Assembly (NCBI GenBank): GCA_017452265.1
Contig: JAFTMS010000007.1
Span: 62,001 to 126,000 of the forward strand
Length of the DNA stretch: 64,000 nucleotides
Direction: 5' to 3'
Source of the DNA: Bacteroidales bacterium
GTDB taxonomy: Bacteria; Bacteroidota; Bacteroidia; Bacteroidales; UBA932
The position numbers and the translations under genes were made by a program. The notes under the pieces are model-generated. The model was not told where the DNA came from and made no database searches. It saw only the letters and a list, made by a program, of their open reading frames with translations. Shown one piece after another: positions 1 through 64,000 of this stretch (positions within the stretch are counted from its first letter, which is position 1; every line of letters begins with the position of its first letter).

Positions 1-643
1 CGCCTTTCGGCTCATGTTCACGGTACCACGCAGCAACTTCCTCCAATGTTCCACGCCTATGTTCCTCGAACTTCTTCGAGATTTCCCTCGCTACAGAGCA
101 TTCACGTTCCGGTCCGAAAAACTCGGCAAACTGCTCGAGCGTCTTCACCAGACGATAAGGCGACTCGTAGAATATCATAGTCCTCGTTTCTTCAGCCAAT
201 TCGTTCAGGCGTGTCTGACGTCCCTTCTTCTGCGGAAGGAATCCTTCAAAGCAGAACCTGTCGCATGGATACCCGGAAGATACGATTGCAGGAACAAAAG
301 CCGTCGGGCCAGGAAGCGTCTGCACCTCAATGCCCTCCTGTACGCAAGTCCTCACCAGCAGAAAGCCCGGGTCTGAGATTCCCGGAGTGCCGGCATCACT
401 GATGAGCGCGACATTCAGCCCTGCGAGGATACGCTCCTTAATCATCGATGCAGTCTTATGCTCATTGAATTTATGGTGCGATTCCAGACGGCCGTGAATA
501 TCGTAATGTTTCAGAAGCACAGAGCTCGTGCGTGTGTCTTCGGCAAGTATCAGATCCGCCTCCTTCAGAACGCGTATCGCTCTGAAAGTCATGTCCTCAA
601 GATTTCCTACCGGGGTCGGTACTATATATAATATGCCTGCCAT
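1..643 (-). CDS. rsmI: 16S rRNA 2'-O-ribose methyltransferase RsmI, 3'-truncated by window edge
   Basis: RsmI methylates the 2'-O of C1402 in 16S rRNA using S-adenosylmethionine. The reverse strand reads without a stop from ATG at 643 to the edge, about 214 codons, so only a short C-terminal tail is missing relative to the usual 225-280 residues. Visible family motifs are the N-terminal LYIVPTPVGNLEDMT, then LAEDTRTS, ALISDAGTPGISDPG and LPGPTAFVPAIVSSG, all typical of the tetrapyrrole-methylase fold, and later FYESPYRL. The start lies one base after the stop of the upstream gene, which suggests translational coupling. The frame is open at the left edge. Identification is firm from the motifs. 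Confidence 0.96.
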   Translation of the reverse strand, partial: MAGILYIVPTPVGNLEDMTFRAIRVLKEADLILAEDTRTSSVLLKHYDIHGRLESHHKFNEHKTASMIKERILAGLNVALISDAGTPGISDPGFLLVRTCVQEGIEVQTLPGPTAFVPAIVSSGYPCDRFCFEGFLPQKKGRQTRLNELAEETRTMIFYESPYRLVKTLEQFAEFFGPERECSVAREISKKFEEHRRGTLEEVAAWYREHEPKG

Positions 644-644
644 A

Positions 645-1433
645 TCACTGACGTATACGACGGCGGACAGCCATCATGAAACGATACACGAAATCCGATT
701 CGAGATTCCATTCAGGATGCTCAGACACAACATAGCCGACGGCTTCATCCAATGTATTCATGGCATTGATCCTTGTCAGAGCCTCCTGGAATGCCATAGG
801 ATCCTCATTGAACAGGTAGTTTATGAATATTATCCTGTCGTTCAGAGAAATGGCGCTTCTGATGTCTCTTACAGCCGTTCCCGGCATATCCGTACGCCAT
901 GCCTGCTTCTCGGCAAGGGCATCGTTCACCGTCGTGGGCTGCTCAGACTGCGCAGCAGCGTATACTGGTTCAATCTCTGCCGCAGCCACAGGCTCGGGCT
1001 CTGCCAGCAGAACCGGTTCAGGTTCAATCTCCGGTTCAGGTTCAGCCATCGGCTCCGGTTCATCGAATGCCGGCATGTCACCACATTCATCTTCCGGAAG
1101 ATCGCCTATTTCATCCGCCGGTTCCGGCATATCCACCTGTTCATCCGCCTCTGACGTAATCTCCGGCACCTCCACAGGCTCATCATCGAGCGGAATTTCC
1201 TGCTCAACAGGCTCTGGCGCAGCCTCCGGAGACGCCGGCTCAAACGGTTCCTCCAATATATCAAGATCAACTTCAAGATCAACTTCAAGATCAATAGGAG
1301 TTATCTCAATATCCTCCGGTTCAACCGTTTGCTGCAGTTCTGCCATCTTCGCATCCAGCAGTTCGAGCTGACTCCTGATTGAAGCCATCATTGTCTTGAT
1401 TTCAGCTAAAATTTGCTGCTCTCTATTTTCCAT
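645..1433 (-). CDS. Acidic Glu/Pro-rich hypothetical protein upstream of rsmI
   Basis: About 262 residues with no recognised family. The first 35 residues look like a short coiled coil ([16 protein letters not shown]...). Residues from about 38 to 175 are low-complexity and strongly acidic, with EPEPE and EVDLEVDLD runs. The last 80 residues form a compact helical domain (around [17 protein letters not shown]) ending in [10 protein letters not shown]. The longer reading frame could begin at 1472, but MENREQQ at 1433 leaves room for the divergent promoter region shared with tdk and avoids an unconvincing N-terminus. There is no signal peptide, so it is probably cytoplasmic. The conserved C-terminus next to rsmI suggests a lineage-specific partner of unknown role. 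Confidence 0.7.
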
Positions 1434-1448
1434 AAGGCAATTATTGAC

Positions 1449-1456
1449 TATATTTG
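1449..1456 (+). promoter_or_regulatory. Bacteroidetes-type -7 box for tdk
   Basis: TATATTTG matches the TAnnTTTG consensus of the Bacteroidetes primary sigma factor. It sits 61 bases before the tdk start, inside the divergent spacer. No convincing -33 TTTG is obvious. Confidence 0.6.
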
Positions 1457-1517
1457 CATCCCCGAAATTCAAGGGAAGGCAACCACATTTATATATAAAT
1501 CGTACAAAATTAAGGAA

Positions 1518-2090
1518 ATGTTTTTAGAAAGTGCAAAAAAACCGGGCGCAATTGAAGTAATCTGCGGTTCAATGTTTTCAGGAAAGACCGAAGAACTCAT
1601 CAGAAGGCTCAAAAGAGCGCAGTTCGCGAAGCAGAAGGTGGAAATCTACAAGCCCTGCATCGATGTAAGATATTCTGAAGACGAGGTAGTTTCGCACGAT
1701 TCGCACAGCATTCCTTCCACTCCGATAGATTCCCCTGCAAGCATGCTGCTGCTTTCGAGCGATGTGGAGGTTGTCGGCATCGACGAAGCGCAGTTCTTCG
1801 ACGAGACCATCGTCGACGTCGTGCAGACGCTTGCAAACCGCGGAATCCGTGTCATCATAGCCGGACTCGACACCGACTTCATGGGCAAGCCTTTCGGGCC
1901 TATGCCTGCCCTGATGGCTGTTGCCGAAGACATCCAGAAAGTTCATGCGATATGTGTCAAATGCGGCAGCCCGGCCAACCACTCGCACCGCCTTTCCAAA
2001 AGCGATCAGCTCGTGGTCCTCGGCGAGACCGACATCTACGAACCGCTCTGCCGCCACTGCTACAACGCAGCAATGTCGGAAGGGAAATAA
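1518..2090 (+). CDS. tdk: Thymidine kinase (type II)
   Basis: Phosphorylates thymidine to dTMP in pyrimidine salvage. The 190-residue length fits type II kinases. The P-loop [11 protein letters not shown] lies near residues 17-27, DEAQFF (Walker B with the catalytic Glu region) near 90, and the lasso and zinc site are given by CVKCG and CRHC pairs in the C-terminal third. The frame could start at 1413, but those extra residues run through the promoter; ATG at 1518 follows an AAGGA-like stretch and gives the standard N-terminus. It is transcribed away from the acidic-protein/rsmI pair. High certainty. Confidence 0.97.
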
Positions 2091-2120
2091 TCAAAAAGCT
2101 GACTCTCGTACGGAAAAGCC

Positions 2121-2507
2121 CTACAGCGCCTTCAGTATCCGGGCGAGCTGGTCGGGGCAGGAAGTGCCGCGCTTGCCGCAGGTGATGCCGTCGAGGCGGC
2201 GGATGGCCTCTTCGACGGTCATGTCCTTGATGAGGGCACCGATGCCCTTTGCATTACCCTCACAGCCACGTGTATATACAACGCTCTGAATGACACCGTC
2301 CTTGATGCGGATGTCAATCTGCCTTGAGCATACTTTTGCGCTTGGCACTGCTGTGACGCATCTGATTCCGTCGACAGTCTCGTCCTTGATTATCTGGAAG
2401 TCATCCGTTCTTTCAATCTGCTGCTGTGGGTTCATAACATTCTGTTCCTGTGCATCTGCAGCCATGCAGAATACTGCAAAAAGGGCTGCGATAATAAATT
2501 TCTTCAT
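2121..2507 (-). CDS. TSCPD-domain protein with N-terminal signal peptide
   Basis: 128 residues. Residues 1-20 form a clean signal peptide (basic start, hydrophobic core, AADAQ cleavage region). The rest matches the small four-cysteine TSCPD family (TIGR03905-like as I recall it): KVCSRQIDIRI, then TRGCEGNAKGIGAL, GITCGKRGTSCPDQLARIL. That family is generally a short cytosolic protein of unknown function, and a related domain caps some ribonucleotide reductases. The export signal is therefore unusual. An internal Met at 2435 would remove it but would leave a strong signal peptide unexplained. It converges on tdk with a 30-base gap. Function unknown. Confidence 0.8.
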   Translation of the reverse strand: MKKFIIAALFAVFCMAADAQEQNVMNPQQQIERTDDFQIIKDETVDGIRCVTAVPSAKVCSRQIDIRIKDGVIQSVVYTRGCEGNAKGIGALIKDMTVEEAIRRLDGITCGKRGTSCPDQLARILKAL

Positions 2508-2550
2508 AACCGGGATTTCGAAAGTTGTCTGTTACCGTAAACTCCTTGAA

Positions 2551-2787
2551 TCAGAAAAGCGTCGGATGGTTGTCGTCCAGTTCCGACAGAATCTTTTCCA
2601 TGATGGCTTCACGGAAGAGGACAGCCTTTGTGCCCACCCTGAATCTCGAGCAATACTGGTTGATTGCAGCCATCTCGCTGTCGTTCAGATAGATGACCTG
2701 CCTGTGCCTGCGCACAAGCGATGCCTTCTGCTTCTTCAGGTATTCCGGATCCGGGCCTGCCTTTGTCTTTTTCTTCTTTCCTGCCAC
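2551..2787 (-). CDS. Small basic ribbon-helix-helix-like protein
   Basis: 78 residues: a very basic N-terminus (MAGKKKKTKAGPDPEY) followed by a segment with the strand-helix-helix pattern of RHH DNA-binding proteins (VIYLNDSEMAAINQYC, then a second helix around FREAIMEKILSEL). It lies 43 bases upstream of the TSCPD gene on the same strand and may share its transcript. RHH assignment rests on pattern only. It could be a transcription factor or a nucleoid or mobilisation accessory; nothing nearby suggests mobilisation. Confidence 0.6.
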   Translation of the reverse strand: MAGKKKKTKAGPDPEYLKKQKASLVRRHRQVIYLNDSEMAAINQYCSRFRVGTKAVLFREAIMEKILSELDDNHPTLF

Positions 2788-2884
2788 TGCTTTGAATAAA
2801 GATTCTGAATCAAGGTTCTCCGCACACGATAAGTTCCTGTGTGCAAAATTTCGCCAAAGTTAATTATTTTATTCAGATTTTATG

Positions 2885-2892
2885 TATCTTTG
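2885..2892 (+). promoter_or_regulatory. -7 box of the arginine operon leader
   Basis: TATCTTTG fits TAnnTTTG. It lies about 220 bases upstream of the first gene of the arg cluster, so the transcript begins near 2899 with a long 5' leader. Confidence 0.6.
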
Positions 2893-3113
2893 TAGCCGTT
2901 ATGATGAAAACAGGGAACATATTCGTCCGACTTTAGGAGGGGCTCTCGAAGCAATTCCCTCCCAATTGCAATTGACAATCTCGGTTTGTCTTGCCGTTAG
3001 GATCCCTTTCGATCCCTCATAGTGAGGGCATTCCGCAAATAATTTCCATAAAGACAATTTTTCAGATTCCCGTATGCCGGTATCTGACTGAAATTTGACG
3101 AAATCAGTAATTT
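2893..3113 (+). promoter_or_regulatory. Structured 5' leader of the arg operon (candidate attenuator or riboregulator)
   Basis: This stretch holds no normal gene. It starts with a mini-frame of 11 codons (2901-2936, MMKTGNIFVRL) whose ATG is almost at the inferred transcription start. Then come four complementary segments: GGAGGG 2936-2941, CCCTCC 2957-2962, CCCTCA 3014-3019 and TGAGGG 3023-3028. Segments 1:2 and 3:4 pair as local hairpins, while 1:3 and 2:4 can pair alternatively through GAGGG/CCCTC. GGATC 3000-3004 can also pair with GATCC 3011-3015, competing with segment 3. A further hairpin (TCAGAT 3062-3067 with ATCTGA 3082-3087) lies just before the first start codon. No U-tract terminator is visible. 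Regulation by arginine is inference. Confidence 0.45.
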
Positions 3114-3683
3114 ATGCACATTGACGTAATGGTGGCTGACGAAAGCCACGCAGCGTATGCAGATGAAATCTGCGAAGAAGTATTCATATCGGCCCGTGAA
3201 AGGGGCACAGGAATCGCAAGAAGGACTCCTGAATACGTAATAGAAAAGATGAAGGCCGGCAAGGCTGTGATTGCAGTGGCGGAAGACGGCCGTTTTGCAG
3301 GCTTCTCATATATAGAATCTTGGGGACACAGGCAGTTCGTCGCAAACTCAGGACTCATCGTTGCGCATGCCTTCAGAGGGCTCGGCCTTGCAATGAGGAT
3401 AAAGGAAAGGATATTCCAGCTGTCCAAAGAGCTCTTCCCGGAAGCGAAGATATTCAGCATCACGACAGGAGCGGCCGTAATGAAGATGAACTACAAGCTC
3501 GGTTTCAGGCCTGTACCGTTCTCGGCTCTGACCGACGATCCCGAATTCTGGAAAGGCTGCCAGGGATGCCGCAATTTCCAGATCCTCGAATCAAACAACT
3601 ACAAGATGTGCCTCTGCACAGGCCTCCTGTACGATCCGTCCGAGCATATAGTGGTGGAGGATCCGGCCCTTCCGGAAGCATAA
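3114..3683 (+). CDS. GNAT-family N-acyltransferase, probable N-acylglutamate synthase of the arginine pathway
   Basis: 189 residues with a GNAT fold: the acyl-CoA loop is visible as AFRGLGLAMRIKE near residue 85, preceded by a beta strand (ANSGLIVAHA) and followed by TTGAAVMKMNYKLGF, the usual strand-4/helix-4 region. A Cys-rich C-terminal segment (KGCQGCRNF, YKMCLCTGLLYD) is lineage-specific. As first gene of a cluster with argG, argC, argD and a succinylornithine-type argF', it most likely makes the N-acylated (probably N-succinyl) glutamate that starts the pathway. No classical argA or argJ is present in the window. My recollection is that homologous genes in Bacteroides were linked genetically to arginine synthesis. 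The substrate is inferred. Confidence 0.8.
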   Translation: MHIDVMVADESHAAYADEICEEVFISARERGTGIARRTPEYVIEKMKAGKAVIAVAEDGRFAGFSYIESWGHRQFVANSGLIVAHAFRGLGLAMRIKERIFQLSKELFPEAKIFSITTGAAVMKMNYKLGFRPVPFSALTDDPEFWKGCQGCRNFQILESNNYKMCLCTGLLYDPSEHIVVEDPALPEA

Positions 3684-3713
3684 AGACAAACAGATATAAT
3701 TAAACACAAACAT

Positions 3714-4907
3714 ATGAACAACAAGGTAGTACTCGCCTTCAGCGGCGGCTTGGACACATCCTTCTGTGTCCCTTATCTAAAGGAAAAAGGCTATGAAGTC
3801 CACACGGTCATGGTGAACACCGGAGGATTCTCGGAAGCAGAAGAAAAAGCAATAGAAGAACGCGCGCTCAAGCTCGGAGCAGCTTCACACACGAATGTGA
3901 ACGCTGTAGAGACATATTACAGCAAGGGTATAAAGTACCTTATATATGGAAATATCCTCAAGAATGCGACATATCCGCTTTCTGTCAGTTCGGAGAGGGT
4001 TTTCCAGGCTCTTGAGGTGCTCAGGCATGTGAAGAAGCTCGGAGCGGGAGCAGTGGCTCACGGAAGCACAGGAGCAGGCAACGACCAGGTGCGTTTCGAC
4101 ATCGTGTTCGAGATTCTGGCGCCTGAGGTGCAGATCATCGCTCCGGTGCGTGACGAATGCTTCACACGCCAGTTCGAGATAGACTATCTCCAGAAGCACG
4201 GCTTCGATTTCTCATGGGAGAAGGCGAAATATTCCATCAACCAGGGCCTCTGGGGCACAAGCATCGGAGGTGTCGAAACGCTTTCGTCAGACGGTTATCT
4301 GCCGGAGGAGGCATATCCGACAAAGGTCACGAAGTCTGCTCCAGAGCATATAAAGATAGGTTTCCGCAAGGGTGAGCCTGTGTCCTTCAACGGTGTGGAG
4401 ATGTCTCCGGTCGATGTGATCAAGGCTGTCAGGGACGTTGCAGGCCCGTTCGGAATCGGACGTGACATACATATCGGTGACACCATCATCGGAATCAAGG
4501 GCCGTGTAGGTTTTGAGGCAGCGGCTCCGCTCATCATCATAAAGGCACACCATCTGCTTGAAAAGCACACACTTACAAAGGGACAGCTCTACTGGAAAGA
4601 CCAGATTGCAGGCTGGTACGGACAGCAGATGCATGAGGCGATGTATCTGGATCCGGTCTGCCGCGACATGGAGGCCATGATGGACAGCATCGAGCAGAAT
4701 GTGACCGGAGAGGTGGAGATTGCGCTTATGCCATACCATTTCTCTGTCCTTGGATGTACGAGCGTGCACGACCTTATGAGCTCAAAGTTCGGAGCATACG
4801 GCGAGATCAACAAGTCATATACCGGACGTGACGTCGTAGGCTTCACCAAGGTCATCGCGAATCCGCTGAAGATTTACTATTCTGTTAACGGAAATATCGA
4901 TGAATAA
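3714..4907 (+). CDS. argG: Argininosuccinate synthase
   Basis: Joins citrulline and aspartate with ATP to give argininosuccinate. 397 residues, the normal length. The PP-loop ATP site VLAFSGGLDTSFC is at residues 6-18, the citrulline/aspartate loop AHGSTGAGNDQVRFD near 115-130, and KYSINQGLWGTSIGG near 170. The start follows the GNAT gene by 30 bases. Its last 8 bases overlap the argC start, a tight coupling. High certainty. Confidence 0.98.
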   Translation: MNNKVVLAFSGGLDTSFCVPYLKEKGYEVHTVMVNTGGFSEAEEKAIEERALKLGAASHTNVNAVETYYSKGIKYLIYGNILKNATYPLSVSSERVFQALEVLRHVKKLGAGAVAHGSTGAGNDQVRFDIVFEILAPEVQIIAPVRDECFTRQFEIDYLQKHGFDFSWEKAKYSINQGLWGTSIGGVETLSSDGYLPEEAYPTKVTKSAPEHIKIGFRKGEPVSFNGVEMSPVDVIKAVRDVAGPFGIGRDIHIGDTIIGIKGRVGFEAAAPLIIIKAHHLLEKHTLTKGQLYWKDQIAGWYGQQMHEAMYLDPVCRDMEAMMDSIEQNVTGEVEIALMPYHFSVLGCTSVHDLMSSKFGAYGEINKSYTGRDVVGFTKVIANPLKIYYSVNGNIDE

Positions 4908-5895
4908 GATACGTGCAGCTATAGCCGGAGGCACGGGATATACCGGCGGCGAACTGTTCAGGATACTGATGAACCATCCTGCGGTGGAGATTGTGGCTGC
5001 AACCACGACTTCATCGGAAGGCACTCCGGTGGCTTCGGTGCATCGCGACCTCATCGGCGAGACAGAACTTTGCTTCGGCACGGAGCTGAACGATCCGGAC
5101 GTGATATTCCTCTGTCTGGGACATGGGATTTCGAGGCAGTTCGTGGACAGTCACGACATCAAGCCGGAATGCAGGATCATAGACCTCGGAAATGATTTCA
5201 GGCTTGACGGAGACTATGCCGGAAGACATTTCGTGTACGGACTTTGCGAGAGCGCAAAAGAGGATGTGAAGAAGGCACACGACGTGGCGAATCCCGGCTG
5301 CTTTGCGACCGCGATCCAGCTGGCGACGCTTCCGCTTGCGGCCAACGGACTGATTCACGACGAAATACATGTGACGGCCATAACAGGTTCTACCGGAGCC
5401 GGAAAGAAGCCGGGGGAAACGACGCATTTCAGCTATCGCACGGACAACATTTCCATATACAAGCTATTCAAGCACCAGCATCTGGCGGAAATCAGGCAGA
5501 ATCTGGCAAGGGTATCGATTAAGCAGACGCAGACCAAGGCTGATTATAAGGTGAACTTCGTTCCGCTTCGCGGTGATTTTGCAAGAGGAATATTTGCAAG
5601 CGTGTACACAAAAGCGGCCGAAGGAATGACACAGGAGGATTATCAGAAGATATACGAGGACTATTACGCGGCTTCGCCTTTTGTGTTCCACAGTGCCGAA
5701 GGCATCTCCATGAAGGAGGTCGTGAATACGAACAAGGGTCTGGTGCATGTGGAACTGCATGACGGATATGTGCATATAGCTTCGTGCATTGACAATCTGG
5801 TGAAGGGCGCGGCAGGACAGGCAGTGCAGAACATGAACCTGATGTTCGGTCTGCCGGAAGACTGCGGACTGCGCCTCAAGCCGTCAGCATTTTAA
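4900..5895 (+). CDS. argC: N-acyl-gamma-glutamyl-phosphate reductase
   Basis: Reduces the acylglutamyl phosphate to the semialdehyde with NADPH. 331 residues. The Rossmann motif AAIAGGTGYTGGELFRIL is at residues 5-22, the catalytic cysteine is in NPGCFATA (Cys134), and ITGSTGAGK lies in the substrate loop near 165. It overlaps argG by 8 bases and is followed 5 bases later by argD. The acyl group is probably succinyl, by analogy with the downstream argF'. Confidence 0.97.
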   Translation: MNKIRAAIAGGTGYTGGELFRILMNHPAVEIVAATTTSSEGTPVASVHRDLIGETELCFGTELNDPDVIFLCLGHGISRQFVDSHDIKPECRIIDLGNDFRLDGDYAGRHFVYGLCESAKEDVKKAHDVANPGCFATAIQLATLPLAANGLIHDEIHVTAITGSTGAGKKPGETTHFSYRTDNISIYKLFKHQHLAEIRQNLARVSIKQTQTKADYKVNFVPLRGDFARGIFASVYTKAAEGMTQEDYQKIYEDYYAASPFVFHSAEGISMKEVVNTNKGLVHVELHDGYVHIASCIDNLVKGAAGQAVQNMNLMFGLPEDCGLRLKPSAF

Positions 5896-5900
5896 TAATT

Positions 5901-7025
5901 ATGAATTTATTTGAAGTATATAAGTTGTGGGACATCGAGCCGGTACGCGGACTTGATACCACCCTCTGGGACAAGGACGGGGCAGAATACACGGATCTGT
6001 ACGGCGGCCATGCCGTGATTTCCGTCGGCCACTGCCACCCGCATTATGTGAAGATGCTTTCCGAGCAGCTCGGCAGGCTGGGCTTCTACTCAAACGCTGT
6101 ACAGAACTCCCTGCAGAGGGATCTTGCGGCACGTCTTGGAAAGGTAGGCGGATATGACGACTATTCCCTCTTCCTGTGCAACAGCGGCGCGGAGGCCAAC
6201 GAGAATGCACTGAAAGTGGCATCGTTCCACACAGGAAAGGGAAAGGTGCTTGCTTTCCGCAAGGCATTCCACGGCAGGACGTCGGGAGCTGTCGCCGCAA
6301 CAGACAATCCGAAGATACAGTCGCAGTTCAACAGCACTCCGAATGTAGTCTTTGCCCCTCTGAACGACCTTGAGGCCGTTTCCGCAGAACTGTCCAAAGG
6401 GGATTTTGCAGCGGTGATAATAGAAGGAATACAGGGAGTGGCAGGCATATATGAGCCTACATCAGAATTTCTTCATGGACTGCGTACGCTCTGCGACAGA
6501 CACGGCTGCGTGCTCATCATCGATGAGATACAGTCCGGCTATGGACGGACGGGCAGGTTCTTTGCCCACCAGCACAGCGGCGTTCGTGCCGACATCATCA
6601 CCACAGCAAAAGGAATGGGCAACGGCTTCCCTATCGGCGGTGTGCTCATAAGCCCGGCCATCAAGCCGGTCTACGGAATGTTAGGAACCACTTTCGGAGG
6701 CAACCACCTTGCATGTACGGCTGCGTTGGCAGTACTCGACATCATTGAAAACGAGCACCTTGTGGAGAATGCGGCACGTATCGGCGAGTATTTCAGGATG
6801 GCCTTCGCAGAAGACAAGGCCCTGAAGGAATACCGTGGCAAGGGTCTGATGATCGGCATGGAGCTGAAGGACGAATACATCGGTCTGCGCGACAGGCTGC
6901 TGTTCGAGAAGCATTTCTTCACCGGAGCCGCCGGAGCGCAGGTAATCCGTCTGCTGCCGTCCCTTACCGTATCTCAGGAGACTGCTGAGAGGTTTGTATC
7001 GGCGTGGAAGGAGCTGACTCTTTAG
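5901..7025 (+). CDS. argD: N-acylornithine aminotransferase
   Basis: PLP-dependent class III aminotransferase making N-acylornithine from the semialdehyde. 374 residues. Visible: NSGAEANENALK near 92, the cofactor-binding IIDEIQSGYGRTG near 200, and Lys237 in TTAKGMGNGFPIGG as the Schiff-base lysine. It sits directly behind argC. Its last 62 bases overlap the convergent 3' end of the transporter gene, so transcripts from the two strands may interfere. High certainty on family; succinyl versus acetyl specificity is inferred from argF'. Confidence 0.96.
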   Translation: MNLFEVYKLWDIEPVRGLDTTLWDKDGAEYTDLYGGHAVISVGHCHPHYVKMLSEQLGRLGFYSNAVQNSLQRDLAARLGKVGGYDDYSLFLCNSGAEANENALKVASFHTGKGKVLAFRKAFHGRTSGAVAATDNPKIQSQFNSTPNVVFAPLNDLEAVSAELSKGDFAAVIIEGIQGVAGIYEPTSEFLHGLRTLCDRHGCVLIIDEIQSGYGRTGRFFAHQHSGVRADIITTAKGMGNGFPIGGVLISPAIKPVYGMLGTTFGGNHLACTAALAVLDIIENEHLVENAARIGEYFRMAFAEDKALKEYRGKGLMIGMELKDEYIGLRDRLLFEKHFFTGAAGAQVIRLLPSLTVSQETAERFVSAWKELTL

Positions 7026-7914
7026 CCTTGCTACTGTTGACCATCAGCACGCCTGTGAATATCAGTACGACAGCCAGCACCTTCACGATGCTGAACGAAT
7101 CCAGTCCCCAAAGCAGGGCGATTACAGTCGCTGTGACAGGCTGCAGATAATTGTACATGGCTACGACCGTCGGACGGAGATGCTTCTGGCCGAGAGGCAC
7201 GATAAGATAGGCCAGGAAAGTACCGAATATGAGCACATATCCAAGGCCGGCCCACTGCATCGACGGAAGCGAAGCCCAGTCTGTCGACGGAAGCTCACGG
7301 AAGGAGAACGGCAGAAGCATGAGTGAACCGAAAGTATATTTCCACTTCATCAGTGTCACCGGGGAATATTTCTTTATGACATCCTGAAAGAATACGAGAT
7401 ATACGCCATAGCTCATCTGCGAAGCCAGGCACAGGACATCGCCCCAGATATTCGAGCTTCCGGAAGCCGCATGAGCTCCGAAGAGCACGAGAATCAGGGC
7501 TCCGCTGAGTCCGAGCAGCACGCCGCCGGCCTTCTTGCCGGTGATAGGCTCCTTCAGGAAAGCGGCAGCCATGAGCATCGTCCATATCGGAAGAGTGGAA
7601 GTGCAGATGCTGGCGTCCACCGGGGAGGTCAGTGACACACCTTTGACAAAAAGCACCTGATTGAGGGCTGTGGAGAAGAATCCGGCTCCGAAAAGCTTGA
7701 TGTAGTCCTTTCCGTCCACCTTCTCCCGTTTGAAGAACAGGGAGGCGATCCAGAAAAGCAAGGTTCCGCCGAAAAGACGGATGTCGGTCAGGGCCGTGGC
7801 GGAGATGATGCCGCCGGCAAGCACAAATTTGGATATCGGAGCCATGATGCCCCACATGACATTGGAGCCCAACAGGGCAGCATGTCCGATCCGCTGCTGT
7901 TTTAACGTAGACAT
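6964..7914 (-). CDS. EamA/DMT-family transporter
   Basis: 316 residues with about ten hydrophobic helices arranged as two EamA repeats: the first starts GHAALLGSNVMWGIMAPISKF, the second near SNIWGDVLCLASQMSYGVYLVFF. The tail (ESAPSTPIQTSQQSPEIR) is soluble. I chose Met at 7914 (MSTLKQQRIG) over 7950 because the upstream residues are not hydrophobic and enter the argF' promoter region. It lies opposite to the arg genes, between argD and argF', with a 62-base tail-to-tail overlap with argD. Members export amino acids, nucleotides or drugs; position makes export of an amino acid possible but unproven. Confidence 0.9.
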   Translation of the reverse strand: MSTLKQQRIGHAALLGSNVMWGIMAPISKFVLAGGIISATALTDIRLFGGTLLFWIASLFFKREKVDGKDYIKLFGAGFFSTALNQVLFVKGVSLTSPVDASICTSTLPIWTMLMAAAFLKEPITGKKAGGVLLGLSGALILVLFGAHAASGSSNIWGDVLCLASQMSYGVYLVFFQDVIKKYSPVTLMKWKYTFGSLMLLPFSFRELPSTDWASLPSMQWAGLGYVLIFGTFLAYLIVPLGQKHLRPTVVAMYNYLQPVTATVIALLWGLDSFSIVKVLAVVLIFTGVLMVNSSKAKESAPSTPIQTSQQSPEIR

Positions 7915-7960
7915 TTGAATTCGTTTCGTAAATTCGTTTTCGGGCGGCAAAAATAATTAT

Positions 7961-7968
7961 TATATTTG
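7961..7968 (+). promoter_or_regulatory. -7 box of argF' transcript
   Basis: TATATTTG fits TAnnTTTG, 51 bases before the argF' ATG. It gives the second half of the arg cluster its own promoter, needed because the transporter gene breaks the operon. Confidence 0.65.
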
Positions 7969-8018
7969 AATCCTGTTTCGTAAAACACAGGAAACGGACA
8001 TATAAAAGGTTATATATT

Positions 8019-8972
8019 ATGAGACATTTCACATCGGTAACACAGCTTGGAGAGTTAGAGAAGGCTTTCGAGGCGGCAAGATATGTTAAGGAGAATCCGT
8101 TTGCGGATCAGGAGCTCGGCAGAAACAGGACGCTGCTGATGATATTCTTCAATTCCAGCCTGAGGACAAGGCTCAGCACCCAGAAGGCGGCGCTGAATCT
8201 CGGCATGAACGTGATAGTGCTGGATGTCAATCAGGGAGCATGGAAGCTTGAAACGGAGCGCGGAGTGATAATGGACGGAGACAAGCCTGAGCATCTGCTT
8301 GAGGCGATACCGGTAATGGGATGCTACTGCGACGTGATCGGAGTGCGCTCGTTCGCCCGTTTCGAAAGCAAGGCGGACGACTATCAGGAAGTCATCATAA
8401 ACCAGTTCATAAAATATTCAGGCAGGCCTGTATTCAGCATGGAGGCAGCGACAAGGCATCCGCTCCAGACATTTGCGGACATGATCACCATCGAGGAGCA
8501 CAAGAAGGTGGAGAAGCCGAAGATCGTCATGACATGGGCACCGCACCCGAAGGCTCTTCCGCAGGCAGTTCCGAACTCGTTTGCAGAAGGCGTCAACATG
8601 ACGGATTACGAGTTTGTGATCACACATCCGCACGGATATGAACTGGATCCGGCATTCACAGGACGTGCACGCATTGAATACGACCAGCGCAAGGCATTCG
8701 AGGGCGCAGACTTCATATATGCAAAGAACTGGTCGGCATACACCGGGGAGAACTACGGCAAGGTGCTCTGCACAGACCGCGGCTGGACCATTGATTCGGA
8801 GAAGATGGCGCTGACAAACAACGCATATTTCATGCACTGCCTTCCGGTGCGCAGAAACATGATAGTCACGGATGAAGTCATAGAGAGTCCGCAGTCGATT
8901 GTCATTCAGGAGGCGGCAAACCGCGTCGTGTCGGCACAGACCGTTTTGAAGGAAATTCTGCGTAAATTATAA
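8019..8972 (+). CDS. argF': N-succinylornithine carbamoyltransferase
   Basis: Transfers carbamoyl phosphate to N-succinylornithine, the Bacteroidetes variant of the citrulline-forming step. 317 residues. The carbamoyl-phosphate loop is FFNSSLRTRLS (residues 43-53), AATRHPLQTFADM follows near 145, and HCLPVRRNM near 275 is the transcarbamylase C-terminal signature. Pro90 is present in GDKPEHLL; as I recall, the Bacteroides fragilis enzyme has Pro at this position and acetylornithine enzymes have Glu, so succinyl specificity is predicted. It has its own promoter and is followed by the first copy of the repeated stem-loop. Confidence 0.96.
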   Translation: MRHFTSVTQLGELEKAFEAARYVKENPFADQELGRNRTLLMIFFNSSLRTRLSTQKAALNLGMNVIVLDVNQGAWKLETERGVIMDGDKPEHLLEAIPVMGCYCDVIGVRSFARFESKADDYQEVIINQFIKYSGRPVFSMEAATRHPLQTFADMITIEEHKKVEKPKIVMTWAPHPKALPQAVPNSFAEGVNMTDYEFVITHPHGYELDPAFTGRARIEYDQRKAFEGADFIYAKNWSAYTGENYGKVLCTDRGWTIDSEKMALTNNAYFMHCLPVRRNMIVTDEVIESPQSIVIQEAANRVVSAQTVLKEILRKL

Positions 8973-8975
8973 CAT

Positions 8976-9034
8976 ATTGCACATCAGTCGTTTAGCGAAA
9001 CTGCGTGCTCCCCTTTGGCAGCACGCAGTTTAAG
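8976..9034 (+). repeat. Repeated stem-loop element, copy 1
   Basis: The core is an 11-bp perfect inverted repeat (AAACTGCGTGC ... GCACGCAGTTT, 8998-9031) with a C-rich then G-rich loop. It starts about 25 bases after the argF' stop and ends 40 bases before argB. Copies 2 and 3 are near 19.40 and 48.60 kb. The stem is terminator-like but is followed by few T residues. Conservation of upstream flank (CATCA...CGTTTA) as well as stem and loop argues for a dispersed element or RNA motif rather than an ordinary terminator. Confidence 0.75.
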
Positions 9035-9070
9035 CAAGAGGCTGAAAATCAGAAAATTGCAAAACACGCT

Positions 9071-9934
9071 ATGATAAGGATAGTGAAGATAGGCGGAAAC
9101 GTCGTTGACAATCCCGAGCTGCTGAGGTCCTTTGTGAAGGACTTCGCGGCAATGCCCGGCATGAAGGTGCTGGTGCATGGAGGCGGCGTGATGGCAAGTC
9201 AGATGCAGAAGTCGATGGGCATGACACCCGTTATGGTGGAAGGCCGTAGGGTTACGGACGAAGACGCGCTGAAGGTGGTCACAATGGTATACGCAGGGTG
9301 GTGTAACAAAAACATCACCGCACTCCTGCAGTCCGAAGGATGCAATGCAATAGGGCTTACAGGAGCGGACGGAAATGCCATCAGGGCGATGAAGCGTCCG
9401 CCGGTATTTGTAGAAAGCCTCGGAAAGGATGTCGATTACGGATACGTCGGCGACGTGAAGGCCGAAAGTGTAAATTCAGCATTCATATACAGTCTGATGG
9501 AAAGAGGCATCGTGCCTGTATTCAATGCAATCAATCACGACGGAGAAGGCAATCTCCTGAATACCAATGCAGACACGATTGCATCATCGGTGGCATGTGC
9601 GCTTGCAGGATACCGCTACAGGGATTGCAGGGACGTATGCAGCAGATGTGAGGAATGTACGCATTGCAGCGACGACGGCAGGCTGACTCACGAGACGGAG
9701 CTGATATACTGCTTCGAAAAGGACGGAGTGCTGTACGACAAGGATGACGATTCGAGCGTGATTCCTGAAATCGACAGGGAACGTTTTGCATCTCTGAAGG
9801 CGGAAGGACGTGTGGCGGACGGGATGATTCCAAAGCTGGCCAATTCGTTCAAGGCGATAGACAGCGGTGTGGGTAGGGTTATAATAAAGCATGCGCGTAA
9901 CCTTCTGAACGACAAGGGCACTGTGCTGAGGTAG
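9071..9934 (+). CDS. argB: N-acylglutamate kinase with a Cys-rich insertion
   Basis: Phosphorylates N-acylglutamate with ATP. 287 residues, longer than the usual 255-260. KIGGNVVDN at residues 5-13 and VHGGGVMASQ near 36 are the amino-acid-kinase glycine loops; NTNADTIA near 160 and GGMIPK-like DGMIPKLANSF near 255 complete the fold. The frame opens at 9005, but ATG at 9071 gives the family N-terminus and leaves the stem-loop outside the gene. Between residues about 180 and 210, where homologues are short, there is a segment with Cys186, 190, 193, 196 and 199 (C-x3-C-x2-C-x2-C-x2-C). That spacing could bind a metal; its role is unknown. Confidence 0.95.
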   Translation: MIRIVKIGGNVVDNPELLRSFVKDFAAMPGMKVLVHGGGVMASQMQKSMGMTPVMVEGRRVTDEDALKVVTMVYAGWCNKNITALLQSEGCNAIGLTGADGNAIRAMKRPPVFVESLGKDVDYGYVGDVKAESVNSAFIYSLMERGIVPVFNAINHDGEGNLLNTNADTIASSVACALAGYRYRDCRDVCSRCEECTHCSDDGRLTHETELIYCFEKDGVLYDKDDDSSVIPEIDRERFASLKAEGRVADGMIPKLANSFKAIDSGVGRVIIKHARNLLNDKGTVLR

Positions 9935-9968
9935 ATTGCCACGGCCTGGAAGGCCTCGCAATGACGTA
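9935..9968 (+). repeat. REP-like palindrome ending GCAATGACG
   Basis: Starting at the base after the argB stop, ATTGC (9935-9939) pairs with GCAAT (9958-9962) and GGCCT (9944-9948) with AGGCC (9950-9954), followed by GACG. A related half-site ending AATGACG occurs twice at 16.9 kb. Typical of dispersed extragenic palindromes. Confidence 0.5.
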
Positions 9969-10001
9969 TCGGCAACAGGCTTAGCACAATGAGACGGAGG
10001 T

Positions 10002-10245
10002 AATCCGGGAAATGAGGCGATTTTACGGAGCAGAGGGGCAAAATGTAGGGGTGATCCGGGAAATGAGGCGATTTTACGGAGCAGAGGGGCAAAATGTAGG
10101 GGTGATCCGGAAAATGGGGCGGTTTTACGGAGCAGAGGGGCAAAATGTAGGGGTGATCCGGGAAATGGGGCGGTTTTACGGAGCAGAGTGGCAAAATGTA
10201 GGGGTGATCCGGAAAATGGGGCGGTTTTACGGAGCAGATAACTGA
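10002..10245 (+). repeat. 51-bp direct tandem repeat, about 4.7 copies, between argB and argE'
   Basis: The core ending TTTTACGGAGCAGA recurs every 51 bases five times, with substitutions such as AGGCGA/GGGCGG alternating between units. Each unit contains an imperfect inverted repeat (TCCGGnAAA ... TTTTACGGA) with the layout of the two perfect inverted repeats near 28.9 kb. Because 51 is divisible by 3 the array is open on several frames (for example 17-residue periodic peptides), but I take these as artefacts. Together with the REP-like palindrome it fills the 320-base gap before argE'. Confidence 0.85.
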
Positions 10246-10254
10246 TATTTTGAT

Positions 10255-11412
10255 ATGGAAGGATATATTGATACGCTGAAGGCGGAGGCAGTTGAGTTGC
10301 TGAAGGATATGGTGGCGATACCGTCACTGTCTTTCAGTGAAGATGCCGTGTGCACATTTGTAAGCGGGTGGCTGTCGGACAAGGGTGTGCAGCACGAGCG
10401 TATCGGCAATAACATCATAGCAGAGCACATCACGGACAAAGGAAGGCCGGTGCTTATGTTGTGTGCCCATATGGACACTGTTCCACCGAGTCCGGAATAC
10501 AGCTTCGATCCGTACAAGCCTGATTATGAAGCGGCGGCAAAAGAGGTCGAAGAGAAAATGAAGGTCGAAGCTGCGGCGAAGGAAGGAGAGAAGGGCTACA
10601 TGAAGGTGCGGGCGGAGGATATTGTGGCGGGGCTGGGAAGCAATGACGACGGGGCTTCGGTGGTGGCGATGATTGCAGCATACCGGTATTTCAGCGGGCA
10701 AGACGTCAATATTGTGCTTGTACTTACTTGCGAGGAAGAGCGTTCAGGTCAGGGCGGCATGACGGCCATGTGGCCGCTGCTTCAGGAAAGGTACGGTGAG
10801 GGAATATATGCAATCGTCGGAGAACCGACCGGAATGAAGGCAGCAACTTCCGAAAGAGGCCTTCTGGTCATAGATGCCCAGGCACACGGCGTCAGCGGAC
10901 ATGCAGCAAGAAACGAAGGAGTGAATGCAATATACATCGCATTGGAAGACATCGGAAAGCTGCTCGACCATAAGTTCGCAAAAGTGTCACCGAGAATGGG
11001 GAATGTAAATCTGAACGTGACACAGATCAATGCAGGAACGGCCCACAACGTGGTCCCTGACAGCTGCACCTTCGTCATAGACATACGCCCGACAGAGCAA
11101 TACACCAACGAAGAGATACTGAACGAGCTGCAGGGCATATGCCGGAGCACTCTCAAACCACGCAATCTGAAGAACCGTTCAAGCGCCTCAGGAGAGCACT
11201 CTCCTCTAACGCAGACGGCAGAAAGGCTCGGCATAGAGTCGTTCTCATCCCCGACCACGTCCGACTGGATGCGGATAACATGCGATGCCATAAAGATGGG
11301 CCCGGGAGACTCATCCCGCTCGCACAGGAAAGACGAATTCGTCTTCACCGAAGAAATTGAAGAAGCAATAGAAACATATATAAGATTCATACATGAGTAC
11401 GCTTTGGAGTAA
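10255..11412 (+). CDS. argE': N-acylornithine/N-acylcitrulline deacylase, M20 metallopeptidase family
   Basis: Removes the N-acyl group late in arginine synthesis, probably succinyl from succinylcitrulline in this lineage. 385 residues. Zinc ligands are visible as the His in CAHMDTVPP near 72, the Asp in GLGSNDDGAS near 125, TCEEERSGQGG near 160 with the catalytic Glu pair, GEPTG near 187 and the late His in SRSHRKDEF near 360. Between the first and second metal motifs there is a charged Ala/Glu/Lys helix of about 30 residues (YEAAAKEVEEKMKVEA region), absent in the homologues I know. Its 3' end overlaps argH by 20 bases, so translation is probably coupled. Confidence 0.9.
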   Translation: MEGYIDTLKAEAVELLKDMVAIPSLSFSEDAVCTFVSGWLSDKGVQHERIGNNIIAEHITDKGRPVLMLCAHMDTVPPSPEYSFDPYKPDYEAAAKEVEEKMKVEAAAKEGEKGYMKVRAEDIVAGLGSNDDGASVVAMIAAYRYFSGQDVNIVLVLTCEEERSGQGGMTAMWPLLQERYGEGIYAIVGEPTGMKAATSERGLLVIDAQAHGVSGHAARNEGVNAIYIALEDIGKLLDHKFAKVSPRMGNVNLNVTQINAGTAHNVVPDSCTFVIDIRPTEQYTNEEILNELQGICRSTLKPRNLKNRSSASGEHSPLTQTAERLGIESFSSPTTSDWMRITCDAIKMGPGDSSRSHRKDEFVFTEEIEEAIETYIRFIHEYALE

Positions 11413-12718
11413 AGGAACGCAGGCGACTGAGCTTGTGGAGGATTTCACTGTAGGAAACGACCGCATTCTGGACATGCGGCTTGCAAAATATGACGTTCTG
11501 GGCTCGCTGGCCCATATCAGGATGCTTGAGCGAATCGGCCTGCTGAGCAAAGATGAGCTGGACACTCTCACCCGGGCGCTGAACAGCATCCTCGGCGAAA
11601 TAGAACGAGGTGAATTCGTACTCGAAGACGACGTTGAGGACATCCATTCACAGGTGGAGCTGCTTCTGACACGTCGCCTCGGAGATATAGGCAAGAAGAT
11701 TCATTCAGGACGTTCACGCAACGACCAGGTGCTGGTGGACGTGAAGCTGTTCCTCAAGGACGAAGTACTGAAGCTCAGGGAAGAGACGCTCACCCTCTTC
11801 AACACCCTGCAGAGCCTCAGCGAGAAGCACAAGGACACACTTCTGCCGGGATATACACACGGACAGGTGGCCATGCCTTCTTCGTTCGGCCTCTGGTTCG
11901 GAGCATATGCGGAAGCACTTGCCGACGACATGTACATGCTTCGCGGCGCGTACAACGTGACCGACCAGAACCCTCTCGGATCAGCTGCAGGATACGGAAA
12001 TTCGTTCCCTCTCGACAGGCAGATGACGACAGAGCTTCTCGGTTTCGGAAGCATGGACTACAACGTCGTGGCGGCGCAGCTGAGCCGTGGCAAGACAGAG
12101 CGTGCGGTGGCATCAGCGATGGGCGCGATTGCACTGACGCTCAACAAGTTCGCCGCAGACTGCTGCATGTATATGTGCCCGAACTACGGCTTCATAAAGT
12201 TCCCGGACACGCTTACGACCGGATCCAGCATCATGCCTCACAAGAAGAATCCGGACGTTTGGGAAATCATGAGGGGCAACTGCAACAGGATCATGGCCAC
12301 AGAGAATCAGATCGGCATGCTCTGCAGCAACATGCCGCACGGATATCACCGTGAATTCCAGCTTCTCAAGGACATCGTCTGGCCGTCGCTCGATCTCATG
12401 CACAAGTGCCTCTTCATGGCGGACTACATGCTCCGGCACATAAGCGTGAACGAGCATATACTTGACGCTCCGATATTTGACTATCTGTTCACGGTCGAGG
12501 AAGTGAACCGCCGCACTCTGGAAGGAATGCCGTTCAGAGACGCATACAAGTCGGTAGGAATAGAAGTGAACGATGGGAAATTCCGCTATCAGGGTGCGGA
12601 AGGCAGAAGCAACGGAGAGCTTAAGCCGGAAGACCTGCATCACACGCACATAGGTAGCATCTGCAACCTGTGCAACGACAGCATAAAGGCAAAAATGGAA
12701 AAGGCGTCAGAATTCTGA
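11393..12718 (+). CDS. argH: Argininosuccinate lyase
   Basis: Splits argininosuccinate into arginine and fumarate. 441 residues. HSGRSRNDQV near 103, PGYTHGQVAMP near 150 and the family signature TGSSIMPHKKNPD near 275 are all intact. Last gene of the arg cluster. Its stop codon lies inside the terminator palindrome at 12699-12727. Confidence 0.98.
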   Translation: MSTLWSKGTQATELVEDFTVGNDRILDMRLAKYDVLGSLAHIRMLERIGLLSKDELDTLTRALNSILGEIERGEFVLEDDVEDIHSQVELLLTRRLGDIGKKIHSGRSRNDQVLVDVKLFLKDEVLKLREETLTLFNTLQSLSEKHKDTLLPGYTHGQVAMPSSFGLWFGAYAEALADDMYMLRGAYNVTDQNPLGSAAGYGNSFPLDRQMTTELLGFGSMDYNVVAAQLSRGKTERAVASAMGAIALTLNKFAADCCMYMCPNYGFIKFPDTLTTGSSIMPHKKNPDVWEIMRGNCNRIMATENQIGMLCSNMPHGYHREFQLLKDIVWPSLDLMHKCLFMADYMLRHISVNEHILDAPIFDYLFTVEEVNRRTLEGMPFRDAYKSVGIEVNDGKFRYQGAEGRSNGELKPEDLHHTHIGSICNLCNDSIKAKMEKASEF

Positions 12719-12727
12719 CGCCTTTTT
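12699..12727. terminator. Bidirectional intrinsic terminator after argH
   Basis: A perfect palindrome, AAGGCGTCAG / CTGACGCCTT around AATT, with A's before and five T's after. It contains the argH stop codon and can also terminate leftward transcription from the WG-repeat gene. Confidence 0.88.
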
Positions 12728-12779
12728 AACGGTTTTCGCACCTGAAGCCCGAACAATTTTCGCAAGCTCCGGTCGCCAA

Positions 12780-15611
12780 TCACTTGCGATCGAGGCTGTA
12801 CATCGGTTCGATGCGGAGATTCTCACATGGCACCACGACGGCCTTCTGTGCAGTGTCGTAAAGTCCCCATTTACCTTCAACGGCAACCATAAGCAAGCCT
12901 GTATCAGCAAGATAGCTGTCGTCAACAGACTGTGCAGTGAACGGAAGATGATAATCCACAGGAACAACCGGTGCATGGTTCTTCAGGTCATACTGCAATG
13001 ACTCCGCCCCGGCCTTCACATCAAGGATTCCGTCCTTCTCGGAAATAACGATCTGCTCGTCACGAAGATTCATGATCCATTTCCTGGCCTGAACGTCATA
13101 CGCAGCATTCTGACCTCCGCTGCGGACCATCAGCACATCATGTCCGACCATCTCTATTCCGTCGTATACGCTGCCAAGAACGAATTCCTTGGTGGACAGA
13201 TCCATGAAGCCATACTTGGAATACATGTTCACGACAATAGCGTATCTTTCATACTCCTTGCCTTCGGACGTGAGGGCATTGTGGATGGATACGTTCTCAT
13301 ATTCCTGATTCAGGAGCCATGCCCTTTCCCTGACGTCGTAGATGCCCTTGAGGTAGTTGTGGTCGGCGGTTATCACGGCATACTTGTCTCCGTGGAGCAC
13401 CATCTCCTCAGCTCCATCAGTGCGGCATATCCAGCGACCGTCCTTGTAGTCGAGGATACCGTCCTCCTTGACGCCCTTGTAGCTGATGTAGCCGCGGCCC
13501 ATGTCGGCAATCACAGTGCCCTCGACAGGCTGCACGACCCAGCTGCGCACGTTGAGGTTGTACACTCCGTACTTCGGAGCCGACGCGTTCGAACTTTCGT
13601 TCACGATGACATATCCGTCAGGGAGCAGCTTTGCATCCCTGAATGTGGACGTGAACACATTGTTTCTCGTCTTGAGATCCATCACAGTAAAGCCGCCTCC
13701 GTTCGAAATGCAGGCATAGTTGTCGAGCACTTCCATGAGAAGGGACTGAACCGGAAGGACCAGCTTCTTGATGGAAAGGTCGAAAAGTCCCATGTTCCTG
13801 CCGTTCCTCACGGTCACAAGCCTGTGGGACATCTCATTGTAGAAGCATTCGTTCACCGCTATGATCTCGTCATAGGAACAAGGCATCACGAAGTCCTTGA
13901 CATAGGTGTCGTATATTCCGAATTTGCTGCGGTTCACGACGCGAAGCTCCTTCAGATTTCCACCGATGATGTCGTCAAACACGCATTCAGCACGAGGCTG
14001 GCCCGAAACCAGATCGTAAAGGCCGTGCTTGGCTTCCTTGACGACTTCAGCACAAATGACCTCCTCATTGCCGGCATCGGTCATCGTGCACACACGCACA
14101 TCCTCGAACTCCGCCGGCAGCAGCCACTTCGATGACCTGAGGTCGTAGACTCCCTTCTTTCCTTTCTTCGAAAGTACGATCAGACCGTCATATCCTTCGG
14201 CAGGCACGACATCGTTGTACCAATCGTCAAACACGAGGCGCTGGTTCACAAGGTTGTACAGCCGGAGGGAATCCGACTGACGCATCACGGCGTAATCAGA
14301 ACCGAGAAGTTCGAAGCTGTCGTAATCGCAAGGCAGGAGAAGCGATCCCGTCCATACGTCCAGAAGACCCTTTCTGTTTCCGTTCTCTATCACGGTCACA
14401 TAGGCGGGACGTCCGTCGACATTTATGCTGTGGTCGGCCTTATGGGCAAGCTTCACGGTCTTCTTCAGATCCACATCGTAATATGAACCCGAAGCCGCAG
14501 CGTTCACAATGAGCATGAGCCTCTTTGCCTCGGCATAGTCCAGAGCCACGTCCTCATCCCTCAAAGCCTCGAACTCCTTCGTTCCATACGAAAGAGAAAG
14601 CATTTCATTGGTGAACTGCTTGAGATTCAAAGGTATGAGAGTATCGAGAATATATTTCGACGGAGTCGCAAGGCATGAATCCCGCAGATGCTCGTCATAC
14701 GAAGTGAGATTCATCCATTTCCTGTTGGTCGAGAATATCTTCGTGCCGTCCGAAAGGGTGAACAGCCTGTAGTTTCCGTCAAGGACAGGCATCTCGGTCT
14801 GGTCGCATGGAATCAGCACTTCATTGTCGAGATTCAGGGCACCGTAACGTCCGAAGTCATGGGTTATCAGGTATGCGGAATCATCTGAAAGGGATATATT
14901 GTCGTAAAGCGACGAAAGCCTGTCGCTGGTGTATACGGCCTTCTTCTTGCCGGCCGTAAGGAAATAGAAATCACCGTTCGTCACCTGATACGCATCGAAC
15001 TCGAACGGAGCGACGAGCTGGTACGTCTCGGGACTGACGATGCCGCATTTCTCATTGACCGTCAGTACGATAGGAGCACCGGCCGCAAATGTGTAGAGCC
15101 CGTGTCCCTTGTCGTTGTCCTCGTGCACGAGGGCGAGGGTCTGCTTGTCCTCGCCATGGAAGACGTAGCAGGAACCGTATTCCTCCACCTGCGGATACTC
15201 GCATGGAACCACCATCTTTCCCTTGGCGTCTATCATTCCGTACCTGCCGCCTGTGACGACCTTCGCGAATCCGGCCTTGTCGAACACACCGGGCTCGTCG
15301 AACTCAAGTCCGGTCAGGTATACGCCCGATATGTCGATCGGAGTCCACCTCATCCTTCCGCCCATCATGTAGGCGACGAAAGCCTGACCGCCTTCGTTGA
15401 ACGGCTCGACCTTGGCGAAGACAGCCGGTATGACGAACTTGTACTCGGCGTCCGCGTATCCCCATAATCCTTTCTTTTCGAGACATTTGCCTCCGTTCTT
15501 CAGCTTTTCGATCTTCTTTTCGTTGTTTTCCTTGAGTTTCGGTCTACCGTCATCGGCAAAAAGGACGGAAACGCTGCATGCGAGAAGCAAAGTAAGCAAT
15601 ATTCTTTTCAT
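12780..15611 (-). CDS. Exported WG-repeat protein
   Basis: 943 residues with a signal peptide (MKRILLTLLLACSVSVLFA). The body is made of many WG-like repeats: KKGLWGYADAEYKFVIPAVF, RYGMIDAKGKMVVPCEY, KKGVYDLRSSKWLLPAEF, YGFMDLSTKEFVLGS, KWGLYDTAQKAVVVPCE, each about 35-50 residues. Such proteins are predicted beta-rich solenoids in the envelope, sometimes next to effector or glycan systems; no enzyme motif is visible. Met at 15611 rather than 15617 gives the better signal peptide. It is transcribed alone, convergent with argH across the terminator. Role unknown. Confidence 0.85.
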   Translation of the reverse strand: MKRILLTLLLACSVSVLFADDGRPKLKENNEKKIEKLKNGGKCLEKKGLWGYADAEYKFVIPAVFAKVEPFNEGGQAFVAYMMGGRMRWTPIDISGVYLTGLEFDEPGVFDKAGFAKVVTGGRYGMIDAKGKMVVPCEYPQVEEYGSCYVFHGEDKQTLALVHEDNDKGHGLYTFAAGAPIVLTVNEKCGIVSPETYQLVAPFEFDAYQVTNGDFYFLTAGKKKAVYTSDRLSSLYDNISLSDDSAYLITHDFGRYGALNLDNEVLIPCDQTEMPVLDGNYRLFTLSDGTKIFSTNRKWMNLTSYDEHLRDSCLATPSKYILDTLIPLNLKQFTNEMLSLSYGTKEFEALRDEDVALDYAEAKRLMLIVNAAASGSYYDVDLKKTVKLAHKADHSINVDGRPAYVTVIENGNRKGLLDVWTGSLLLPCDYDSFELLGSDYAVMRQSDSLRLYNLVNQRLVFDDWYNDVVPAEGYDGLIVLSKKGKKGVYDLRSSKWLLPAEFEDVRVCTMTDAGNEEVICAEVVKEAKHGLYDLVSGQPRAECVFDDIIGGNLKELRVVNRSKFGIYDTYVKDFVMPCSYDEIIAVNECFYNEMSHRLVTVRNGRNMGLFDLSIKKLVLPVQSLLMEVLDNYACISNGGGFTVMDLKTRNNVFTSTFRDAKLLPDGYVIVNESSNASAPKYGVYNLNVRSWVVQPVEGTVIADMGRGYISYKGVKEDGILDYKDGRWICRTDGAEEMVLHGDKYAVITADHNYLKGIYDVRERAWLLNQEYENVSIHNALTSEGKEYERYAIVVNMYSKYGFMDLSTKEFVLGSVYDGIEMVGHDVLMVRSGGQNAAYDVQARKWIMNLRDEQIVISEKDGILDVKAGAESLQYDLKNHAPVVPVDYHLPFTAQSVDDSYLADTGLLMVAVEGKWGLYDTAQKAVVVPCENLRIEPMYSLDRK

Positions 15612-15640
15612 AGTCATTTGAATTCAATTCTTACAATCTG

Positions 15641-15648
15641 CAAATATA
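15641..15648 (-). promoter_or_regulatory. -7 box of the WG-repeat gene
   Basis: Reverse strand TATATTTG, 30 bases before the start codon, matching TAnnTTTG. Confidence 0.65.
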
Positions 15649-15693
15649 ACCTTTTTTTTCGCCTTGACCAACTTATTCAGACAGAAGAATGAC

Positions 15694-15701
15694 TATATTT
15701 G
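15694..15701 (+). promoter_or_regulatory. -7 box of the C-S lyase operon
   Basis: TATATTTG, 20 bases before the start at 15721; a TTGACC lies about 30 bases further upstream. Back-to-back with the promoter of the WG-repeat gene. Confidence 0.65.
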
Positions 15702-15720
15702 CAGCCTCAAAATTTCTTGT

Positions 15721-16917
15721 ATGGGAAAATATGATTTCGACAAGGTCATCGACCGACGCGGAACGGGCGCTCTGAAGACGGACGCGCTCAAGGAGAGATT
15801 CGGTCATGACGGTCTGACACCCCTTTGGGTGGCGGATATGGACTTCGAGACGCCTCCGTTCGTCGTTTCAGCACTCAAAAGACGCATGGAGCATCCCGTT
15901 TTCGGATACACAGTCGAGCCGGAGGACTACTGGCCGACCGTAATGAAATGGATTTACGAGCATCACGGCTGGAAGGTCAAAAGGGAATGGCTGACATATA
16001 TCCCCGGCATCGTCAAGGGAATAGGCATGGTCATAAACGCCTTCCTCGGCCCTGAAGACAAGGTCATAATCCAGCCTCCGGTATATCATCCTTTCCGCCT
16101 CGTTCCACAGGGAAACGGACGTAAAATCGTTTATAACCCTCTGAAGGAGAACAAGGACGGCACATATTCGATGGACTTCAGCAATCTTGAAGAAGTCTGC
16201 GACGAATCCTGCCGTCTGCTGATACTTTCCAACCCGCACAACCCGGCAGGAATAGTCTGGCCGCGCGAGAATCTGGAAAGGCTGGCGAAGTTCTGCCACA
16301 GCCGCGGAATCATTGTGATTTCGGACGAGATACACTGCGACATGGCCCTGTACGGCCATAAGCATATCCCGTTTGCGAGCGTTTGTCCGGAAGCCGCGCA
16401 GTGCAGCATCACGTTCGCTGCACCGTCCAAGACGTTCAACATTGCGGGCATCGTAAGTTCTTACGCCATCGTGCCATGCAGGGAGCTGCGCGAGAAGTTC
16501 TACGGATGGCTCACGGCCAACGAGCTCAATGATGCGCCCATCTTCTCGCCGATTGCCACGATCGCAGCCTTCAAGGAGGGCGAAGAGTGGCGCAGGGAAA
16601 TGCTGGAATACATCGAGGGCAACATCGAATACATAGTCGATTATTGCGCACGCGAGATTCCTGCAATCCGTCCGCTCCGTCCGCAGGCATCATTCCTCGT
16701 ATGGCTGGACTGCCGTGCTCTCGGACTTTTGCACGATGAATTAGTCAGCCTGTTCGTAGAGAAAGCCGGCCTCGCGCTGAATGACGGTGAGATGTTCAAT
16801 CCCGGGGGCGAAGGCTTCATGAGGATGAACGTGGCCTCATCGCGAAAAGTGCTGGAAAGGGCAATGGAACAGTTGAGGAATGCAGTGGAGGCGATTTCTC
16901 GACTGCGCTCGAAATGA
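15721..16917 (+). CDS. PatB/MalY-type aminotransferase-fold cystathionine beta-lyase
   Basis: Fold-type I PLP enzyme of the C-S lyase group, cleaving cystathionine or related thioethers to homocysteine, pyruvate and ammonia. 398 residues. LWVADMDFETPPFV near 38 is characteristic of the group; LSNPHNPAGIVW near 165, ISDEIHCDMALYGH near 200 and Lys237 in APSKTFNIAGI bind PLP. The frame opens at 15664 but Met at 15721 follows the promoter directly. Its last residues (ISRLRSK) are encoded by a REP-like repeat. The stop overlaps a possible start of the next gene, which is also a sulfur amino-acid enzyme. Confidence 0.92.
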   Translation: MGKYDFDKVIDRRGTGALKTDALKERFGHDGLTPLWVADMDFETPPFVVSALKRRMEHPVFGYTVEPEDYWPTVMKWIYEHHGWKVKREWLTYIPGIVKGIGMVINAFLGPEDKVIIQPPVYHPFRLVPQGNGRKIVYNPLKENKDGTYSMDFSNLEEVCDESCRLLILSNPHNPAGIVWPRENLERLAKFCHSRGIIVISDEIHCDMALYGHKHIPFASVCPEAAQCSITFAAPSKTFNIAGIVSSYAIVPCRELREKFYGWLTANELNDAPIFSPIATIAAFKEGEEWRREMLEYIEGNIEYIVDYCAREIPAIRPLRPQASFLVWLDCRALGLLHDELVSLFVEKAGLALNDGEMFNPGGEGFMRMNVASSRKVLERAMEQLRNAVEAISRLRSK

Positions 16918-16940
16918 CGTATGAGGCGCTCGGAATGACG
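16905..16940 (+). repeat. Two REP-like half-sites spanning a stop/start junction
   Basis: GCGCTCGAAATGACG (16905-16919) and GCGCTCGGAATGACG (16926-16940) are 21 bases apart. The first supplies the final codons and TGA of the C-S lyase gene and an ATG for the following frame. Confidence 0.55.
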
Positions 16941-16967
16941 CCAGATATAAATGAACTACAGAAAGAT

Positions 16968-19360
<2,393 letters not shown>

Positions 19361-19371
19361 CAGCCGCAAAA

Positions 19372-19480
19372 CACAAAACACACAGCATCAACCGTTTACG
19401 CAAACTGCGTGCTCCCCTATGGCGGCACGCAGTTTCTGTAATAAATTATCAATCAAAGATTTACATTTTACGGCGATTTT
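19372..19480 (+). repeat. Repeated stem-loop element, copy 2
   Basis: Core AAACTGCGTGC ... GCACGCAGTTT at 19403-19434, same stem as copy 1. Upstream flank resembles copy 3 (GCAAAACACAAA versus GTAAAACATAAA), and the downstream flank shares ATTTACATTTTAC-like sequence with copy 3. It lies about 43 bases after the esterase stop. Confidence 0.75.
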
Positions 19481-19514
19481 GCGTTAGTTTTTCACATATG
19501 TTCAAAATATTCGC

Positions 19515-19522
19515 TACCTTTG
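19515..19522 (+). promoter_or_regulatory. -7 box of the GH3 gene
   Basis: TACCTTTG fits TAnnTTTG, 35 bases before the ATG. It shows that stem-loop copy 2 lies upstream of the promoter and so belongs to the end of the preceding transcript. Confidence 0.6.
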
Positions 19523-19556
19523 GCAAGATTACGACATACCACTGAGATAACACTAT

Positions 19557-21881
19557 ATGAAGAAGACCATGACCATCATGCTGACATGTACAGCTATCGC
19601 GACAGGATGCCAGAGCGGAACGCCGCAGCTGGGGAAAGACTCAATCGACGAAGTCATCGCCGCAATGACCATCGAGGAAAAGGCGAGGGTGCTCGTCGGG
19701 ACAGGCCAGCCGGGCATATCCACAGACAAAGACCTTGTAATGGACTCTCTCATCACAGCCTGCCGCAACATTGTGTCGGGAGCCGCCGGAACGACATTTC
19801 CGATAGAGCGTCTGGGAATACCGGCTGTAGTGCTGACGGACGGTCCTGCAGGAGTACGTATCGATGCAGAAAGGGAAGGCAGCGAGGATACATATTACTG
19901 CACGCACTTCCCTATCGCCACACTTCTGTCTGCGACATGGGATCAGGAACTTGTGGAGGCTGTCGGCCATGCAATCGGCAATGAAGTCCTCGAATATGGA
20001 GCGGATGTGCTGCTCGCCCCTGCACTCAACATCCACAGACACCCACTGTGCGGCCGTAACTTCGAGTATTTTTCCGAGGATCCGCTCGTGAGCGGCAAGA
20101 TTGCAGCGGCATATGTCCGAGGCGTCCAGAGCAATGGAGTGGGCACATCGATAAAGCATTTCGCAGCGAACAATCAGGAAACCAACCGCCTGAGCTGCAA
20201 CACGATAGCAGACCAGAGGACGCTGAGGGAAATCTATCTGAAGGGATTCGAGATCGCCGTGAAGGAAGGAAAGCCGTGGACGGTGATGTCGGCATATAAC
20301 TATATCAACGGCACATACGCCTCCCACAGTCACGACCTGCTCACAAAGCTTCTCCGCGACGAATGGGGCTTTGACGGCATGGTGATGACGGACTGGGGAG
20401 CAGGAAACGATCCTGTGGCACAGGCTGAGGCAGGAAACGACATGTTCCAGCCGGGCACGGACAGGCAGTACAAGGCAATCGTGGAGGCAGTCGGCAACGG
20501 CAGTCTCGACGAAAACATTGTGGACAGGAACGTCAAAAGGGTGCTGGAAATGATTCTCAAGACGCCGAAATGCAACGGATACGTGTGCGACGGCAAGCCG
20601 GACCTCAAGGCAAACGCGGAAGTCACCCGCAGGTCTGCCACGGAGGGAATGGTGCTGCTGAAGAACGAAGGCAATGCCCTGCCGCTCGCCGAAGACGTGA
20701 AGAAGCTTGCGCTTTTCGGCAGCATATCGTATGATTTCTATGCAGGCGGAACAGGCTCCGGAAATGTCGTAAGGGCATATACCGTCTCGCTTCTGGACGG
20801 ACTGAAGAATGTCGGATACGAAACGGAACCGCAGCTCCATGAGGCCTACAGCAGGTTCGTCGCGGAAGAAGCTGAAAGGCTGAGGCCGAAGAAGGAGGAC
20901 GCTTTCTCGGCCCTCATGCCGAGGGAGCAGGTCGGTGAGATGAAGGTCACACGTAAGCAGATCGAAACAGCTGCAGAAGCTTCAGATGCAGCCCTGATCA
21001 CAATCGGACGTCCTTCCGGAGAGTTCGCAGACCGCAAGTCGCGTGAATTCTACATGTCTGATGTCGAGAAGAAGCTCATCAGGAACGTGAGCGAGATATT
21101 CCATGCCAAAGGCAAGAAGGTCATCGTCATCCTCAACATCGGCGGCGTCATCGAGACTTCATCATGGAAGGACATGCCGGATGCGATTCTGTGTGCATGG
21201 CAGGCCGGCCAGGAGGGTGGAAACAGCGTTGCCGATGTGCTCTGCGGAAATGCAACACCTTCCGGAAAGCTGCCGATGACATTCCCATGCGACATGCACG
21301 ACCACGGCTCGGACGCAAATTTCCCTATAGATGCAGACATGCCGCTTTCATTCACAGCCGATGCATCGGGCAGAACCGACAGAAAGAACATCGACTATGT
21401 CGTGTACGAAGAAGGCATATATGTGGGCTACAGATGGTTTGACAAGCAGAGGATGGAAGTTTCATATCCGTTCGGCTACGGACTGTCATATACCACATTT
21501 GAATATGACGAACCTTCTGTCAAGACCGGAGAGGACGAGGTTGCAATCTCCGTAAACATAAGGAATACAGGCTCTTATCCAGGAAAGGAAGTCGTGCAGC
21601 TTTACGTTTCCGCCCCTGAAGGAAGCCTCGACAAACCGGTCCGCGAGCTGAAGGCATTCGCAAAGACCGGCGAGCTGAAGCCGGGCGAATCCGAAACGGT
21701 GAAGTTCACAGTCCGCAATGCAGACCTTGCCTCATACGACGAATCGCAGAGCGCCTGGGTGACTGACGGAGGCACATACAGTTTCCATATCGCCGCATCA
21801 TCACGTGACATCAGAGCCACGGTGAATGCCGAAGTCAAAGGCTCAATAAGGAAAACAGAAAGTCTTCTTGTCAGAAAATAA
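19557..21881 (+). CDS. Lipoprotein beta-glucosidase-type glycoside hydrolase, family GH3
   Basis: 774 residues. Lipobox IATGCQ predicts lipid anchoring. Domains: GH3 N-terminal TIM barrel (about 30-345) with the nucleophile Asp in MTDWGAGND near 279, substrate motifs GPAGVRID near 100 and SIKHFAANNQE near 205; the C-terminal alpha/beta sandwich (about 365-600); and a fibronectin III-like domain (about 655-755, after YPFGYGLSYTTF). Such enzymes release glucose or xylose from the non-reducing end of beta-glycans. Single-gene transcript by its own promoter. It may finish the work of the GH5 enzyme encoded 15 kb away. Confidence 0.95.
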   Translation: MKKTMTIMLTCTAIATGCQSGTPQLGKDSIDEVIAAMTIEEKARVLVGTGQPGISTDKDLVMDSLITACRNIVSGAAGTTFPIERLGIPAVVLTDGPAGVRIDAEREGSEDTYYCTHFPIATLLSATWDQELVEAVGHAIGNEVLEYGADVLLAPALNIHRHPLCGRNFEYFSEDPLVSGKIAAAYVRGVQSNGVGTSIKHFAANNQETNRLSCNTIADQRTLREIYLKGFEIAVKEGKPWTVMSAYNYINGTYASHSHDLLTKLLRDEWGFDGMVMTDWGAGNDPVAQAEAGNDMFQPGTDRQYKAIVEAVGNGSLDENIVDRNVKRVLEMILKTPKCNGYVCDGKPDLKANAEVTRRSATEGMVLLKNEGNALPLAEDVKKLALFGSISYDFYAGGTGSGNVVRAYTVSLLDGLKNVGYETEPQLHEAYSRFVAEEAERLRPKKEDAFSALMPREQVGEMKVTRKQIETAAEASDAALITIGRPSGEFADRKSREFYMSDVEKKLIRNVSEIFHAKGKKVIVILNIGGVIETSSWKDMPDAILCAWQAGQEGGNSVADVLCGNATPSGKLPMTFPCDMHDHGSDANFPIDADMPLSFTADASGRTDRKNIDYVVYEEGIYVGYRWFDKQRMEVSYPFGYGLSYTTFEYDEPSVKTGEDEVAISVNIRNTGSYPGKEVVQLYVSAPEGSLDKPVRELKAFAKTGELKPGESETVKFTVRNADLASYDESQSAWVTDGGTYSFHIAASSRDIRATVNAEVKGSIRKTESLLVRK

Positions 21882-21915
21882 AGCGGAAGCGTGGTCTTTT
21901 GAAATGAAAAACGGC

Positions 21916-21923
21916 TATATTTG
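21916..21923 (+). promoter_or_regulatory. -7 box of the FAD/Fe-S dehydrogenase operon
   Basis: TATATTTG, 36 bases before the start at 21960. Confidence 0.65.
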
Positions 21924-21959
21924 CACGTTTTAAAAGGCCACACTACACCACACTTTGAC

Positions 21960-24803
21960 ATGGAACGGGCTTACAAGGAATTCTTAAAGGAAATTGCAGG
22001 GCAGATCCCTGCAGAAAGGATATATACGGACGAACTGAGGCGTCTTGCATGGGGCACAGATGCCGGGTTCTACAGACTGACGCCGCAGATTGTCATACGG
22101 TCGTCTTCAGAAGAGGAAGTGGCGTTTCTGCTGCAGACCGCAAGACACCACGGCATTCCGGTGACGTTCAGAGCGGCCGGAACAAGCCTCTCAGGCCAGT
22201 CGATAAGCGATTCCGTGCTGATTGTCACCGGAAAGAACTGGGAAAAATGGTCGGTTTCCGAGGACGGTGAGGCCATCACCCTGCAGCCCGGAATCATCGG
22301 CTCACGAGTGAATGCCATCCTCAGGCCATACAAACGCAGATTCGGGCCGGATCCGGCATCGATAAACAGCTGCATGGTCGGCGGCATAGTCATGAACAAC
22401 GCTTCCGGCATGAGCTGCGGCACGACATCCAACAGCGACAGGACATTGCTCTCCGCCCGGCTCGTATTCATGGACGGAACATGTCTGGATACGGCAAGCA
22501 AGGAGAGCCGCAAAGCTTTTGCAGAAAAGCATCCTGAAATCATACGGTCACTTGAAGAACTGCGTGACGAAGTGCGTAGGGACGGACAGCTCACGGAACG
22601 GATCCTTCACAAGTATTCCATAAAGAACGTGACAGGCCTGAACCTTCTTCCGCTGGTGACTTTCGACGATCCGTTCGACATCCTGCTGCATCTTATGGTC
22701 GGTTCGGAAGGAACACTCGCCTTTCTGTCCGAAGCCACATTCCGCACACTGCCGGCAGCTCCTAAGGAAGCTGACGCCATGGTGTATTTCAAGGACATGG
22801 CGGAGGCGGCACGGGCTGTGGTGGCATTGAAAGGCCTGAATGTGACAGCAGCGGAGATGCTCGACAAAAGATCGCTCGCCTCAGTGAACGCAGGTGAAAT
22901 CGAAGGACTTACGGCAGTGCTCACACAGACACAGGCACCCACGGAGGAAGAGCTTGCTGAAAACGTCCGCGCCATAACGGAAACCCTATCTGAATTCGAC
23001 ATATACGGAAATTTCTCATTCACGACAGATCCTGAGGAATACGGCAGATACTGGGCAATCCGTTCAGGCATATTCCCGACGGTCGGAGGCATGAGGAGGC
23101 AGGGAACGACGTGCCTCATAGAAGACGTAGCCTTTCATATTGAAGATATGCCGCAGGCCGTCTGCGACCTGTCTACCCTTTTAGAAAAGCACGGCTACGA
23201 CGATTCATGCATATATGGACACGCTCTCGAAGGCAACTTCCACTTCATAATAAACCAGTCTTTCTCGACGGAAGCCGAAGTGGAGCGCTACAAGGCACTC
23301 ATATACGAAGTCGGCGAGCTTGTCGTGAAGAAATACGACGGTTCGCTGAAGGCCGAGCACGGCACGGGAAGAAACATGGCTCCGTTTGTGGAATATGAAT
23401 GGGGCGCCAAGGCATTCGGAATCATGAAGCGCATCAAGGCAATATTCGATCCGGAGAACCTGCTGAATCCCGGAGTCATATTCAATGAAGACCCTCAGTG
23501 CTGCTTCAGGAATTTCAAGGCCCTTCCGATGCTTGCCCCTGCGGACGGAGCTCCGGAAGAGACCGTAAAGGCATACGGCAGACTCAACAGATGCATCGAA
23601 TGCGGATTCTGCGAAGTGAACTGCCTGTCATGCGGATTCACCCTTTCGTCAAGGACAAGAATCGTCCTGCAGAGGGAGATGGCAAGGCTCGCCTCAACGG
23701 GTGAAAATCCCGGACTGCTTGAGAAGCTGAAGAGGCAGTATTCATATTACGGAAGCCAGACCTGCGCCGGAGACGGGCTGTGTTCGATGTCCTGCCCTAT
23801 GGGAATAAACGTTGCAGACCTCACTCACGAGGTGCGCAGACAGGACATGGGCGCAACAGGATACAAGGTCGGGGAATTCGCCGCCGAGCATTTCCACGGC
23901 CTCAAGACAGCGCTGCGAGGCGTTCTTCACCTCGCCTCATTCGGTCATACGGTTCTCGGCACAAAAGCCATGACAGGCATCGGCAAGGCACTTCATTCGG
24001 TGGGCGTTCCGCTCTGGACACCGTCGATGCCTAAGGCATACAATGCAGCGGAAGCGGTCGTAAAAGCTGCCACGGAGGGCGGGCGCGACAAGGTGGTGTA
24101 TTTCCCGAGCTGCCTGAACCAGGCCATGGGTACTGACAAGGCCTCAAAAGGAATGAAGCCGCTCGCCGAAGAGATGGTACAGCTGCTCGGCAAGGCCGGA
24201 TACGACGTCATATTCCCGGAAAGGATGGACTCGCTCTGCTGCGGCACGATATGGGAAAGCAAAGGACTGCCGGACATTGCACAAAAGAAGGTCAGCGAGC
24301 TGGAGGAAGCCCTTTGGAAGGCATCGGAGCACGGGAAATATCCGGTCATATGCGACCAGAGCCCATGTCTGCACAGGATGAAGCAGCATATGACCAAAGT
24401 GCAGCTTTACGAATCAGCCGAATTCATCTGGAAATTCGCAAAGGACAGGCTGACGTTCCACAGGACGGATACGCCGGTCGCCCTGCACCTCACCTGCTCG
24501 ACACGTCTGATGAAGATCGACCGTATAGTCATGGATCTGGCCGAGCTCTGCTCTTCGAAAGTGCTCGTACCTGAAGGCATCGGCTGCTGCGGATTCGCCG
24601 GCGACAAGGGGATGACGCATCCTGAACTGAACGCATATGCCCTGCGCAAGCTCAGAAGCAGGATTCAGGAAAGAGGCATAGAGGTGGGCTACTCCAACAG
24701 CCGCACATGTGAAATAGGCCTCCAGACCAATTCAGGAATCCCCTACCGTTCGATAATATATCTTGTAAACAATTGTACGACTCCTGCGAGACAGGACAAA
24801 TAA
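21960..24803 (+). CDS. Fused FAD-linked oxidase / 4Fe-4S ferredoxin / CCG-domain dehydrogenase (D-lactate or 2-hydroxyacid type)
   Basis: 947 residues, a GlcD-GlcF-like fusion. FAD-binding type 4 domain at about 40-270 (FRAAGTSLSGQ, MNNASGMSCGT), oxidase C-terminal domain to about 520, two 4Fe-4S motifs (CIECGFCEVNC near 545, CAGDGLCSMSCPMG near 602), and two Cys-rich CCG modules (FPSCLNQ near 715 and LCCGTIW near 759; LTCSTRL near 842 and GCCGFAGDKG near 876). It probably oxidises D-lactate or another D-2-hydroxyacid and passes electrons to quinone or another carrier; substrate not decidable. I start at 21960 because earlier codons precede the expected transcription start. An aldo/keto reductase follows after 3 bases. 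Confidence 0.93.
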   Translation: MERAYKEFLKEIAGQIPAERIYTDELRRLAWGTDAGFYRLTPQIVIRSSSEEEVAFLLQTARHHGIPVTFRAAGTSLSGQSISDSVLIVTGKNWEKWSVSEDGEAITLQPGIIGSRVNAILRPYKRRFGPDPASINSCMVGGIVMNNASGMSCGTTSNSDRTLLSARLVFMDGTCLDTASKESRKAFAEKHPEIIRSLEELRDEVRRDGQLTERILHKYSIKNVTGLNLLPLVTFDDPFDILLHLMVGSEGTLAFLSEATFRTLPAAPKEADAMVYFKDMAEAARAVVALKGLNVTAAEMLDKRSLASVNAGEIEGLTAVLTQTQAPTEEELAENVRAITETLSEFDIYGNFSFTTDPEEYGRYWAIRSGIFPTVGGMRRQGTTCLIEDVAFHIEDMPQAVCDLSTLLEKHGYDDSCIYGHALEGNFHFIINQSFSTEAEVERYKALIYEVGELVVKKYDGSLKAEHGTGRNMAPFVEYEWGAKAFGIMKRIKAIFDPENLLNPGVIFNEDPQCCFRNFKALPMLAPADGAPEETVKAYGRLNRCIECGFCEVNCLSCGFTLSSRTRIVLQREMARLASTGENPGLLEKLKRQYSYYGSQTCAGDGLCSMSCPMGINVADLTHEVRRQDMGATGYKVGEFAAEHFHGLKTALRGVLHLASFGHTVLGTKAMTGIGKALHSVGVPLWTPSMPKAYNAAEAVVKAATEGGRDKVVYFPSCLNQAMGTDKASKGMKPLAEEMVQLLGKAGYDVIFPERMDSLCCGTIWESKGLPDIAQKKVSELEEALWKASEHGKYPVICDQSPCLHRMKQHMTKVQLYESAEFIWKFAKDRLTFHRTDTPVALHLTCSTRLMKIDRIVMDLAELCSSKVLVPEGIGCCGFAGDKGMTHPELNAYALRKLRSRIQERGIEVGYSNSRTCEIGLQTNSGIPYRSIIYLVNNCTTPARQDK

Positions 24804-24806
24804 TAT

Positions 24807-25646
24807 ATGGAAACGATAAAGTTGAACAACGGCATTGAAATGCCGCTATTGGGATACGGCCTCTTCAAGGTCGATCCGAAGGAATCTGAAAGATGCGTCA
24901 GGGATGCCCTGAGCGTCGGATACAGGATGATAGACACTGCGCAGTTCTACGCCAACGAGGAAGGCGTCGGAAAGGCCGTTGCGGAAAGCGGAATCCCGAG
25001 GGAAGACATATTCATCGTCACAAAGGTATGGCTCACGAACTCCGGAGAGAAGGCTGCCGCTTCGATTCAGGAAAGTCTGAGGAAGCTGCGCACCGATTAT
25101 GTGGACCTTCTGCTCGTCCACCAGCCATATGGCGACTATTACAGCATATACAGGGAGCTGGACAAGGCCCGGAAGGAAGGCAAGGCGCGCGCCATCGGTC
25201 TGAGCAACTTCTACGACGACCGCTTCTGCGACCTTGTACACAACAGCGGCATAATCCCAGCCATCAACCAGCTGGAAACCAACGTATTCAGCCAGCAGAA
25301 CAGCATGAGGGAGCTGATGAAGGAATACGGAACAAGCCTCATGGCATGGGGGCCGATGGGCCAGGGCAAGAACGATTTCTTCACCCACGGCACACTGACC
25401 GAAATCGGTGCGAAATACGGAAAGACGGCATCACAGGTGGGCCTGAGGTTTCTGGTTCAGCAGGGAATACCTGTAATTCCGAAATCCACCAGCATCCTGC
25501 GCATGGAAGAGAACATGAAGCTCTTCGACTTCACTCTCGACAAGCGCGACATGGAAACCATCCTCACCCTCAACCTCAACGACAAAGGCTCAAGAGACTA
25601 CACAAGCCCGGCATACGCCCGCAGAATCATCTCGCAGACGTTCTGA
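24807..25646 (+). CDS. Aldo/keto reductase
   Basis: NADPH-dependent reductase, 279 residues, TIM barrel. Signatures: GYRMIDTAQFYANEEGVG (catalytic Asp43 and Tyr48 region), the Lys in VTKVWL near 72, the His in LLVHQPYGD near 106, and the C-terminal IPKSTSILRMEENM phosphate-binding site. It starts 3 bases after the dehydrogenase gene, so both are one operon, suggesting a shared hydroxyacid or aldehyde substrate. Resembles 2,5-diketo-gluconate reductase types. Confidence 0.93.
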   Translation: METIKLNNGIEMPLLGYGLFKVDPKESERCVRDALSVGYRMIDTAQFYANEEGVGKAVAESGIPREDIFIVTKVWLTNSGEKAAASIQESLRKLRTDYVDLLLVHQPYGDYYSIYRELDKARKEGKARAIGLSNFYDDRFCDLVHNSGIIPAINQLETNVFSQQNSMRELMKEYGTSLMAWGPMGQGKNDFFTHGTLTEIGAKYGKTASQVGLRFLVQQGIPVIPKSTSILRMEENMKLFDFTLDKRDMETILTLNLNDKGSRDYTSPAYARRIISQTF

Positions 25647-25649
25647 TGG

Positions 25650-25685
25650 TCCGGATGACCCACGCAAACCGGGGCAAAAGCGTCA
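25650..25685 (+). repeat. Left boundary repeat of the accessory patch
   Basis: TCCGGATGACCC (25650-25661) and GGCAAAAGCGTCA (25673-25685) occur again in the same order at 28877-28888 and 28951-28963, on the far side of a run of small and broken genes. Confidence 0.5.
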
Positions 25686-25710
25686 TGATGAATGGGTAAG
25701 ACCAAAGACC

Positions 25711-25803
25711 ATGTTTGAGGAGGTAATCGAGAGGGATGGCAAGTCCTTCAGACGCTTTGAGCTGATTACTGCAGAGGAAGCAGAATCCGAGATGAACAAA
25801 TAG
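25711..25803 (+). CDS. 30-residue hypothetical peptide or gene remnant
   Basis: A short acidic frame (MFEEVIERDGKSFRRFELI ... SEMNK) with coherent amphipathic composition. It remains open upstream into the boundary repeat, so it may be the 3' end of a lost gene rather than an intact one. It precedes the 115-residue frame by 20 bases. Confidence 0.3.
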   Translation: MFEEVIERDGKSFRRFELITAEEAESEMNK

Positions 25804-25823
25804 AATTCAAAAATGCATCAATT

Positions 25824-26171
25824 ATGATGGACTTGACCAAAGAACAGAAAAGAATTGCCAAGAGGCTCATCGACATAGCACTTGAACGCGAGTGTGCTGT
25901 CTTCAACCTTAGAATGAAGACATTAGCAGGGCATCACCTGAACACAAAACTCACTAAGCCCAACCATCAACGCTATCTTGACATCTATAAGCTGACCACT
26001 AAGTTCGACAAGCATATAGCCGACAGATATGACGGATTGAGCGGCTCGAGATATTTCATGACTGTGGTAAATCTGTATTGCGATGGCGTCTTGAAAGACG
26101 AAGACATCATCGAATTTGACGATGAAGTCTTCATGCAGATCAAAAATATAGCAGATTGGAGGAATAGATAG
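25824..26171 (+). CDS. Hypothetical helical protein, 115 residues
   Basis: I do not recognise this protein. It has no signal peptide or membrane segment, is rich in charged helices (LTKEQKRIAKRLIDIALE) and ends with an acidic stretch (DGVLKDEDIIEFDDEVF) before NIADWRNR. Composition is more AT-rich than the flanking core genes, consistent with acquired DNA. ATGATG at the start allows either Met. It sits between the boundary repeat and a broken toxin-antitoxin locus. Confidence 0.6.
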   Translation: MMDLTKEQKRIAKRLIDIALERECAVFNLRMKTLAGHHLNTKLTKPNHQRYLDIYKLTTKFDKHIADRYDGLSGSRYFMTVVNLYCDGVLKDEDIIEFDDEVFMQIKNIADWRNR

Positions 26172-26203
26172 CGACGCAAAATGAGTTAATCGTTTTGTAG
26201 ACT

Positions 26204-26211
26204 ATTTTTGC
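26204..26211 (+). promoter_or_regulatory. -7 box of the antitoxin gene
   Basis: TATTTTTG fits TAnnTTTG, 86 bases before the antitoxin start; a TTAATC lies upstream at about 26187. Confidence 0.45.
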
Positions 26212-26296
26212 AGCGACTTCCGATGTTTTAACCATAATTTGCTGAGCTGAAATTATTGTCTCGAACTGAGGAAGATATAGTTTTCATACAGTATTC

Positions 26297-26482
26297 ATGA
26301 AGACAGTTGTTCGCGAACGCAAGATTCCTTTTGAGATTAAAGCTGAGAGCCGCAATGAAATTAATGCGAATGGTTGGAATGCAATCATGCAACTTGGTCA
26401 GCAAGCCAAAGAAGCCGGGCTACAAGACATGTCTTTGGAGGAAATCAACGCGATTATAAAGGAAGTCAGAGATGCAAAGTAA
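26297..26482 (+). CDS. Probable antitoxin (partner of a broken PIN toxin)
   Basis: 61 residues: a basic strand-forming N-terminus (MKTVVRERKIPFEIKAE) and a helical acidic C-terminus (MSLEEINAIIKEVRDAK), the usual layout of small antitoxins with a DNA-binding front and a toxin-wrapping tail. Its last codons overlap an ATG at 26472 that opens a degraded PIN-domain frame, which is the standard antitoxin-toxin arrangement and the main reason for the call. Whether it still represses or neutralises anything is unknown. Confidence 0.6.
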   Translation: MKTVVRERKIPFEIKAESRNEINANGWNAIMQLGQQAKEAGLQDMSLEEINAIIKEVRDAK

Positions 26483-26583
26483 ATATTATGCAGTCTTGAT
26501 ACCAATGTAATGGTATCACATTATTGGGAGCATCTCATATGTCAAACCCGACTAAAGTTCTGAAAGCTGTGACCGCTGGAAAC
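26472..26583 (+). pseudogene. Frameshifted, truncated PIN-domain toxin
   Basis: From ATG 26472 the frame gives MQSKYYAVLIPM then stops at 26508-26510. Restoring one lost base near 26498 gives AVLDTNVMVS, the N-terminal PIN signature whose Asp belongs to the metal-binding ribonuclease site. A second shift restores SNPTKVLKAVTAGN (26542-26583), which resembles the first helix of PIN toxins. The remaining roughly 90 residues are absent; sequence continues into an opposite-strand remnant. The toxin is certainly inactive in this form. Confidence 0.7.
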
Positions 26584-26585
26584 TC

Positions 26586-26644
26586 TCCTGCCGGATTGGC
26601 TTTCCAGCCTATCTCATTACCTTCAATACGAGTTCCTTTTCCAT
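26586..26644 (-). pseudogene. Remnant of a small winged-helix-type protein with nonsense codon
   Basis: Reverse strand MEKELVLKVMR, then TAG (26609-26611), then AGKPIRQE. Reading through the stop as Glu gives a start like small Bacteroidetes HTH proteins (ME..ILK.MR.AGKP.R). Only about 20 codons persist before the junction with the PIN remnant. The assignment is from memory of that family and is tentative. Confidence 0.35.
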
Positions 26645-26696
26645 AATCTGAATCCTTTGATTTATTACACTTATTTTGAATTATTCAAATCTATTG

Positions 26697-26704
26697 CAAA
26701 TATA
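26697..26704 (-). promoter_or_regulatory. -7 box facing the HTH remnant
   Basis: Reverse strand TATATTTG, about 53 bases before the remnant ATG. The 354-base gap 26483-26836 holds the two remnants, this box, and the promoter below; I see nothing else in it. Confidence 0.45.
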
Positions 26705-26768
26705 GGGATATATTTTTATATGCAAATACCTGCATAAAAAAAAAGTCACAACTTGACAAAAAATTTTG

Positions 26769-26776
26769 TAGATTTG
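26769..26776 (+). promoter_or_regulatory. -7 box of the coiled-coil gene
   Basis: TAGATTTG fits TAnnTTTG; TTGAC lies at 26753. The start codon is 60 bases downstream. Confidence 0.5.
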
Positions 26777-26836
26777 CTGTGAACCCACCATGCCACAGGC
26801 ATATGAAGGTTCCAGTTTAACATTAAGTTCAATGAC

Positions 26837-27148
26837 ATGTCAAAAACATTTGAAACCAATGCTCAGAAGGCCCTGACGATGGCATCTGGCATCAAGTCGC
26901 ACCTTAATGAGGTGACGCATCTCGGCATCAAGGCAGAAGGTCTTGACACCCTCGAGGCCGAGGCTAGGAAGGCAATCGAAATGATCCAGGAAGTGGATGC
27001 ATTAAGGCAGACCGTATCAGAAAAACTTCAGGCAGCAAACGAGAAACTTGCCGATGTGAAGGATCTGGCAATGGGATACCGCCAGACCATCAAGAACAAC
27101 TTCCCGATGGAGAAATGGGAATACTTCGGCATCATGGATAAAAGATAG
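26837..27148 (+). CDS. Small coiled-coil hypothetical protein
   Basis: 103 residues, almost wholly predicted helix with heptad-like Leu/Ala spacing from about residue 30 to 75 (EAEARKAIEMIQEVDALRQ). No signal peptide, no membrane helix, no recognised domain. It has its own promoter and terminator, so it is an autonomous single-gene unit. Function not known; such proteins in Bacteroides often sit in accessory regions. Confidence 0.65.
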   Translation: MSKTFETNAQKALTMASGIKSHLNEVTHLGIKAEGLDTLEAEARKAIEMIQEVDALRQTVSEKLQAANEKLADVKDLAMGYRQTIKNNFPMEKWEYFGIMDKR

Positions 27149-27168
27149 CACTCTCTATAGAAACAGAC

Positions 27169-27205
27169 GACCGCAACTTCAATCAGAGGCTGCGGTCATT
27201 TTTTT
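27169..27205 (+). terminator. Intrinsic terminator of the coiled-coil gene
   Basis: GACCGCA (27169-27175) pairs with TGCGGTC (27191-27197), followed by ATTTTTTT. Confidence 0.85.
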
Positions 27206-27223
27206 GAAAATCCGGTATCATAT

Positions 27224-28190
27224 CTAATATCTGTTATCAATTGCTATCTTGATCACTCCATCTTCCTTGTTCTCGAATATCTTATAGGCTTCCTCTATGC
27301 GTGAGAGAGGGAAGCCATGAGTGATGAGTGGAGTTGTATCTATCTTTCCTTCCTCTATTAGAGACAGTATTTCTGTACAGTCACATCCGTCCACGCCGCC
27401 GGTCTTGAATGTGAGGTTCTTGCCATACATCTGTGGCAGAGGAAGTATCTGAGGCCTGCCATAAAGAGCAACCACAGTGACGACAGCATTAGGCCTTGCC
27501 GCTTTCCATGCAAGTTCGAAAGTGTCTTCACCTCCAGCGACCTCAATCACGACATCTGCTCCTCCCCTTTCAAGGCTCTGAGCGGCATTAAGGCATTCCT
27601 CCGGAGTCACCACCTGCACTGAAGGATAAATAATGCTGAACAAATGCTCTTCGTTCAGAAGAAGCCTCACATACGAAAATCTTCTTCGGGTTCTTTAGCA
27701 TCACGCACTGAAGCGTGCAGAGTCCGGTCGGACCGGCACCAATGATGAGCACGGTATCGTCTTCCTTGATTTCAGATATCCTTGCTGCCCAGAACCCTGT
27801 TGCAAGTACATCACCCACAAATAGTGCCTGCTTATCGGACACACCATCGGGAATCCTGTTGAGTCCCTGGTCGGCATACGGCACGCGGACATATTCCGTC
27901 TGACCGCCGTCTATTCGGCACCCAAGCGCCCATCCGCCGTTCGGATCAGTACAGTTGTTCACGTATCCATTCCTGCAGAAGAAGCACTCCCCGCAGAAGG
28001 TCTCGACATTGACCGCAACCCTGTCTCCAGGCCTGACTGACGTCACTTCAGCCCCGACCTGCTCCACGACTCCTACCATCTCATGGCCCACGGTGATTCC
28101 CGGCACTGCACGAGGAACACTCCCGTGCTTGATATGCAGGTCGCTGCTGCAGATGCTCGAGAGCGTGACCCTCACGATGGCATCCTGAGA
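27224..28190 (-). pseudogene. Zinc-dependent alcohol dehydrogenase, 5'-truncated and frameshifted
   Basis: Medium-chain dehydrogenase remnant. Present: AIVRVTLSSICSSDLH (catalytic Zn Cys region), GHEMVGVVEQVG, the structural zinc site CGECFFCRNGYVNNC, and the Rossmann turn IIGAGPTGLCTLQ. The start and first roughly 30 residues are missing, replaced in frame by part of an AraC-type regulator. At 27626-27633 ATAA is duplicated; the 4-base insertion shifts the frame after SSERRAFVQHY, and the rest (PSVQVVTPEECL to the end) lies in another frame, 27224-27622. Intact members reduce or oxidise alcohols; this one cannot be made whole. Confidence 0.88.
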
Positions 28191-28679
28191 ATCCGCGATG
28201 ATCACTGCCCTCTTGTAAAGAGATATGAGTTCCTCATTAAGCCCGACGTTGAAGACGGGGTTTTCCTTTGAAAAGAATCCCGCCTTCACCCAATCCTCCA
28301 TTATCTTCCCGTTGAATCCGATCCAGTACTCGTTCCAGCCTGTGGACTCGTCCGGCATATACTTATGCCATTCACCGGGGAAGAGCAGGAACATGTAGCC
28401 GTCCTTCAGGTGTCATATGCTGCTGGATCTGGAATTGAACATTCCTTTTCCCTTTGCGATATACAGAAGCTGATATTTGTTCAACGTGCGTCCGTTTGCC
28501 GTATTGAAGAGATATCTGGTCGGATGGTCCTGTGGAGGATAGGCCTCGTCCTCCCCTATCGACTGATGGCCGACGGTGGTTATGTGCAGTCCCCTGTCAT
28601 GGTCCGCAGGACTGACCGTGATGTACTTTTTATGGACTTTGGAGGTCAGTGTCATGCAGTTATATGATTCAAAGCGCAA
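28180..28679 (-). pseudogene. AraC-family regulator remnant: sensor domain only, with internal stop
   Basis: Reverse-strand residues from ATG 28679 (MRFESYNCMTL) to YQLLYIAKGKGMFNSRSSS, a TGA at 28413-28415, then HLKDGYMFLLFPGEWHKYMP and NEYWIGFNG, which is the cupin-like arabinose-binding sensor domain of AraC regulators. The two C-terminal HTH motifs are gone: after YKRAVIIADSQ the frame runs straight into the alcohol dehydrogenase. So the two are joined by a deletion near 28180-28192. Confidence 0.8.
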
Positions 28680-28960
28680 AGATAATGAATTTTAAGCCAT
28701 ATAATGAATCTCCCACACCACCGAAAGTCGAATAGTCAAAAAGTGAAGCGTCCGCGTATATTGCCGGACAGAGAATTAACTGAGCAAATGCAACGGCAAC
28801 CTATGACGCCGACAGAGATGTGACAGAGATAAAGATCAAGTCAGACCTGACGCTCGTCCGGAAAAACGGCGGATTTTCCGGATGACCCCGGCAATTTGCT
28901 CGACTCGTCCGGAAAAACGGGCCTTTTTCCGGAGCAATTCATCGAATCGTGGCAAAAGCG
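28680..28960. other. Spacer without a gene
   Basis: No coding frame I would support. The last 100 bases hold two perfect inverted repeats and the right boundary repeat, annotated separately; the first 170 bases show nothing. Confidence 0.6.
28857..28933. repeat. Two perfect inverted repeats, TCCGGAAAA type
   Basis: TCCGGAAAA / TTTTCCGGA at 28857-28882 (9 bp) and TCCGGAAAAA / TTTTTCCGGA at 28908-28933 (10 bp, 6-base loop). They lie downstream of the leftward rmuC stop and may end that transcript, but their layout matches the units of the 51-bp array near 10.1 kb, so they probably belong to one repeat family. Confidence 0.7.
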
Positions 28961-28963
28961 TCA
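28951..28963 (+). repeat. Right boundary repeat of the accessory patch
   Basis: GGCAAAAGCGTCA, identical to 25673-25685; it reaches into the last codons of rmuC. Confidence 0.5.
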
Positions 28964-30265
28964 CGCCATCTCCTCCATGCCGAGTTCGGGCGGGAGGGGC
29001 TTTTTCGGATTCTTGGGGATGCCGTAGCTTATGAGGCGGTTGGCGGCGCCGACAATGCTCTGGCCGCGTTCGCGGATCTTGCGGTCGCAGGCATCATAAT
29101 ATTTCATGGCGTCCTCGAGCTTTTCGCCCATCTTTGCATGAGCGGTGCAGAAATCAGACACACGGGCGAGCATCGTCTCAGCGGCAGCTATAATCTGCTG
29201 CTGGTTCGCCACCTGCTCATGGCTCGTCCATGCTATATTTATCATTCTCAGGAAAGGCATCATCGTCTCTTCCGTCGTTATCAGCACGCCCTGAGAATAG
29301 GCATCGTGCCATAGATTCGGCTCCGACTCGTAAGCTAATCTGAGGGCGGAATATACAGGAACGAACATTATCACATAGTCGAGCATACGGTGTCCAGGCT
29401 TCAGATAACGGCTGTAGTCCTTCTTCGCAAGACGCTTGACCTGCTCCTTCATTGCTGCAAGATTGCGTGACGCCGCATCCGCCCTGGCAGCCTCATCATC
29501 GGCCGAATAATAGTCATATAAAGCCGACAGGACGACCTTGGAATCCACCACGATGTCGTTGCCGTCCGGATAATGCAGGATGAAGTCAGGACGCATCCTT
29601 CTGTCCGTATCCTCATTGCGGATTATATTTCCGTGCTCGTCACGCAGCGTCTCCTCCCTGTCGTAGTCCCTGCCTTCCCGGAGCCCTTCCGCCGTGAACA
29701 GATTGTCAAGAATCACCTCGCCCCAGTTGCCCTGTGTCTTGTTCCTGCCGCGAAGCGCATCGGCAAGGCTGTCCGCCTTGTCACCGATCGATACGGTCTG
29801 CTCGCGAAGGTTCTTCACAGCATTCTCGATATTCTCCTTCAGGCTCTGCGACACTTCCGTATGAGTCTTGCGGTTCTGATCGAAGGCTTCCTTCATATCC
29901 TTCATATTCTTGTCAAGGCCGCCTGCAAGCGCTTCGAACGTCGCCTTCGCCCTCTTCTCAAGCTCTTCCTCACGCGCCTTCAGCACACGTTCGCTCTCCG
30001 CCGTCATCTCCGCTCTCATGGCCTCCAGCTGCCTGCGCTGCACCTCATCATACGACGCACGAAGCTCCGCCAGAGCCCTCTGATGCCCGGCGTTCAGCTC
30101 AGCCACAGTCCTCTCATTCCCCTCCTTCAGCTCCGTGATGGTACGTTCGTAGCTCTCGGAAACCAGAGCCACATTCCTCTTCGAATTCCTCAATGCGACC
30201 GCAAGACATGCAGCCGCAACAGACAGCAGCACCACTGCCGCCAGACATATCGTCATCGCCGTCAT
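28961..30265 (-). CDS. rmuC: DNA recombination protein RmuC
   Basis: 434 residues. N-terminal membrane helix (about 3-25), long coiled coil rich in Glu/Arg (about 35-165), then the RmuC nuclease-like core: NKTQGNWGEVILDNLF near 190, MRPDFILHYPDGNDIVVDSKVVLSALYDYY region near 240 with the PD-(D/E)xK-like Asp...DSK, and GVLITTEETMMPFLRMI near 345. RmuC limits recombination between short inverted repeats in E. coli. It follows mltG by 6 bases as last gene of the leftward run. Confidence 0.94.
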   Translation of the reverse strand: MTAMTICLAAVVLLSVAAACLAVALRNSKRNVALVSESYERTITELKEGNERTVAELNAGHQRALAELRASYDEVQRRQLEAMRAEMTAESERVLKAREEELEKRAKATFEALAGGLDKNMKDMKEAFDQNRKTHTEVSQSLKENIENAVKNLREQTVSIGDKADSLADALRGRNKTQGNWGEVILDNLFTAEGLREGRDYDREETLRDEHGNIIRNEDTDRRMRPDFILHYPDGNDIVVDSKVVLSALYDYYSADDEAARADAASRNLAAMKEQVKRLAKKDYSRYLKPGHRMLDYVIMFVPVYSALRLAYESEPNLWHDAYSQGVLITTEETMMPFLRMINIAWTSHEQVANQQQIIAAAETMLARVSDFCTAHAKMGEKLEDAMKYYDACDRKIRERGQSIVGAANRLISYGIPKNPKKPLPPELGMEEMA

Positions 30266-30271
30266 AATCTG

Positions 30272-31312
30272 TCATTTCTTAGCTTTGCGACGGGCCGTCA
30301 GTTCACGCTGGAAGGCACGGGCATTCTTCAGATGTTCGCTGTAAGTCACTGCAAAACGGTGCGTTCCGTCAAAGGCAGGGCTTGCGCAGAAATATATGTA
30401 GCCGTGGCTGTCCGGGTTCAGGACAGCATCCAGACAGGCCTTCGGAGGCACATTGATCGGTGCGGGAGGCAGACCTGCATACTTGTATGTATTATATGGA
30501 GAGTCCACCGTCAGGTGCTTCTTGAGCACGCGGTCCAGCTTGTAGTCGAAGCAGAAGCAGACGGTCGGATCCGCCTGAAGCTTCATCCCTTTCTTATAGC
30601 GGTTCAGATACACTCCTGCGATCTTAGGATATTCGAAATCCTTGAGCGTCTCACCGCTCACTATCGAAGCCAGAATCGACACATCCATCCTGCTGAGTCT
30701 CTGGGCCTTGGCCTTGGCATCGCGCTCCGGAGTCCAGAACGACTCATATTCCTTATGCAGGCGGTCAAAGATTTCCTCAACCGACGCAGTCCAGTACATC
30801 TCATACGTGTCCGGAAGAATCATCGCAAAGACATTCTCCGGCGTAAATCCGTATCTTTCAAGAAATTCCGTAGAATCCAGAGCAGCGGCCACAGAAGCGG
30901 AATCCGCCATCATCTGCATGCTTATCTTCTTCGCGACCCGGCCTTTGCTGCGCATCGTGCCGGAAAGCGTCATCATCTGCGGAGTCTGCCAGCCGTATAC
31001 GAGCATACGAGCGACATAAATGCTTGTCGCTGAAGACTCCACGACATAACGGCCCGGCTTCATTGCAGCAGCGACATCCATCTTTCTGAAAGTCCGCTCT
31101 ATGCTTTTCGGCCTCAGCACGCCGGCTCCGCTCTGCAGCGAATCCATGACTTCCTGCACATCGGTCCCCGGACGCACATAAAGCACATATTCCTTTGAAA
31201 AGTTAGGCTTCCTGTTGTCGCTGTAATACCTTCCGAGCACAAAACCGCCGATTCCGGCCAGGACAGCCATGACGGCAAGCACCCATAAGCTTATCTTCAA
31301 TCTTACTGTCAT
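30272..31312 (-). CDS. mltG: Endolytic murein transglycosylase MltG
   Basis: Cleaves nascent peptidoglycan strands at the inner membrane. 346 residues: one N-terminal membrane helix (about 6-27), a LysM-like part, then the YceG catalytic domain with the catalytic Glu in ILASIVSGETLKDFE near 218, GVYLNRYKKGMKLQADPT near 235 and SPYNTYKYAGLPPAPI near 275. Starts 1 base after the stop of the glucosaminidase gene, so both are probably co-translated and act on the same wall. Confidence 0.94.
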   Translation of the reverse strand: MTVRLKISLWVLAVMAVLAGIGGFVLGRYYSDNRKPNFSKEYVLYVRPGTDVQEVMDSLQSGAGVLRPKSIERTFRKMDVAAAMKPGRYVVESSATSIYVARMLVYGWQTPQMMTLSGTMRSKGRVAKKISMQMMADSASVAAALDSTEFLERYGFTPENVFAMILPDTYEMYWTASVEEIFDRLHKEYESFWTPERDAKAKAQRLSRMDVSILASIVSGETLKDFEYPKIAGVYLNRYKKGMKLQADPTVCFCFDYKLDRVLKKHLTVDSPYNTYKYAGLPPAPINVPPKACLDAVLNPDSHGYIYFCASPAFDGTHRFAVTYSEHLKNARAFQRELTARRKAKK

Positions 31313-31313
31313 A

Positions 31314-32312
31314 TCATTTCCTCAATCTTATTATATCTCCTTCCTTCGGGACGTACCCTTGCTCAAATCCGTTCAGTTTGTAAAGTTTCGAAAGCTTCAA
31401 GGCGTACCTCTGGGAAATCTCCCTCATGGTCTCGCCTTCCTCGATCACATGCTTGTCAAGTCCTTTCGCGGCCTTTCCCTTCTTGGCCCTGAGATACACC
31501 ACTGTGCCCGGCTGAAGCCCCCCGGAATACCACAGGTCGTTGAATTTCAGAATCTCACGCGGGAAAAGTCCGTAATATGAAGCCAGGCTTTCATATGTAT
31601 CCCCTTCCTCAGCATATACGAACGGAACACCGTTCTTCGTATACACCTGACGCGAGAGCGGAAACTGGAAATGGCCGCTGCGGACATCCGACAGCGGCAC
31701 GACCTCCTCCATCTTTGAAGGAGGAGCAGGAACCGCAGAAGCGTCAGAAACGTCTTCCGTATGTCGGTCATGACGGTTTCTGCGTACCGAGCCCGGCCTG
31801 CGCGAGTCATATTCGTACAGACGGTAATCCTCTATTATCTTTATCAGCTTCTTCGGATACGACGGATCTGTGGCGTAACCGGCCTTTCTGAGGCCGTACG
31901 CCCATGCCTTGTAGTCCGTCACGCGATAGTCGAAAAGGAACTTGTAGCGGTCGCGGTAGCGCAGGAAATCGGAATGGTCACGGAAAGACTCCTCCGGAGA
32001 CGAATACCTGCGGAAGCACTCGCCACGGCGTTCGTCGTCGTAGCGGATGGTCTTTCCCGTCCACCCGTTATGGCACTTTATGCCGAAATGGTTGTTGCCT
32101 CTGACCGCAAGATCGGACATGCCGTTTCCCGACTCAAGCATTCCCTGGGCAAGGGTTATGCTGGCCGGTATGCCGCTGCGGTACATCTCCTCGACGGCAA
32201 GTTCCGCGTATTTCTCAATGTAGCGTTCCTGCGGAGAACCGTCCGGGCGGGCCCGGAGCGAAAGCATCGCCAGAAACACGAAAAAACAGGTCGTAAATAT
32301 CCTTTTCCTCAT
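31314..32312 (-). CDS. Exported glucosaminidase-family hydrolase with LysM repeats
   Basis: 332 residues. Signal peptide to about residue 21. Mannosyl-glycoprotein endo-beta-N-acetylglucosaminidase domain (about 28-170) with the catalytic Glu in TLAQGMLESGNGMSDLAVRG and the Tyr/Phe motifs FGIKCH and YRDRYKFLF; then a basic linker and two LysM modules (about 215-265, YTKNGVPFVYAEEGDTYESL; and 285-330, HVIEEGETMREISQRYALK). A peptidoglycan hydrolase acting in the periplasm. It starts 18 bases after the HTCS stop, linking a wall-remodelling group to the glycan locus. Confidence 0.92.
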   Translation of the reverse strand: MRKRIFTTCFFVFLAMLSLRARPDGSPQERYIEKYAELAVEEMYRSGIPASITLAQGMLESGNGMSDLAVRGNNHFGIKCHNGWTGKTIRYDDERRGECFRRYSSPEESFRDHSDFLRYRDRYKFLFDYRVTDYKAWAYGLRKAGYATDPSYPKKLIKIIEDYRLYEYDSRRPGSVRRNRHDRHTEDVSDASAVPAPPSKMEEVVPLSDVRSGHFQFPLSRQVYTKNGVPFVYAEEGDTYESLASYYGLFPREILKFNDLWYSGGLQPGTVVYLRAKKGKAAKGLDKHVIEEGETMREISQRYALKLSKLYKLNGFEQGYVPKEGDIIRLRK

Positions 32313-32330
32313 ATCCCGGATTGAAACATT

Positions 32331-35300
32331 CTAATGTACATCCTGCGAAGATAAGGATTTTTTACGATATTCGGACGGTGAACAGCCGAACTCTTCCTTG
32401 AAATGGCCCGCAAAGACCTTAGGAGAGTTGAATCCGACCATATAGGCGACCTCGGAAATGTACACTCCGTCCGTCTCCAGCAGCTGTGCAGCCTTCTTCA
32501 GACGCAGGGCCCTGATGAACTCGACCGGCGTCTTTCCCGTGATGTAAAGCAGCTTCTTATAAAGGCTTGCCCTATGCATGTACAAAGCCGCAGAAAGCTC
32601 GGCCACGGAGAAATCCGGATTGCTTATGTTCTCGTTTATTACGTTTATGGCCTTCTGCAGGAGACGATCGTCCATCGATGTCAGCGTAATCTGCTCTGTC
32701 GTTATTTCAAGTTCCTTTTCGAAAAGGCGCTTCGAACGCTTCTTCCACTGGATGAACTTCGCAATGCGCAGACGCAGGATGGACATGTTGAAAGGCTTGG
32801 TGAGATAGTCGTCGGCTCCGGATTCGAGGCCGTGGCATTCATCATCACGCATCGCCTTGGCAGTCAGCAGAATAACAGGTATATGAGACGTATTTATGTC
32901 CGACTTCATCCTTCGGCAGAATTCCGTTCCGTCCATCACCGGCATCATGACGTCACATATGACCACATCCACATCGTTGGCCTCGACTGCCTTCAGGGCT
33001 TCCGCTCCGTCACAGGCATACAGGACATTGTACTCATCGCTCAGTGAGGCGCAGAGAAAAGTCCTGAAATCGTCATTGTCGTCCACTACGAGAACCGTCG
33101 GACGCCCTTCGACGGCAGGAACATCAGCAGGAGAAGCCGTCTCCGTCACATCCTCGTCATCAACCGTTTCCGCGCTTTGTCTCTGCACCGGGAGGGTGAA
33201 AGAGAATATGCTTCCGGTCGGTTCATTGTCACGCACCGAGATGTCGCCACCATGAAGCTGGATGAACTCACGCACCACATGCAGGCCGATGCCGCTTCCT
33301 GCAGGACTGCCCTTCGACTGATAGAAACGGTCGAAGATGCGGTGCCTGTCCTTTTCAGGAACACCGCAGCCTGTGTCACGCACTTCCACAGCCACATGAT
33401 CCTGCCCGTCCATATGGACATCGACAGTAATCGCACCTCCCGACGGAGTGAACTTGAAGGCGTTTGAAAGCAGGTTCGTCAGCACCTTGACAATCTTGCC
33501 CTGATCGAAATCGAATACAAGGGAATCAATATCCGACACCACGGAAAGAATGACAGACTGGCTTTCTGCCATCAGACGGAAGGAATCGGAGGCATCACGG
33601 ACAGCTGATATGAAATCCGCCGACGCAAGGTTCAGATCCGTTCCGTACATCTCTATCTTTCTCAAGTCCAGGACTTCATTCACGAGATTCAGCAGCCTTT
33701 GGGCATTGCGGTGCACAGTCATCATGAAGGCATCCTCGCGAAGCTCGGGATTCTTTGCAAGCTTTTCCTCAATCGGTGTAAGAATAAGCGTGAGCGGCGT
33801 TCTGAAATCGTGGCTGACGTTTGTAAAGAACTGCATCTTCATCTCATCGAGATAATGCCTGCGTTCCTGCTTCATGGCAAGTTCCCTCTGACGCGCATCC
33901 ATCCTTCTGCGTCTTCTCACCATGAGAGAGGCGAAGCATAGCAGAGCCGTGCCGGCCAGCACGTACAGGCAGATGGCCCACCATGTCTTCCACCACGGGG
34001 GCAGGATACGGATGTCCAGAGTGATTCCTCTGGACGAATCACTGATGTCCGGAGTCAGGCAGAGCCGGTATTTTCCGGGACTCAGGGACGTGAATGTCAG
34101 ACGGTTGAGATTCTTGTCCGTAGTGATCCATTCGTCGGACAGGCCTTCCAGACGGTAATACAGGTTGCAGTCCTGCACGGAAAAATAGTCCAGATTCGTG
34201 AAGTCTACGGATATGAGCGAGGCTTCATGAGGCAATGTCACAGCCTGTGTATATTCCAATGCCTTTTCGAGAATCACATCACCATCGTATTCCTGCCCCG
34301 GGCGTACAGGCATGCTGCCGACATACAGTCTTGTGAAATACAGTTTTGCTTCGTCATGCGCCATCCTTGCGGAGAGCTTGTCCGGAGAAAAACGCATCAC
34401 TCCGCAGAAGCTTCCCATAAGCATGTCGCCGGTTGGTGTCATGCAGGCCGCCTTCTGATTGAAGTGCAGGTCCGGAATCTGCGGAAAGCTGTAGGAGCTG
34501 AAGTCAAAGGCATAGCCATGCTCAGTGCTGCGGAACACATCCACCCGGCAAAGCCCTTTGTCCGTCACCACCCATATTGCAGAAGAAGCGTCCTCCAATA
34601 TATCCCTGACGGCCCTCAGAGCAGGATGTGACGGTGTATATACTGCTCCTGAAGCAGGATCATACACCTGCACAAGGCCATCCTCGTCCATCCAGACGAG
34701 CCCCCTTGAGTCCACATGCACACCCGTCATGTTTTCGAAGGCCAGGCCGTCAGCCGTACCCACGACACGTGAGGTGCATGTATGGGAATTGAATATCGTA
34801 AGTCCGTAGGCTGTCGCCAGATATATATTGCCGTCCGGAGCGCAGTCCAGATCCAGCACATAATCGTTTGAAATGCCGTGCGTGGCACTGACAAAAGTCC
34901 GGCACGATCCATCCGCCGGATTGAAGAGCTGAAGGCCGCCTCCCAACGTCGCAAGCCAGATGCGGCCTGAAGCGTCGTGGTCGATCGCCCATATGTTCTC
35001 GGAGGCAAGCTGCCCGGCTCCGCTGCGGTCATAGTCGTATGTACGCATCCTTCCGTTCTCCATGCACGTCAGTCCGCCATAGAAGGTGCCTATCCACAGC
35101 CTACCGGCATTGTCGCAATGGATGTCCGTGATGACATTGCTCGCAAGGGCACTGTTCGCAATGTTGTAGAGCCTTTCCGTACCGTCCGCAGGATTGTACC
35201 TTATCAGTCCGTAACCATCGGTTCCGAACCACTGCATGCCTCTGGAATCTTCGCAGGATGCATTGATGTCGTCCGGAAAGCTATAGTCGTGAAGTGTCTT

Positions 35301-36320
35301 CAGATGCGACAGGGACCATGTCCGGTTGTCGCCCCGCCATATCGAAAGGCCTTTTTTGGTATATCCCACCCATATATTGTCCTGACTGTCACGAAAGAGG
35401 GCGTATACACCGTTGCTGGCCAATGTATTGGCATCGTCAGGCACATTCTTCAGCCGGTGAAGGACATCTCCGCGACGGCTGCATATCGTGATTCCGCCGT
35501 GATCGGAAGCAAGCCAGACATTCCCATCGGCATCTTCTAAAATCGCACAGATGAAGCCCCCGGATATGTTATGGTCGCGTGATTCCTCTGAGTAACGGAT
35601 TGTTTCAGAACCGTCCGAAGGCAGCATCCACACTCCCCTTGCGCCCTGTGAAAGCCACATGTTACCTGCCGAATCCGCAAAGACACAATGGAATCTATGG
35701 TCAGTACTGCCCTCAGGCACTTCCACAGGAGCCTTGATGACATCCAATGCCCGTATCCCGTCCGCTCCATAGGCATACCTGTATACATCGCCGTCCGCAC
35801 ATAGCAAATACGTTATTCCGTTAGTGCAGAAGATGTCATACGGAGTTCCGTCCACCCGCCCGGCCTCCAGCGTCTGTCCGGTTCCGGCCATCCTTACCTT
35901 GAGGATTCTGTTGTCCGTCCACCACAGATTGAATCTGGAATCTATCTGCACGACATCCAGCCATGTCGAGGCGCCAAGCTCGGCAGCAGCCTCCTGTTCG
36001 GTACCGATACGGCAGGTCTGAGGATCATATATTACAAAGCCGTTACGCTTCTTCGTCCATATCCTGCCCTGAGCATCCTGCTGTATGTCCTGAAAGGAAT
36101 CGCCCTCACATATCACGTCCTGCTCCAGCACATGGCCACCCATGCCTCTGTAAAGTCCGTTTCTCGTGCCTATCCAGATAAAGCCGTCACTGTCCTGAAA
36201 TATGCTGTTGATCCAATGGTTCGGGGTCTGGACATGTTCAAACAGATAATTTCCTGCCTCCGCGCGCATCAGGAACGGCAGAAGCAGGAAAACTATGATA
36301 GAGACAAATCTTTTCATCAA
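32331..36320 (-). CDS. Hybrid two-component system regulator (HTCS) of the polysaccharide utilisation locus
   Basis: 1329 residues, a one-protein sensor and transcription factor. Signal peptide; 14-odd regulator-propeller repeats (DSDGFIWIGTRNGLYRG, GRLWIGTFYGGL) to about 690; Y_Y_Y domain to about 765; membrane helix near 780-800; HisKA with phospho-acceptor His in VSHDFRTPLT near 838; HATPase (to about 1045, DTGCGVPEKDR, GSGIGLHVV); receiver with Asp in VVICDVMMPVMDG near 1121 and LTKPFN; AraC HTH at about 1225-1325 (ISEVAYMVGFNSPKVFAGHF). Such proteins bind an oligosaccharide in the periplasm and activate their own susCD operon. It is last in the susC run, 26 bases behind the GH5 gene. Confidence 0.97.
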   Translation of the reverse strand: MMKRFVSIIVFLLLPFLMRAEAGNYLFEHVQTPNHWINSIFQDSDGFIWIGTRNGLYRGMGGHVLEQDVICEGDSFQDIQQDAQGRIWTKKRNGFVIYDPQTCRIGTEQEAAAELGASTWLDVVQIDSRFNLWWTDNRILKVRMAGTGQTLEAGRVDGTPYDIFCTNGITYLLCADGDVYRYAYGADGIRALDVIKAPVEVPEGSTDHRFHCVFADSAGNMWLSQGARGVWMLPSDGSETIRYSEESRDHNISGGFICAILEDADGNVWLASDHGGITICSRRGDVLHRLKNVPDDANTLASNGVYALFRDSQDNIWVGYTKKGLSIWRGDNRTWSLSHLKTLHDYSFPDDINASCEDSRGMQWFGTDGYGLIRYNPADGTERLYNIANSALASNVITDIHCDNAGRLWIGTFYGGLTCMENGRMRTYDYDRSGAGQLASENIWAIDHDASGRIWLATLGGGLQLFNPADGSCRTFVSATHGISNDYVLDLDCAPDGNIYLATAYGLTIFNSHTCTSRVVGTADGLAFENMTGVHVDSRGLVWMDEDGLVQVYDPASGAVYTPSHPALRAVRDILEDASSAIWVVTDKGLCRVDVFRSTEHGYAFDFSSYSFPQIPDLHFNQKAACMTPTGDMLMGSFCGVMRFSPDKLSARMAHDEAKLYFTRLYVGSMPVRPGQEYDGDVILEKALEYTQAVTLPHEASLISVDFTNLDYFSVQDCNLYYRLEGLSDEWITTDKNLNRLTFTSLSPGKYRLCLTPDISDSSRGITLDIRILPPWWKTWWAICLYVLAGTALLCFASLMVRRRRRMDARQRELAMKQERRHYLDEMKMQFFTNVSHDFRTPLTLILTPIEEKLAKNPELREDAFMMTVHRNAQRLLNLVNEVLDLRKIEMYGTDLNLASADFISAVRDASDSFRLMAESQSVILSVVSDIDSLVFDFDQGKIVKVLTNLLSNAFKFTPSGGAITVDVHMDGQDHVAVEVRDTGCGVPEKDRHRIFDRFYQSKGSPAGSGIGLHVVREFIQLHGGDISVRDNEPTGSIFSFTLPVQRQSAETVDDEDVTETASPADVPAVEGRPTVLVVDDNDDFRTFLCASLSDEYNVLYACDGAEALKAVEANDVDVVICDVMMPVMDGTEFCRRMKSDINTSHIPVILLTAKAMRDDECHGLESGADDYLTKPFNMSILRLRIAKFIQWKKRSKRLFEKELEITTEQITLTSMDDRLLQKAINVINENISNPDFSVAELSAALYMHRASLYKKLLYITGKTPVEFIRALRLKKAAQLLETDGVYISEVAYMVGFNSPKVFAGHFKEEFGCSPSEYRKKSLSSQDVH

Positions 36321-36346
36321 TCGGAATTTGCCCTAAAGTTAGTCAT

Positions 36347-38086
36347 TTAATCCGGATATTGTGTCTTTCCGGCCTCGATTATGGCCTCATATGTCGCCTG
36401 TTCCGTGACCTTGAGTTCACTTCTGTCGATGAGGTCTCCCTCGCAGTGCCAATAGAAAGGCACACAGCCGTTGGCCTTGGACTCCCTTACCACACAAGCG
36501 TTGAATGCAGCACGGGACTTCATGTAGCCCTCGTATGCCTTTTCATTTTCAGCGGCAGTTCCAAGATTGCAGTTCTTGGTCGTACATACGCTGTATTCAC
36601 CGATGATGACAGGTATACCCTTGTCCCAGAATTTCTTCTTCATCTTTGCCATCTGCTTTGCCACATAGCCTTCATTGTAATTCCTGTCCCACCGTCCTGC
36701 ATATGCGCCTGCAGCATATGATTCCTGTTCATCTCCCCAGAAGTACATCATCTTTCCCCAGCTTTCGTCCTGCGCAAGACCGCAGAATGTCCAAGGCGTA
36801 TAATAATGTACTTCGGCTGCAAGTCTGTCCTCTACAGAATCGACCGGAAGCCTGTCCATCAGCTGATCGGTCTTGTCGATATCCGTGCTTGGTCCCTGAA
36901 CCACAAGTACGCGATAGGCATTTCTACCTCCTGTCTTGCGGACAGCATCGACGAAAGTCTGCTCATACCTCAGAAGAGTCTCCATATGTGACGCATTCTC
37001 GGCATTCGGCTCGTTCGTGCCGGCAAAGACAAGATGCTCGTCGTAGTCGCGGAATGTCGTCGCGATCTGGGTCCAGATAGAATGCTGCTCAGCATTTACA
37101 GCCTCATCATATCCGTTCGGGATATCGTTTTCGAGCCAGCCCTGATCCCAATGAATGTTCAGGATGGCATACATATCGTTATCAACGACATAGTCCACGA
37201 CTTCCTTGACGCGGCTCATCCAGCTGCTCTTGACTACATATCCGTCTCCAGGCTCGAGATACTGATGCCATGAGCACGGTATACGTACAGCATTGAAGCC
37301 CAAGCCCTTAATATACTTGATCATAGCCTCCGTCGTCCTCGGAGCGCCCCACGAAGTCTCGCCTCCTGTAGCCTCGAGGGTATTTCCGAGATTTATACCC
37401 AGTTCCATTTTCTTCATGAGGGTCTTCGCATCGCTCTCCATACCTGTCATATCAGCTTCAGGCACGTCCTCATCATTTGCAGCCTGAATCACCTGCACCT
37501 GATACTGCTCATCAGCTGATGTAAAGGTAATGACAGCTTCACGCGCAAAGTTCTGCATATTCAATGTCGCAGCAAATAAAGCAGTTCCGGCCTTGATATC
37601 CTTCTCCTCCAGAGTAAGCCATGAAGCATCCCCAAACGAGACTTCGTAATCCTCGGCAGCCTGTGCCGTGATATAGAAGGTCGTCGCCGTATAAGGAAGT
37701 CTGACAGGAGCCTCGTCCACGAGAAGTGAATACCCTCGCTGAGTCACTGTCACCCGACCGGCTTCCTCGCCATCGATCATTACGGAAAGCACTTTCTCCC
37801 TTTCGGAGACATTCGGATTCTCCTGAACGGAAATCGTGAACTTGCTGATCTTGTCGGAAGCATATGGTTCCTTGACCACAGTGCACCATGAAGCAGTACC
37901 TGTGACCCCAACTTCCGCCGTCGTCTGGACAAAAAGTTCCTGAGTCCCGCCGGCAGCAGTGAAAACGAATTCGGTCGCGCCTATCTTGAATTCCACGACG
38001 TCATTCTTAAGATCGTCCGGCTGACATCCGATAAACGCAGACATGGAGATGATCCCCATAACGACAATTGCAATATATTTACGCAT
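36347..38086 (-). CDS. Lipoprotein GH5 endo-beta-glucanase with two BACON domains
   Basis: 579 residues. Lipobox SAFIGCQ; two BACON-like beta domains (about 30-115 and 117-202, ending VTVTQRG and VQVIQAA); then the GH5 barrel. MELGINLGNTLEA and ETSWGAPRTTEAMI fit subfamily 4-like enzymes; the acid/base Glu is in AGTNEPN near 358 and the nucleophile Glu in PVIIGEYS near 496. It should cut beta-1,4-glucan backbones (xyloglucan, mixed-linkage glucan or cellulose oligomers) at the cell surface; which one is inferred only by family. Start at 38086 (MRKYIAIVV) gives a proper signal peptide; the frame opens earlier at 38140. Confidence 0.93.
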   Translation of the reverse strand: MRKYIAIVVMGIISMSAFIGCQPDDLKNDVVEFKIGATEFVFTAAGGTQELFVQTTAEVGVTGTASWCTVVKEPYASDKISKFTISVQENPNVSEREKVLSVMIDGEEAGRVTVTQRGYSLLVDEAPVRLPYTATTFYITAQAAEDYEVSFGDASWLTLEEKDIKAGTALFAATLNMQNFAREAVITFTSADEQYQVQVIQAANDEDVPEADMTGMESDAKTLMKKMELGINLGNTLEATGGETSWGAPRTTEAMIKYIKGLGFNAVRIPCSWHQYLEPGDGYVVKSSWMSRVKEVVDYVVDNDMYAILNIHWDQGWLENDIPNGYDEAVNAEQHSIWTQIATTFRDYDEHLVFAGTNEPNAENASHMETLLRYEQTFVDAVRKTGGRNAYRVLVVQGPSTDIDKTDQLMDRLPVDSVEDRLAAEVHYYTPWTFCGLAQDESWGKMMYFWGDEQESYAAGAYAGRWDRNYNEGYVAKQMAKMKKKFWDKGIPVIIGEYSVCTTKNCNLGTAAENEKAYEGYMKSRAAFNACVVRESKANGCVPFYWHCEGDLIDRSELKVTEQATYEAIIEAGKTQYPD

Positions 38087-38146
38087 AATTTCGAGATTTG
38101 AATTGGGAAGCGGCGGTCCGGCCAGAGACCGCCACCTCAAATCATA

Positions 38147-40501
38147 TTACATGAGGGTAATCGCATCAACGCTTACCTGTACAGCTGCAGGATCCACGAG
38201 ATCCGCGCCCAAGCCTACGATATCGAGGACGTAGACAACAGCACCTTCAGCAAGTGCAGAAACAGGAGCAGTGAAGATGTATGTACCATCTCCGGTCACA
38301 GTCGTGCCGGCTGTTTCGTTCTTGTTATCTGACTGAACGCTCCAGTCAGGGTTTGAGTAATAGATACCGCCAATGTATGAACCGGCAGCACCTTCCTTCA
38401 GCTCGATACCGCTGAATGTAACTGCCATGATCATGTTCTCAGAGAATGAGATTTCTGCCGTATTTACAGCAGGATCAGGCTTGGTGGATCCCCATTCATT
38501 GTAGAACTCGATACGGTAGTTGCCGTTATTCTCAAGGTCACCGAGAGCAAGCTTTGAGTTGTCAGCTGCAAGAGACTTGATCGCAGGGAGTTCACCGTCA
38601 AGGGTAATCTTGTTGACGTAAGCAACCGGTGTAGAGCCATCGGCAAGATCAGCAGAAAGCCCTACAATATCCAGCACGAATACGACAGCGCCTTCTGCGA
38701 GTGCAGCTACCGGAACCTTGAAATTATAGGTGCCGTTTCCTGTCACCATCGTACCGGCAGTCTCATTCTTGGTATCAGCCTGTACAGACCAGTCCGGATT
38801 TGAATAGTATACACCGCCGACATACGAACCTGCCGCTCCGTCCTTGAGCTGGATACCGCCGAGAGTGATGCTGATATTCATTTCCTGAGAGAATGAAATA
38901 TCTGCAAGATTAACAGCCGGATCATCTTTTGTAGAACCCCACTCATTGTAGAATTCGATACGGAGATTACCATTCCCTTCAAGGTCACCGACAGCAAGCT
39001 TTGTATTGTCAACAGAAAGCACCTTTGCTTCTGCAGGAGGAGTCACTACTCCACCACCGCCGGCACCGACATTTGCCACGAGATGATAGCCCATGTACTC
39101 TTCCTTTGCAGGATCCTTGGCACCGACCCACATCTCCGAAATGACACCGTTCTTTGTAGTGATCTCCATGATGCGGAGCTGGTTCTCTGCTGTTGTCGCG
39201 AACGATGCCCAGCCGACCACTGTGAACGATGGTATTCCGTTGTCGAATGTATAGACGCCCTTCTCGTCAAGAGTATATGTACCCTCGGCCTCAGACCCGT
39301 CAGGAATGACGACCTTATATGAATTGTCTGCACTGTCCATTGTAAGAGAGAAGCCTTCATATACAGCAGGATCAGGAGTTCCGAGCCAGTCAGCATACTC
39401 GCCAGGAGTAAGCCAGCCGTTCATGCGCGAACCGTCCATGTTGCACCAGTCGAGAGGATTCTGATCTGAAAGCTTCCACTCGATTGCAGTCTGGGAAATC
39501 GTACCTACGATATCCTGCCATCCTTCAGGAAGGACAGGCTCAGACGGCTTTGCAGGCTCTTCCGGCGCTGGCGGATTGTCCCAATAGTTCTGTGACACAT
39601 AGTTGTACAGAAGGAGACATGGGCCTTCTGAAGGATCGTTGTCACGGATAACTCCAAGCTGGAGGAAGTCTTCAGTAAGCTGGATCACACGTGCATTGCC
39701 CCACTGAGTGACGATTGCGTCACGGCCCGGATCATGAAGGATGCCTGCATCCGACATTGTAAGATTATAATTCTCCGTATCGAGAAGGAAAGTACCGTTC
39801 TGCTCAGACTCGACAGAGCCGTCAGCATTGAGTCGTGTCACCTTCACGTGAGCTCCGTCAATCAGGTCAAATGTCATCGTACCGTAGTCCATTGCACCTG
39901 TACCTCCGAAAAGCCATGAACCGTTTCCGGCCCAGTCTGCTGCCCAGTTCCACGAATCAAGTGTACCGTCACCATTGTAGTCGGTCGCCTCCTGACCTCC
40001 GTTTACGTTTCCATACCAGTCGTCAGTACCATAGAAGTAGAGAGGGCCTGCGAAATACTTGCATCCGTCTGCAGAGACATCAAGTTTCCATGTCTTCGAC
40101 TGACCTTTTCCACCTGTGAGGGTGTTCCACATTGGGTCATCCACATAGGAAAGGTTGTCGGTTGTGAGATTCAGCACATATGGCTCGCCATATACATAGC
40201 CGCCGGCGGTTTCAACACCGAACTTTATTGTATACTCGCCCTTGAACGCTATCTTAAGTGTGATTTCATCCTTCTGACTACGTCCCTGAGGATGCTCCCA
40301 CAGAGGAGTATAGCCAGCCATAAGGTTCTTGAGGTAGACCGTATTAGGATCTGTCGGGTCCTGGGTAACGCTGTATGCAATACCCTGTACAAGCTCGTCC
40401 GCAGTCACATCGACAGGGCCCAACTCATACTCTTCCGGCATACAGGCATAAACCCCTGCAAGGCACAGAAGCGACAATATGAACAATCTTATATTTTTCA
40501 T
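38147..40501 (-). CDS. Surface glycan-binding lipoprotein with duplicated C-terminal domain
   Basis: 784 residues. Lipobox GVYACM. N-terminal SusE-like or PKD-like region (about 30-125), a middle portion rich in Trp/Gly (DDWYGNVNGG, WNWAADWAGNGSWLFGG; about 130-470) and a Gly hinge (VGAGGGGVVTPP). Two tandem domains of about 135 residues follow (about 500-635 and 645-784) that are nearly the same (IEFYNEWGSTK, GSYVGGVYYSNPDWSVQ / GSYIGGIYYSNPDWSVQ). As third gene after susC and susD it fits the surface glycan-binding protein position. No catalytic residues identified. Aromatic-rich domains suggest beta-glucan binding. Confidence 0.85.
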   Translation of the reverse strand: MKNIRLFILSLLCLAGVYACMPEEYELGPVDVTADELVQGIAYSVTQDPTDPNTVYLKNLMAGYTPLWEHPQGRSQKDEITLKIAFKGEYTIKFGVETAGGYVYGEPYVLNLTTDNLSYVDDPMWNTLTGGKGQSKTWKLDVSADGCKYFAGPLYFYGTDDWYGNVNGGQEATDYNGDGTLDSWNWAADWAGNGSWLFGGTGAMDYGTMTFDLIDGAHVKVTRLNADGSVESEQNGTFLLDTENYNLTMSDAGILHDPGRDAIVTQWGNARVIQLTEDFLQLGVIRDNDPSEGPCLLLYNYVSQNYWDNPPAPEEPAKPSEPVLPEGWQDIVGTISQTAIEWKLSDQNPLDWCNMDGSRMNGWLTPGEYADWLGTPDPAVYEGFSLTMDSADNSYKVVIPDGSEAEGTYTLDEKGVYTFDNGIPSFTVVGWASFATTAENQLRIMEITTKNGVISEMWVGAKDPAKEEYMGYHLVANVGAGGGGVVTPPAEAKVLSVDNTKLAVGDLEGNGNLRIEFYNEWGSTKDDPAVNLADISFSQEMNISITLGGIQLKDGAAGSYVGGVYYSNPDWSVQADTKNETAGTMVTGNGTYNFKVPVAALAEGAVVFVLDIVGLSADLADGSTPVAYVNKITLDGELPAIKSLAADNSKLALGDLENNGNYRIEFYNEWGSTKPDPAVNTAEISFSENMIMAVTFSGIELKEGAAGSYIGGIYYSNPDWSVQSDNKNETAGTTVTGDGTYIFTAPVSALAEGAVVYVLDIVGLGADLVDPAAVQVSVDAITLM

Positions 40502-40524
40502 AACAGTGTTTCTATTAAAGGTTA

Positions 40525-42225
40525 TTACCAGCCCTTGTTCTGAGTGTAAACATTGCCGGAAAGTGTGATCTGATTGTCAGGAATACGGCAGAGGCCACGC
40601 TTTGAGATGACGTTCTGAGCATCGATCTTGACCACATCATTCTGGTTGCCGCTGAGGACGGTCCATGAACCTGCGATTTCGTTTGCGGCATAGTCCACTC
40701 CCTGACGGAGAAGATCCCAATAGCGGAGGCCCTCACCCATGAACTCACGGTGACGCTCTGCGATGATGTTGTCCTTGGAATAATCGACGGCTCCGAGACC
40801 TGCTCGTGCACGCACCTCGTTCATGTATGATGCGTCTTCCTTGAGCTCTGAAAGCATGAGAAGGACATCAGAATATCTCATGATCACGTAGTCCTGATAC
40901 TGTGAAATCTGGAAGTCGTGGCCGCCCTCCCATGTCGATTCAGCCTGAACCTCAGGGACTGCCTGTCCGCCTACGTTGTATGAAAGAGGGATATACTTCT
41001 TGAGATTGTAGCCTGTGTACTCACGCTGGTCTGCAAGCTCGACTTCACCGAACATTGCCTGACGGCCTTCTCCGACGATGTCGATGATGGTAGCGGCCTG
41101 ACGTGCGTCACCTGCCTCGAAGACATTCCATGAATCAGGATTCACCGTACAAGCGCCCCATCCCTTTCCGTAAGGGACTGCACATGCATCAGAGATGCCA
41201 CGGAGGCCCACCATCACAAGCCAGCGGTTACCAGTAGTCACTCCGTTGTAGTCCTGGGTATAGTTGAACTTCATTGTGAAGAGGTACTCGTTCACTTCTG
41301 AATCCTTGCATCCGATGCCTACCCAGTCGTGATAGTTAAGGCCCTGGCCGTCACCGTTGTCAGTAGCGACAGCAGCCCTCCACAGACGTGCGAATCCGTT
41401 GTTCTCGGAATTCTGCACGAGACCGTAGTTTCCGCCGGCAACGACATCCTCAAGGCCCTTGATCACATAGTCCTTCGTAACGTCAGCCGGTTCCTTTCCG
41501 TAATATCCCTTATAAAAGAGGTATACACGTGCGAGCATTGCCTTTGCGGCCTCGGATGTAGCGCGTCCGTCATTTACTGCATGCCATGCCTTTGTAGGAA
41601 CGTACTTGATGTTCTCGGCAGCGAACTTGAGGTCTGCAAATATCTGTGCATATGTCTCTTCCGGATCTGCCTGAGGCACGATGTCCTTGTTCGGAGCTGT
41701 GAGAAGAGGCACACGCTCGAAAAGACGGACGAGGTCGAAGTACTGTACTGCGCGGAGGAAACGTGCCTCGCCCTCTACAGCAGCCTTTGTCTCTTCAGCT
41801 GACGAAGTGTTGAAGTCCGCAGACTCTTCCCATGTGATGTTGTCCAGCTGCACGAGCAGAGAGTTTGCGTTGAAGATACCTGCATAATACAGCGTCCAGA
41901 GTGTTTCGAAGAGGTTCATATCTGCAGGGGACTGACTCTGGTCAAAACGGTCAATTACCTGATAGCCACGGCCGTCACCATTTCCTGTAGCTCCGAAGCA
42001 GTCGTCACTCATAATCTCCGAAGCCTCGAAGAATGAAGGAGAAGCTCCTCCGGATGCTGTACGGCGATAACCGTCATAGCAGCCGACGAGGGCGGCCTTT
42101 GCATCGGCCATTGTCTTGTAATATGTCTGTGAGTCGATACTTGACATCGATTCCGTGTCGAGAGAGCATGCAGTACCGCTTACAGCCAACAGAACTATTG
42201 CAGCATTTCTAAAAAACTTTTTCAT
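40525..42225 (-). CDS. susD: SusD/RagB-family glycan-binding lipoprotein
   Basis: 566 residues. Lipobox SGTACS; the SusD helical TPR-like core begins near DAKAALVGCYDGY, with DLVRLFERVPLL near 170, the lineage-typical FMGEGLRYWDLLRQG near 500 and the C-terminal IPDNQITLSGNVYTQNKGW. It caps the SusC barrel and delivers oligosaccharides. 21 bases downstream of susC. Symbol refers to the family, not to the starch system. Confidence 0.96.
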   Translation of the reverse strand: MKKFFRNAAIVLLAVSGTACSLDTESMSSIDSQTYYKTMADAKAALVGCYDGYRRTASGGASPSFFEASEIMSDDCFGATGNGDGRGYQVIDRFDQSQSPADMNLFETLWTLYYAGIFNANSLLVQLDNITWEESADFNTSSAEETKAAVEGEARFLRAVQYFDLVRLFERVPLLTAPNKDIVPQADPEETYAQIFADLKFAAENIKYVPTKAWHAVNDGRATSEAAKAMLARVYLFYKGYYGKEPADVTKDYVIKGLEDVVAGGNYGLVQNSENNGFARLWRAAVATDNGDGQGLNYHDWVGIGCKDSEVNEYLFTMKFNYTQDYNGVTTGNRWLVMVGLRGISDACAVPYGKGWGACTVNPDSWNVFEAGDARQAATIIDIVGEGRQAMFGEVELADQREYTGYNLKKYIPLSYNVGGQAVPEVQAESTWEGGHDFQISQYQDYVIMRYSDVLLMLSELKEDASYMNEVRARAGLGAVDYSKDNIIAERHREFMGEGLRYWDLLRQGVDYAANEIAGSWTVLSGNQNDVVKIDAQNVISKRGLCRIPDNQITLSGNVYTQNKGW

Positions 42226-42246
42226 AATTCTCTTTGATTTAAACGG

Positions 42247-45200
42247 TTAGAACTGAAGGTTTACACCAAGGAGGAATGTACGCGGATGCGGATAGTATCC
42301 GAGATCGATGCCTGAGCACCAGCCTGAAGTACCGTAACCGATTTCAGGGTCCATTCCGTCATACTTCGTGAATGTGAACGCATTCTGCACTGAGACATAG
42401 AGTCTTGCCTGGCTGAGCCACTTCACATTTGCAAGACGTGCGAAGTCGTAGCCGAGGGTGATGTTGCTGATGCGGAGGTAGCTTCCGTCCTGAAGGAAGA
42501 GATCCGAGAACTCAGCGTAGTTGATGTTCTGGTCTGTCACGCGAGGAATTCTGTCCGACGTGCCCTCACCATGCCAGCGTCCGAGGACTGCAGTGGTGTA
42601 GTTCGCATACTTGTTAGTGAAGTTCCTGTACGACTGCACAAGTTCAGCTCCTGCAGAACCGTAGGCTGTGACATTGAAGTCGAGGCCCTTCCAGTCGAAT
42701 CCGAGGTTGAATCCGTATGTGAATTCCGGCATACCGTTTCCGAGGTCAACCTTATCGCTGTCGTCGATCTTTCCGTCCCTGTTCTGGTCTACGAAACGGA
42801 CGTCACCTGGCTGCACATCCGACTGGAGTACACCGAGGCCAGCAGCCTTATGGTCATTGATCTCCTGCTGATTCTGGAAGATGCCGTCGGTCTCAAGGCC
42901 CCACCAGTAACCGATAGAGTGGCCGTTTTCAGCACGGTAGAACTCCTTGGCATTGTCGAAGAGCTCGTTAGTGTTTCCGTGGATGATTCCGTCTGAGTTA
43001 GGGATTTCGCCTACGACGTTCTTGTTGTATGCGCCGTTTACACCTATATAATAGTTGAAGTCCTTTCCGATATGGTCGTTCCAGTTGAGTGCAAGCTCGA
43101 CACCTGAGTTGGTCACGTCACCTCCGTTGATATACGGTGCTCCGGTACCTGCGGTTGCAGGAATAGGGGCTGTGACGAGCCAGTCGCGCGTAATCTTACG
43201 ATACCAGTCTGCATTCAGGCTGAGGCGGCTGTCAAGGAAACGTGCATCGATACCGAAGTCGAGCTGTTCCGAAGTCTCCCACTTGATAGCTGAATTTGCA
43301 AGACGCTCCTGTACCGCACCGAGAGTCTCGGCAGCTGAACCGAGCTCGGCACCGGAGCTGGTACCGAATGTGTATGAGTGGTTTACAGTCGAGATAGGAG
43401 CTGTGAATGCATAGTTGGTGATGTTCTTGTTACCCACCTGTCCCCATGACGCACGGATCTTGAGGAAGTCGAGGCCTTCGGCATTGCGGAGCCAGTCCTC
43501 TTCGGTCATCACCCAGCCGGCAGACACTGAAGGGAAGAATCCCCAGCGGTTGCCCTTGGCGAACTTCGAAGAACCGTCGGCACGGAATGTCGCATTGATC
43601 ATGTACTTCTCCTTGTAGTTGTAGCCGAGACGTGCGAATGCCGAGAAGGTCTTGTCGATGTCGTTCACATTACCCTGAGGCTTGCCCCAGAATGTGTTGT
43701 CGTCAGAACCGTTGTTGAGCCATGCATGGTCGAAGTCCTTGAACTGCTCGACAGAAATCTTGTTGGTTCCGTACATCCACTCGCCGTAGTTCGTGTCCCA
43801 CTCGGAACCGATCATAGCAGAGATGTTGTGGTTCTCGGCGATTGTAGTGTCGTATGTCGCAGTGTTGATCCAGGAGAAGCTGTAGCCGCTTGAAAGGTTC
43901 TGGCTTACGGATGCATAATAGTCGGTCTCACCTGAAGGGATGGTACCGTATGAGTTCCAGCGTGCATTGTAGCCGATGCCGTGGCCGTTAGATGAATAAT
44001 GAGAGAAGCCCACGGTAGACTTGATTGCAAGGCCCTTCACAGGAGTGAGTTCCACATATACGTCACCGATGAAGTTCTGTGAAGCCGATGTAGACCTGCC
44101 GAGCATCATGGATGCATAAGGGTTGCCGTCGTTGTTATACCAGTTTGTGCTGTCGTATGCAGAGTCGTTCCAGATGCCGCCCTCATCGCCCCAGCCGTAA
44201 TAGTTGTTTCCGTATACATGGGCGAGAGGTGAGGTGTTGAATGCTCCGCGGAGGGTGTTGTTGTACTGGTTGCCCACTCCGATGCCTGCGGACTTGCCGT
44301 AGACGAAAGTCATGTGCTCACCCACCTTGAGAAGGTCCTTGTACACCTTGTGCTCTGAGTTGAGACGCACCTTGTAGCTCTGGTAGCTTGACTTCTCGCG
44401 GCTTCCTGCGATACCTTCCTGATCCGTATAGTTGAACGAAAGTGCATATACGGAAATGTCGTTTCCTCCTGTCACGCCGACTGTGTAGTTCTGCGTCGGA
44501 GCCGACTCACGGAACATCTGGTCCACCCAGTCCGTATCTGCAAGATTATACTGTGACCAGTCGTAAGGGACGCTGCCTGAATTGAGTGCCTGCTCGTCCA
44601 TGATCACCTTATATTCCTCAGCATTGAGCATGCGCGCCTGACGGTAAACGGTCTGAACGCCATAATATCCGTCGAAATAAACATGGGCCTGTCCTGCCTT
44701 ACCGGTCTTCGTGGTCACGAGAACCACACCGTTGGCTGCCTGCGAACCGTAGATGGCTGCAGAAGCGGCATCCTTGAGCACGTCGATGCTCTCTATATCG
44801 GCAGGGTTGATCTTCGAGATGTCTCCCGGCACTCCGTCAACGATATACAGAGGGCCTGAGCTTCCTGTAGTACCGATACCACGGATAGTGACCTTCATTC
44901 CTTCGCCTGGCTGTCCTGATGTAGAGGTGATCTGCATACCCGGGGTCTGGCCCTGAAGCGCCTGAAGGGCGCTTGTGGTATTGCGCTTCATGAGTTCGTC
45001 ACCCTTGACATTGAGATTTGCACCTGTCACGAGCTTCTTCTTCTGGACACCGTAGCCGACGACCACGACATCTTCAAGCGTATTCAGATCCTCTTCAAGG
45101 ACGAAATCGATCACAGAGCGACCGTTGATCTGCTGTGTGACCGTCTTGTAGCCGAGGCATACGACAGAAAGCTCCGTCGTCCCTGTCGGCAACATCATCG

Positions 45201-45402
45201 AGTAGGTACCGTCAGCTTCGGTCATAGTTCCGACCGTCGTACCAAGCACGACGACTCCGGCTCCTATGACAGGAGAACCGTCGGCCGCAGCGGTAACCTT
45301 ACCTGTGACATGGGTCTGGGCAAATGCCTGCCCCCCCCATGCGACAATCGCGAGCAGCGCTGCAAGCGCCGTCACGAGTCTTTTAGGGAAAATCTTTTCC
45401 AT
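42247..45402 (-). CDS. susC: SusC/RagA-family TonB-dependent outer-membrane transporter
   Basis: 1051 residues. Signal peptide to about 28; carboxypeptidase-like domain (HVTGKVTAAADGSPVIGAGV, about 30-115); plug with VVVVGYGVQKKKLVTGA near 125 and the typical VTIRGIGT and LYIVDGVPGD motifs; then a 22-strand barrel ending FLLGVNLQF with terminal Phe. Imports oligosaccharides with SusD. First gene of the leftward run; expected to be activated by the HTCS. A poly-C run of 8 near 45332 in the signal-peptide coding region could be slippage-prone. Confidence 0.97.
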   Translation of the reverse strand: MEKIFPKRLVTALAALLAIVAWGGQAFAQTHVTGKVTAAADGSPVIGAGVVVLGTTVGTMTEADGTYSMMLPTGTTELSVVCLGYKTVTQQINGRSVIDFVLEEDLNTLEDVVVVGYGVQKKKLVTGANLNVKGDELMKRNTTSALQALQGQTPGMQITSTSGQPGEGMKVTIRGIGTTGSSGPLYIVDGVPGDISKINPADIESIDVLKDAASAAIYGSQAANGVVLVTTKTGKAGQAHVYFDGYYGVQTVYRQARMLNAEEYKVIMDEQALNSGSVPYDWSQYNLADTDWVDQMFRESAPTQNYTVGVTGGNDISVYALSFNYTDQEGIAGSREKSSYQSYKVRLNSEHKVYKDLLKVGEHMTFVYGKSAGIGVGNQYNNTLRGAFNTSPLAHVYGNNYYGWGDEGGIWNDSAYDSTNWYNNDGNPYASMMLGRSTSASQNFIGDVYVELTPVKGLAIKSTVGFSHYSSNGHGIGYNARWNSYGTIPSGETDYYASVSQNLSSGYSFSWINTATYDTTIAENHNISAMIGSEWDTNYGEWMYGTNKISVEQFKDFDHAWLNNGSDDNTFWGKPQGNVNDIDKTFSAFARLGYNYKEKYMINATFRADGSSKFAKGNRWGFFPSVSAGWVMTEEDWLRNAEGLDFLKIRASWGQVGNKNITNYAFTAPISTVNHSYTFGTSSGAELGSAAETLGAVQERLANSAIKWETSEQLDFGIDARFLDSRLSLNADWYRKITRDWLVTAPIPATAGTGAPYINGGDVTNSGVELALNWNDHIGKDFNYYIGVNGAYNKNVVGEIPNSDGIIHGNTNELFDNAKEFYRAENGHSIGYWWGLETDGIFQNQQEINDHKAAGLGVLQSDVQPGDVRFVDQNRDGKIDDSDKVDLGNGMPEFTYGFNLGFDWKGLDFNVTAYGSAGAELVQSYRNFTNKYANYTTAVLGRWHGEGTSDRIPRVTDQNINYAEFSDLFLQDGSYLRISNITLGYDFARLANVKWLSQARLYVSVQNAFTFTKYDGMDPEIGYGTSGWCSGIDLGYYPHPRTFLLGVNLQF

Positions 45403-45478
45403 AGAGACAGTGTTAGTTTGTGGTTAATAATTATGTTTTGTGTCATTATAGCAAGCAAACGCGAGCATTTTCACATAG

Positions 45479-45486
45479 CAAATATA
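45479..45486 (-). promoter_or_regulatory. -7 box of the susC operon
   Basis: Reverse strand TATATTTG, 76 bases before the susC start. The spacer to 45644 is shared with the divergent esterase gene, so an HTCS operator is expected here; none was identified. Confidence 0.6.
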
Positions 45487-45586
45487 CGGATTCCCGACGG
45501 AAAGGAGTGGGAGTTTTTGTTGTTTCTTCATGTAATAAATGTTGTTGAAAGTGCGAAAACATTAGGAATATGTCGTGATTGTTTTC

Positions 45587-45594
45587 TAAATTTG
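45587..45594 (+). promoter_or_regulatory. -7 box of the divergent SGNH esterase gene
   Basis: TAAATTTG fits TAnnTTTG, 50 bases before the start at 45645. Confidence 0.55.
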
Positions 45595-45644
45595 CTCCCG
45601 CCTCACGGGCATAAGACACCGAAACATATAACCGATACAGATAC

Positions 45645-47096
45645 ATGAAACGACTAATGACCTTAGTCCTCCTGCTATGCACATGCCTTGCAGCGGAGGC
45701 AAAACTTTCGATTTCGAAACTTTGCAGCGATTCGATGGTGCTGCAGCAGAATTCACAGGCGACGATCTGGGGAACGGCAAAAGCAGGCTCCCAGATATCT
45801 GTAAGCCCATCATGGAACGGCAGGACATATCGATGCAACGCCGATGGCGAGGGAAGATGGACTGTCAAAATTGATACACCTGAGGGAAGTTACAAAAGTC
45901 ACACCCTTACCGTAAAGGGAGATGGAGAGACCGTACGCATCAATGACGTTCTGGTAGGAGAAGTATGGCTTGCCTCCGGACAGAGCAACATGGAGATGCC
46001 GATGCGAGGCTTCTACAACTGCCCTGTCGAGGATGCTCTCGACTACATCAGTGCCCCTGCAGCGAAGGAAAAGATAAGGATGTTTACGGTTCCGATCAAG
46101 CAGTCCTACGAGCCGCAGACCGAGGTGGAAAGCAGCTGGCTTGGAGCGGAAGCGTCAACAGTTCCGGGGATGAGTGCAGTGGCATACTTCTTCGCACACG
46201 AGCTGAACGAGATGCTGGACATTCCTGTGGGAGTCATTTCGTGCGCATATGGCGGAGCGCGTGTCGAAAGCTGGACGTCTAAGGAGATTCTTGAGACGTA
46301 TCCGGACGAAGACCTCAGCCGTGAGCACATCGAGTCCATGGTCCATTATCACCGCCCTTATCTTGCATACAACGCAATGCTCTGCCCTGTAATGGGATAC
46401 ACCATAAAAGGCTTCATCTGGTATCAGGGATGTTCGAATGTCGGAAAGCATGAGCAGTTCGTGGAGCGCATGGAGAACATGGTCGGACACTGGAGGAAGT
46501 GCTGGAACGACACGGATGCCAGCCTGCCATTCTATATGGTGGAAATCGCACCTTACCGCAACAAGCCGGCAAGCGCCACAAGCTGGTATGCCCTTCTGAG
46601 GCAGGCCCAGCATGAGGCGGCAAAGAAGATTCCGAACAGCGGCATCGTCGTGACGAACGACCTTGTGGAGAGCTATGAGATGGACAACATACATCCGGCA
46701 AAGAAGAAGCCTGTCGGGGAGAGACTTGCATATCTTGCACTGAACCGCAACTATGGCTTCACCACGATTGCATGCGACAGTCCTGAGGCGGTACGCGCGA
46801 TACAGATGGGAAGCGGAAACGAGATCGGAGTGGAGCTTACGAACTGCTGGAACGGAATAAGCCGCTGGATGGAGATCGAGGGACTTGAGGTGGCCGGTAG
46901 CGAAGGTATATTCTATCCCGTGACTTACGCATATTTCGAATGGGAGCCTAAGATACTGAGAGTCAGATCGGAATTCGTCTGGGATCCTTGTGAGGTGCGC
47001 TATGGCTGGGGTGATTTCAGACCGGGCAATCTCAAGAATGTGCAGGGACTTCCTGTCGCACCTTTCTGGTTAAAGTTGGAAAAGAACGCCAAATAA
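45645..47096 (+). CDS. Exported sialate O-acetylesterase-family (SGNH) carbohydrate esterase
   Basis: 483 residues, signal peptide to about 19. The family N-terminal region (SMVLQQNSQATIWGTAKAG) is followed by an SGNH catalytic domain: nucleophile Ser in WLASGQSNMEMP near 109, the Gly block in ISCAYGGARVESW, GFIWYQGCSN as the Asn-type block, and the catalytic His in DNIHPAKKKPVGERLAYLA near 350. Removes O-acetyl groups from sialic acid or plant glycans such as xylan; substrate not decidable. Divergent from susC, so may be part of the same response. A diverged paralogue is at 55127-56626. Confidence 0.92.
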   Translation: MKRLMTLVLLLCTCLAAEAKLSISKLCSDSMVLQQNSQATIWGTAKAGSQISVSPSWNGRTYRCNADGEGRWTVKIDTPEGSYKSHTLTVKGDGETVRINDVLVGEVWLASGQSNMEMPMRGFYNCPVEDALDYISAPAAKEKIRMFTVPIKQSYEPQTEVESSWLGAEASTVPGMSAVAYFFAHELNEMLDIPVGVISCAYGGARVESWTSKEILETYPDEDLSREHIESMVHYHRPYLAYNAMLCPVMGYTIKGFIWYQGCSNVGKHEQFVERMENMVGHWRKCWNDTDASLPFYMVEIAPYRNKPASATSWYALLRQAQHEAAKKIPNSGIVVTNDLVESYEMDNIHPAKKKPVGERLAYLALNRNYGFTTIACDSPEAVRAIQMGSGNEIGVELTNCWNGISRWMEIEGLEVAGSEGIFYPVTYAYFEWEPKILRVRSEFVWDPCEVRYGWGDFRPGNLKNVQGLPVAPFWLKLEKNAK

Positions 47097-47098
47097 GG

Positions 47099-47106
47099 TA
47101 AATTTG
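47099..47106 (+). promoter_or_regulatory. -7 box of the DJ-1 gene
   Basis: TAAATTTG, 34 bases before the ATG at 47141. Confidence 0.55.
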
Positions 47107-47140
47107 CACGCTTTTGCATGAATTTACAGTTTACATTGAT

Positions 47141-47716
47141 ATGAAAGGAACATTTGTATTTCTCGCAGACGGATTCGAGGTGTCTGAAGCCCTCACGACC
47201 GTCAATATGCTCCGCAGAGGCGGAGTGAACGTCAAGACCGTATCAATCTACGACGACAGGATCGTCACAAGTTCGAACCGCATACCGGTCGTGGCAGACA
47301 TGTCATTCGGAGAATTCAGGGCATCCACATCATTCGGAGCCTGCCTGCCGACGGACGTGATGATATTCCCGGGCGGAATGCCGGGTTCTGCAAATCTTGC
47401 AGCATTCGGAAAGCTGATGGACATAATGCAGCAGCATTATGCGGAAGGCGGTACCGTAGCGGCGATCTGTGCTGCTCCAAGCGTCGTGCTGTCACTTCTT
47501 CCGGGACTCAAAGGCCGCCGCATGACCTGCTATGACGGTTTTGAGGAAACCCTCACAGCAAAGGGTGTCGAATATGTGAAGGAAGGCGTCGTGAAGGACG
47601 GCAACATCATCACAGGACGCGGCCCGGGCTGGGCTGTGGAATTCGGCCTTGCAATCCTTGCACACATCAAGGGGCAGGAAACAGCTGACAAAGTGAAGGC
47701 AGGCCTGATGCTCTGA
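47141..47716 (+). CDS. DJ-1/PfpI-family protein (YajL-like)
   Basis: 191 residues. The DJ-1 fold is marked by FLADGFEVSEALTTVNMLRRGG at the start, MIFPGGMPGSANLA near 80, the nucleophile-elbow Cys in VAAICAAPSVV near 110, and ITGRGPGWAVEFGLAI near 160. Family members handle oxidised or glycated thiols and glyoxal. Start at 47141 (MKGTFVFLADG) matches the family; the earlier in-frame Met at 47114 falls at the expected transcription start. No operon partner is certain; an SDR gene follows 53 bases later. Confidence 0.93.
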   Translation: MKGTFVFLADGFEVSEALTTVNMLRRGGVNVKTVSIYDDRIVTSSNRIPVVADMSFGEFRASTSFGACLPTDVMIFPGGMPGSANLAAFGKLMDIMQQHYAEGGTVAAICAAPSVVLSLLPGLKGRRMTCYDGFEETLTAKGVEYVKEGVVKDGNIITGRGPGWAVEFGLAILAHIKGQETADKVKAGLML

Positions 47717-47769
47717 CAGCGCTTGACTGTAACGTCTCAGAATGTAAACAGTTTCTAAAACCTATTGAT

Positions 47770-48555
47770 ATGGATTTTAAAGGAAAGACCGTCCTCATCA
47801 CGGGCGGCGGCAGCGGCATCGGGGAGGCAATGGCCTACCAGTATGCCAAAAGAGGTACAAACGTCATCCTCACGGGAAGACGCATCGCTACCCTCGAAAA
47901 AGTGCAGAAAAACTGCATCGCTCTCGGTGTGAAGGCATGGTGCAGGACTGTAGATGTCGAGAAGCCTGAAACAATCGACGAACTCGTAGCCTGGATACGT
48001 CAGGAAGGCCATCAGATAGACTTCCTGCTCCAGAATGCCGGCATATCCACAAGGTCGCTAACCCTGGAGACGGACATGAGCGTGGACCGCAGGGTGATGG
48101 AAGTGAACTACTTCGGAGGCATCTACCTCGTGAAGGCGCTTAAGGACATGTTCCTCGAAAGAGGTGTACATATAGCCGTGATATCTTCTGTATCAGGAGT
48201 GTTCGGATTTCCGGTCCGTTCCGCATATTGTGCATCGAAGCATGCTCTGCACGGATTCTACGAGACCATAGCCCTCGAATATCCTCAGATAAAGACGACA
48301 ATCATCATTCCGGGACGTATACATACCGATGTATCCATCAACGCCCTTGACGGCACAGGAAAGCCGACAGGTGTAATGGATCCGGGCCAGGCCAACGGAA
48401 TGGATGTCAACAAGATGGCGAAGAAGGCAATGAGGGCGATTGCACGCGGCAGGCATCAGAAAGTCGTCGGAGGATTCGACACGATCATGGTGCCGTTCTA
48501 CAAGTACATCCCGTGCCTGTTCCGCCTCATAGCACGCAATGTATCAGCACGCTGA
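47770..48555 (+). CDS. Short-chain dehydrogenase/reductase
   Basis: 261 residues. NAD(P) motif LITGGGSGIGEAMA at 8-21, LLQNAGIS near 90, catalytic Ser in VISSVSGVFG near 140, and YCASKH (Tyr/Lys pair) near 155. The C-terminal basic region (KKAMRAIARGRHQKVVGGF, then YKYIPCLFRLIARNV) resembles SDRs with a membrane-associating tail, as in lipid or DltE-like oxidoreductases. Substrate unknown. Its transcript ends in stem-loop copy 3. Confidence 0.93.
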   Translation: MDFKGKTVLITGGGSGIGEAMAYQYAKRGTNVILTGRRIATLEKVQKNCIALGVKAWCRTVDVEKPETIDELVAWIRQEGHQIDFLLQNAGISTRSLTLETDMSVDRRVMEVNYFGGIYLVKALKDMFLERGVHIAVISSVSGVFGFPVRSAYCASKHALHGFYETIALEYPQIKTTIIIPGRIHTDVSINALDGTGKPTGVMDPGQANGMDVNKMAKKAMRAIARGRHQKVVGGFDTIMVPFYKYIPCLFRLIARNVSAR

Positions 48556-48566
48556 CACCCCGTAAA

Positions 48567-48672
48567 ACATAAAGCACTGAATACAAACACCTTACCCAAA
48601 GTGCGTGCTCACCATTGACGGCACGCACTTTCAATAAAACAATGATAATCAAATAGTTACATTTTACATAAT
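48567..48672 (+). repeat. Repeated stem-loop element, copy 3 (compensatory variant)
   Basis: Core AAAGTGCGTGC ... GCACGCACTTT at 48599-48632. Relative to copies 1 and 2 a C-to-G change on the left arm is matched by G-to-C on the right arm, keeping the pairing. The loop changes TCC/GG to TCA/TG in step. Lies about 44 bases after the SDR stop and 40 before the VOC gene; flanks resemble copy 2, including TACATTTTAC at the 3' side. Confidence 0.78.
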
Positions 48673-49746
48673 ATGAACAAAAGAAAAGTGATCTGCGGAA
48701 TACAGCAGGTCGGAATCGGAGTAAGAAGCGTTGAAGAGTCATGGGCGTGGTACAAGGACGTCTTCGGCTTTGACGTGAAGATGTTCGGCGACGAAGGCGT
48801 TGCCGAGAGGATGCTTCCGTACACAGGAGGAAAGCCACAGCCGCGCTATGCAATCCTGGTGCTGAACCTTCGCGGAGGCGGCGGATTCGAAGTGTGGGAA
48901 CCTCGCGGACGTGAGTTGAACTATGTGCAGTTCACTCCGGAACTCGGAGACTACGGCATATTCGCCTGCAAGGTGAAGTCGCGCAATGTGCGTGCCGCAT
49001 ATGAAGAGATGAAGAAGAAAGGAGTCAATGTGCTTACAGAGCCTGCCGCAAACCCTGCAGGTAAGGAGCATTTCTTCGTTCTGGATCCTTGGAACAACCT
49101 TTTCGACATCGAGAGCGACAGCTATTGCTTCATCAATGAAGACAAGAATACGGGCGGCAACAACGGTGCGCTCCTCGGAGTGTCAGACATGGACAAGTCC
49201 ATCAGGTTCTACAGTTCGATCATGGACTACGACAAGGTGGAATACGATGTCACAGACACATTTGCAGACCTCAAAGGCGTTCCCGGCGGTCAGTACCGGC
49301 TGCGCAGAGTCATGCTCACGCGTTCAAAGCCGATTGAAGGCCCTCTGAGCGAAGTCATGGGAACATCCCACATAGAACTGGTCCAGAGGATTGCAGAAGA
49401 AGGCGTTCCGGCAGCACGCAAGCTCTATGAAGGCAGGCTGTGGGGCGATCCGGGATTCATCCACCTCTGCTTCGACATCCGCAATATGGAGGAAATCCGC
49501 AAGGCATCCGAGGCCCTCGGCCACAAGTTCGTCTGCGACGGAGGACGTGACTTCAAGATGGGAGAGGCAAACGGTCACTTCACGTATATCGAGGATCCGG
49601 ACGGCACCCTCATCGAATTCGTCGAGACATTCAAGATCCCGATTCTCAAGAAGTTGGGCATATATCTCCACCTCGAGAACCGCGACGATTCAAAGCCGCT
49701 TCCAAGCTGGATCATGAAATGCCTCCGCTTCATGAAGAGCAAATAG
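48673..49746 (+). CDS. Two-domain VOC (glyoxalase/HPPD-like) protein
   Basis: 357 residues with two vicinal-oxygen-chelate modules: residues about 8-150 (GIQQVGIGVRSVEESWAWYKDVFGF ... FFVLDPWNNLFDIE) and about 165-325 (LLGVSDMDKSIRFYSSIMDYD ... YIEDPDGTLIEFVE). The metal ligands are partly conserved (a Gln/His early, Glu in TLIEFVE). The C-terminal tail (KKLGIYLHLENRDD) is unusual. Such folds act as dioxygenases, isomerases or resistance proteins; no clear assignment. Transcribed with the SDR in the same direction but separated by the repeated stem-loop. Confidence 0.85.
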   Translation: MNKRKVICGIQQVGIGVRSVEESWAWYKDVFGFDVKMFGDEGVAERMLPYTGGKPQPRYAILVLNLRGGGGFEVWEPRGRELNYVQFTPELGDYGIFACKVKSRNVRAAYEEMKKKGVNVLTEPAANPAGKEHFFVLDPWNNLFDIESDSYCFINEDKNTGGNNGALLGVSDMDKSIRFYSSIMDYDKVEYDVTDTFADLKGVPGGQYRLRRVMLTRSKPIEGPLSEVMGTSHIELVQRIAEEGVPAARKLYEGRLWGDPGFIHLCFDIRNMEEIRKASEALGHKFVCDGGRDFKMGEANGHFTYIEDPDGTLIEFVETFKIPILKKLGIYLHLENRDDSKPLPSWIMKCLRFMKSK

Positions 49747-49767
49747 CACGCGGACATGAAAAAGTCA

Positions 49768-49801
49768 AAAGACTGCCGAGCCCTAAAGTTCTGCAGTCTT
49801 T
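49768..49801. terminator. Convergent intrinsic terminator
   Basis: AAAGACTGC (49768-49776) pairs with GCAGTCTTT (49793-49801). It lies between the VOC gene and the opposing phosphatase gene, overlapping the last codons of the latter, and can serve both strands. Confidence 0.65.
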
Positions 49802-50271
49802 ATTTCATTGAAGAGGTTGCGGCAGGCTTCTTCGAGAAGATCGAGAACCAGACCGAATCCTTCGGCACCCATATAATACGGATCCGGGATATAGGACATC
49901 TTATGGATGGTAAGGAAATCTGCCATCCTTCTTATCTTTCTGGAATCCTCCACAGATGGAGCAAGATGCATCAGATCCTCATAGTTCTGATCGTCCATAG
50001 CGATGACGAGATCGAAATCCAGAAAGTCAAGACCGGATACCGGACGGGCCCTATGAGTCAAGCCATATCCGCGATACAGGGCCGCTGTGCGCATACGACG
50101 ATCCGGCAATTCTCCGCGATGTCCGCTGTAAGTTCCTGCCGAATCTGCCTCAATCCTGTCCAGCATCCCGTTCTCCCTGACAACATGCTCAAAGATTCCC
50201 TGCGCCGCAGGAGACCTGCATATGTTCCCCAGACAGACAAATAATACTTTATATTTCTTGTCGGTATTCAT
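49783..50271 (-). CDS. Low-molecular-weight protein tyrosine phosphatase
   Basis: 162 residues. The P-loop VCLGNICRSPAAQG (CX5R) is at the start and the general-acid DPYYMG near 130. Family members dephosphorylate tyrosine residues, often of capsule-polymer kinases, or arginine phosphate. Met at 50271 (MNTDKKYK) chosen; 50283 is possible. Ends 22 bases from alr in the same direction, so alr may be upstream in one transcript. Confidence 0.94.
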   Translation of the reverse strand: MNTDKKYKVLFVCLGNICRSPAAQGIFEHVVRENGMLDRIEADSAGTYSGHRGELPDRRMRTAALYRGYGLTHRARPVSGLDFLDFDLVIAMDDQNYEDLMHLAPSVEDSRKIRRMADFLTIHKMSYIPDPYYMGAEGFGLVLDLLEEACRNLFNEIKTAEL

Positions 50272-50293
50272 ATATCTACGCAATTACAGACAC

Positions 50294-51412
50294 TTATCGG
50301 TCAATATCGGTCACAACCCGTTCGATGCGGCGGGGGACGGAGGTGAGGATTTCGTAGGGGATGGTGCCGAGGATGGAGGCGAGTTCGGATATGGTCGGAT
50401 TCTCGCCGAAGATGGTCACAGTATCGCCTACCTTTGCATCAACGTCTGTGACATCGAGCATGCACATGTCCATGCAGATGTTGCCGATGGTCGGAACCCT
50501 GCGGCCGTTGAGCATGAACGATACATTTCCGCAGCCGAGATGACGGTCGATTCCGTCAGCATAGCCGACAGGGATAGTGGCTGTGACCGTACCTTCTGGA
50601 GCAATCTTCCCGTGACGTCCGTAGCCGATGGTCCCGTCATATGCTGACAAAGTCTTGATTTGCAGAATCTTGCATTTGAAAGATGCCACAGGTGCAAGCT
50701 GCACCCCGGGCAGTGCACTGACTCCGTATATCCCTATGCCGAGGCGTACCATATCGAACTGATATTGAGGAAAGCGTTCTATTCCGGCAGAGTTAAGTAT
50801 ATGATACATAGGCTTATATCCAAGAGAAGCCACAATCCTGTCGGCATTTGTATGGAACATCTTCACCTGAGAAAGCGTAAAATCGTCCCACTGAGGTTCG
50901 TCAGATGCGGCAAGATGCGAATATATCGAAGCAATGCGCACCCTGCCGCATGTCTTGAGGAAAGCCATAAGATCCGGCAGTTCTGAAGACATGAAGCCGA
51001 GACGATGCATGCCGGTGTCGAGTTTGATATGTATGGGATATTCCTCCACTCCCCTTTCCTCCAAGACATTACAGAACGCCTTCAGTGTATACATGTTCGG
51101 TATGCCGGGCTCCAGACTGTTGTCGATGATCTCGTTGAAGAAGTCCGTTCCGGCCGTCAGCACGATTATCGGCCGGCTGATGCCTGCCTCCCTCAACTCG
51201 ACACCTTCTACCGGATATGCCACAGCGAAGTAATCCGCTCCGGCCCTCTCCATCAGCGAAGCAAACTCAACTGCGCCATGGCCGTATGCATTGGCCTTGA
51301 CCAACACAAGCATCCTCGTCGAAGGCTCAAGCTTCGACCTGAAGTATCTGTAGTTGTCAAGGCACGCTCCGAGATTTATCTCCAGCCTTGAAAAGTCCTC
51401 CTTTCTCGTCAT
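50294..51412 (-). CDS. alr: Alanine racemase
   Basis: Interconverts L- and D-alanine for peptidoglycan. 372 residues. PLP Lys in VLVKANAYGHG near 39, HIKLDTGMHRLGF near 130, catalytic Tyr in TIGYGRHG near 262, and PTIGNICMDMCMLDVT near 310. Complete. In Bacteroidetes alr is sometimes fused to murF; here it is single-domain. Confidence 0.97.
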   Translation of the reverse strand: MTRKEDFSRLEINLGACLDNYRYFRSKLEPSTRMLVLVKANAYGHGAVEFASLMERAGADYFAVAYPVEGVELREAGISRPIIVLTAGTDFFNEIIDNSLEPGIPNMYTLKAFCNVLEERGVEEYPIHIKLDTGMHRLGFMSSELPDLMAFLKTCGRVRIASIYSHLAASDEPQWDDFTLSQVKMFHTNADRIVASLGYKPMYHILNSAGIERFPQYQFDMVRLGIGIYGVSALPGVQLAPVASFKCKILQIKTLSAYDGTIGYGRHGKIAPEGTVTATIPVGYADGIDRHLGCGNVSFMLNGRRVPTIGNICMDMCMLDVTDVDAKVGDTVTIFGENPTISELASILGTIPYEILTSVPRRIERVVTDIDR

Positions 51413-51494
51413 TTTCCGTATATATATCCTGCCAAACTGTCAGCAGCCGGCACAAAACGGCAGCAAAATTACGAAATTATCTGACAATATTTAC

Positions 51495-51502
51495 TATTTT
51501 TG
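51495..51502 (+). promoter_or_regulatory. -7 box of the membrane zinc protease gene
   Basis: TATTTTTG, 123 bases before the start at 51625. Confidence 0.45.
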
Positions 51503-51624
51503 TCGTCAGTACGTTTTTTGTGGACATCGGCAATCAGACAGAGAAAGTGCGGTGGGGAAAAGTTCCGCAGCCACCGACCTTCTGATAACAGACAAATTAC
51601 CATTGCGGAACCTGAGCAACAGTT

Positions 51625-52299
51625 ATGAATATCTGGGTGATAATGATTGCAATAATGGTTCTGAGCTTTCTTGTGCAGCAGATGCTCCAGAGCCGTTTCA
51701 ACAAGTATTCGAAAGTGGGACTGCCAAACGGAATGTCAGGCGCTGAAGTAGCGGCAAAGATGCTCCACGACAACGGCATATATGATGTGAAGGTCGTGCC
51801 GACAAGAGGAAGCCTGACTGACCATTACAATCCGCAGACAAAGACCGTGAACCTCAGCGAAAGCGTATATGCAAGCCGCTCTGTGGCGGCAGCGGCTGTC
51901 GCAGCCCACGAATGCGGACATGCAGTACAGCATGCCTATGGCTATGCCCCTCTGAGGATGCGCTCGGCCCTCGTGCCTGTCGTGAATTTCGCCTCGAACA
52001 TCGTGCAGTGGGTGCTTCTTGCCGGAATAATCTTCTCCCAGGCATTCCCGGGCCTGCTCTGGTTCGGAATCGCCCTCTTTGCCATGACCACCATCTTCAG
52101 CTTCATCACTCTTCCAGTTGAGATCAACGCAAGCTCAAGGGCCATAGCATGGCTGGGCAATGCCGGTATCACAGACAGCCAGACACGCCCGATGGCCATA
52201 GACGCCCTCAAATGGGCAGCATACACATACGTAATCGCAGCCCTCGGCTCCCTCGCCACCCTGTTCTACTACATAGGCATTGCAAGAAGCAGGGACTGA
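51625..52299 (+). CDS. Membrane zinc metallopeptidase, YugP-like
   Basis: 224 residues. N-terminal membrane helix (about 3-20), the zincin motif AAHECGHAVQHAYG near 92-105, and further membrane helices at about 118-138, 142-165 and 195-215. The order and length fit the YugP (DUF2/M48-like) family of uncharacterised integral membrane proteases. Single gene, divergent from alr; converges on the GH97 gene with a 14-base gap. No terminator was visible. Confidence 0.92.
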   Translation: MNIWVIMIAIMVLSFLVQQMLQSRFNKYSKVGLPNGMSGAEVAAKMLHDNGIYDVKVVPTRGSLTDHYNPQTKTVNLSESVYASRSVAAAAVAAHECGHAVQHAYGYAPLRMRSALVPVVNFASNIVQWVLLAGIIFSQAFPGLLWFGIALFAMTTIFSFITLPVEINASSRAIAWLGNAGITDSQTRPMAIDALKWAAYTYVIAALGSLATLFYYIGIARSRD

Positions 52300-52313
52300 T
52301 GCTTGATGAGGTT

Positions 52314-54293
52314 TTACTTCTTTTTAAAAACAGCAGCGAAACCACCGCCTGGAGCTAAATGAAACGGAAGTACCGATGTTGCCGAGACATCAACAGTTTC
52401 CTTCTTGTAGTCGCTTCCATGGCGGTCACTGTTCACTCCGTCGCGGATTATTTCCGCAGTCCATTCTCCTTCTTCAAGAAACGAGCAGTCAAGAGCGATG
52501 TCGCGTGGTTCCCATGAAGTCAGACCTCCCACATACCACACCCCGTCCTTCAGACGTCCCATCACGATGCTCTCGCCCACCTTTCCTTCAAGAACGACAG
52601 AACGGTCGTAAACAGTAGGAACCGCAGAGATGAAACGCGTACATTCATCTTCTCTAATATAGTTGGACGGCGTGTCGCAAAGCATTGTCAGAGGCGCATC
52701 AAAAACGACATACAGCGCTATTTGATGTGCACGGGTTCCCTGACTCATTCCCATATGGTCTATACTTCTGTAATCTCTTTTGGCCGCATTGATCATAGCC
52801 CCAGGAGTGTAATCAAGAGGGCCGCATGCCATACGGATATAAGGAACAAGGACATCATTCAAAGGCATATCTGCCTTATCCTTATCAGTCCATTTCATCT
52901 GTTCAAGGCCATAAACTCCCTCAAAGTTAATGACATTCGGCCATGTACGGCTGAGCCCGGTCGGCTTGTATACTCCGTGCATATCAATAAGGAGATTGTA
53001 CTTTGCCGTCACCTCAGCAAGAGTATATAGATCCCTCACAACCTCCTGATCCTGAGACTCAAAGAAATCCACTTTGAATCCCGCCACACCCATCTTGGCA
53101 TAGTGTTCACATATTTTCTCAGCATCCTTGACAAGGGTATGTCCCACCGCCCAGAGTATTATCCCAACGCCTTTCTTCTCTGCATATTCGCAAAGCTTCG
53201 GGAGATTAAGGTCTGCACGAGGATTAAGCATATCCTTATCCCGGAAACTATACCACCCGTCATCAATCATGACATATTCGATTCCATATTCAGATGCAAA
53301 ATCGATATGATACATGTATGTCTCGGTATTGTTTCCTGCACGAAAATCCACTCCGTACAATTTGCATCCGTTCCACCAATCCCATGTCGATTTGCCCGGT
53401 CTGATCCAAGACACATCATCTATCTTGCATGGAGTGGCAAGCTGATACACCATATTATTCATCGGAAGATCCTTATCATCAGCAGCATAGGCAACTATTC
53501 TCCATGGGAAAGTTTCCTCCGCTTTCATTCCGCATGCAATCACATCCTTCCTTTCTCCGGCATTGAGACTCCCGCTCATGGTCTCGACTTGGGTCAGACG
53601 AGCTTTAGGGAAGACCGCCGTCAAGCCATCAGCGGTAGCATTCCGTTCAATGAACATGCCCGGATAATCAATGAGGTCGGCCTCCATCAGCAGCAGCCAT
53701 CCCCTGTCATCCATATCCACAAGGAGCGGCGTGAAGGCAAACCTGTCGTCATAAGGTTTCTCACTTAACTTATGGAAGGTATACTGGCTCTCGAATGAAC
53801 TTGCATATTTATCCTTGCGCTTGTCCGAATATGGAATGATGAGCTCATAATCTTCCGTAAAGCGAAACTCAACCTGTTCGTCCCTCACATCGAATCCATC
53901 CTTGAAATCAGTAACAAAACGGTAGGCAATGCCGTCATCATATGCTCTGAATTCGAGAGTCCACCCTCCAGAAAACACGACATTGAGAATATTGTATGAC
54001 ACCTCGAACGAGCTTTGGCGATACATAGGGGCAACGATGGTCTCCGTCCTGGAATCTTTGCGCACTTTGGACACCTTAGGAGCCGCACCAAGGACACGAC
54101 CGTCTGCAAGAGTCATAGAAAGGGCGCAATCGTCCATCACGACCTTCCCGTCCACGGAAAGACTATAGGAAAGCGCATCATCCACGTCAAGGGTCACTTT
54201 CAGGACTCCCGAAGGAGATGACAGTTCATACTGTTTCGCACTAACAACCCCAAAGCACAAAACAGCAGCAATGAATGTCAGAAGTCTTTTCAT
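52314..54293 (-). CDS. Exported GH97 glycosidase (alpha-galactosidase/alpha-glucosidase type)
   Basis: 659 residues, signal peptide to about 20. N-terminal beta-sandwich (about 22-275), catalytic barrel (about 290-560) with IEYVMIDDGWY near 357 and AGFKVDFFESQDQE near 425, and a C-terminal beta domain. The Asp in KVDFFES sits where retaining GH97 galactosidases keep their nucleophile, whereas SusB-type inverting glucosidases use Glu bases elsewhere; a retaining alpha-galactosidase is therefore more likely. Met at 54293 (MKRLLTFIAAV) gives the signal peptide. Third gene of the leftward glycan operon, 21 bases behind the GDSL gene. Confidence 0.93.
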   Translation of the reverse strand: MKRLLTFIAAVLCFGVVSAKQYELSSPSGVLKVTLDVDDALSYSLSVDGKVVMDDCALSMTLADGRVLGAAPKVSKVRKDSRTETIVAPMYRQSSFEVSYNILNVVFSGGWTLEFRAYDDGIAYRFVTDFKDGFDVRDEQVEFRFTEDYELIIPYSDKRKDKYASSFESQYTFHKLSEKPYDDRFAFTPLLVDMDDRGWLLLMEADLIDYPGMFIERNATADGLTAVFPKARLTQVETMSGSLNAGERKDVIACGMKAEETFPWRIVAYAADDKDLPMNNMVYQLATPCKIDDVSWIRPGKSTWDWWNGCKLYGVDFRAGNNTETYMYHIDFASEYGIEYVMIDDGWYSFRDKDMLNPRADLNLPKLCEYAEKKGVGIILWAVGHTLVKDAEKICEHYAKMGVAGFKVDFFESQDQEVVRDLYTLAEVTAKYNLLIDMHGVYKPTGLSRTWPNVINFEGVYGLEQMKWTDKDKADMPLNDVLVPYIRMACGPLDYTPGAMINAAKRDYRSIDHMGMSQGTRAHQIALYVVFDAPLTMLCDTPSNYIREDECTRFISAVPTVYDRSVVLEGKVGESIVMGRLKDGVWYVGGLTSWEPRDIALDCSFLEEGEWTAEIIRDGVNSDRHGSDYKKETVDVSATSVLPFHLAPGGGFAAVFKKK

Positions 54294-54314
54294 TTCAGGC
54301 ATCAGGTTAAAAGA

Positions 54315-55124
54315 TTATTCTATCGTCATATCTATTCTACATGGCAGAGATACCAGCTGATAATACAGGCAAAGAGCCAGACGGCGTTGTCCTTCGTCAT
54401 TCGGGTGCAGACGGTCTGTATCACTGTAGAAATAGTCTTTCTGCTCCTCATGCATAGGGAAAAGACCGCTGAGGGCATGAGTATCAATCACCGGGACAGA
54501 CCAGATATTCGACGCTTCCTTTATCGCCTGCACATACGCATCCAGATATTCACCGCATCCGTTCTGCCAATCCTCTGTCGGCTGTACATTCCATTGTCCC
54601 CACGAAGCACGGCTCCTGTGTATTGGAGTAAGCATAACAATCTGTTTTGTCGGATACAGTCTTTTAAGAGTATCCAGAACTACGTTTATACGGCCACAAA
54701 ACGTATTCCTGCCGAAATTTGTCACACGGCGAGTGCGTTCCACCCAATGCCCATCTGCATTGACAACACCCTTCTCTTCCGTAAACCATTCTCCGACAGG
54801 AACCGCTGAATTGAAATCATTGGTTCCCATGAATATCATAATGGCATCCACATCATTGCCATGCTCTGCATGAAGTCTTTCAATCTGTCCTAAAAGTTCA
54901 ATCCACTGGCGGCCGTTCTGTCCATAACAATAAGAAGTCGCCCCAAGCCATTCCTCAAGATAGCCCCAATACTTCGTCTTACTTTCCCGATTACGGGCAT
55001 CCGTTATCGAATCGCCGAGATAGGCAATCTTCTTTCCGGCCCACGGGTGTTCGAATGTGTTTTGAGCAGAAACTGCCGTCGCCAACAGCAAGGCGGCAGC
55101 AGTTATATATGATTTCAGTTTCAT
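54315..55124 (-). CDS. Exported GDSL/SGNH-family esterase
   Basis: 269 residues. Signal peptide to about 20. Block I Ser in IAYLGDSITDARN near 37, Gly/Asn in GQNGRQW, GTND in MIFMGTNDFN near 100, and the catalytic Asp/His in YFYSDTDRLHPNDEGQ near 240. Probably deacetylates plant glycans or pectin fragments alongside the neighbouring esterase. Starts 2 bases after the upstream gene stops. Confidence 0.92.
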   Translation of the reverse strand: MKLKSYITAAALLLATAVSAQNTFEHPWAGKKIAYLGDSITDARNRESKTKYWGYLEEWLGATSYCYGQNGRQWIELLGQIERLHAEHGNDVDAIMIFMGTNDFNSAVPVGEWFTEEKGVVNADGHWVERTRRVTNFGRNTFCGRINVVLDTLKRLYPTKQIVMLTPIHRSRASWGQWNVQPTEDWQNGCGEYLDAYVQAIKEASNIWSVPVIDTHALSGLFPMHEEQKDYFYSDTDRLHPNDEGQRRLALCLYYQLVSLPCRIDMTIE

Positions 55125-55126
55125 AA

Positions 55127-56626
55127 TTATCTTATCTCACCGATTTCATCTGCAGGTATTTCCCAATCATCTGTTCTGAATGGCACAAGAGGCTGTCCCA
55201 TTGTTGTCATAACGTTTGCGTCCTTAGGGAAATTACAGAAAGCGTAACGAACTGCAACAGGTTCAGGAACGTGTTCCGACCAAACCTCTATTCTGTTCTC
55301 CCACCAACGGTAGTTGGCCTTAGCTTTATGCCACACCTTGTCAGCTCCCGCGATTTCAAATCCATCCGGAGTGCAATAAGCATTCTTCGCATATCCTTTG
55401 AAACTGTCCGGATCGTTCCATTCATATTTCTTTGACAGATTTTCGAAACTGAGCACAAGCATGTTTCCACGCCTTTCATCATTTATAAGTTCCATCTCCT
55501 TATAACGTGGAGCAGGTCTTGGCACACCTCTCAGTCCATAATCATTAGCTAAAGCAAGATAGGCAAGGCGCTCCGCCACCTGTATTTTCTCAGACGGATG
55601 TATGCAGGTCCGGTTTCCAAGATCGGTCGTAGCAGCAATTCCGGAATATGGAATTTCCTTCATTGCCTGATATTGAGCCTCAATGACCAACGGCAGTGAG
55701 CGGAGGCCATCACCTTCGTAGGTATATGGAGCCAACTGAGTGTAATAGAACGGCATTTTGTCATCACCCCATATATTTCTCCAAAATTTAACAAGAGAAA
55801 CCATCAGATTCTTATAGTCAAACCAATTATGCCTGTTAGAACATCCCTGATACCAGATAAAGCCCTTTGCCGTGAAATCCTTTATCGGATGGATAAGTCC
55901 GTTGTATAATTTCTGTGGAGCGCTCGTATCGCCTTTACCGCTTTTCGCAATTTCATGATTGATTCCTTCAGTTGCATCAATAGCCTCTTCAGTCATCCAG
56001 CATTCTATACGGCTTCCACCCCAATTCGCAGAAATCAGTCCCACAGGAATTCCACCCAGAGCCTTTGTCAATGCCTTACCAAAGAAATATCCCACGGCAG
56101 AAAAAGAGCATACACTCTGTGGTGTTGAAACTTGCCAAGTGCCTTCACAATCGGCCTGAGGAACGTCATTCGATACACGAGGCACGTTGAAAAGGCGGAC
56201 ATTCGGGGTTTCTGACGCTGCATAAAGAATTGCTTCTGATGATCCTTCAACAGGCTGATACATGAAACCGCATACCGGCATCTCCATATTCGACTGGCCG
56301 CCACATATCCACACCTCACCGAGAAGGATATTGTCAAGAACCGTCTTCTTTCCATCACTGAAAGTGATTGTATAAGGACCGCCGGCCTCTCCTGTAGCCA
56401 CCTTCAGGCTCCAAGAACCATCATCAGCAGCCTTCACCTTGTACTTTTCTCCATTCCACGAAGTCTCTACAGTCACGGTCTTGCCGGCTTCTGCACTACC
56501 CCATAGATTCACCTCAGTATTGCGCTGAAGCACCATATTGCTTCCCAAAACGGAAGGAAGCTTCACCTCCGCCTGCATAGCAAACGGCAGAACAGCCATT
56601 ACAGCCAAAATAAACAACTTCTTCAT
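55127..56626 (-). CDS. Exported sialate O-acetylesterase-family carbohydrate esterase, second copy
   Basis: 499 residues, signal peptide to about 19. Same architecture as the gene at 45645-47096: NMVLQRNTEVNLWGSAEAG, Ser in WICGGQSNMEMP near 110, SANWGGSRIECW, GFIWYQGCSN, and His in TCIHPSEKIQVAERLAYLA. Too diverged at nucleotide level to be a recent duplication. First gene of the operon with the GDSL and GH97 genes. Together these three look like enzymes for an O-acetylated, alpha-galactosylated glycan such as pectin side chains or galactomannan; inference. Confidence 0.92.
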   Translation of the reverse strand: MKKLFILAVMAVLPFAMQAEVKLPSVLGSNMVLQRNTEVNLWGSAEAGKTVTVETSWNGEKYKVKAADDGSWSLKVATGEAGGPYTITFSDGKKTVLDNILLGEVWICGGQSNMEMPVCGFMYQPVEGSSEAILYAASETPNVRLFNVPRVSNDVPQADCEGTWQVSTPQSVCSFSAVGYFFGKALTKALGGIPVGLISANWGGSRIECWMTEEAIDATEGINHEIAKSGKGDTSAPQKLYNGLIHPIKDFTAKGFIWYQGCSNRHNWFDYKNLMVSLVKFWRNIWGDDKMPFYYTQLAPYTYEGDGLRSLPLVIEAQYQAMKEIPYSGIAATTDLGNRTCIHPSEKIQVAERLAYLALANDYGLRGVPRPAPRYKEMELINDERRGNMLVLSFENLSKKYEWNDPDSFKGYAKNAYCTPDGFEIAGADKVWHKAKANYRWWENRIEVWSEHVPEPVAVRYAFCNFPKDANVMTTMGQPLVPFRTDDWEIPADEIGEIR

Positions 56627-56662
56627 GATAACATATTGTTAACAAATTATTTACAAACTAAA

Positions 56663-57052
56663 TTATTGTATTCCATTCTGTTGTTGCAGGAAAGTCTCTA
56701 CCATTTCTTTCCGCTCAGAACGACTTACCATTTTAATGGTATTATTCATATGAGCAATATTCCAACACATCACATCATATACAATAGACGGATAGCCCAT
56801 ACTGACGACATCATCCCTATCTATTCCAAGTTTGAAGCGGCGTCCATGTACCTCTACGTTTTTCAGCATCGTATTAAAAATACTGTCCCTCAACGGCAAA
56901 TCGTCAACAGGTTTCATAATGTCTCCTTCAAACAGGCCCAATTCGCGCATATACATGGCATACTGTTCATCATTAATGACATTATCATCACTTCTACAGC
57001 ATCCCGCTGTAAAAAATATTGAAATAGCAACTATTATAAATACCCGTACCAT
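56663..57052 (-). CDS. Small lipoprotein, AT-rich region
   Basis: 129 residues. Lipobox FFTAGCC after a hydrophobic start. The rest is helical and charged (YAMYMRELGLFEGDIMKPVDDL, SERKEMVETFLQQQNGIQ). No family recognised. It overlaps the preceding gene by 19 bases, so both are one transcript. Codon use is A/T-ending, unlike the glycan operon next door, suggesting foreign origin. Confidence 0.7.
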   Translation of the reverse strand: MVRVFIIVAISIFFTAGCCRSDDNVINDEQYAMYMRELGLFEGDIMKPVDDLPLRDSIFNTMLKNVEVHGRRFKLGIDRDDVVSMGYPSIVYDVMCWNIAHMNNTIKMVSRSERKEMVETFLQQQNGIQ

Positions 57053-57738
57053 GAGTATGTTCCTCCATTTGAATCTGATGTAGTAAATTGTATTGTTCCA
57101 TAAGTATTAGACGCTGCAATCGCCACACTGAGATTCCCATTTCCCCAACGTCTGGCGGAATGTACTCCACCGAAGAATTCTGTTCTAACTTCACTCCAAC
57201 CAACCAAAGCAACATTACTAAAACAATGTCCATTAATACCTTTCATACCGTTAGGAGCAAAAATTGAGACTCCGCCAGGGACCCCAAGTGTAGCGGAAAT
57301 GGAACCACTCGGCATTGTCACGGTTTGCTCTTGCCGAGTCTTAAGAGACGGCAAGACTACTATGGAAGTCGTACTATAAGTACAATCGTCTATATGCCAT
57401 TCATTAATATTCGGATCATTTTCCCAATTTGCGATATCCTGCAATATCTGCTCATTTGCCAAATGCAATTGAGCATCCATATAATTATAGCTATCAAGAG
57501 AGTACCCTAATTCTATCGCTTCTTCTAACGAGATTTTTAGTCTGTATTGATAGTTGTCGAATTCTATATACCCAGCCTCTATTATTTTCAATGCCTCGTA
57601 TTCTGTCTCTTGAAGAGATTTAGTAAGCACCATTCCATGGTGTTTTGGAGACTCCATCATAGATAATTCCTCAAAAACATCCCTTGTACATGACATTGAT
57701 GCGAATACAATAAAAATAAACAAAAAATGTACTTTCAT
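57034..57738 (-). CDS. Hypothetical lipoprotein with Gly/Ser-rich C-terminal domain
   Basis: 234 residues. Lipobox FASMSCT near residue 16. Helical N-terminal half (ETEYEALKIIEAGYIEF, LEEAIELGYSLDSYN); C-terminal 110 residues are beta-rich with Gly/Ser/Asn (SGSISATLGVPGGVS, SDSNGGTYSWYGYL), as in surface-exposed sandwich or peptidase-like domains. One Cys (HCFSNVAL) is present. I do not recognise the family. Start at 57738 gives the better signal peptide than 57744. Confidence 0.65.
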   Translation of the reverse strand: MKVHFLFIFIVFASMSCTRDVFEELSMMESPKHHGMVLTKSLQETEYEALKIIEAGYIEFDNYQYRLKISLEEAIELGYSLDSYNYMDAQLHLANEQILQDIANWENDPNINEWHIDDCTYSTTSIVVLPSLKTRQEQTVTMPSGSISATLGVPGGVSIFAPNGMKGINGHCFSNVALVGWSEVRTEFFGGVHSARRWGNGNLSVAIAASNTYGTIQFTTSDSNGGTYSWYGYL

Positions 57739-57744
57739 AATCAA

Positions 57745-58095
57745 CGGTAAATTTTAATCAATAGCGCAACACTATCGAAATTCAAAGTTAAAAATATCTC
57801 TAAGATATTACGACTCGTTATAATCCGCACCTTTCGGCATATTCTACCTTATCAAATCGTTTATGCTTTATGTCCCAAGAGTGGCACGGTTCCGCAAAAC
57901 GGACTTTCAAGTTAAGTCTCCATACGGTCTCTTGTGTCAGGCTAACCTCATTATCGGCCGTGATTTTGCATAGTAATTTTCTATTGGTTATACGTATTGA
58001 CAAGGGTTTCTGTTATAGGGGTGGCCTCCTTCCCCTTTAACTCCTACTAACAACTACGTATGCTGTTTTATTTATCTTCTACAACTCGCATTGTA
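57745..58095. other. Spacer of 351 bases
   Basis: Contains the promoter at 57783-57790, a small palindrome ATATCT/AGATAT near 57795 and a reverse frame of 61 codons (57818-58003; ITADNEVSLTQETVWRLNL) that I cannot recognise. The frame has plausible composition and may be a remnant of a mobile or foreign gene. Nothing else seen. Confidence 0.4.
57783..57790 (-). promoter_or_regulatory. -7 box of the two-lipoprotein operon
   Basis: Reverse strand TAACTTTG, 45 bases before the start at 57738. It separates these two genes transcriptionally from the six-gene cassette upstream. Confidence 0.5.
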
Positions 58096-59697
58096 TTACT
58101 CCGCATGATTTTGTTCATAAAAGCCAGTTGCGTGATTAACTATTTGCGACACCTCCACAGACGGTACTTTTATCTTTTTGCACATAATTTCTTCTGCTAT
58201 TTTCATGGCATTTTCTATATCACCAAGAGTTTCACACAAATTCATCTTTAGATGCAATGGTCTGAAACGGTTCGGGCACATTGCAGATGCCATATCGAAA
58301 CATTCCATTGCACGTCCAAAATCATTCTGTTTCTCAGCAATCAGCCCTAAAAGCAATTGAAGATCATAATCTGCCCATAACACCTCACACTTTTCAGCGA
58401 CATCCCGCGCTTTTTCATAGTTTTCAGTATGATATAATGCATAAGCATAATTATAGAGGAAAAATCTATCCGTATTTTTCTTTGCATAAAGAGCTTCATA
58501 TTGCTGAAGCTGCTCTTCTCCATATTGCCTAGAAGCAACTATTTCAGCCCACTGCAATTCCGAGCGAATTCGAGAATTATATTCATAAGAAAACCAAATT
58601 GTAACAGCAAATATTATCAACGCTACCATACGCTTCACATGAGCATTCAACTCCGAAAGACGTTGCACGAACGGGGCATCATGCAGCAGTATAGCAATCG
58701 AATATGCCACAACAAACCATGTAAAAGGATATTTAAACGGATATGAAAACATTGCAAATACAACTACAGAAAGAAACGATAACAAAGCGACCAATTTCTC
58801 CGGGCATCTGTCGGCAAAATACCTTTTCAAGACACATACCCCTAAAACACATAAAGCGAGCACCGGGAAAATACCAAAAGAAACCCACAAATACAACAAC
58901 TCATTAAATGGATGCTGTATATTATCAGCCAACATCATCCATTTTTCATTGGGATTATCCGCCAAAAACGCTGCCTGACAATTCATATATTCCGCCGCAA
59001 ATCCACCACGTCCCATTCCCCATAGCCAATTATCGCGAATCATATCAAACGTAACATTCCATATAAGCAATCTTCCTGACGCCGAATCCATCTTAGTATA
59101 CATATAAGCAGCCAGCAACAAGACCCAGGCTATTATAAGGCCCCATTTAGCAACAGAACGTTTGGTTATGAATTTATGCCCACCAAAAATCAGGATTATA
59201 AGCACGCTTAACATTCCAGCACGAGAGCCAGACAACGCTATTGCCAGAAACATGACAAAAAAGACTATCTGGGAAGCCCCGCGAAGAATTTTATTGGCAG
59301 CAATCATACCATATAAAATAAATGGCATCATAAACACGAGAGCAGAGGCGAACCCAGCCGGGTTGTCAAAAGATCCAGTAATTCTGAACCGACCGACTGA
59401 TGGGATCAAACCTTTATTCTGCAAAAGCCCATAGACTGACATGAAACCAGCAACGGCAACAAATGCAACTATCATTGTAGCCATATTTCCGAATATGCGC
59501 AACCGGCCAGGACTTACCAATGTCTGCACGCAATTTAATAGTACCACAAACAGAATCCAGGCAAACAAGCAAATCCATTTGGGTGCAAGAGTATATTCAA
59601 CGAACAACGATGAAGAAATACAAGTCAAGCCCAATATTATAATCAAACATACAGGGAAATCTGCATATTTTTTAAAAGTTCCTGCAGTCAAGTTCAT
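58096..59697 (-). CDS. O-antigen-ligase-like polytopic membrane protein with C-terminal TPR repeats
   Basis: 533 residues. About 10-11 membrane helices up to residue 360, with the Wzy_C/O-antigen ligase loop visible as ALSGSRAGMLSVL near 165 and the large periplasmic loop with NWLWGMGRGGF and DNIQHPFNELLYLWVSFG (the conserved His-Pro-Asn element) near 265. The last 150 residues form TPR helices (FLYNYAYALYHTENYEKARD, LLLGLIAEKQNDFGRAMECF). Family members join glycans to lipid A or to proteins. As last gene of the cassette it could attach glycan to the lipoproteins encoded upstream; inference only. Confidence 0.85.
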   Translation of the reverse strand: MNLTAGTFKKYADFPVCLIIILGLTCISSSLFVEYTLAPKWICLFAWILFVVLLNCVQTLVSPGRLRIFGNMATMIVAFVAVAGFMSVYGLLQNKGLIPSVGRFRITGSFDNPAGFASALVFMMPFILYGMIAANKILRGASQIVFFVMFLAIALSGSRAGMLSVLIILIFGGHKFITKRSVAKWGLIIAWVLLLAAYMYTKMDSASGRLLIWNVTFDMIRDNWLWGMGRGGFAAEYMNCQAAFLADNPNEKWMMLADNIQHPFNELLYLWVSFGIFPVLALCVLGVCVLKRYFADRCPEKLVALLSFLSVVVFAMFSYPFKYPFTWFVVAYSIAILLHDAPFVQRLSELNAHVKRMVALIIFAVTIWFSYEYNSRIRSELQWAEIVASRQYGEEQLQQYEALYAKKNTDRFFLYNYAYALYHTENYEKARDVAEKCEVLWADYDLQLLLGLIAEKQNDFGRAMECFDMASAMCPNRFRPLHLKMNLCETLGDIENAMKIAEEIMCKKIKVPSVEVSQIVNHATGFYEQNHAE

Positions 59698-59700
59698 AAG

Positions 59701-61605
59701 CTACTTCCAATTTATTTCATTACAATGTGTAAATATACGATGTTGACGTCCTCTATTAAGACATTTTATATATAATAACGCATAGCGTGGTACATCGTGA
59801 AACTCCACATATGAATCTACGGCAGTCATTGTTTCATGAAGTTCCCAGCTCCTTCCTGTATTATAATAAAGTTCATATCTATCTCCAGGAAACACATCAT
59901 TACCATCGCCACGACGATAATATATCACTTTACCCAATGTAACCGGATAAACAAAATCAAAAATCACTGAAACAGAAACGTCATCCGCTTCTATACGAGA
60001 AAATGTCAAAGGATCGTCATCAATAAGTCGCGCATGATTGATATAATAAGAAGTCTGAGACTCCTCCCAAAGTACTTTCGGGTAAAGGCGCTTACCGGAG
60101 TGATCGTAAAAGCACAATTCAGCAAAATCACTCGGCTCTTTAGCATTTACCGATAAGCTATAATATCTATATGAACCTATTTCTTTGACCACTATACTAC
60201 CAGCAAGAGCTGATGGGAAATCAAAAATCTTATCAGGAGTCTTGTCATTGCTACCATCTAAACCATACAAAGTTCCTCCGCTCAGAAATGAACGTATACC
60301 ATAAACATCAGCAGACCGCGGATATTTTCTGGTTATAATAAGTGACGACTTATCGGTCGAATCCATCGAATAATAATGGACTTCACCATTTAAAGACAAC
60401 TCAAACGGGCATGAAACCTGCTTGACTCTGTCATGGGCATACTCTACCAGACAATATGTTCCGCCTACTGCAACGTCAGCAAACTTAAGAGTTCCTTTAC
60501 GGTTAACCGCAATATCCACCGGAATCCAATCGTAATCATCAAATACAGCAAGATATAAGTATTCATGTTTAGAATCCGTGTGCAATTCGAACTCTGCAAC
60601 TCTACAATACTCGGCAGTGACATCTGTCGTAAATATATACTCCAATGATGGTGGCAATTCAATTCCGGCATCACATGCTTCTTTTAAAATCTCACGAGGT
60701 TTCCATGAGAAACGATAAACTTTAGGCATACGATAGTCATTTTTGCGAAAATATCCTGGATATGCGTCATTGGGATCCAATGGTTCGAAAGCTTCAGGAG
60801 TTCGTGTCGAATTCAAAATGTTAATCCAATAATGCACACCATTACGATTCATCCAGTTCGGAGTGTAATCTATGCTGGCAGGTATTCCATTTGCCCTACA
60901 GTACATAAGTTCTAAAGCTGCCTTTTCATAGCAATCGGCATACGGAGCATTTAAAATGGCTCGCGGCACAAGCACAGGTATAATATCCAAATGAGAATAA
61001 GATTTTACATTTGTGTTCCGGACAATATAATCATGCAATCTCATATATCCATGTCTCACACTATTTTCAAACAAAGAAATCTCATTCCAAAGCGTATCAG
61101 ACGACCAATCTATCACAGAATAATCTTTCCAATCATCCAACATCTGCCCTTCGAGACACTTATATGGCAAAACATATTCACAAAACTCGTCAAAATTCAG
61201 ATGCTGTAGATATTCTCCGGTTTTCCAACGTACAAAAGCCGCATCAATTTGCGAGATAAGATAATCCTCCGTCAACAATTCCTCATCATTTTTTAATCTG
61301 ATCTTTCCGACATATTTACGAAGAATTTTATCCGCTTCTTCACGCAACGAGGGCTCATCAAGATTTAACAAAAACAGCGAATCTATGGCATTACAATAAT
61401 CACAATATGGTACAATTTCAAACGACTGATGATACTGCATATTCTCAATAAGATATGCAGCAGCCGCCTGTTTCATAGGCTCACAAATATAATGCGCGAT
61501 TACATTCCGGTATAATTCATTCTGTTTAGCCGGAGGACAAGAATTCAAATGTGTAAATAAGACAATTAAAATGACAAGTAATCTTATTCTATAAGATACC
61601 ATCAT
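59701..61605 (-). CDS. Transglutaminase-fold lipoprotein
   Basis: 634 residues. Lipobox THLNSCP. N-terminal helical part (about 25-220), then a transglutaminase-like core: Cys in APYADCYEKAALELMYCRA near 232, His in GVHYWINILNS near 265 and Asp in FEPLDPNDAYPGYF near 285 fit the Cys-His-Asp triad. The C-terminal 300 residues are beta-sandwich-like (two or three domains, the last resembling a discoidin-type fold: RIEADDVSVSVIFDF). Start at 61605 overlaps the DUF1573 stop by 4 bases. Enzymes of this fold crosslink, cleave or modify amide bonds in proteins or peptides. Gap to the ligase-like gene is 3 bases. Confidence 0.8.
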   Translation of the reverse strand: MMVSYRIRLLVILIVLFTHLNSCPPAKQNELYRNVIAHYICEPMKQAAAAYLIENMQYHQSFEIVPYCDYCNAIDSLFLLNLDEPSLREEADKILRKYVGKIRLKNDEELLTEDYLISQIDAAFVRWKTGEYLQHLNFDEFCEYVLPYKCLEGQMLDDWKDYSVIDWSSDTLWNEISLFENSVRHGYMRLHDYIVRNTNVKSYSHLDIIPVLVPRAILNAPYADCYEKAALELMYCRANGIPASIDYTPNWMNRNGVHYWINILNSTRTPEAFEPLDPNDAYPGYFRKNDYRMPKVYRFSWKPREILKEACDAGIELPPSLEYIFTTDVTAEYCRVAEFELHTDSKHEYLYLAVFDDYDWIPVDIAVNRKGTLKFADVAVGGTYCLVEYAHDRVKQVSCPFELSLNGEVHYYSMDSTDKSSLIITRKYPRSADVYGIRSFLSGGTLYGLDGSNDKTPDKIFDFPSALAGSIVVKEIGSYRYYSLSVNAKEPSDFAELCFYDHSGKRLYPKVLWEESQTSYYINHARLIDDDPLTFSRIEADDVSVSVIFDFVYPVTLGKVIYYRRGDGNDVFPGDRYELYYNTGRSWELHETMTAVDSYVEFHDVPRYALLYIKCLNRGRQHRIFTHCNEINWK

Positions 61606-61900
61606 AGTACATCGCATTTTAGATTTATGATTGACAACGGTTGTTGAACGGCATCCGAGAATACATATATTTCACGCCTAAGTTCTCCTTTTCTATCCGG
61701 AATAAACTTAAAGCCTAATACGAGTTCATTGCCGGGATATATTTCATACGAATGATTTTCATGTAAAAGCTCCACACATGAACAACTTGTTCTGATATTT
61801 TAGACATTTCAGAAAATGGAGCATTATATAATATACTTTGCTTACACGCACTGACCATTAATAGTGTCAAAAATATGTTAAAGAGCCTTCGCATTTTCAT
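61602..61900 (-). pseudogene. DUF1573-type lipoprotein, frameshifted or internally deleted
   Basis: Frame A starts at 61900 (MKMRRLFNIFLTLLMVSACK, a lipoprotein signal) and stops after PAMNSY at 61715. Frame B, open to the stop at 61602-61604, reads TSCSCVELLHENHSYEIYPG and then LVLGFKFIPDRKGELRREIY, which is the DUF1573 core with its CxC motif. The switch occurs near 61785-61800. About 60 residues normally before the CxC are missing. It is either a decayed gene or a programmed-frameshift candidate. The overlaps on both sides (ATGA at 61897-61900 and at 61602-61605) show it was part of the coupled set. Confidence 0.72.
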
Positions 61901-62244
61901 TTATCTGTATTTTGTTGTAAAACACCATCTTGTATAAGTTCATCACGGAGACGGTAATATGAATCAAGAAGCAATCGTGACTCCATGATTTCATCATTAG
62001 CGTCTCGTATAGATTGGACTTCAGACACAGATGATTCATCTATCTCTTCAAAAATCACGTTCAAGACTTCATCATCTAATAGTTGCCGCGAAATCCATGT
62101 ATAAGAAATTCCCTTTGCATCCAGCCCGCCAAGATACAAAGAGTATTTTCCCTCTTTATTTGTAATTATCACATTTACAGAGCCACTTTCAATCGCGGCG
62201 TTGGCAGAAGAGGAAACAGATGATAAAACAGCAAATCCTTTCAT
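61897..62244 (-). CDS. Small MKGF-start protein 2
   Basis: 115 residues, no signal peptide, no recognised family. MKGFAVLSSVSSSANAA, then a beta-rich middle (SVNVIITNKEGKYSLYLGG) and an acidic helical end (VIFEEIDESSVSEVQSI; LLDSYYRLRDELIQDGVL). The end aligns with the neighbour at 62241-62579 (KFAEMDELSTPMESV; LDSFRQLENFLKEKGLL), so the two are paralogues. The frame can begin at 62310, but ATG 62244 makes a 4-base overlap with the upstream stop and mirrors the neighbour's start. Confidence 0.7.
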   Translation of the reverse strand: MKGFAVLSSVSSSANAAIESGSVNVIITNKEGKYSLYLGGLDAKGISYTWISRQLLDDEVLNVIFEEIDESSVSEVQSIRDANDEIMESRLLLDSYYRLRDELIQDGVLQQNTDK

Positions 62245-62579
62245 AACAATCCTTTTTCTTTCAAGAAGTTTTCCAATTGACGAAAGGAGTCCAGTTTCGA
62301 CATAGGACATCTAATACTTTCGTCTGTAACACTTTCCATTGGAGTGGATAATTCATCCATTTCTGCAAACTTAATCTGGAAACTATCTTTCACATTCATC
62401 GGAGTAAATTTTTGCCAGATATTACGTTGTTTTGCATCATAATCCACACTATCAATCATCACAAAATTACGTTCCCCCCGACCGGCATTCTGATAATGAA
62501 GATGAATTGTACACAAGCCACCGTCTTTCACACCGACTTTAATACTCTGTCCTTTTGATGTAATAACAAATCCTTTCAT
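62241..62579 (-). CDS. Small MKGF-start protein 1
   Basis: 112 residues. Starts MKGFVITSKGQSIKVGVKDG, a beta-rich middle with a Cys (GGLCTIHLHYQ), and an acidic helical end shared with protein 2. No export signal, so presumably cytoplasmic, or a substrate carrying an unrecognised leader. Its ATG overlaps the stop of the 297-residue lipoprotein (ATGA at 62576-62579). The paired, conserved starts are the reason for preferring 62579 to 62594. Confidence 0.7.
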   Translation of the reverse strand: MKGFVITSKGQSIKVGVKDGGLCTIHLHYQNAGRGERNFVMIDSVDYDAKQRNIWQKFTPMNVKDSFQIKFAEMDELSTPMESVTDESIRCPMSKLDSFRQLENFLKEKGLL

Positions 62580-63469
62580 GCTGTAGAACCACATTGGTGT
62601 GTATTATACGGCGGCCAGACTCCTTGCGTCAAACAATATTCCAAGCATTTTGAACATCCATCAGGAATTGGAGAAAAACAACGTTCGAATTGTCTCTGGC
62701 AATACTCGAAATTTCCATTGGATATCGATGATTGTGTTTTACACACAACAACTTCATAATATAAAATTCCAGCAATTACGACAGTTGCAATCGAAGCGAC
62801 AATCTCCCCAGTAGGCGTAGGCTCACCAACTGCAATCGTCCAAATTGTCTCTAACAGAATACGACAAGTCGCCCCATCGGAAGCTTCACTCCTTGTCTTA
62901 ATCCTTTTCAGCCCGCTATTAGGAGTTGGCACCATAAGGCCACTTTCTTCCAAATACTGAAGTTCTTGGGCTCCATAGTATAAAGCTGCAATAACGTTTT
63001 GTAAGCGTTCTTGCTGTATTTCCGGGACATAAGTCAATATTTCATCCGCAAGACTTGAGAGACGAAACATCATATCACCATAAGATGTACTGCTTGCACA
63101 ATCATCGACAATACGATTGATATACTGAATCTGTATTTTCGTTAACGTCTTATAAGCAGTAATGAAATCTTGTGGTGACATAGCATAAGACTCTTTTCCG
63201 ACCGTATTTTTCGTAACCGGGATAGGAACAATCTGTGATATATCATTGAAATAACGCTGCTGAAATTCCACAGACGCATCAGCATCAGAATAATCTATAC
63301 CCATTTTGTGTAAAGACACACCAATAAGACGAATATCCGAGGCAACTGCTTTTCCAAAAACCACCGAGGTCTCAGACAATTTCTCTTCAATTGATTCCGA
63401 TGATTCATAGCGTGAACATTGGCAAAACAATGTCAATAATAACACAAAGGTAAAATGGTATTTTTTCAT
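62576..63469 (-). CDS. Lipoprotein with hydrophobic segment and Cys-rich tail
   Basis: 297 residues. Lipobox LFCQCS at 13-18. Helical domain of about 170 residues (EEKLSETSVVFGKAVAS ... ERLQNVIAALYYGAQEL), a short linker (TRSEASDGATC), a 20-residue hydrophobic segment (GEIVASIATVVIAGILYYEV, near 220-242) and a C-terminal tail with eight Cys (VCKTQ, YCQRQFERCF, GCSKCLEYCL, HQCGS). No family recognised. It could be a precursor whose tail is cleaved, or a disulfide-stabilised surface protein. First gene of the cassette; no TAnnTTTG box was found upstream. Confidence 0.7.
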   Translation of the reverse strand: MKKYHFTFVLLLTLFCQCSRYESSESIEEKLSETSVVFGKAVASDIRLIGVSLHKMGIDYSDADASVEFQQRYFNDISQIVPIPVTKNTVGKESYAMSPQDFITAYKTLTKIQIQYINRIVDDCASSTSYGDMMFRLSSLADEILTYVPEIQQERLQNVIAALYYGAQELQYLEESGLMVPTPNSGLKRIKTRSEASDGATCRILLETIWTIAVGEPTPTGEIVASIATVVIAGILYYEVVVCKTQSSISNGNFEYCQRQFERCFSPIPDGCSKCLEYCLTQGVWPPYNTHQCGSTA

Positions 63470-63589
63470 ACGTACAATTCGTTATAACGTGTCTATAAAC
63501 AGGGGCTTCATAAATTCACAAACAGGAATTCCTAAAACAACCAAGTAAAAGGCAAGCTCTTTTGGAAGTTTAAATCCGAAATGAGAATT

Positions 63590-64000
63590 TTATTGCTCTA
63601 TGACGATATTCTTGCAGTGATGATGGACGAAGGAATTCTTTTCTTCGAATGTGTAAGGGTAGTCGTCGGTCATCTCTATAGTGTTGTTGCGGAAAGTCAG
63701 GTCTTCGACGCTGAAGAGATTGAGGATGCGCGGATCAAAGACACGGAATGTATTGTTCTCAATAAGAATTCCCCTATGATAGCCGCGTTCTGCCTTGTCA
63801 AGCTCCGGAATGCGTGTGCCGACTGCGATGCAGGCTGCTCCCCATGTAGGATATCCGAAATTACCGTTTTCAAACACATTGTTGCGGATGATCACTTCAC
63901 GTACGCCGGCCTGCTCGAACCAGAAGTTTCCGTCTCCCTCAAAAAGGATGGCCGCTCCCGGAATATGGAAATAGTTGTCTTCGATGACCATGCGTCCCCT
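63590..64000 (-). CDS. Right-handed beta-helix protein, C-terminal part, GH110-like alpha-galactosidase (cut by right edge)
   Basis: At least 136 codons, open through the right edge, ending at 63590. Beta-helix rungs are visible as Asn-rich repeats (VIEDNYFH, IIRNNVFEN, LIENNTFRV, TFRNNTIEM) spaced about 22-40 residues. The stretch AAILFEGDGNFWFEQAGV followed by TWGAACIAVG matches what I remember of GH110 alpha-1,3-galactosidases from Bacteroides, which act on blood-group B and related glycans. The catalytic part lies mostly outside. GC content returns to core level here, marking the end of the AT-rich cassette. Confidence 0.75.
   Translation of the reverse strand, partial: RGRMVIEDNYFHIPGAAILFEGDGNFWFEQAGVREVIIRNNVFENGNFGYPTWGAACIAVGTRIPELDKAERGYHRGILIENNTFRVFDPRILNLFSVEDLTFRNNTIEMTDDYPYTFEEKNSFVHHHCKNIVIEQ

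Follow-up and report, generated by a model that had tools for sequence, protein, structure and literature searches.

The window, the whole stretch of 64,000 nucleotides analysed here, carries a leftward run of genes within an AT-rich block. The features of the block are the following.

62576..63469, minus strand: CYSR, a 297-aa lipoprotein and proposed cargo or precursor, with a lipobox, a pro-domain, the junction RIKTRSE (residues 189-195) and a Cys-rich C-terminal region
62241..62579, minus strand: MKGF protein 1, 112 aa, without signal peptide (profile E 1.1e-22)
61897..62244, minus strand: MKGF protein 2, 115 aa, homolog of MKGF protein 1 (profile E 3.8e-16)
61602..61900, minus strand: broken remnant of a DUF1573 lipoprotein gene, with the signal peptide in one frame and the C-terminal TSCSC tail in another
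59701..61605, minus strand: TG, a 634-aa transglutaminase-like lipoprotein (PF01841, E 1.7e-5) with a C-terminal discoidin/carbohydrate-binding-like part
58096..59697, minus strand: LIG, a 533-aa membrane protein with a Wzy_C (O-antigen ligase-like) domain (PF04932, E 8.7e-15) and C-terminal TPRs
57034..57738, minus strand: 234-aa lipoprotein, proposed second cargo, with the junction SLKTRQE and a tail that is not Cys-rich (1 Cys)
56663..57052, minus strand: 129-aa lipoprotein overlapping the 234-aa gene; by position only, a possible partner or immunity protein
56627..63589, no strand: probable AT-rich insertion of ~7 kb in a glycan-degradation operon, limits approximate, from flank comparison with the relative G355 and GC per gene

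The original prediction described a leftward six-gene run joined by four ATGA overlaps and one 3-nt gap. Read directly from the bases, ATGA is found at 62576-62579, 62241-62244, 61897-61900 and 61602-61605 and the TG-LIG spacing is 3 nt, so this layout stands. Five of the six ORFs are intact and all the junction bases are in place; the sixth gene, DUF1573, lies broken between two of the junctions (61897 and 61602). The AT-rich setting also holds, with a GC content of 0.34-0.40 per island gene against 0.50 for the whole window, except that the stretch is longer than claimed and extends to ~56627, including the two further lipoprotein genes at 57034-57738 and 56663-57052. In one relative (G355, locus L321), homologs of the glycan genes flanking the island are adjacent with a 4-nt overlap. 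Because the flanking genes touch there, the block was probably acquired as an insertion. A target-site duplication was not found at the island ends, where repeats reach 7 nt at most. Sigma-70-like sites number 40 versus 26.9 expected, and no promoter site of the form TTTG-spacer-TAnnTTTG is found from 56400 to 64000.

An intact DUF1573 CxC lipoprotein gene had been proposed, and the sequence does not bear this out. The region is 299 nt long. Read from the ATG at 61900, the ORF ends at 61715 after 61 aa and encodes a lipoprotein signal only; the DUF1573-like part (TSCSCVELLHENHSYEIYPG onward) lies in a different frame that lacks its own ATG. The PF07610 (DUF1573) score in the window is 12.8 bits, below the cut-off of 26.1. 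Intact proteins are found in the related loci L107 (395 aa) and L140 (346 aa), and their C-terminal end matches the window remnant (tblastn E 1.3e-16 and 3.1e-14, respectively). Since the frame is broken and these relatives have intact, longer proteins, we take the region for a decayed remnant. An error in the draft sequence might account for the shift of frame, though not for the absent middle part. The DUF1573 partner is also broken in a second genome (G356); it is therefore either dispensable or part of a decaying locus.

The two small MKGF proteins are paralogous, as had been proposed: a single profile built solely from non-window members matches both. The AlphaFold model of MKGF protein 1 is beta-rich with a C-terminal helix (pLDDT 91.1), and its best PDB match has an E value of 0.45. 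The same protein gives one weak PHROG match, to a family of unknown function (E 0.0083).

CYSR is indeed a lipoprotein with a Cys-rich tail. The tail has 8 Cys that are invariant in all four members (the window protein and its relatives in L103, L107 and L140), and an xTR site, KTR at residues 191-193, lies between the pro-domain and the C-terminus. CYSR is not a member of the fulvocin family: the window, L103 and L107 proteins give no match to the NF033852 model up to E 1 (criterion at least 35 bits), and hhalign against a fulvocin-related protein (L038) returns a probability of 0.3 %. Matches to Geobacillin-26 (E 0.048) and metallothionein (E 0.24) are far under cut-off.

To what extent do these genes recur together? 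The window TG used alone as query gave no match in the scan, and an alignment query led to 78 loci, from the best 80 of 579 relatives. By tally 67 of 299 genomes have a TG match, 37 of them at E 1e-10 or better, the other 30 being weaker matches that are mostly different transglutaminases. Three loci come close to the window. One run in G377 (L107) holds TG (cut by the contig end), DUF1573, LIG, a CYSR-type lipoprotein and two MKGF genes. A Prevotella MAG (L140) has TG, DUF1573, CYSR, four MKGF genes, a second DUF1573, a fulvocin-related lipoprotein and three TlpA-like proteins in one run, and in B. finegoldii (NZ_OY725911) TG is found with DUF1573, a fulvocin C-related lipoprotein, TlpA, two MKGF genes and LIG. 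Elsewhere, proteins matching NF033852, "bacteriocin fulvocin C-related", lie beside TG and LIG (E 8e-21 in L038 and 6e-28 in L063), a naming also present in a public annotation.

Within 8 kb of TG in 106 non-redundant loci, we found LIG in 63, a redox-type family in 46, a cargo family (NVEALA, FULV or CYSR) in 40 and signal peptidase I in 32, counts obtained with 13 profiles that had been trained on part of the TG loci. For comparison, 60 background stretches contain LIG once, NVEALA once, TRX once, TLPA twice and DUF1573 twice, and signal peptidase I, FULV, CYSR and MKGF not at all. Counted blind to family, secreted-like ORFs with at least 5 tail Cys come to 22/448 for TG loci versus 2/135 for the background, which is weak evidence. 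Both of these background ORFs look iron-sulfur-type by eye.

Several counts argue against a module or a fixed gene set. A cargo family is missing within 8 kb in 66 of the 106 TG loci, and 19 of the 106 show none of 12 families, short contigs being partly responsible; among TG loci with 5 kb on either side, this is the case for 7 of 50. Five of the nine genomes with a fulvocin-related protein above cut-off show no strong TG, and MKGF genes are present in 17 genomes, in 11 of which the fetched surrounding stretch shows no TG (some contigs are short). The recurrence of these genes together is supported by the three loci above, with a modular arrangement elsewhere, cargo differing among loci; separate occurrence, named as grounds for refutation, applies in part. 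A fixed six-gene cassette is ruled out by cargo exchange and by the broken DUF1573 here. Because TG and LIG occur with other cargo, and MKGF often without TG, the system is better described as modular: judged from gene content, TG and LIG are a recurring Bacteroidota module with exchangeable cargo.

Otherwise unrelated lipoprotein cargos have a common junction ahead of the tail (RIKTRSE in the window). A junction pattern, drawn up after three of its members were known, matches 14 of 1414 distinct ORFs of TG loci and 1 of 1026 background ORFs; 200 shuffles gave a mean of 1.06 and a maximum of 4 matches. Behind the junction, 4 to 8 Cys follow in 12 of these 14. The junction Lys is present in 4/4 CYSR proteins and in 9/10 TG- or LIG-linked fulvocin-type tails, a count from which those fulvocin-type rows were dropped that lack a Cys tail (6 of 18 among the matches listed). 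Only some junctions have the Arg of KTR, others reading KSG, KGG or KNG; since these are without Arg, cutting by a TR-specific protease would not account for them. A C11 protease is encoded in the genome by a 496-aa ORF on contig G000:C14 (PF03415, 75.8 bits, cut-off 25.8).

Taken together, these results suggest, with a probability that we put at about one half, a modular Bacteroidota system that makes and releases Cys-rich secreted proteins, perhaps bacteriocins, and of which the island carries one version. Maturation of a surface lipoprotein, as first proposed, is retained as the best reading. The core would consist of the TG lipoprotein and the Wzy_C/TPR membrane protein lacking the ligase His (see below). 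Frequently a redox-type partner would be added, either thioredoxin-like, TlpA-like or DUF1573, as well as a dedicated signal peptidase I. The cargo would be exchangeable, here CYSR and perhaps the 234-aa lipoprotein too. We hypothesize that the precursor is lipidated and arrives at the surface, where the pro-domain would hold the tail inactive. Up to four disulfides would form as the tail folds. A protease specific for Arg/Lys, either the C11 enzyme of the genome or TG itself, may then cleave the common junction, KTR|S in CYSR, and free the tail; the MKGF proteins may have a part in this. The CYSR tail would most likely be antibacterial, as judged from its analogy to fulvocin C-related proteins, BcpT and Fab1.

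An alternative is that TG assembles a surface structure, joining the Cys-rich protein to a glycan of the surface or to a protein nearby, for example via the junction Lys, or just holding it. The discoidin-like domain would bind glycan, the membrane protein would be a scaffold and the product would stay as an adhesin or shield. TG scores 25.5 bits with PF01841 (cut-off 23), and C225 and H258, which from their spacing and general knowledge of the family we take to be the catalytic pair, are invariant in all 25 rows of the family alignment, so cross-linking by TG is possible. The C-terminal part of the TG profile matches solved carbohydrate-binding domains (PDB 2yb7, E 5.6e-28, two pieces in swapped order), and the frequency of the junction Lys is likewise consistent with surface assembly. 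For RHS toxins, the available part of PMC3482391 proposes that inactive transglutaminase domains serve as surface anchors by binding peptides. Against this, in the same 25 rows neither Asp nor Asn is invariant downstream of H258, where the third catalytic residue would be expected, an unsystematic look revealed no anchoring motif, and small Cys-rich tails with a dedicated signal peptidase I are better matched by release. We consider surface assembly unlikely.

The prediction of an O-antigen ligase attaching glycan is not supported. In the alignment with 7TPG, a Phe of LIG stands opposite the His of the HN motif, which from this alignment we take to be the catalytic His of WaaL and PglL. Counted per protein, and with redundant copies as well as one background locus left in, 69 LIG proteins have F (56), Y (10) or L (3) at this position and His in none; the 60 non-redundant ones have F 49, Y 8 and L 3. 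As a control, 18 PF04932 ORFs were taken from 30 loci of other genomes: 12 belong to the LIG family and all have F, and of the 6 outside it the position was read in one (L282, G010), which shows an HN motif. Since the ligase His is replaced in 69/69, glycan ligation by LIG is doubtful.

It is conceivable that LIG nevertheless glycosylates the lipoprotein as an O-oligosaccharyltransferase of the PglL/PglS type. Its PF04932 domain scores well above cut-off (55.2 bits versus 31.7), one invariant Arg (17/17) aligns with the Arg of SVGVR in 7TPG, and the window LIG has a His two residues upstream of the missing His (QHPFN), a feature shared by a few relatives. Candidate PglL genes mostly adjoin possible target proteins, according to the available part of PMC3643930, which places the catalytic His at H338 of E. 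coli WaaL and H349 of PglL. The upstream His is missing in most LIG proteins, and in PglS the H324A variant is inactive (PMC12800693, available part), which together with the loss of the catalytic His makes glycosylation quite improbable. LIG has the Wzy_C domain and a conserved Arg in common with WaaL, PglL and PglS, and differs in lacking the catalytic His and in its C-terminal TPR.

The same TG and LIG families are found in loci combining NVEALA (PF14055), 6-bladed propeller, redoxin, lepB, O-antigen ligase and transglutaminase genes, for example on the plasmid pPvulCL10_1 of P. vulgatus CL10T00C06, where TG is present as one full-length and one truncated copy. Like the window, these loci have small secreted cargo, mostly Cys-containing; they differ in having NVEALA peptides, propellers and signal peptidase I in place of CYSR and MKGF. 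No NVEALA match was found in the locus studied here (L031). NVEALA and propeller genes can form alternating arrays (e.g. L032 and L033), in favour of Cys-rich peptides that would act in signalling or metal binding through surface receptors of their own (propellers, thioredoxin-like lipoproteins) and not as toxins. The lipoprotein versions, with their fulvocin-related, bacteriocin-type precursor layout, speak against this explanation, which we find rather improbable. Fulvocin C-related proteins resemble CYSR in being lipoproteins with a pro-domain, a similar junction and an 8-Cys C-terminal tail, and their genes adjoin those of TG, LIG, DUF1573 and TlpA-like proteins; the difference is that CYSR does not match their model.

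For the proposed cleavage the closest precedents are BcpT of Phocaeicola and Fab1 of B. fragilis, two antibacterial proteins that C11 proteases activate. BcpT is cut at LTR and Fab1 at R200/A201, and Bft has a QTR site (PMC9308784 and PMC8406203, available parts). CYSR shares with BcpT and Fab1 a pro-domain, an Arg site before the C-terminus, a C11 protease in the genome and a small gene directly downstream, and BcpT is also an SPII lipoprotein according to the same parts of these papers. As a sequence, KTR|S resembles the LTR and QTR sites. The likeness is one of layout, the part of CYSR after KTR having ~100 aa and 8 Cys compared to 300 aa and 3 Cys for the BcpT fragment. Unlike the CYSR locus, neither protein is accompanied by a TG/LIG module in these accounts. 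RHS polymorphic toxins, which occur in bacteria including Bacteroidetes, likewise combine a transglutaminase fold with a toxin-type context; as far as the available part of PMC3482391 goes, their domain lies inside the toxin and has lost its triad, while the window TG is a separate lipoprotein that keeps Cys and His. The gene set is absent from the available parts of PMC3482391 and PMC10434189. In the open-access papers searched, which leave out most subscription papers, the word NVEALA was not found, and none of the papers listed describes the gene set, judged by title or abstract.

Other origins found no support: PADLOC gave no anti-phage match for seven proteins up to E 0.01, and for a phage origin CYSR was found in no phage record and the MKGF protein 1 hit was the sole, weak PHROG match. 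More tentatively, TG and the His-less Wzy_C/TPR protein may form an undescribed, Bacteroidota-wide and partly plasmid-borne maturation or export system for polymorphic Cys-rich antibacterial proteins (NVEALA, fulvocin C-like tails, CYSR and others), in which the junction, of the form [RKS][LIV]K[ST]x[SAGQ]E, would be the signal that routes unrelated lipoprotein cargos and the "O-antigen ligase" would now be a peptide-handling scaffold. If true, one module would account for a set of "hypothetical" Cys-rich secreted proteins in gut Bacteroidota, TG, LIG and the junction would give a sequence handle for new bacteriocin candidates, and a gene usually annotated as O-antigen ligase would probably not be one.

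Across 299 genomes searched, weak relatives of the pro-domain of the 234-aa lipoprotein are present in 4 others (E 3e-5 to 5e-4), and one of these (L327) adjoins LIG and has the junction RLKNGTE. The overlapping 129-aa lipoprotein is placed like BcpI and RFab1, and a function as partner or immunity protein is possible.

The genes of the leftward run in the window (G000:C45:62001-126000), and two lipoprotein genes beyond it, are:

62576-63469, minus: CYSR, the proposed cargo, a 297-aa lipoprotein with a Cys-rich tail
62241-62579, minus: MKGF 1, a small protein
61897-62244, minus: MKGF 2, its homolog
61602-61900, minus: DUF1573 remnant, broken
59701-61605, minus: TG, a transglutaminase-like lipoprotein
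58096-59697, minus: LIG, a membrane protein with a Wzy_C ('O-antigen ligase') domain and TPRs
57034-57738, minus: 234-aa lipoprotein, 357 nt beyond LIG
56663-57052, minus: 129-aa lipoprotein, overlapping the 234-aa lipoprotein gene

The four ATGA overlaps and one 3-nt gap of the original prediction are present in the window bases. Its DUF1573 CxC lipoprotein holds only in part: CSC is found in the tail, but the gene is broken, with signal and tail in different frames. The ORF starting at 61900 stops at 61715, just past the lipoprotein signal, and the DUF1573-like tail matches proteins of 395 aa at locus L107 (E 1.3e-16) and 346 aa at L140 (E 3.1e-14). In one relative (G356, L103) the DUF1573 fragments represent a different part of the gene from the window's remnant. 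There, TG is a C-terminal remnant (L103:1-700) beside a transposase-like ORF (named by eye) and the DUF1573 fragments, and LIG, CYSR and both MKGF ORFs are open.

Glycan genes surround the run (GH97, GDSL esterase, SASA acetylesterase, GLAA-like beta-helix protein), and, by comparison with a relative, the AT-rich DNA is probably an insertion. In G355 the genes homologous to those immediately on either side, at 62% and 64% identity, are adjacent and overlap by 4 nt; in the window the same pair is separated by about 7 kb at 0.34-0.40 GC. In none of the remaining four relatives retrieved by the esterase is the pair preserved, which leaves G355 as the sole support for the empty site. A second short AT-rich stretch lies at 26001-27000 of the window (GC 0.40, flanks 0.51 and 0.49).

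There is strong support for a TG/LIG module whose secreted cargo is exchangeable and mostly Cys-rich. A search of 299 family genomes with an E cut-off of 1e-3 gave TG relatives in 67 (37 at 1e-10); among named organisms, with the best 80 of 579 relatives kept, they occupy at least 78 loci from Bacteroides, Parabacteroides, Alistipes, Prevotella, Sphingobacterium, Dawidia and others. Thirteen profiles were built and run against the TG loci and, as background, 60 stretches of 20 kb from 16 genomes. Removing 15 loci at least 95% identical from 121 left 106 non-redundant loci, where within 8 kb of TG we counted LIG in 63, SPase I in 32, NVEALA in 31, any propeller in 48, any of TRX, DUF1573 and TLPA in 46, the fulvocin C-related family (FULV) in 7, MKGF in 6 and CYSR in 3; at least one of 12 families was found in 87. 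Among the 50 loci flanked by 5 kb or more on each side, 37 have LIG, 26 a redox-type family, 22 a cargo family (NVEALA, FULV or CYSR) and 7 none of the 12. Training on part of the TG loci inflates these counts, yet the contrast with the 60 background stretches is still large: TG, LIG, NVEALA, TRX and propA once each, TLPA and DUF1573 twice each, and the other six profile families in none.

Six plasmid records carry TG relatives. A P. vulgatus plasmid has NVEALA, propeller, redoxin, lepB, O-antigen ligase, truncated TG, TG, NVEALA and propeller, and a P. dorei plasmid has a similar set plus IS genes. The truncated extra TG of the Phocaeicola plasmids (L331:7863-8432, NZ_CP096966.1; L332:7261-7830, NZ_CP072250.1) has its own lipobox, is annotated as a hypothetical protein and lies directly upstream of the full TG. 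B. finegoldii NZ_OY725911 carries TG, DUF1573, 'bacteriocin fulvocin C-related protein', TlpA, two MKGF genes and an O-antigen ligase; this record (NZ_OY725911.1, 'plasmid 9') holds prfB and a phosphate porin gene and may be a chromosome fragment. The parts are ordinary and the combination recurs; no description of it was found in the open-access literature searched.

L032, L033 and L058 (G041, G149) hold arrays of NVEALA peptides interleaved with TolB-like propeller lipoproteins, an arrangement suggestive of one dedicated partner per peptide. The closing ALA of the NVEALA motif resembles a signal peptidase I site, and such loci frequently contain an SPase I gene.

Direct search found CYSR relatives in 2 of 151 genus genomes, own genome included, and neighbours led to two more (L107 in G377, and L140); all four members conserve the lipobox Cys and eight Cys of the tail. 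L140 combines the CYSR and fulvocin types. MKGF is present in 17 of 398 family genomes, with TG in the fetched stretch at 6 of 17 loci (one a remnant, one cut by a contig end). Recurrence of the set is seen at L107, which holds all six window families in one run, but not at the 11 MKGF loci whose fetched stretch has no TG, some of which sit between lipoprotein and glycosidase-like genes. MKGF lies immediately after the cargo gene, a placement compatible with an immunity or chaperone role; these 11 loci weaken that reading. By eye neither MKGF protein has a signal sequence, and the confident structure model (7 strands, C-terminal helix) has no match in the PDB.

A short junction precedes the cargo tail: RIKTRSE, SIKTRSE, KIKTRSE and RLKGGSE in CYSR; RIKTRSE, RLKSGAE, RLKSGGE and TLKTMGE in fulvocin-related proteins; RLKSGSE, KVKTRSE and SLKTRQE in other lipoproteins of TG loci; and SLKTRQE in the window's 234-aa protein. 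The pattern [RKSTA][LIV]K[STG][RGKM][SAGQT]E, designed after three members had been seen, has 14 matches among the 1414 distinct ORFs that 122 TG loci contain (over 200 shuffles the mean was 1.06 and the maximum 4) and one among 1026 background ORFs, within a longer protein. In all 14 the junction starts between residues 131 and 226, and the proteins are 214 to 364 aa long; ten of these pass a crude lipobox test, four are lipoprotein-like by eye, and 12 have 4 to 8 Cys beyond the junction (only 1 in the window's 234-aa protein and L173). Permitting Asn for S/T/G gives 15 matches versus 2 in background. Among ten TG- or LIG-linked fulvocin-type tails read independently of the pattern, nine have [LIV]K just ahead of the first Cys (exception L144); the two complete tails from genomes lacking a strong TG (L257, L260) have none there. 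A family-blind count of secreted-like ORFs with at least five tail Cys is weaker evidence than the pattern (22 of 448 in TG loci; in background 2 of 135, each judged by eye to be iron-sulfur-type).

At L261-L265 the fulvocin-related model matched only a pro-domain without a Cys-rich tail; these may be partners or decayed precursors. Small lipoproteins at L327, L329, L330 and window 56663-57738 have a common pro-domain pattern (like YVLNLSEEDAIALGISKFDY) and different tails, and one with such a pattern adjoins LIG directly.

Proteolytic release of the cargo is plausible. PMC9308784 and PMC8406203 describe BcpT as a lipoprotein with LTR sites cut by fragipain-like C11 proteases, a fragipain cut in Fab1 between R200 and A201, and a cut in Bft at QTR. 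KTR before S in CYSR and before Q in the 234-aa protein has the same form as these LTR/QTR sites, and the window's own genome encodes a 496-aa C11 protease ORF. The KSG, KGG and KNG junctions are the weakest link of the protease account; they would call for a Lys-accepting protease, or for TG acting on Lys. We infer an antibacterial function of the cargo.

Glycan ligation by LIG, as originally predicted, appears unlikely because the catalytic His is replaced in all 69 LIG proteins (F 56, Y 10, L 3; F 49, Y 8, L 3 in 60 non-redundant), and the literature gives WaaL R288, H338, R215 and PglL R298, H349, R224 as important and conserved (PMC3643930) and PglS H324A as inactive (PMC12800693). Against WaaL structure 7TPG, LIG keeps the Arg of SVGVR and has Phe for the His of the HN motif. 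The window LIG has a His two residues ahead of the lost position, absent from most relatives. Of six PF04932 proteins outside the family, the one in which this position could be read (L282, G010) keeps an HN motif.

B. thetaiotaomicron BT0662 and BT0664, two locus numbers apart, are possibly a TG/LIG-type locus in a laboratory strain; in a table of PMC10434189 they appear, as O-antigen ligase family protein and 6-bladed propeller, among the genes that change with iron level. One genome (G081), with 13 Wzy_C matches, several TG matches and fulvocin-related genes, is a rich source of cargo types.
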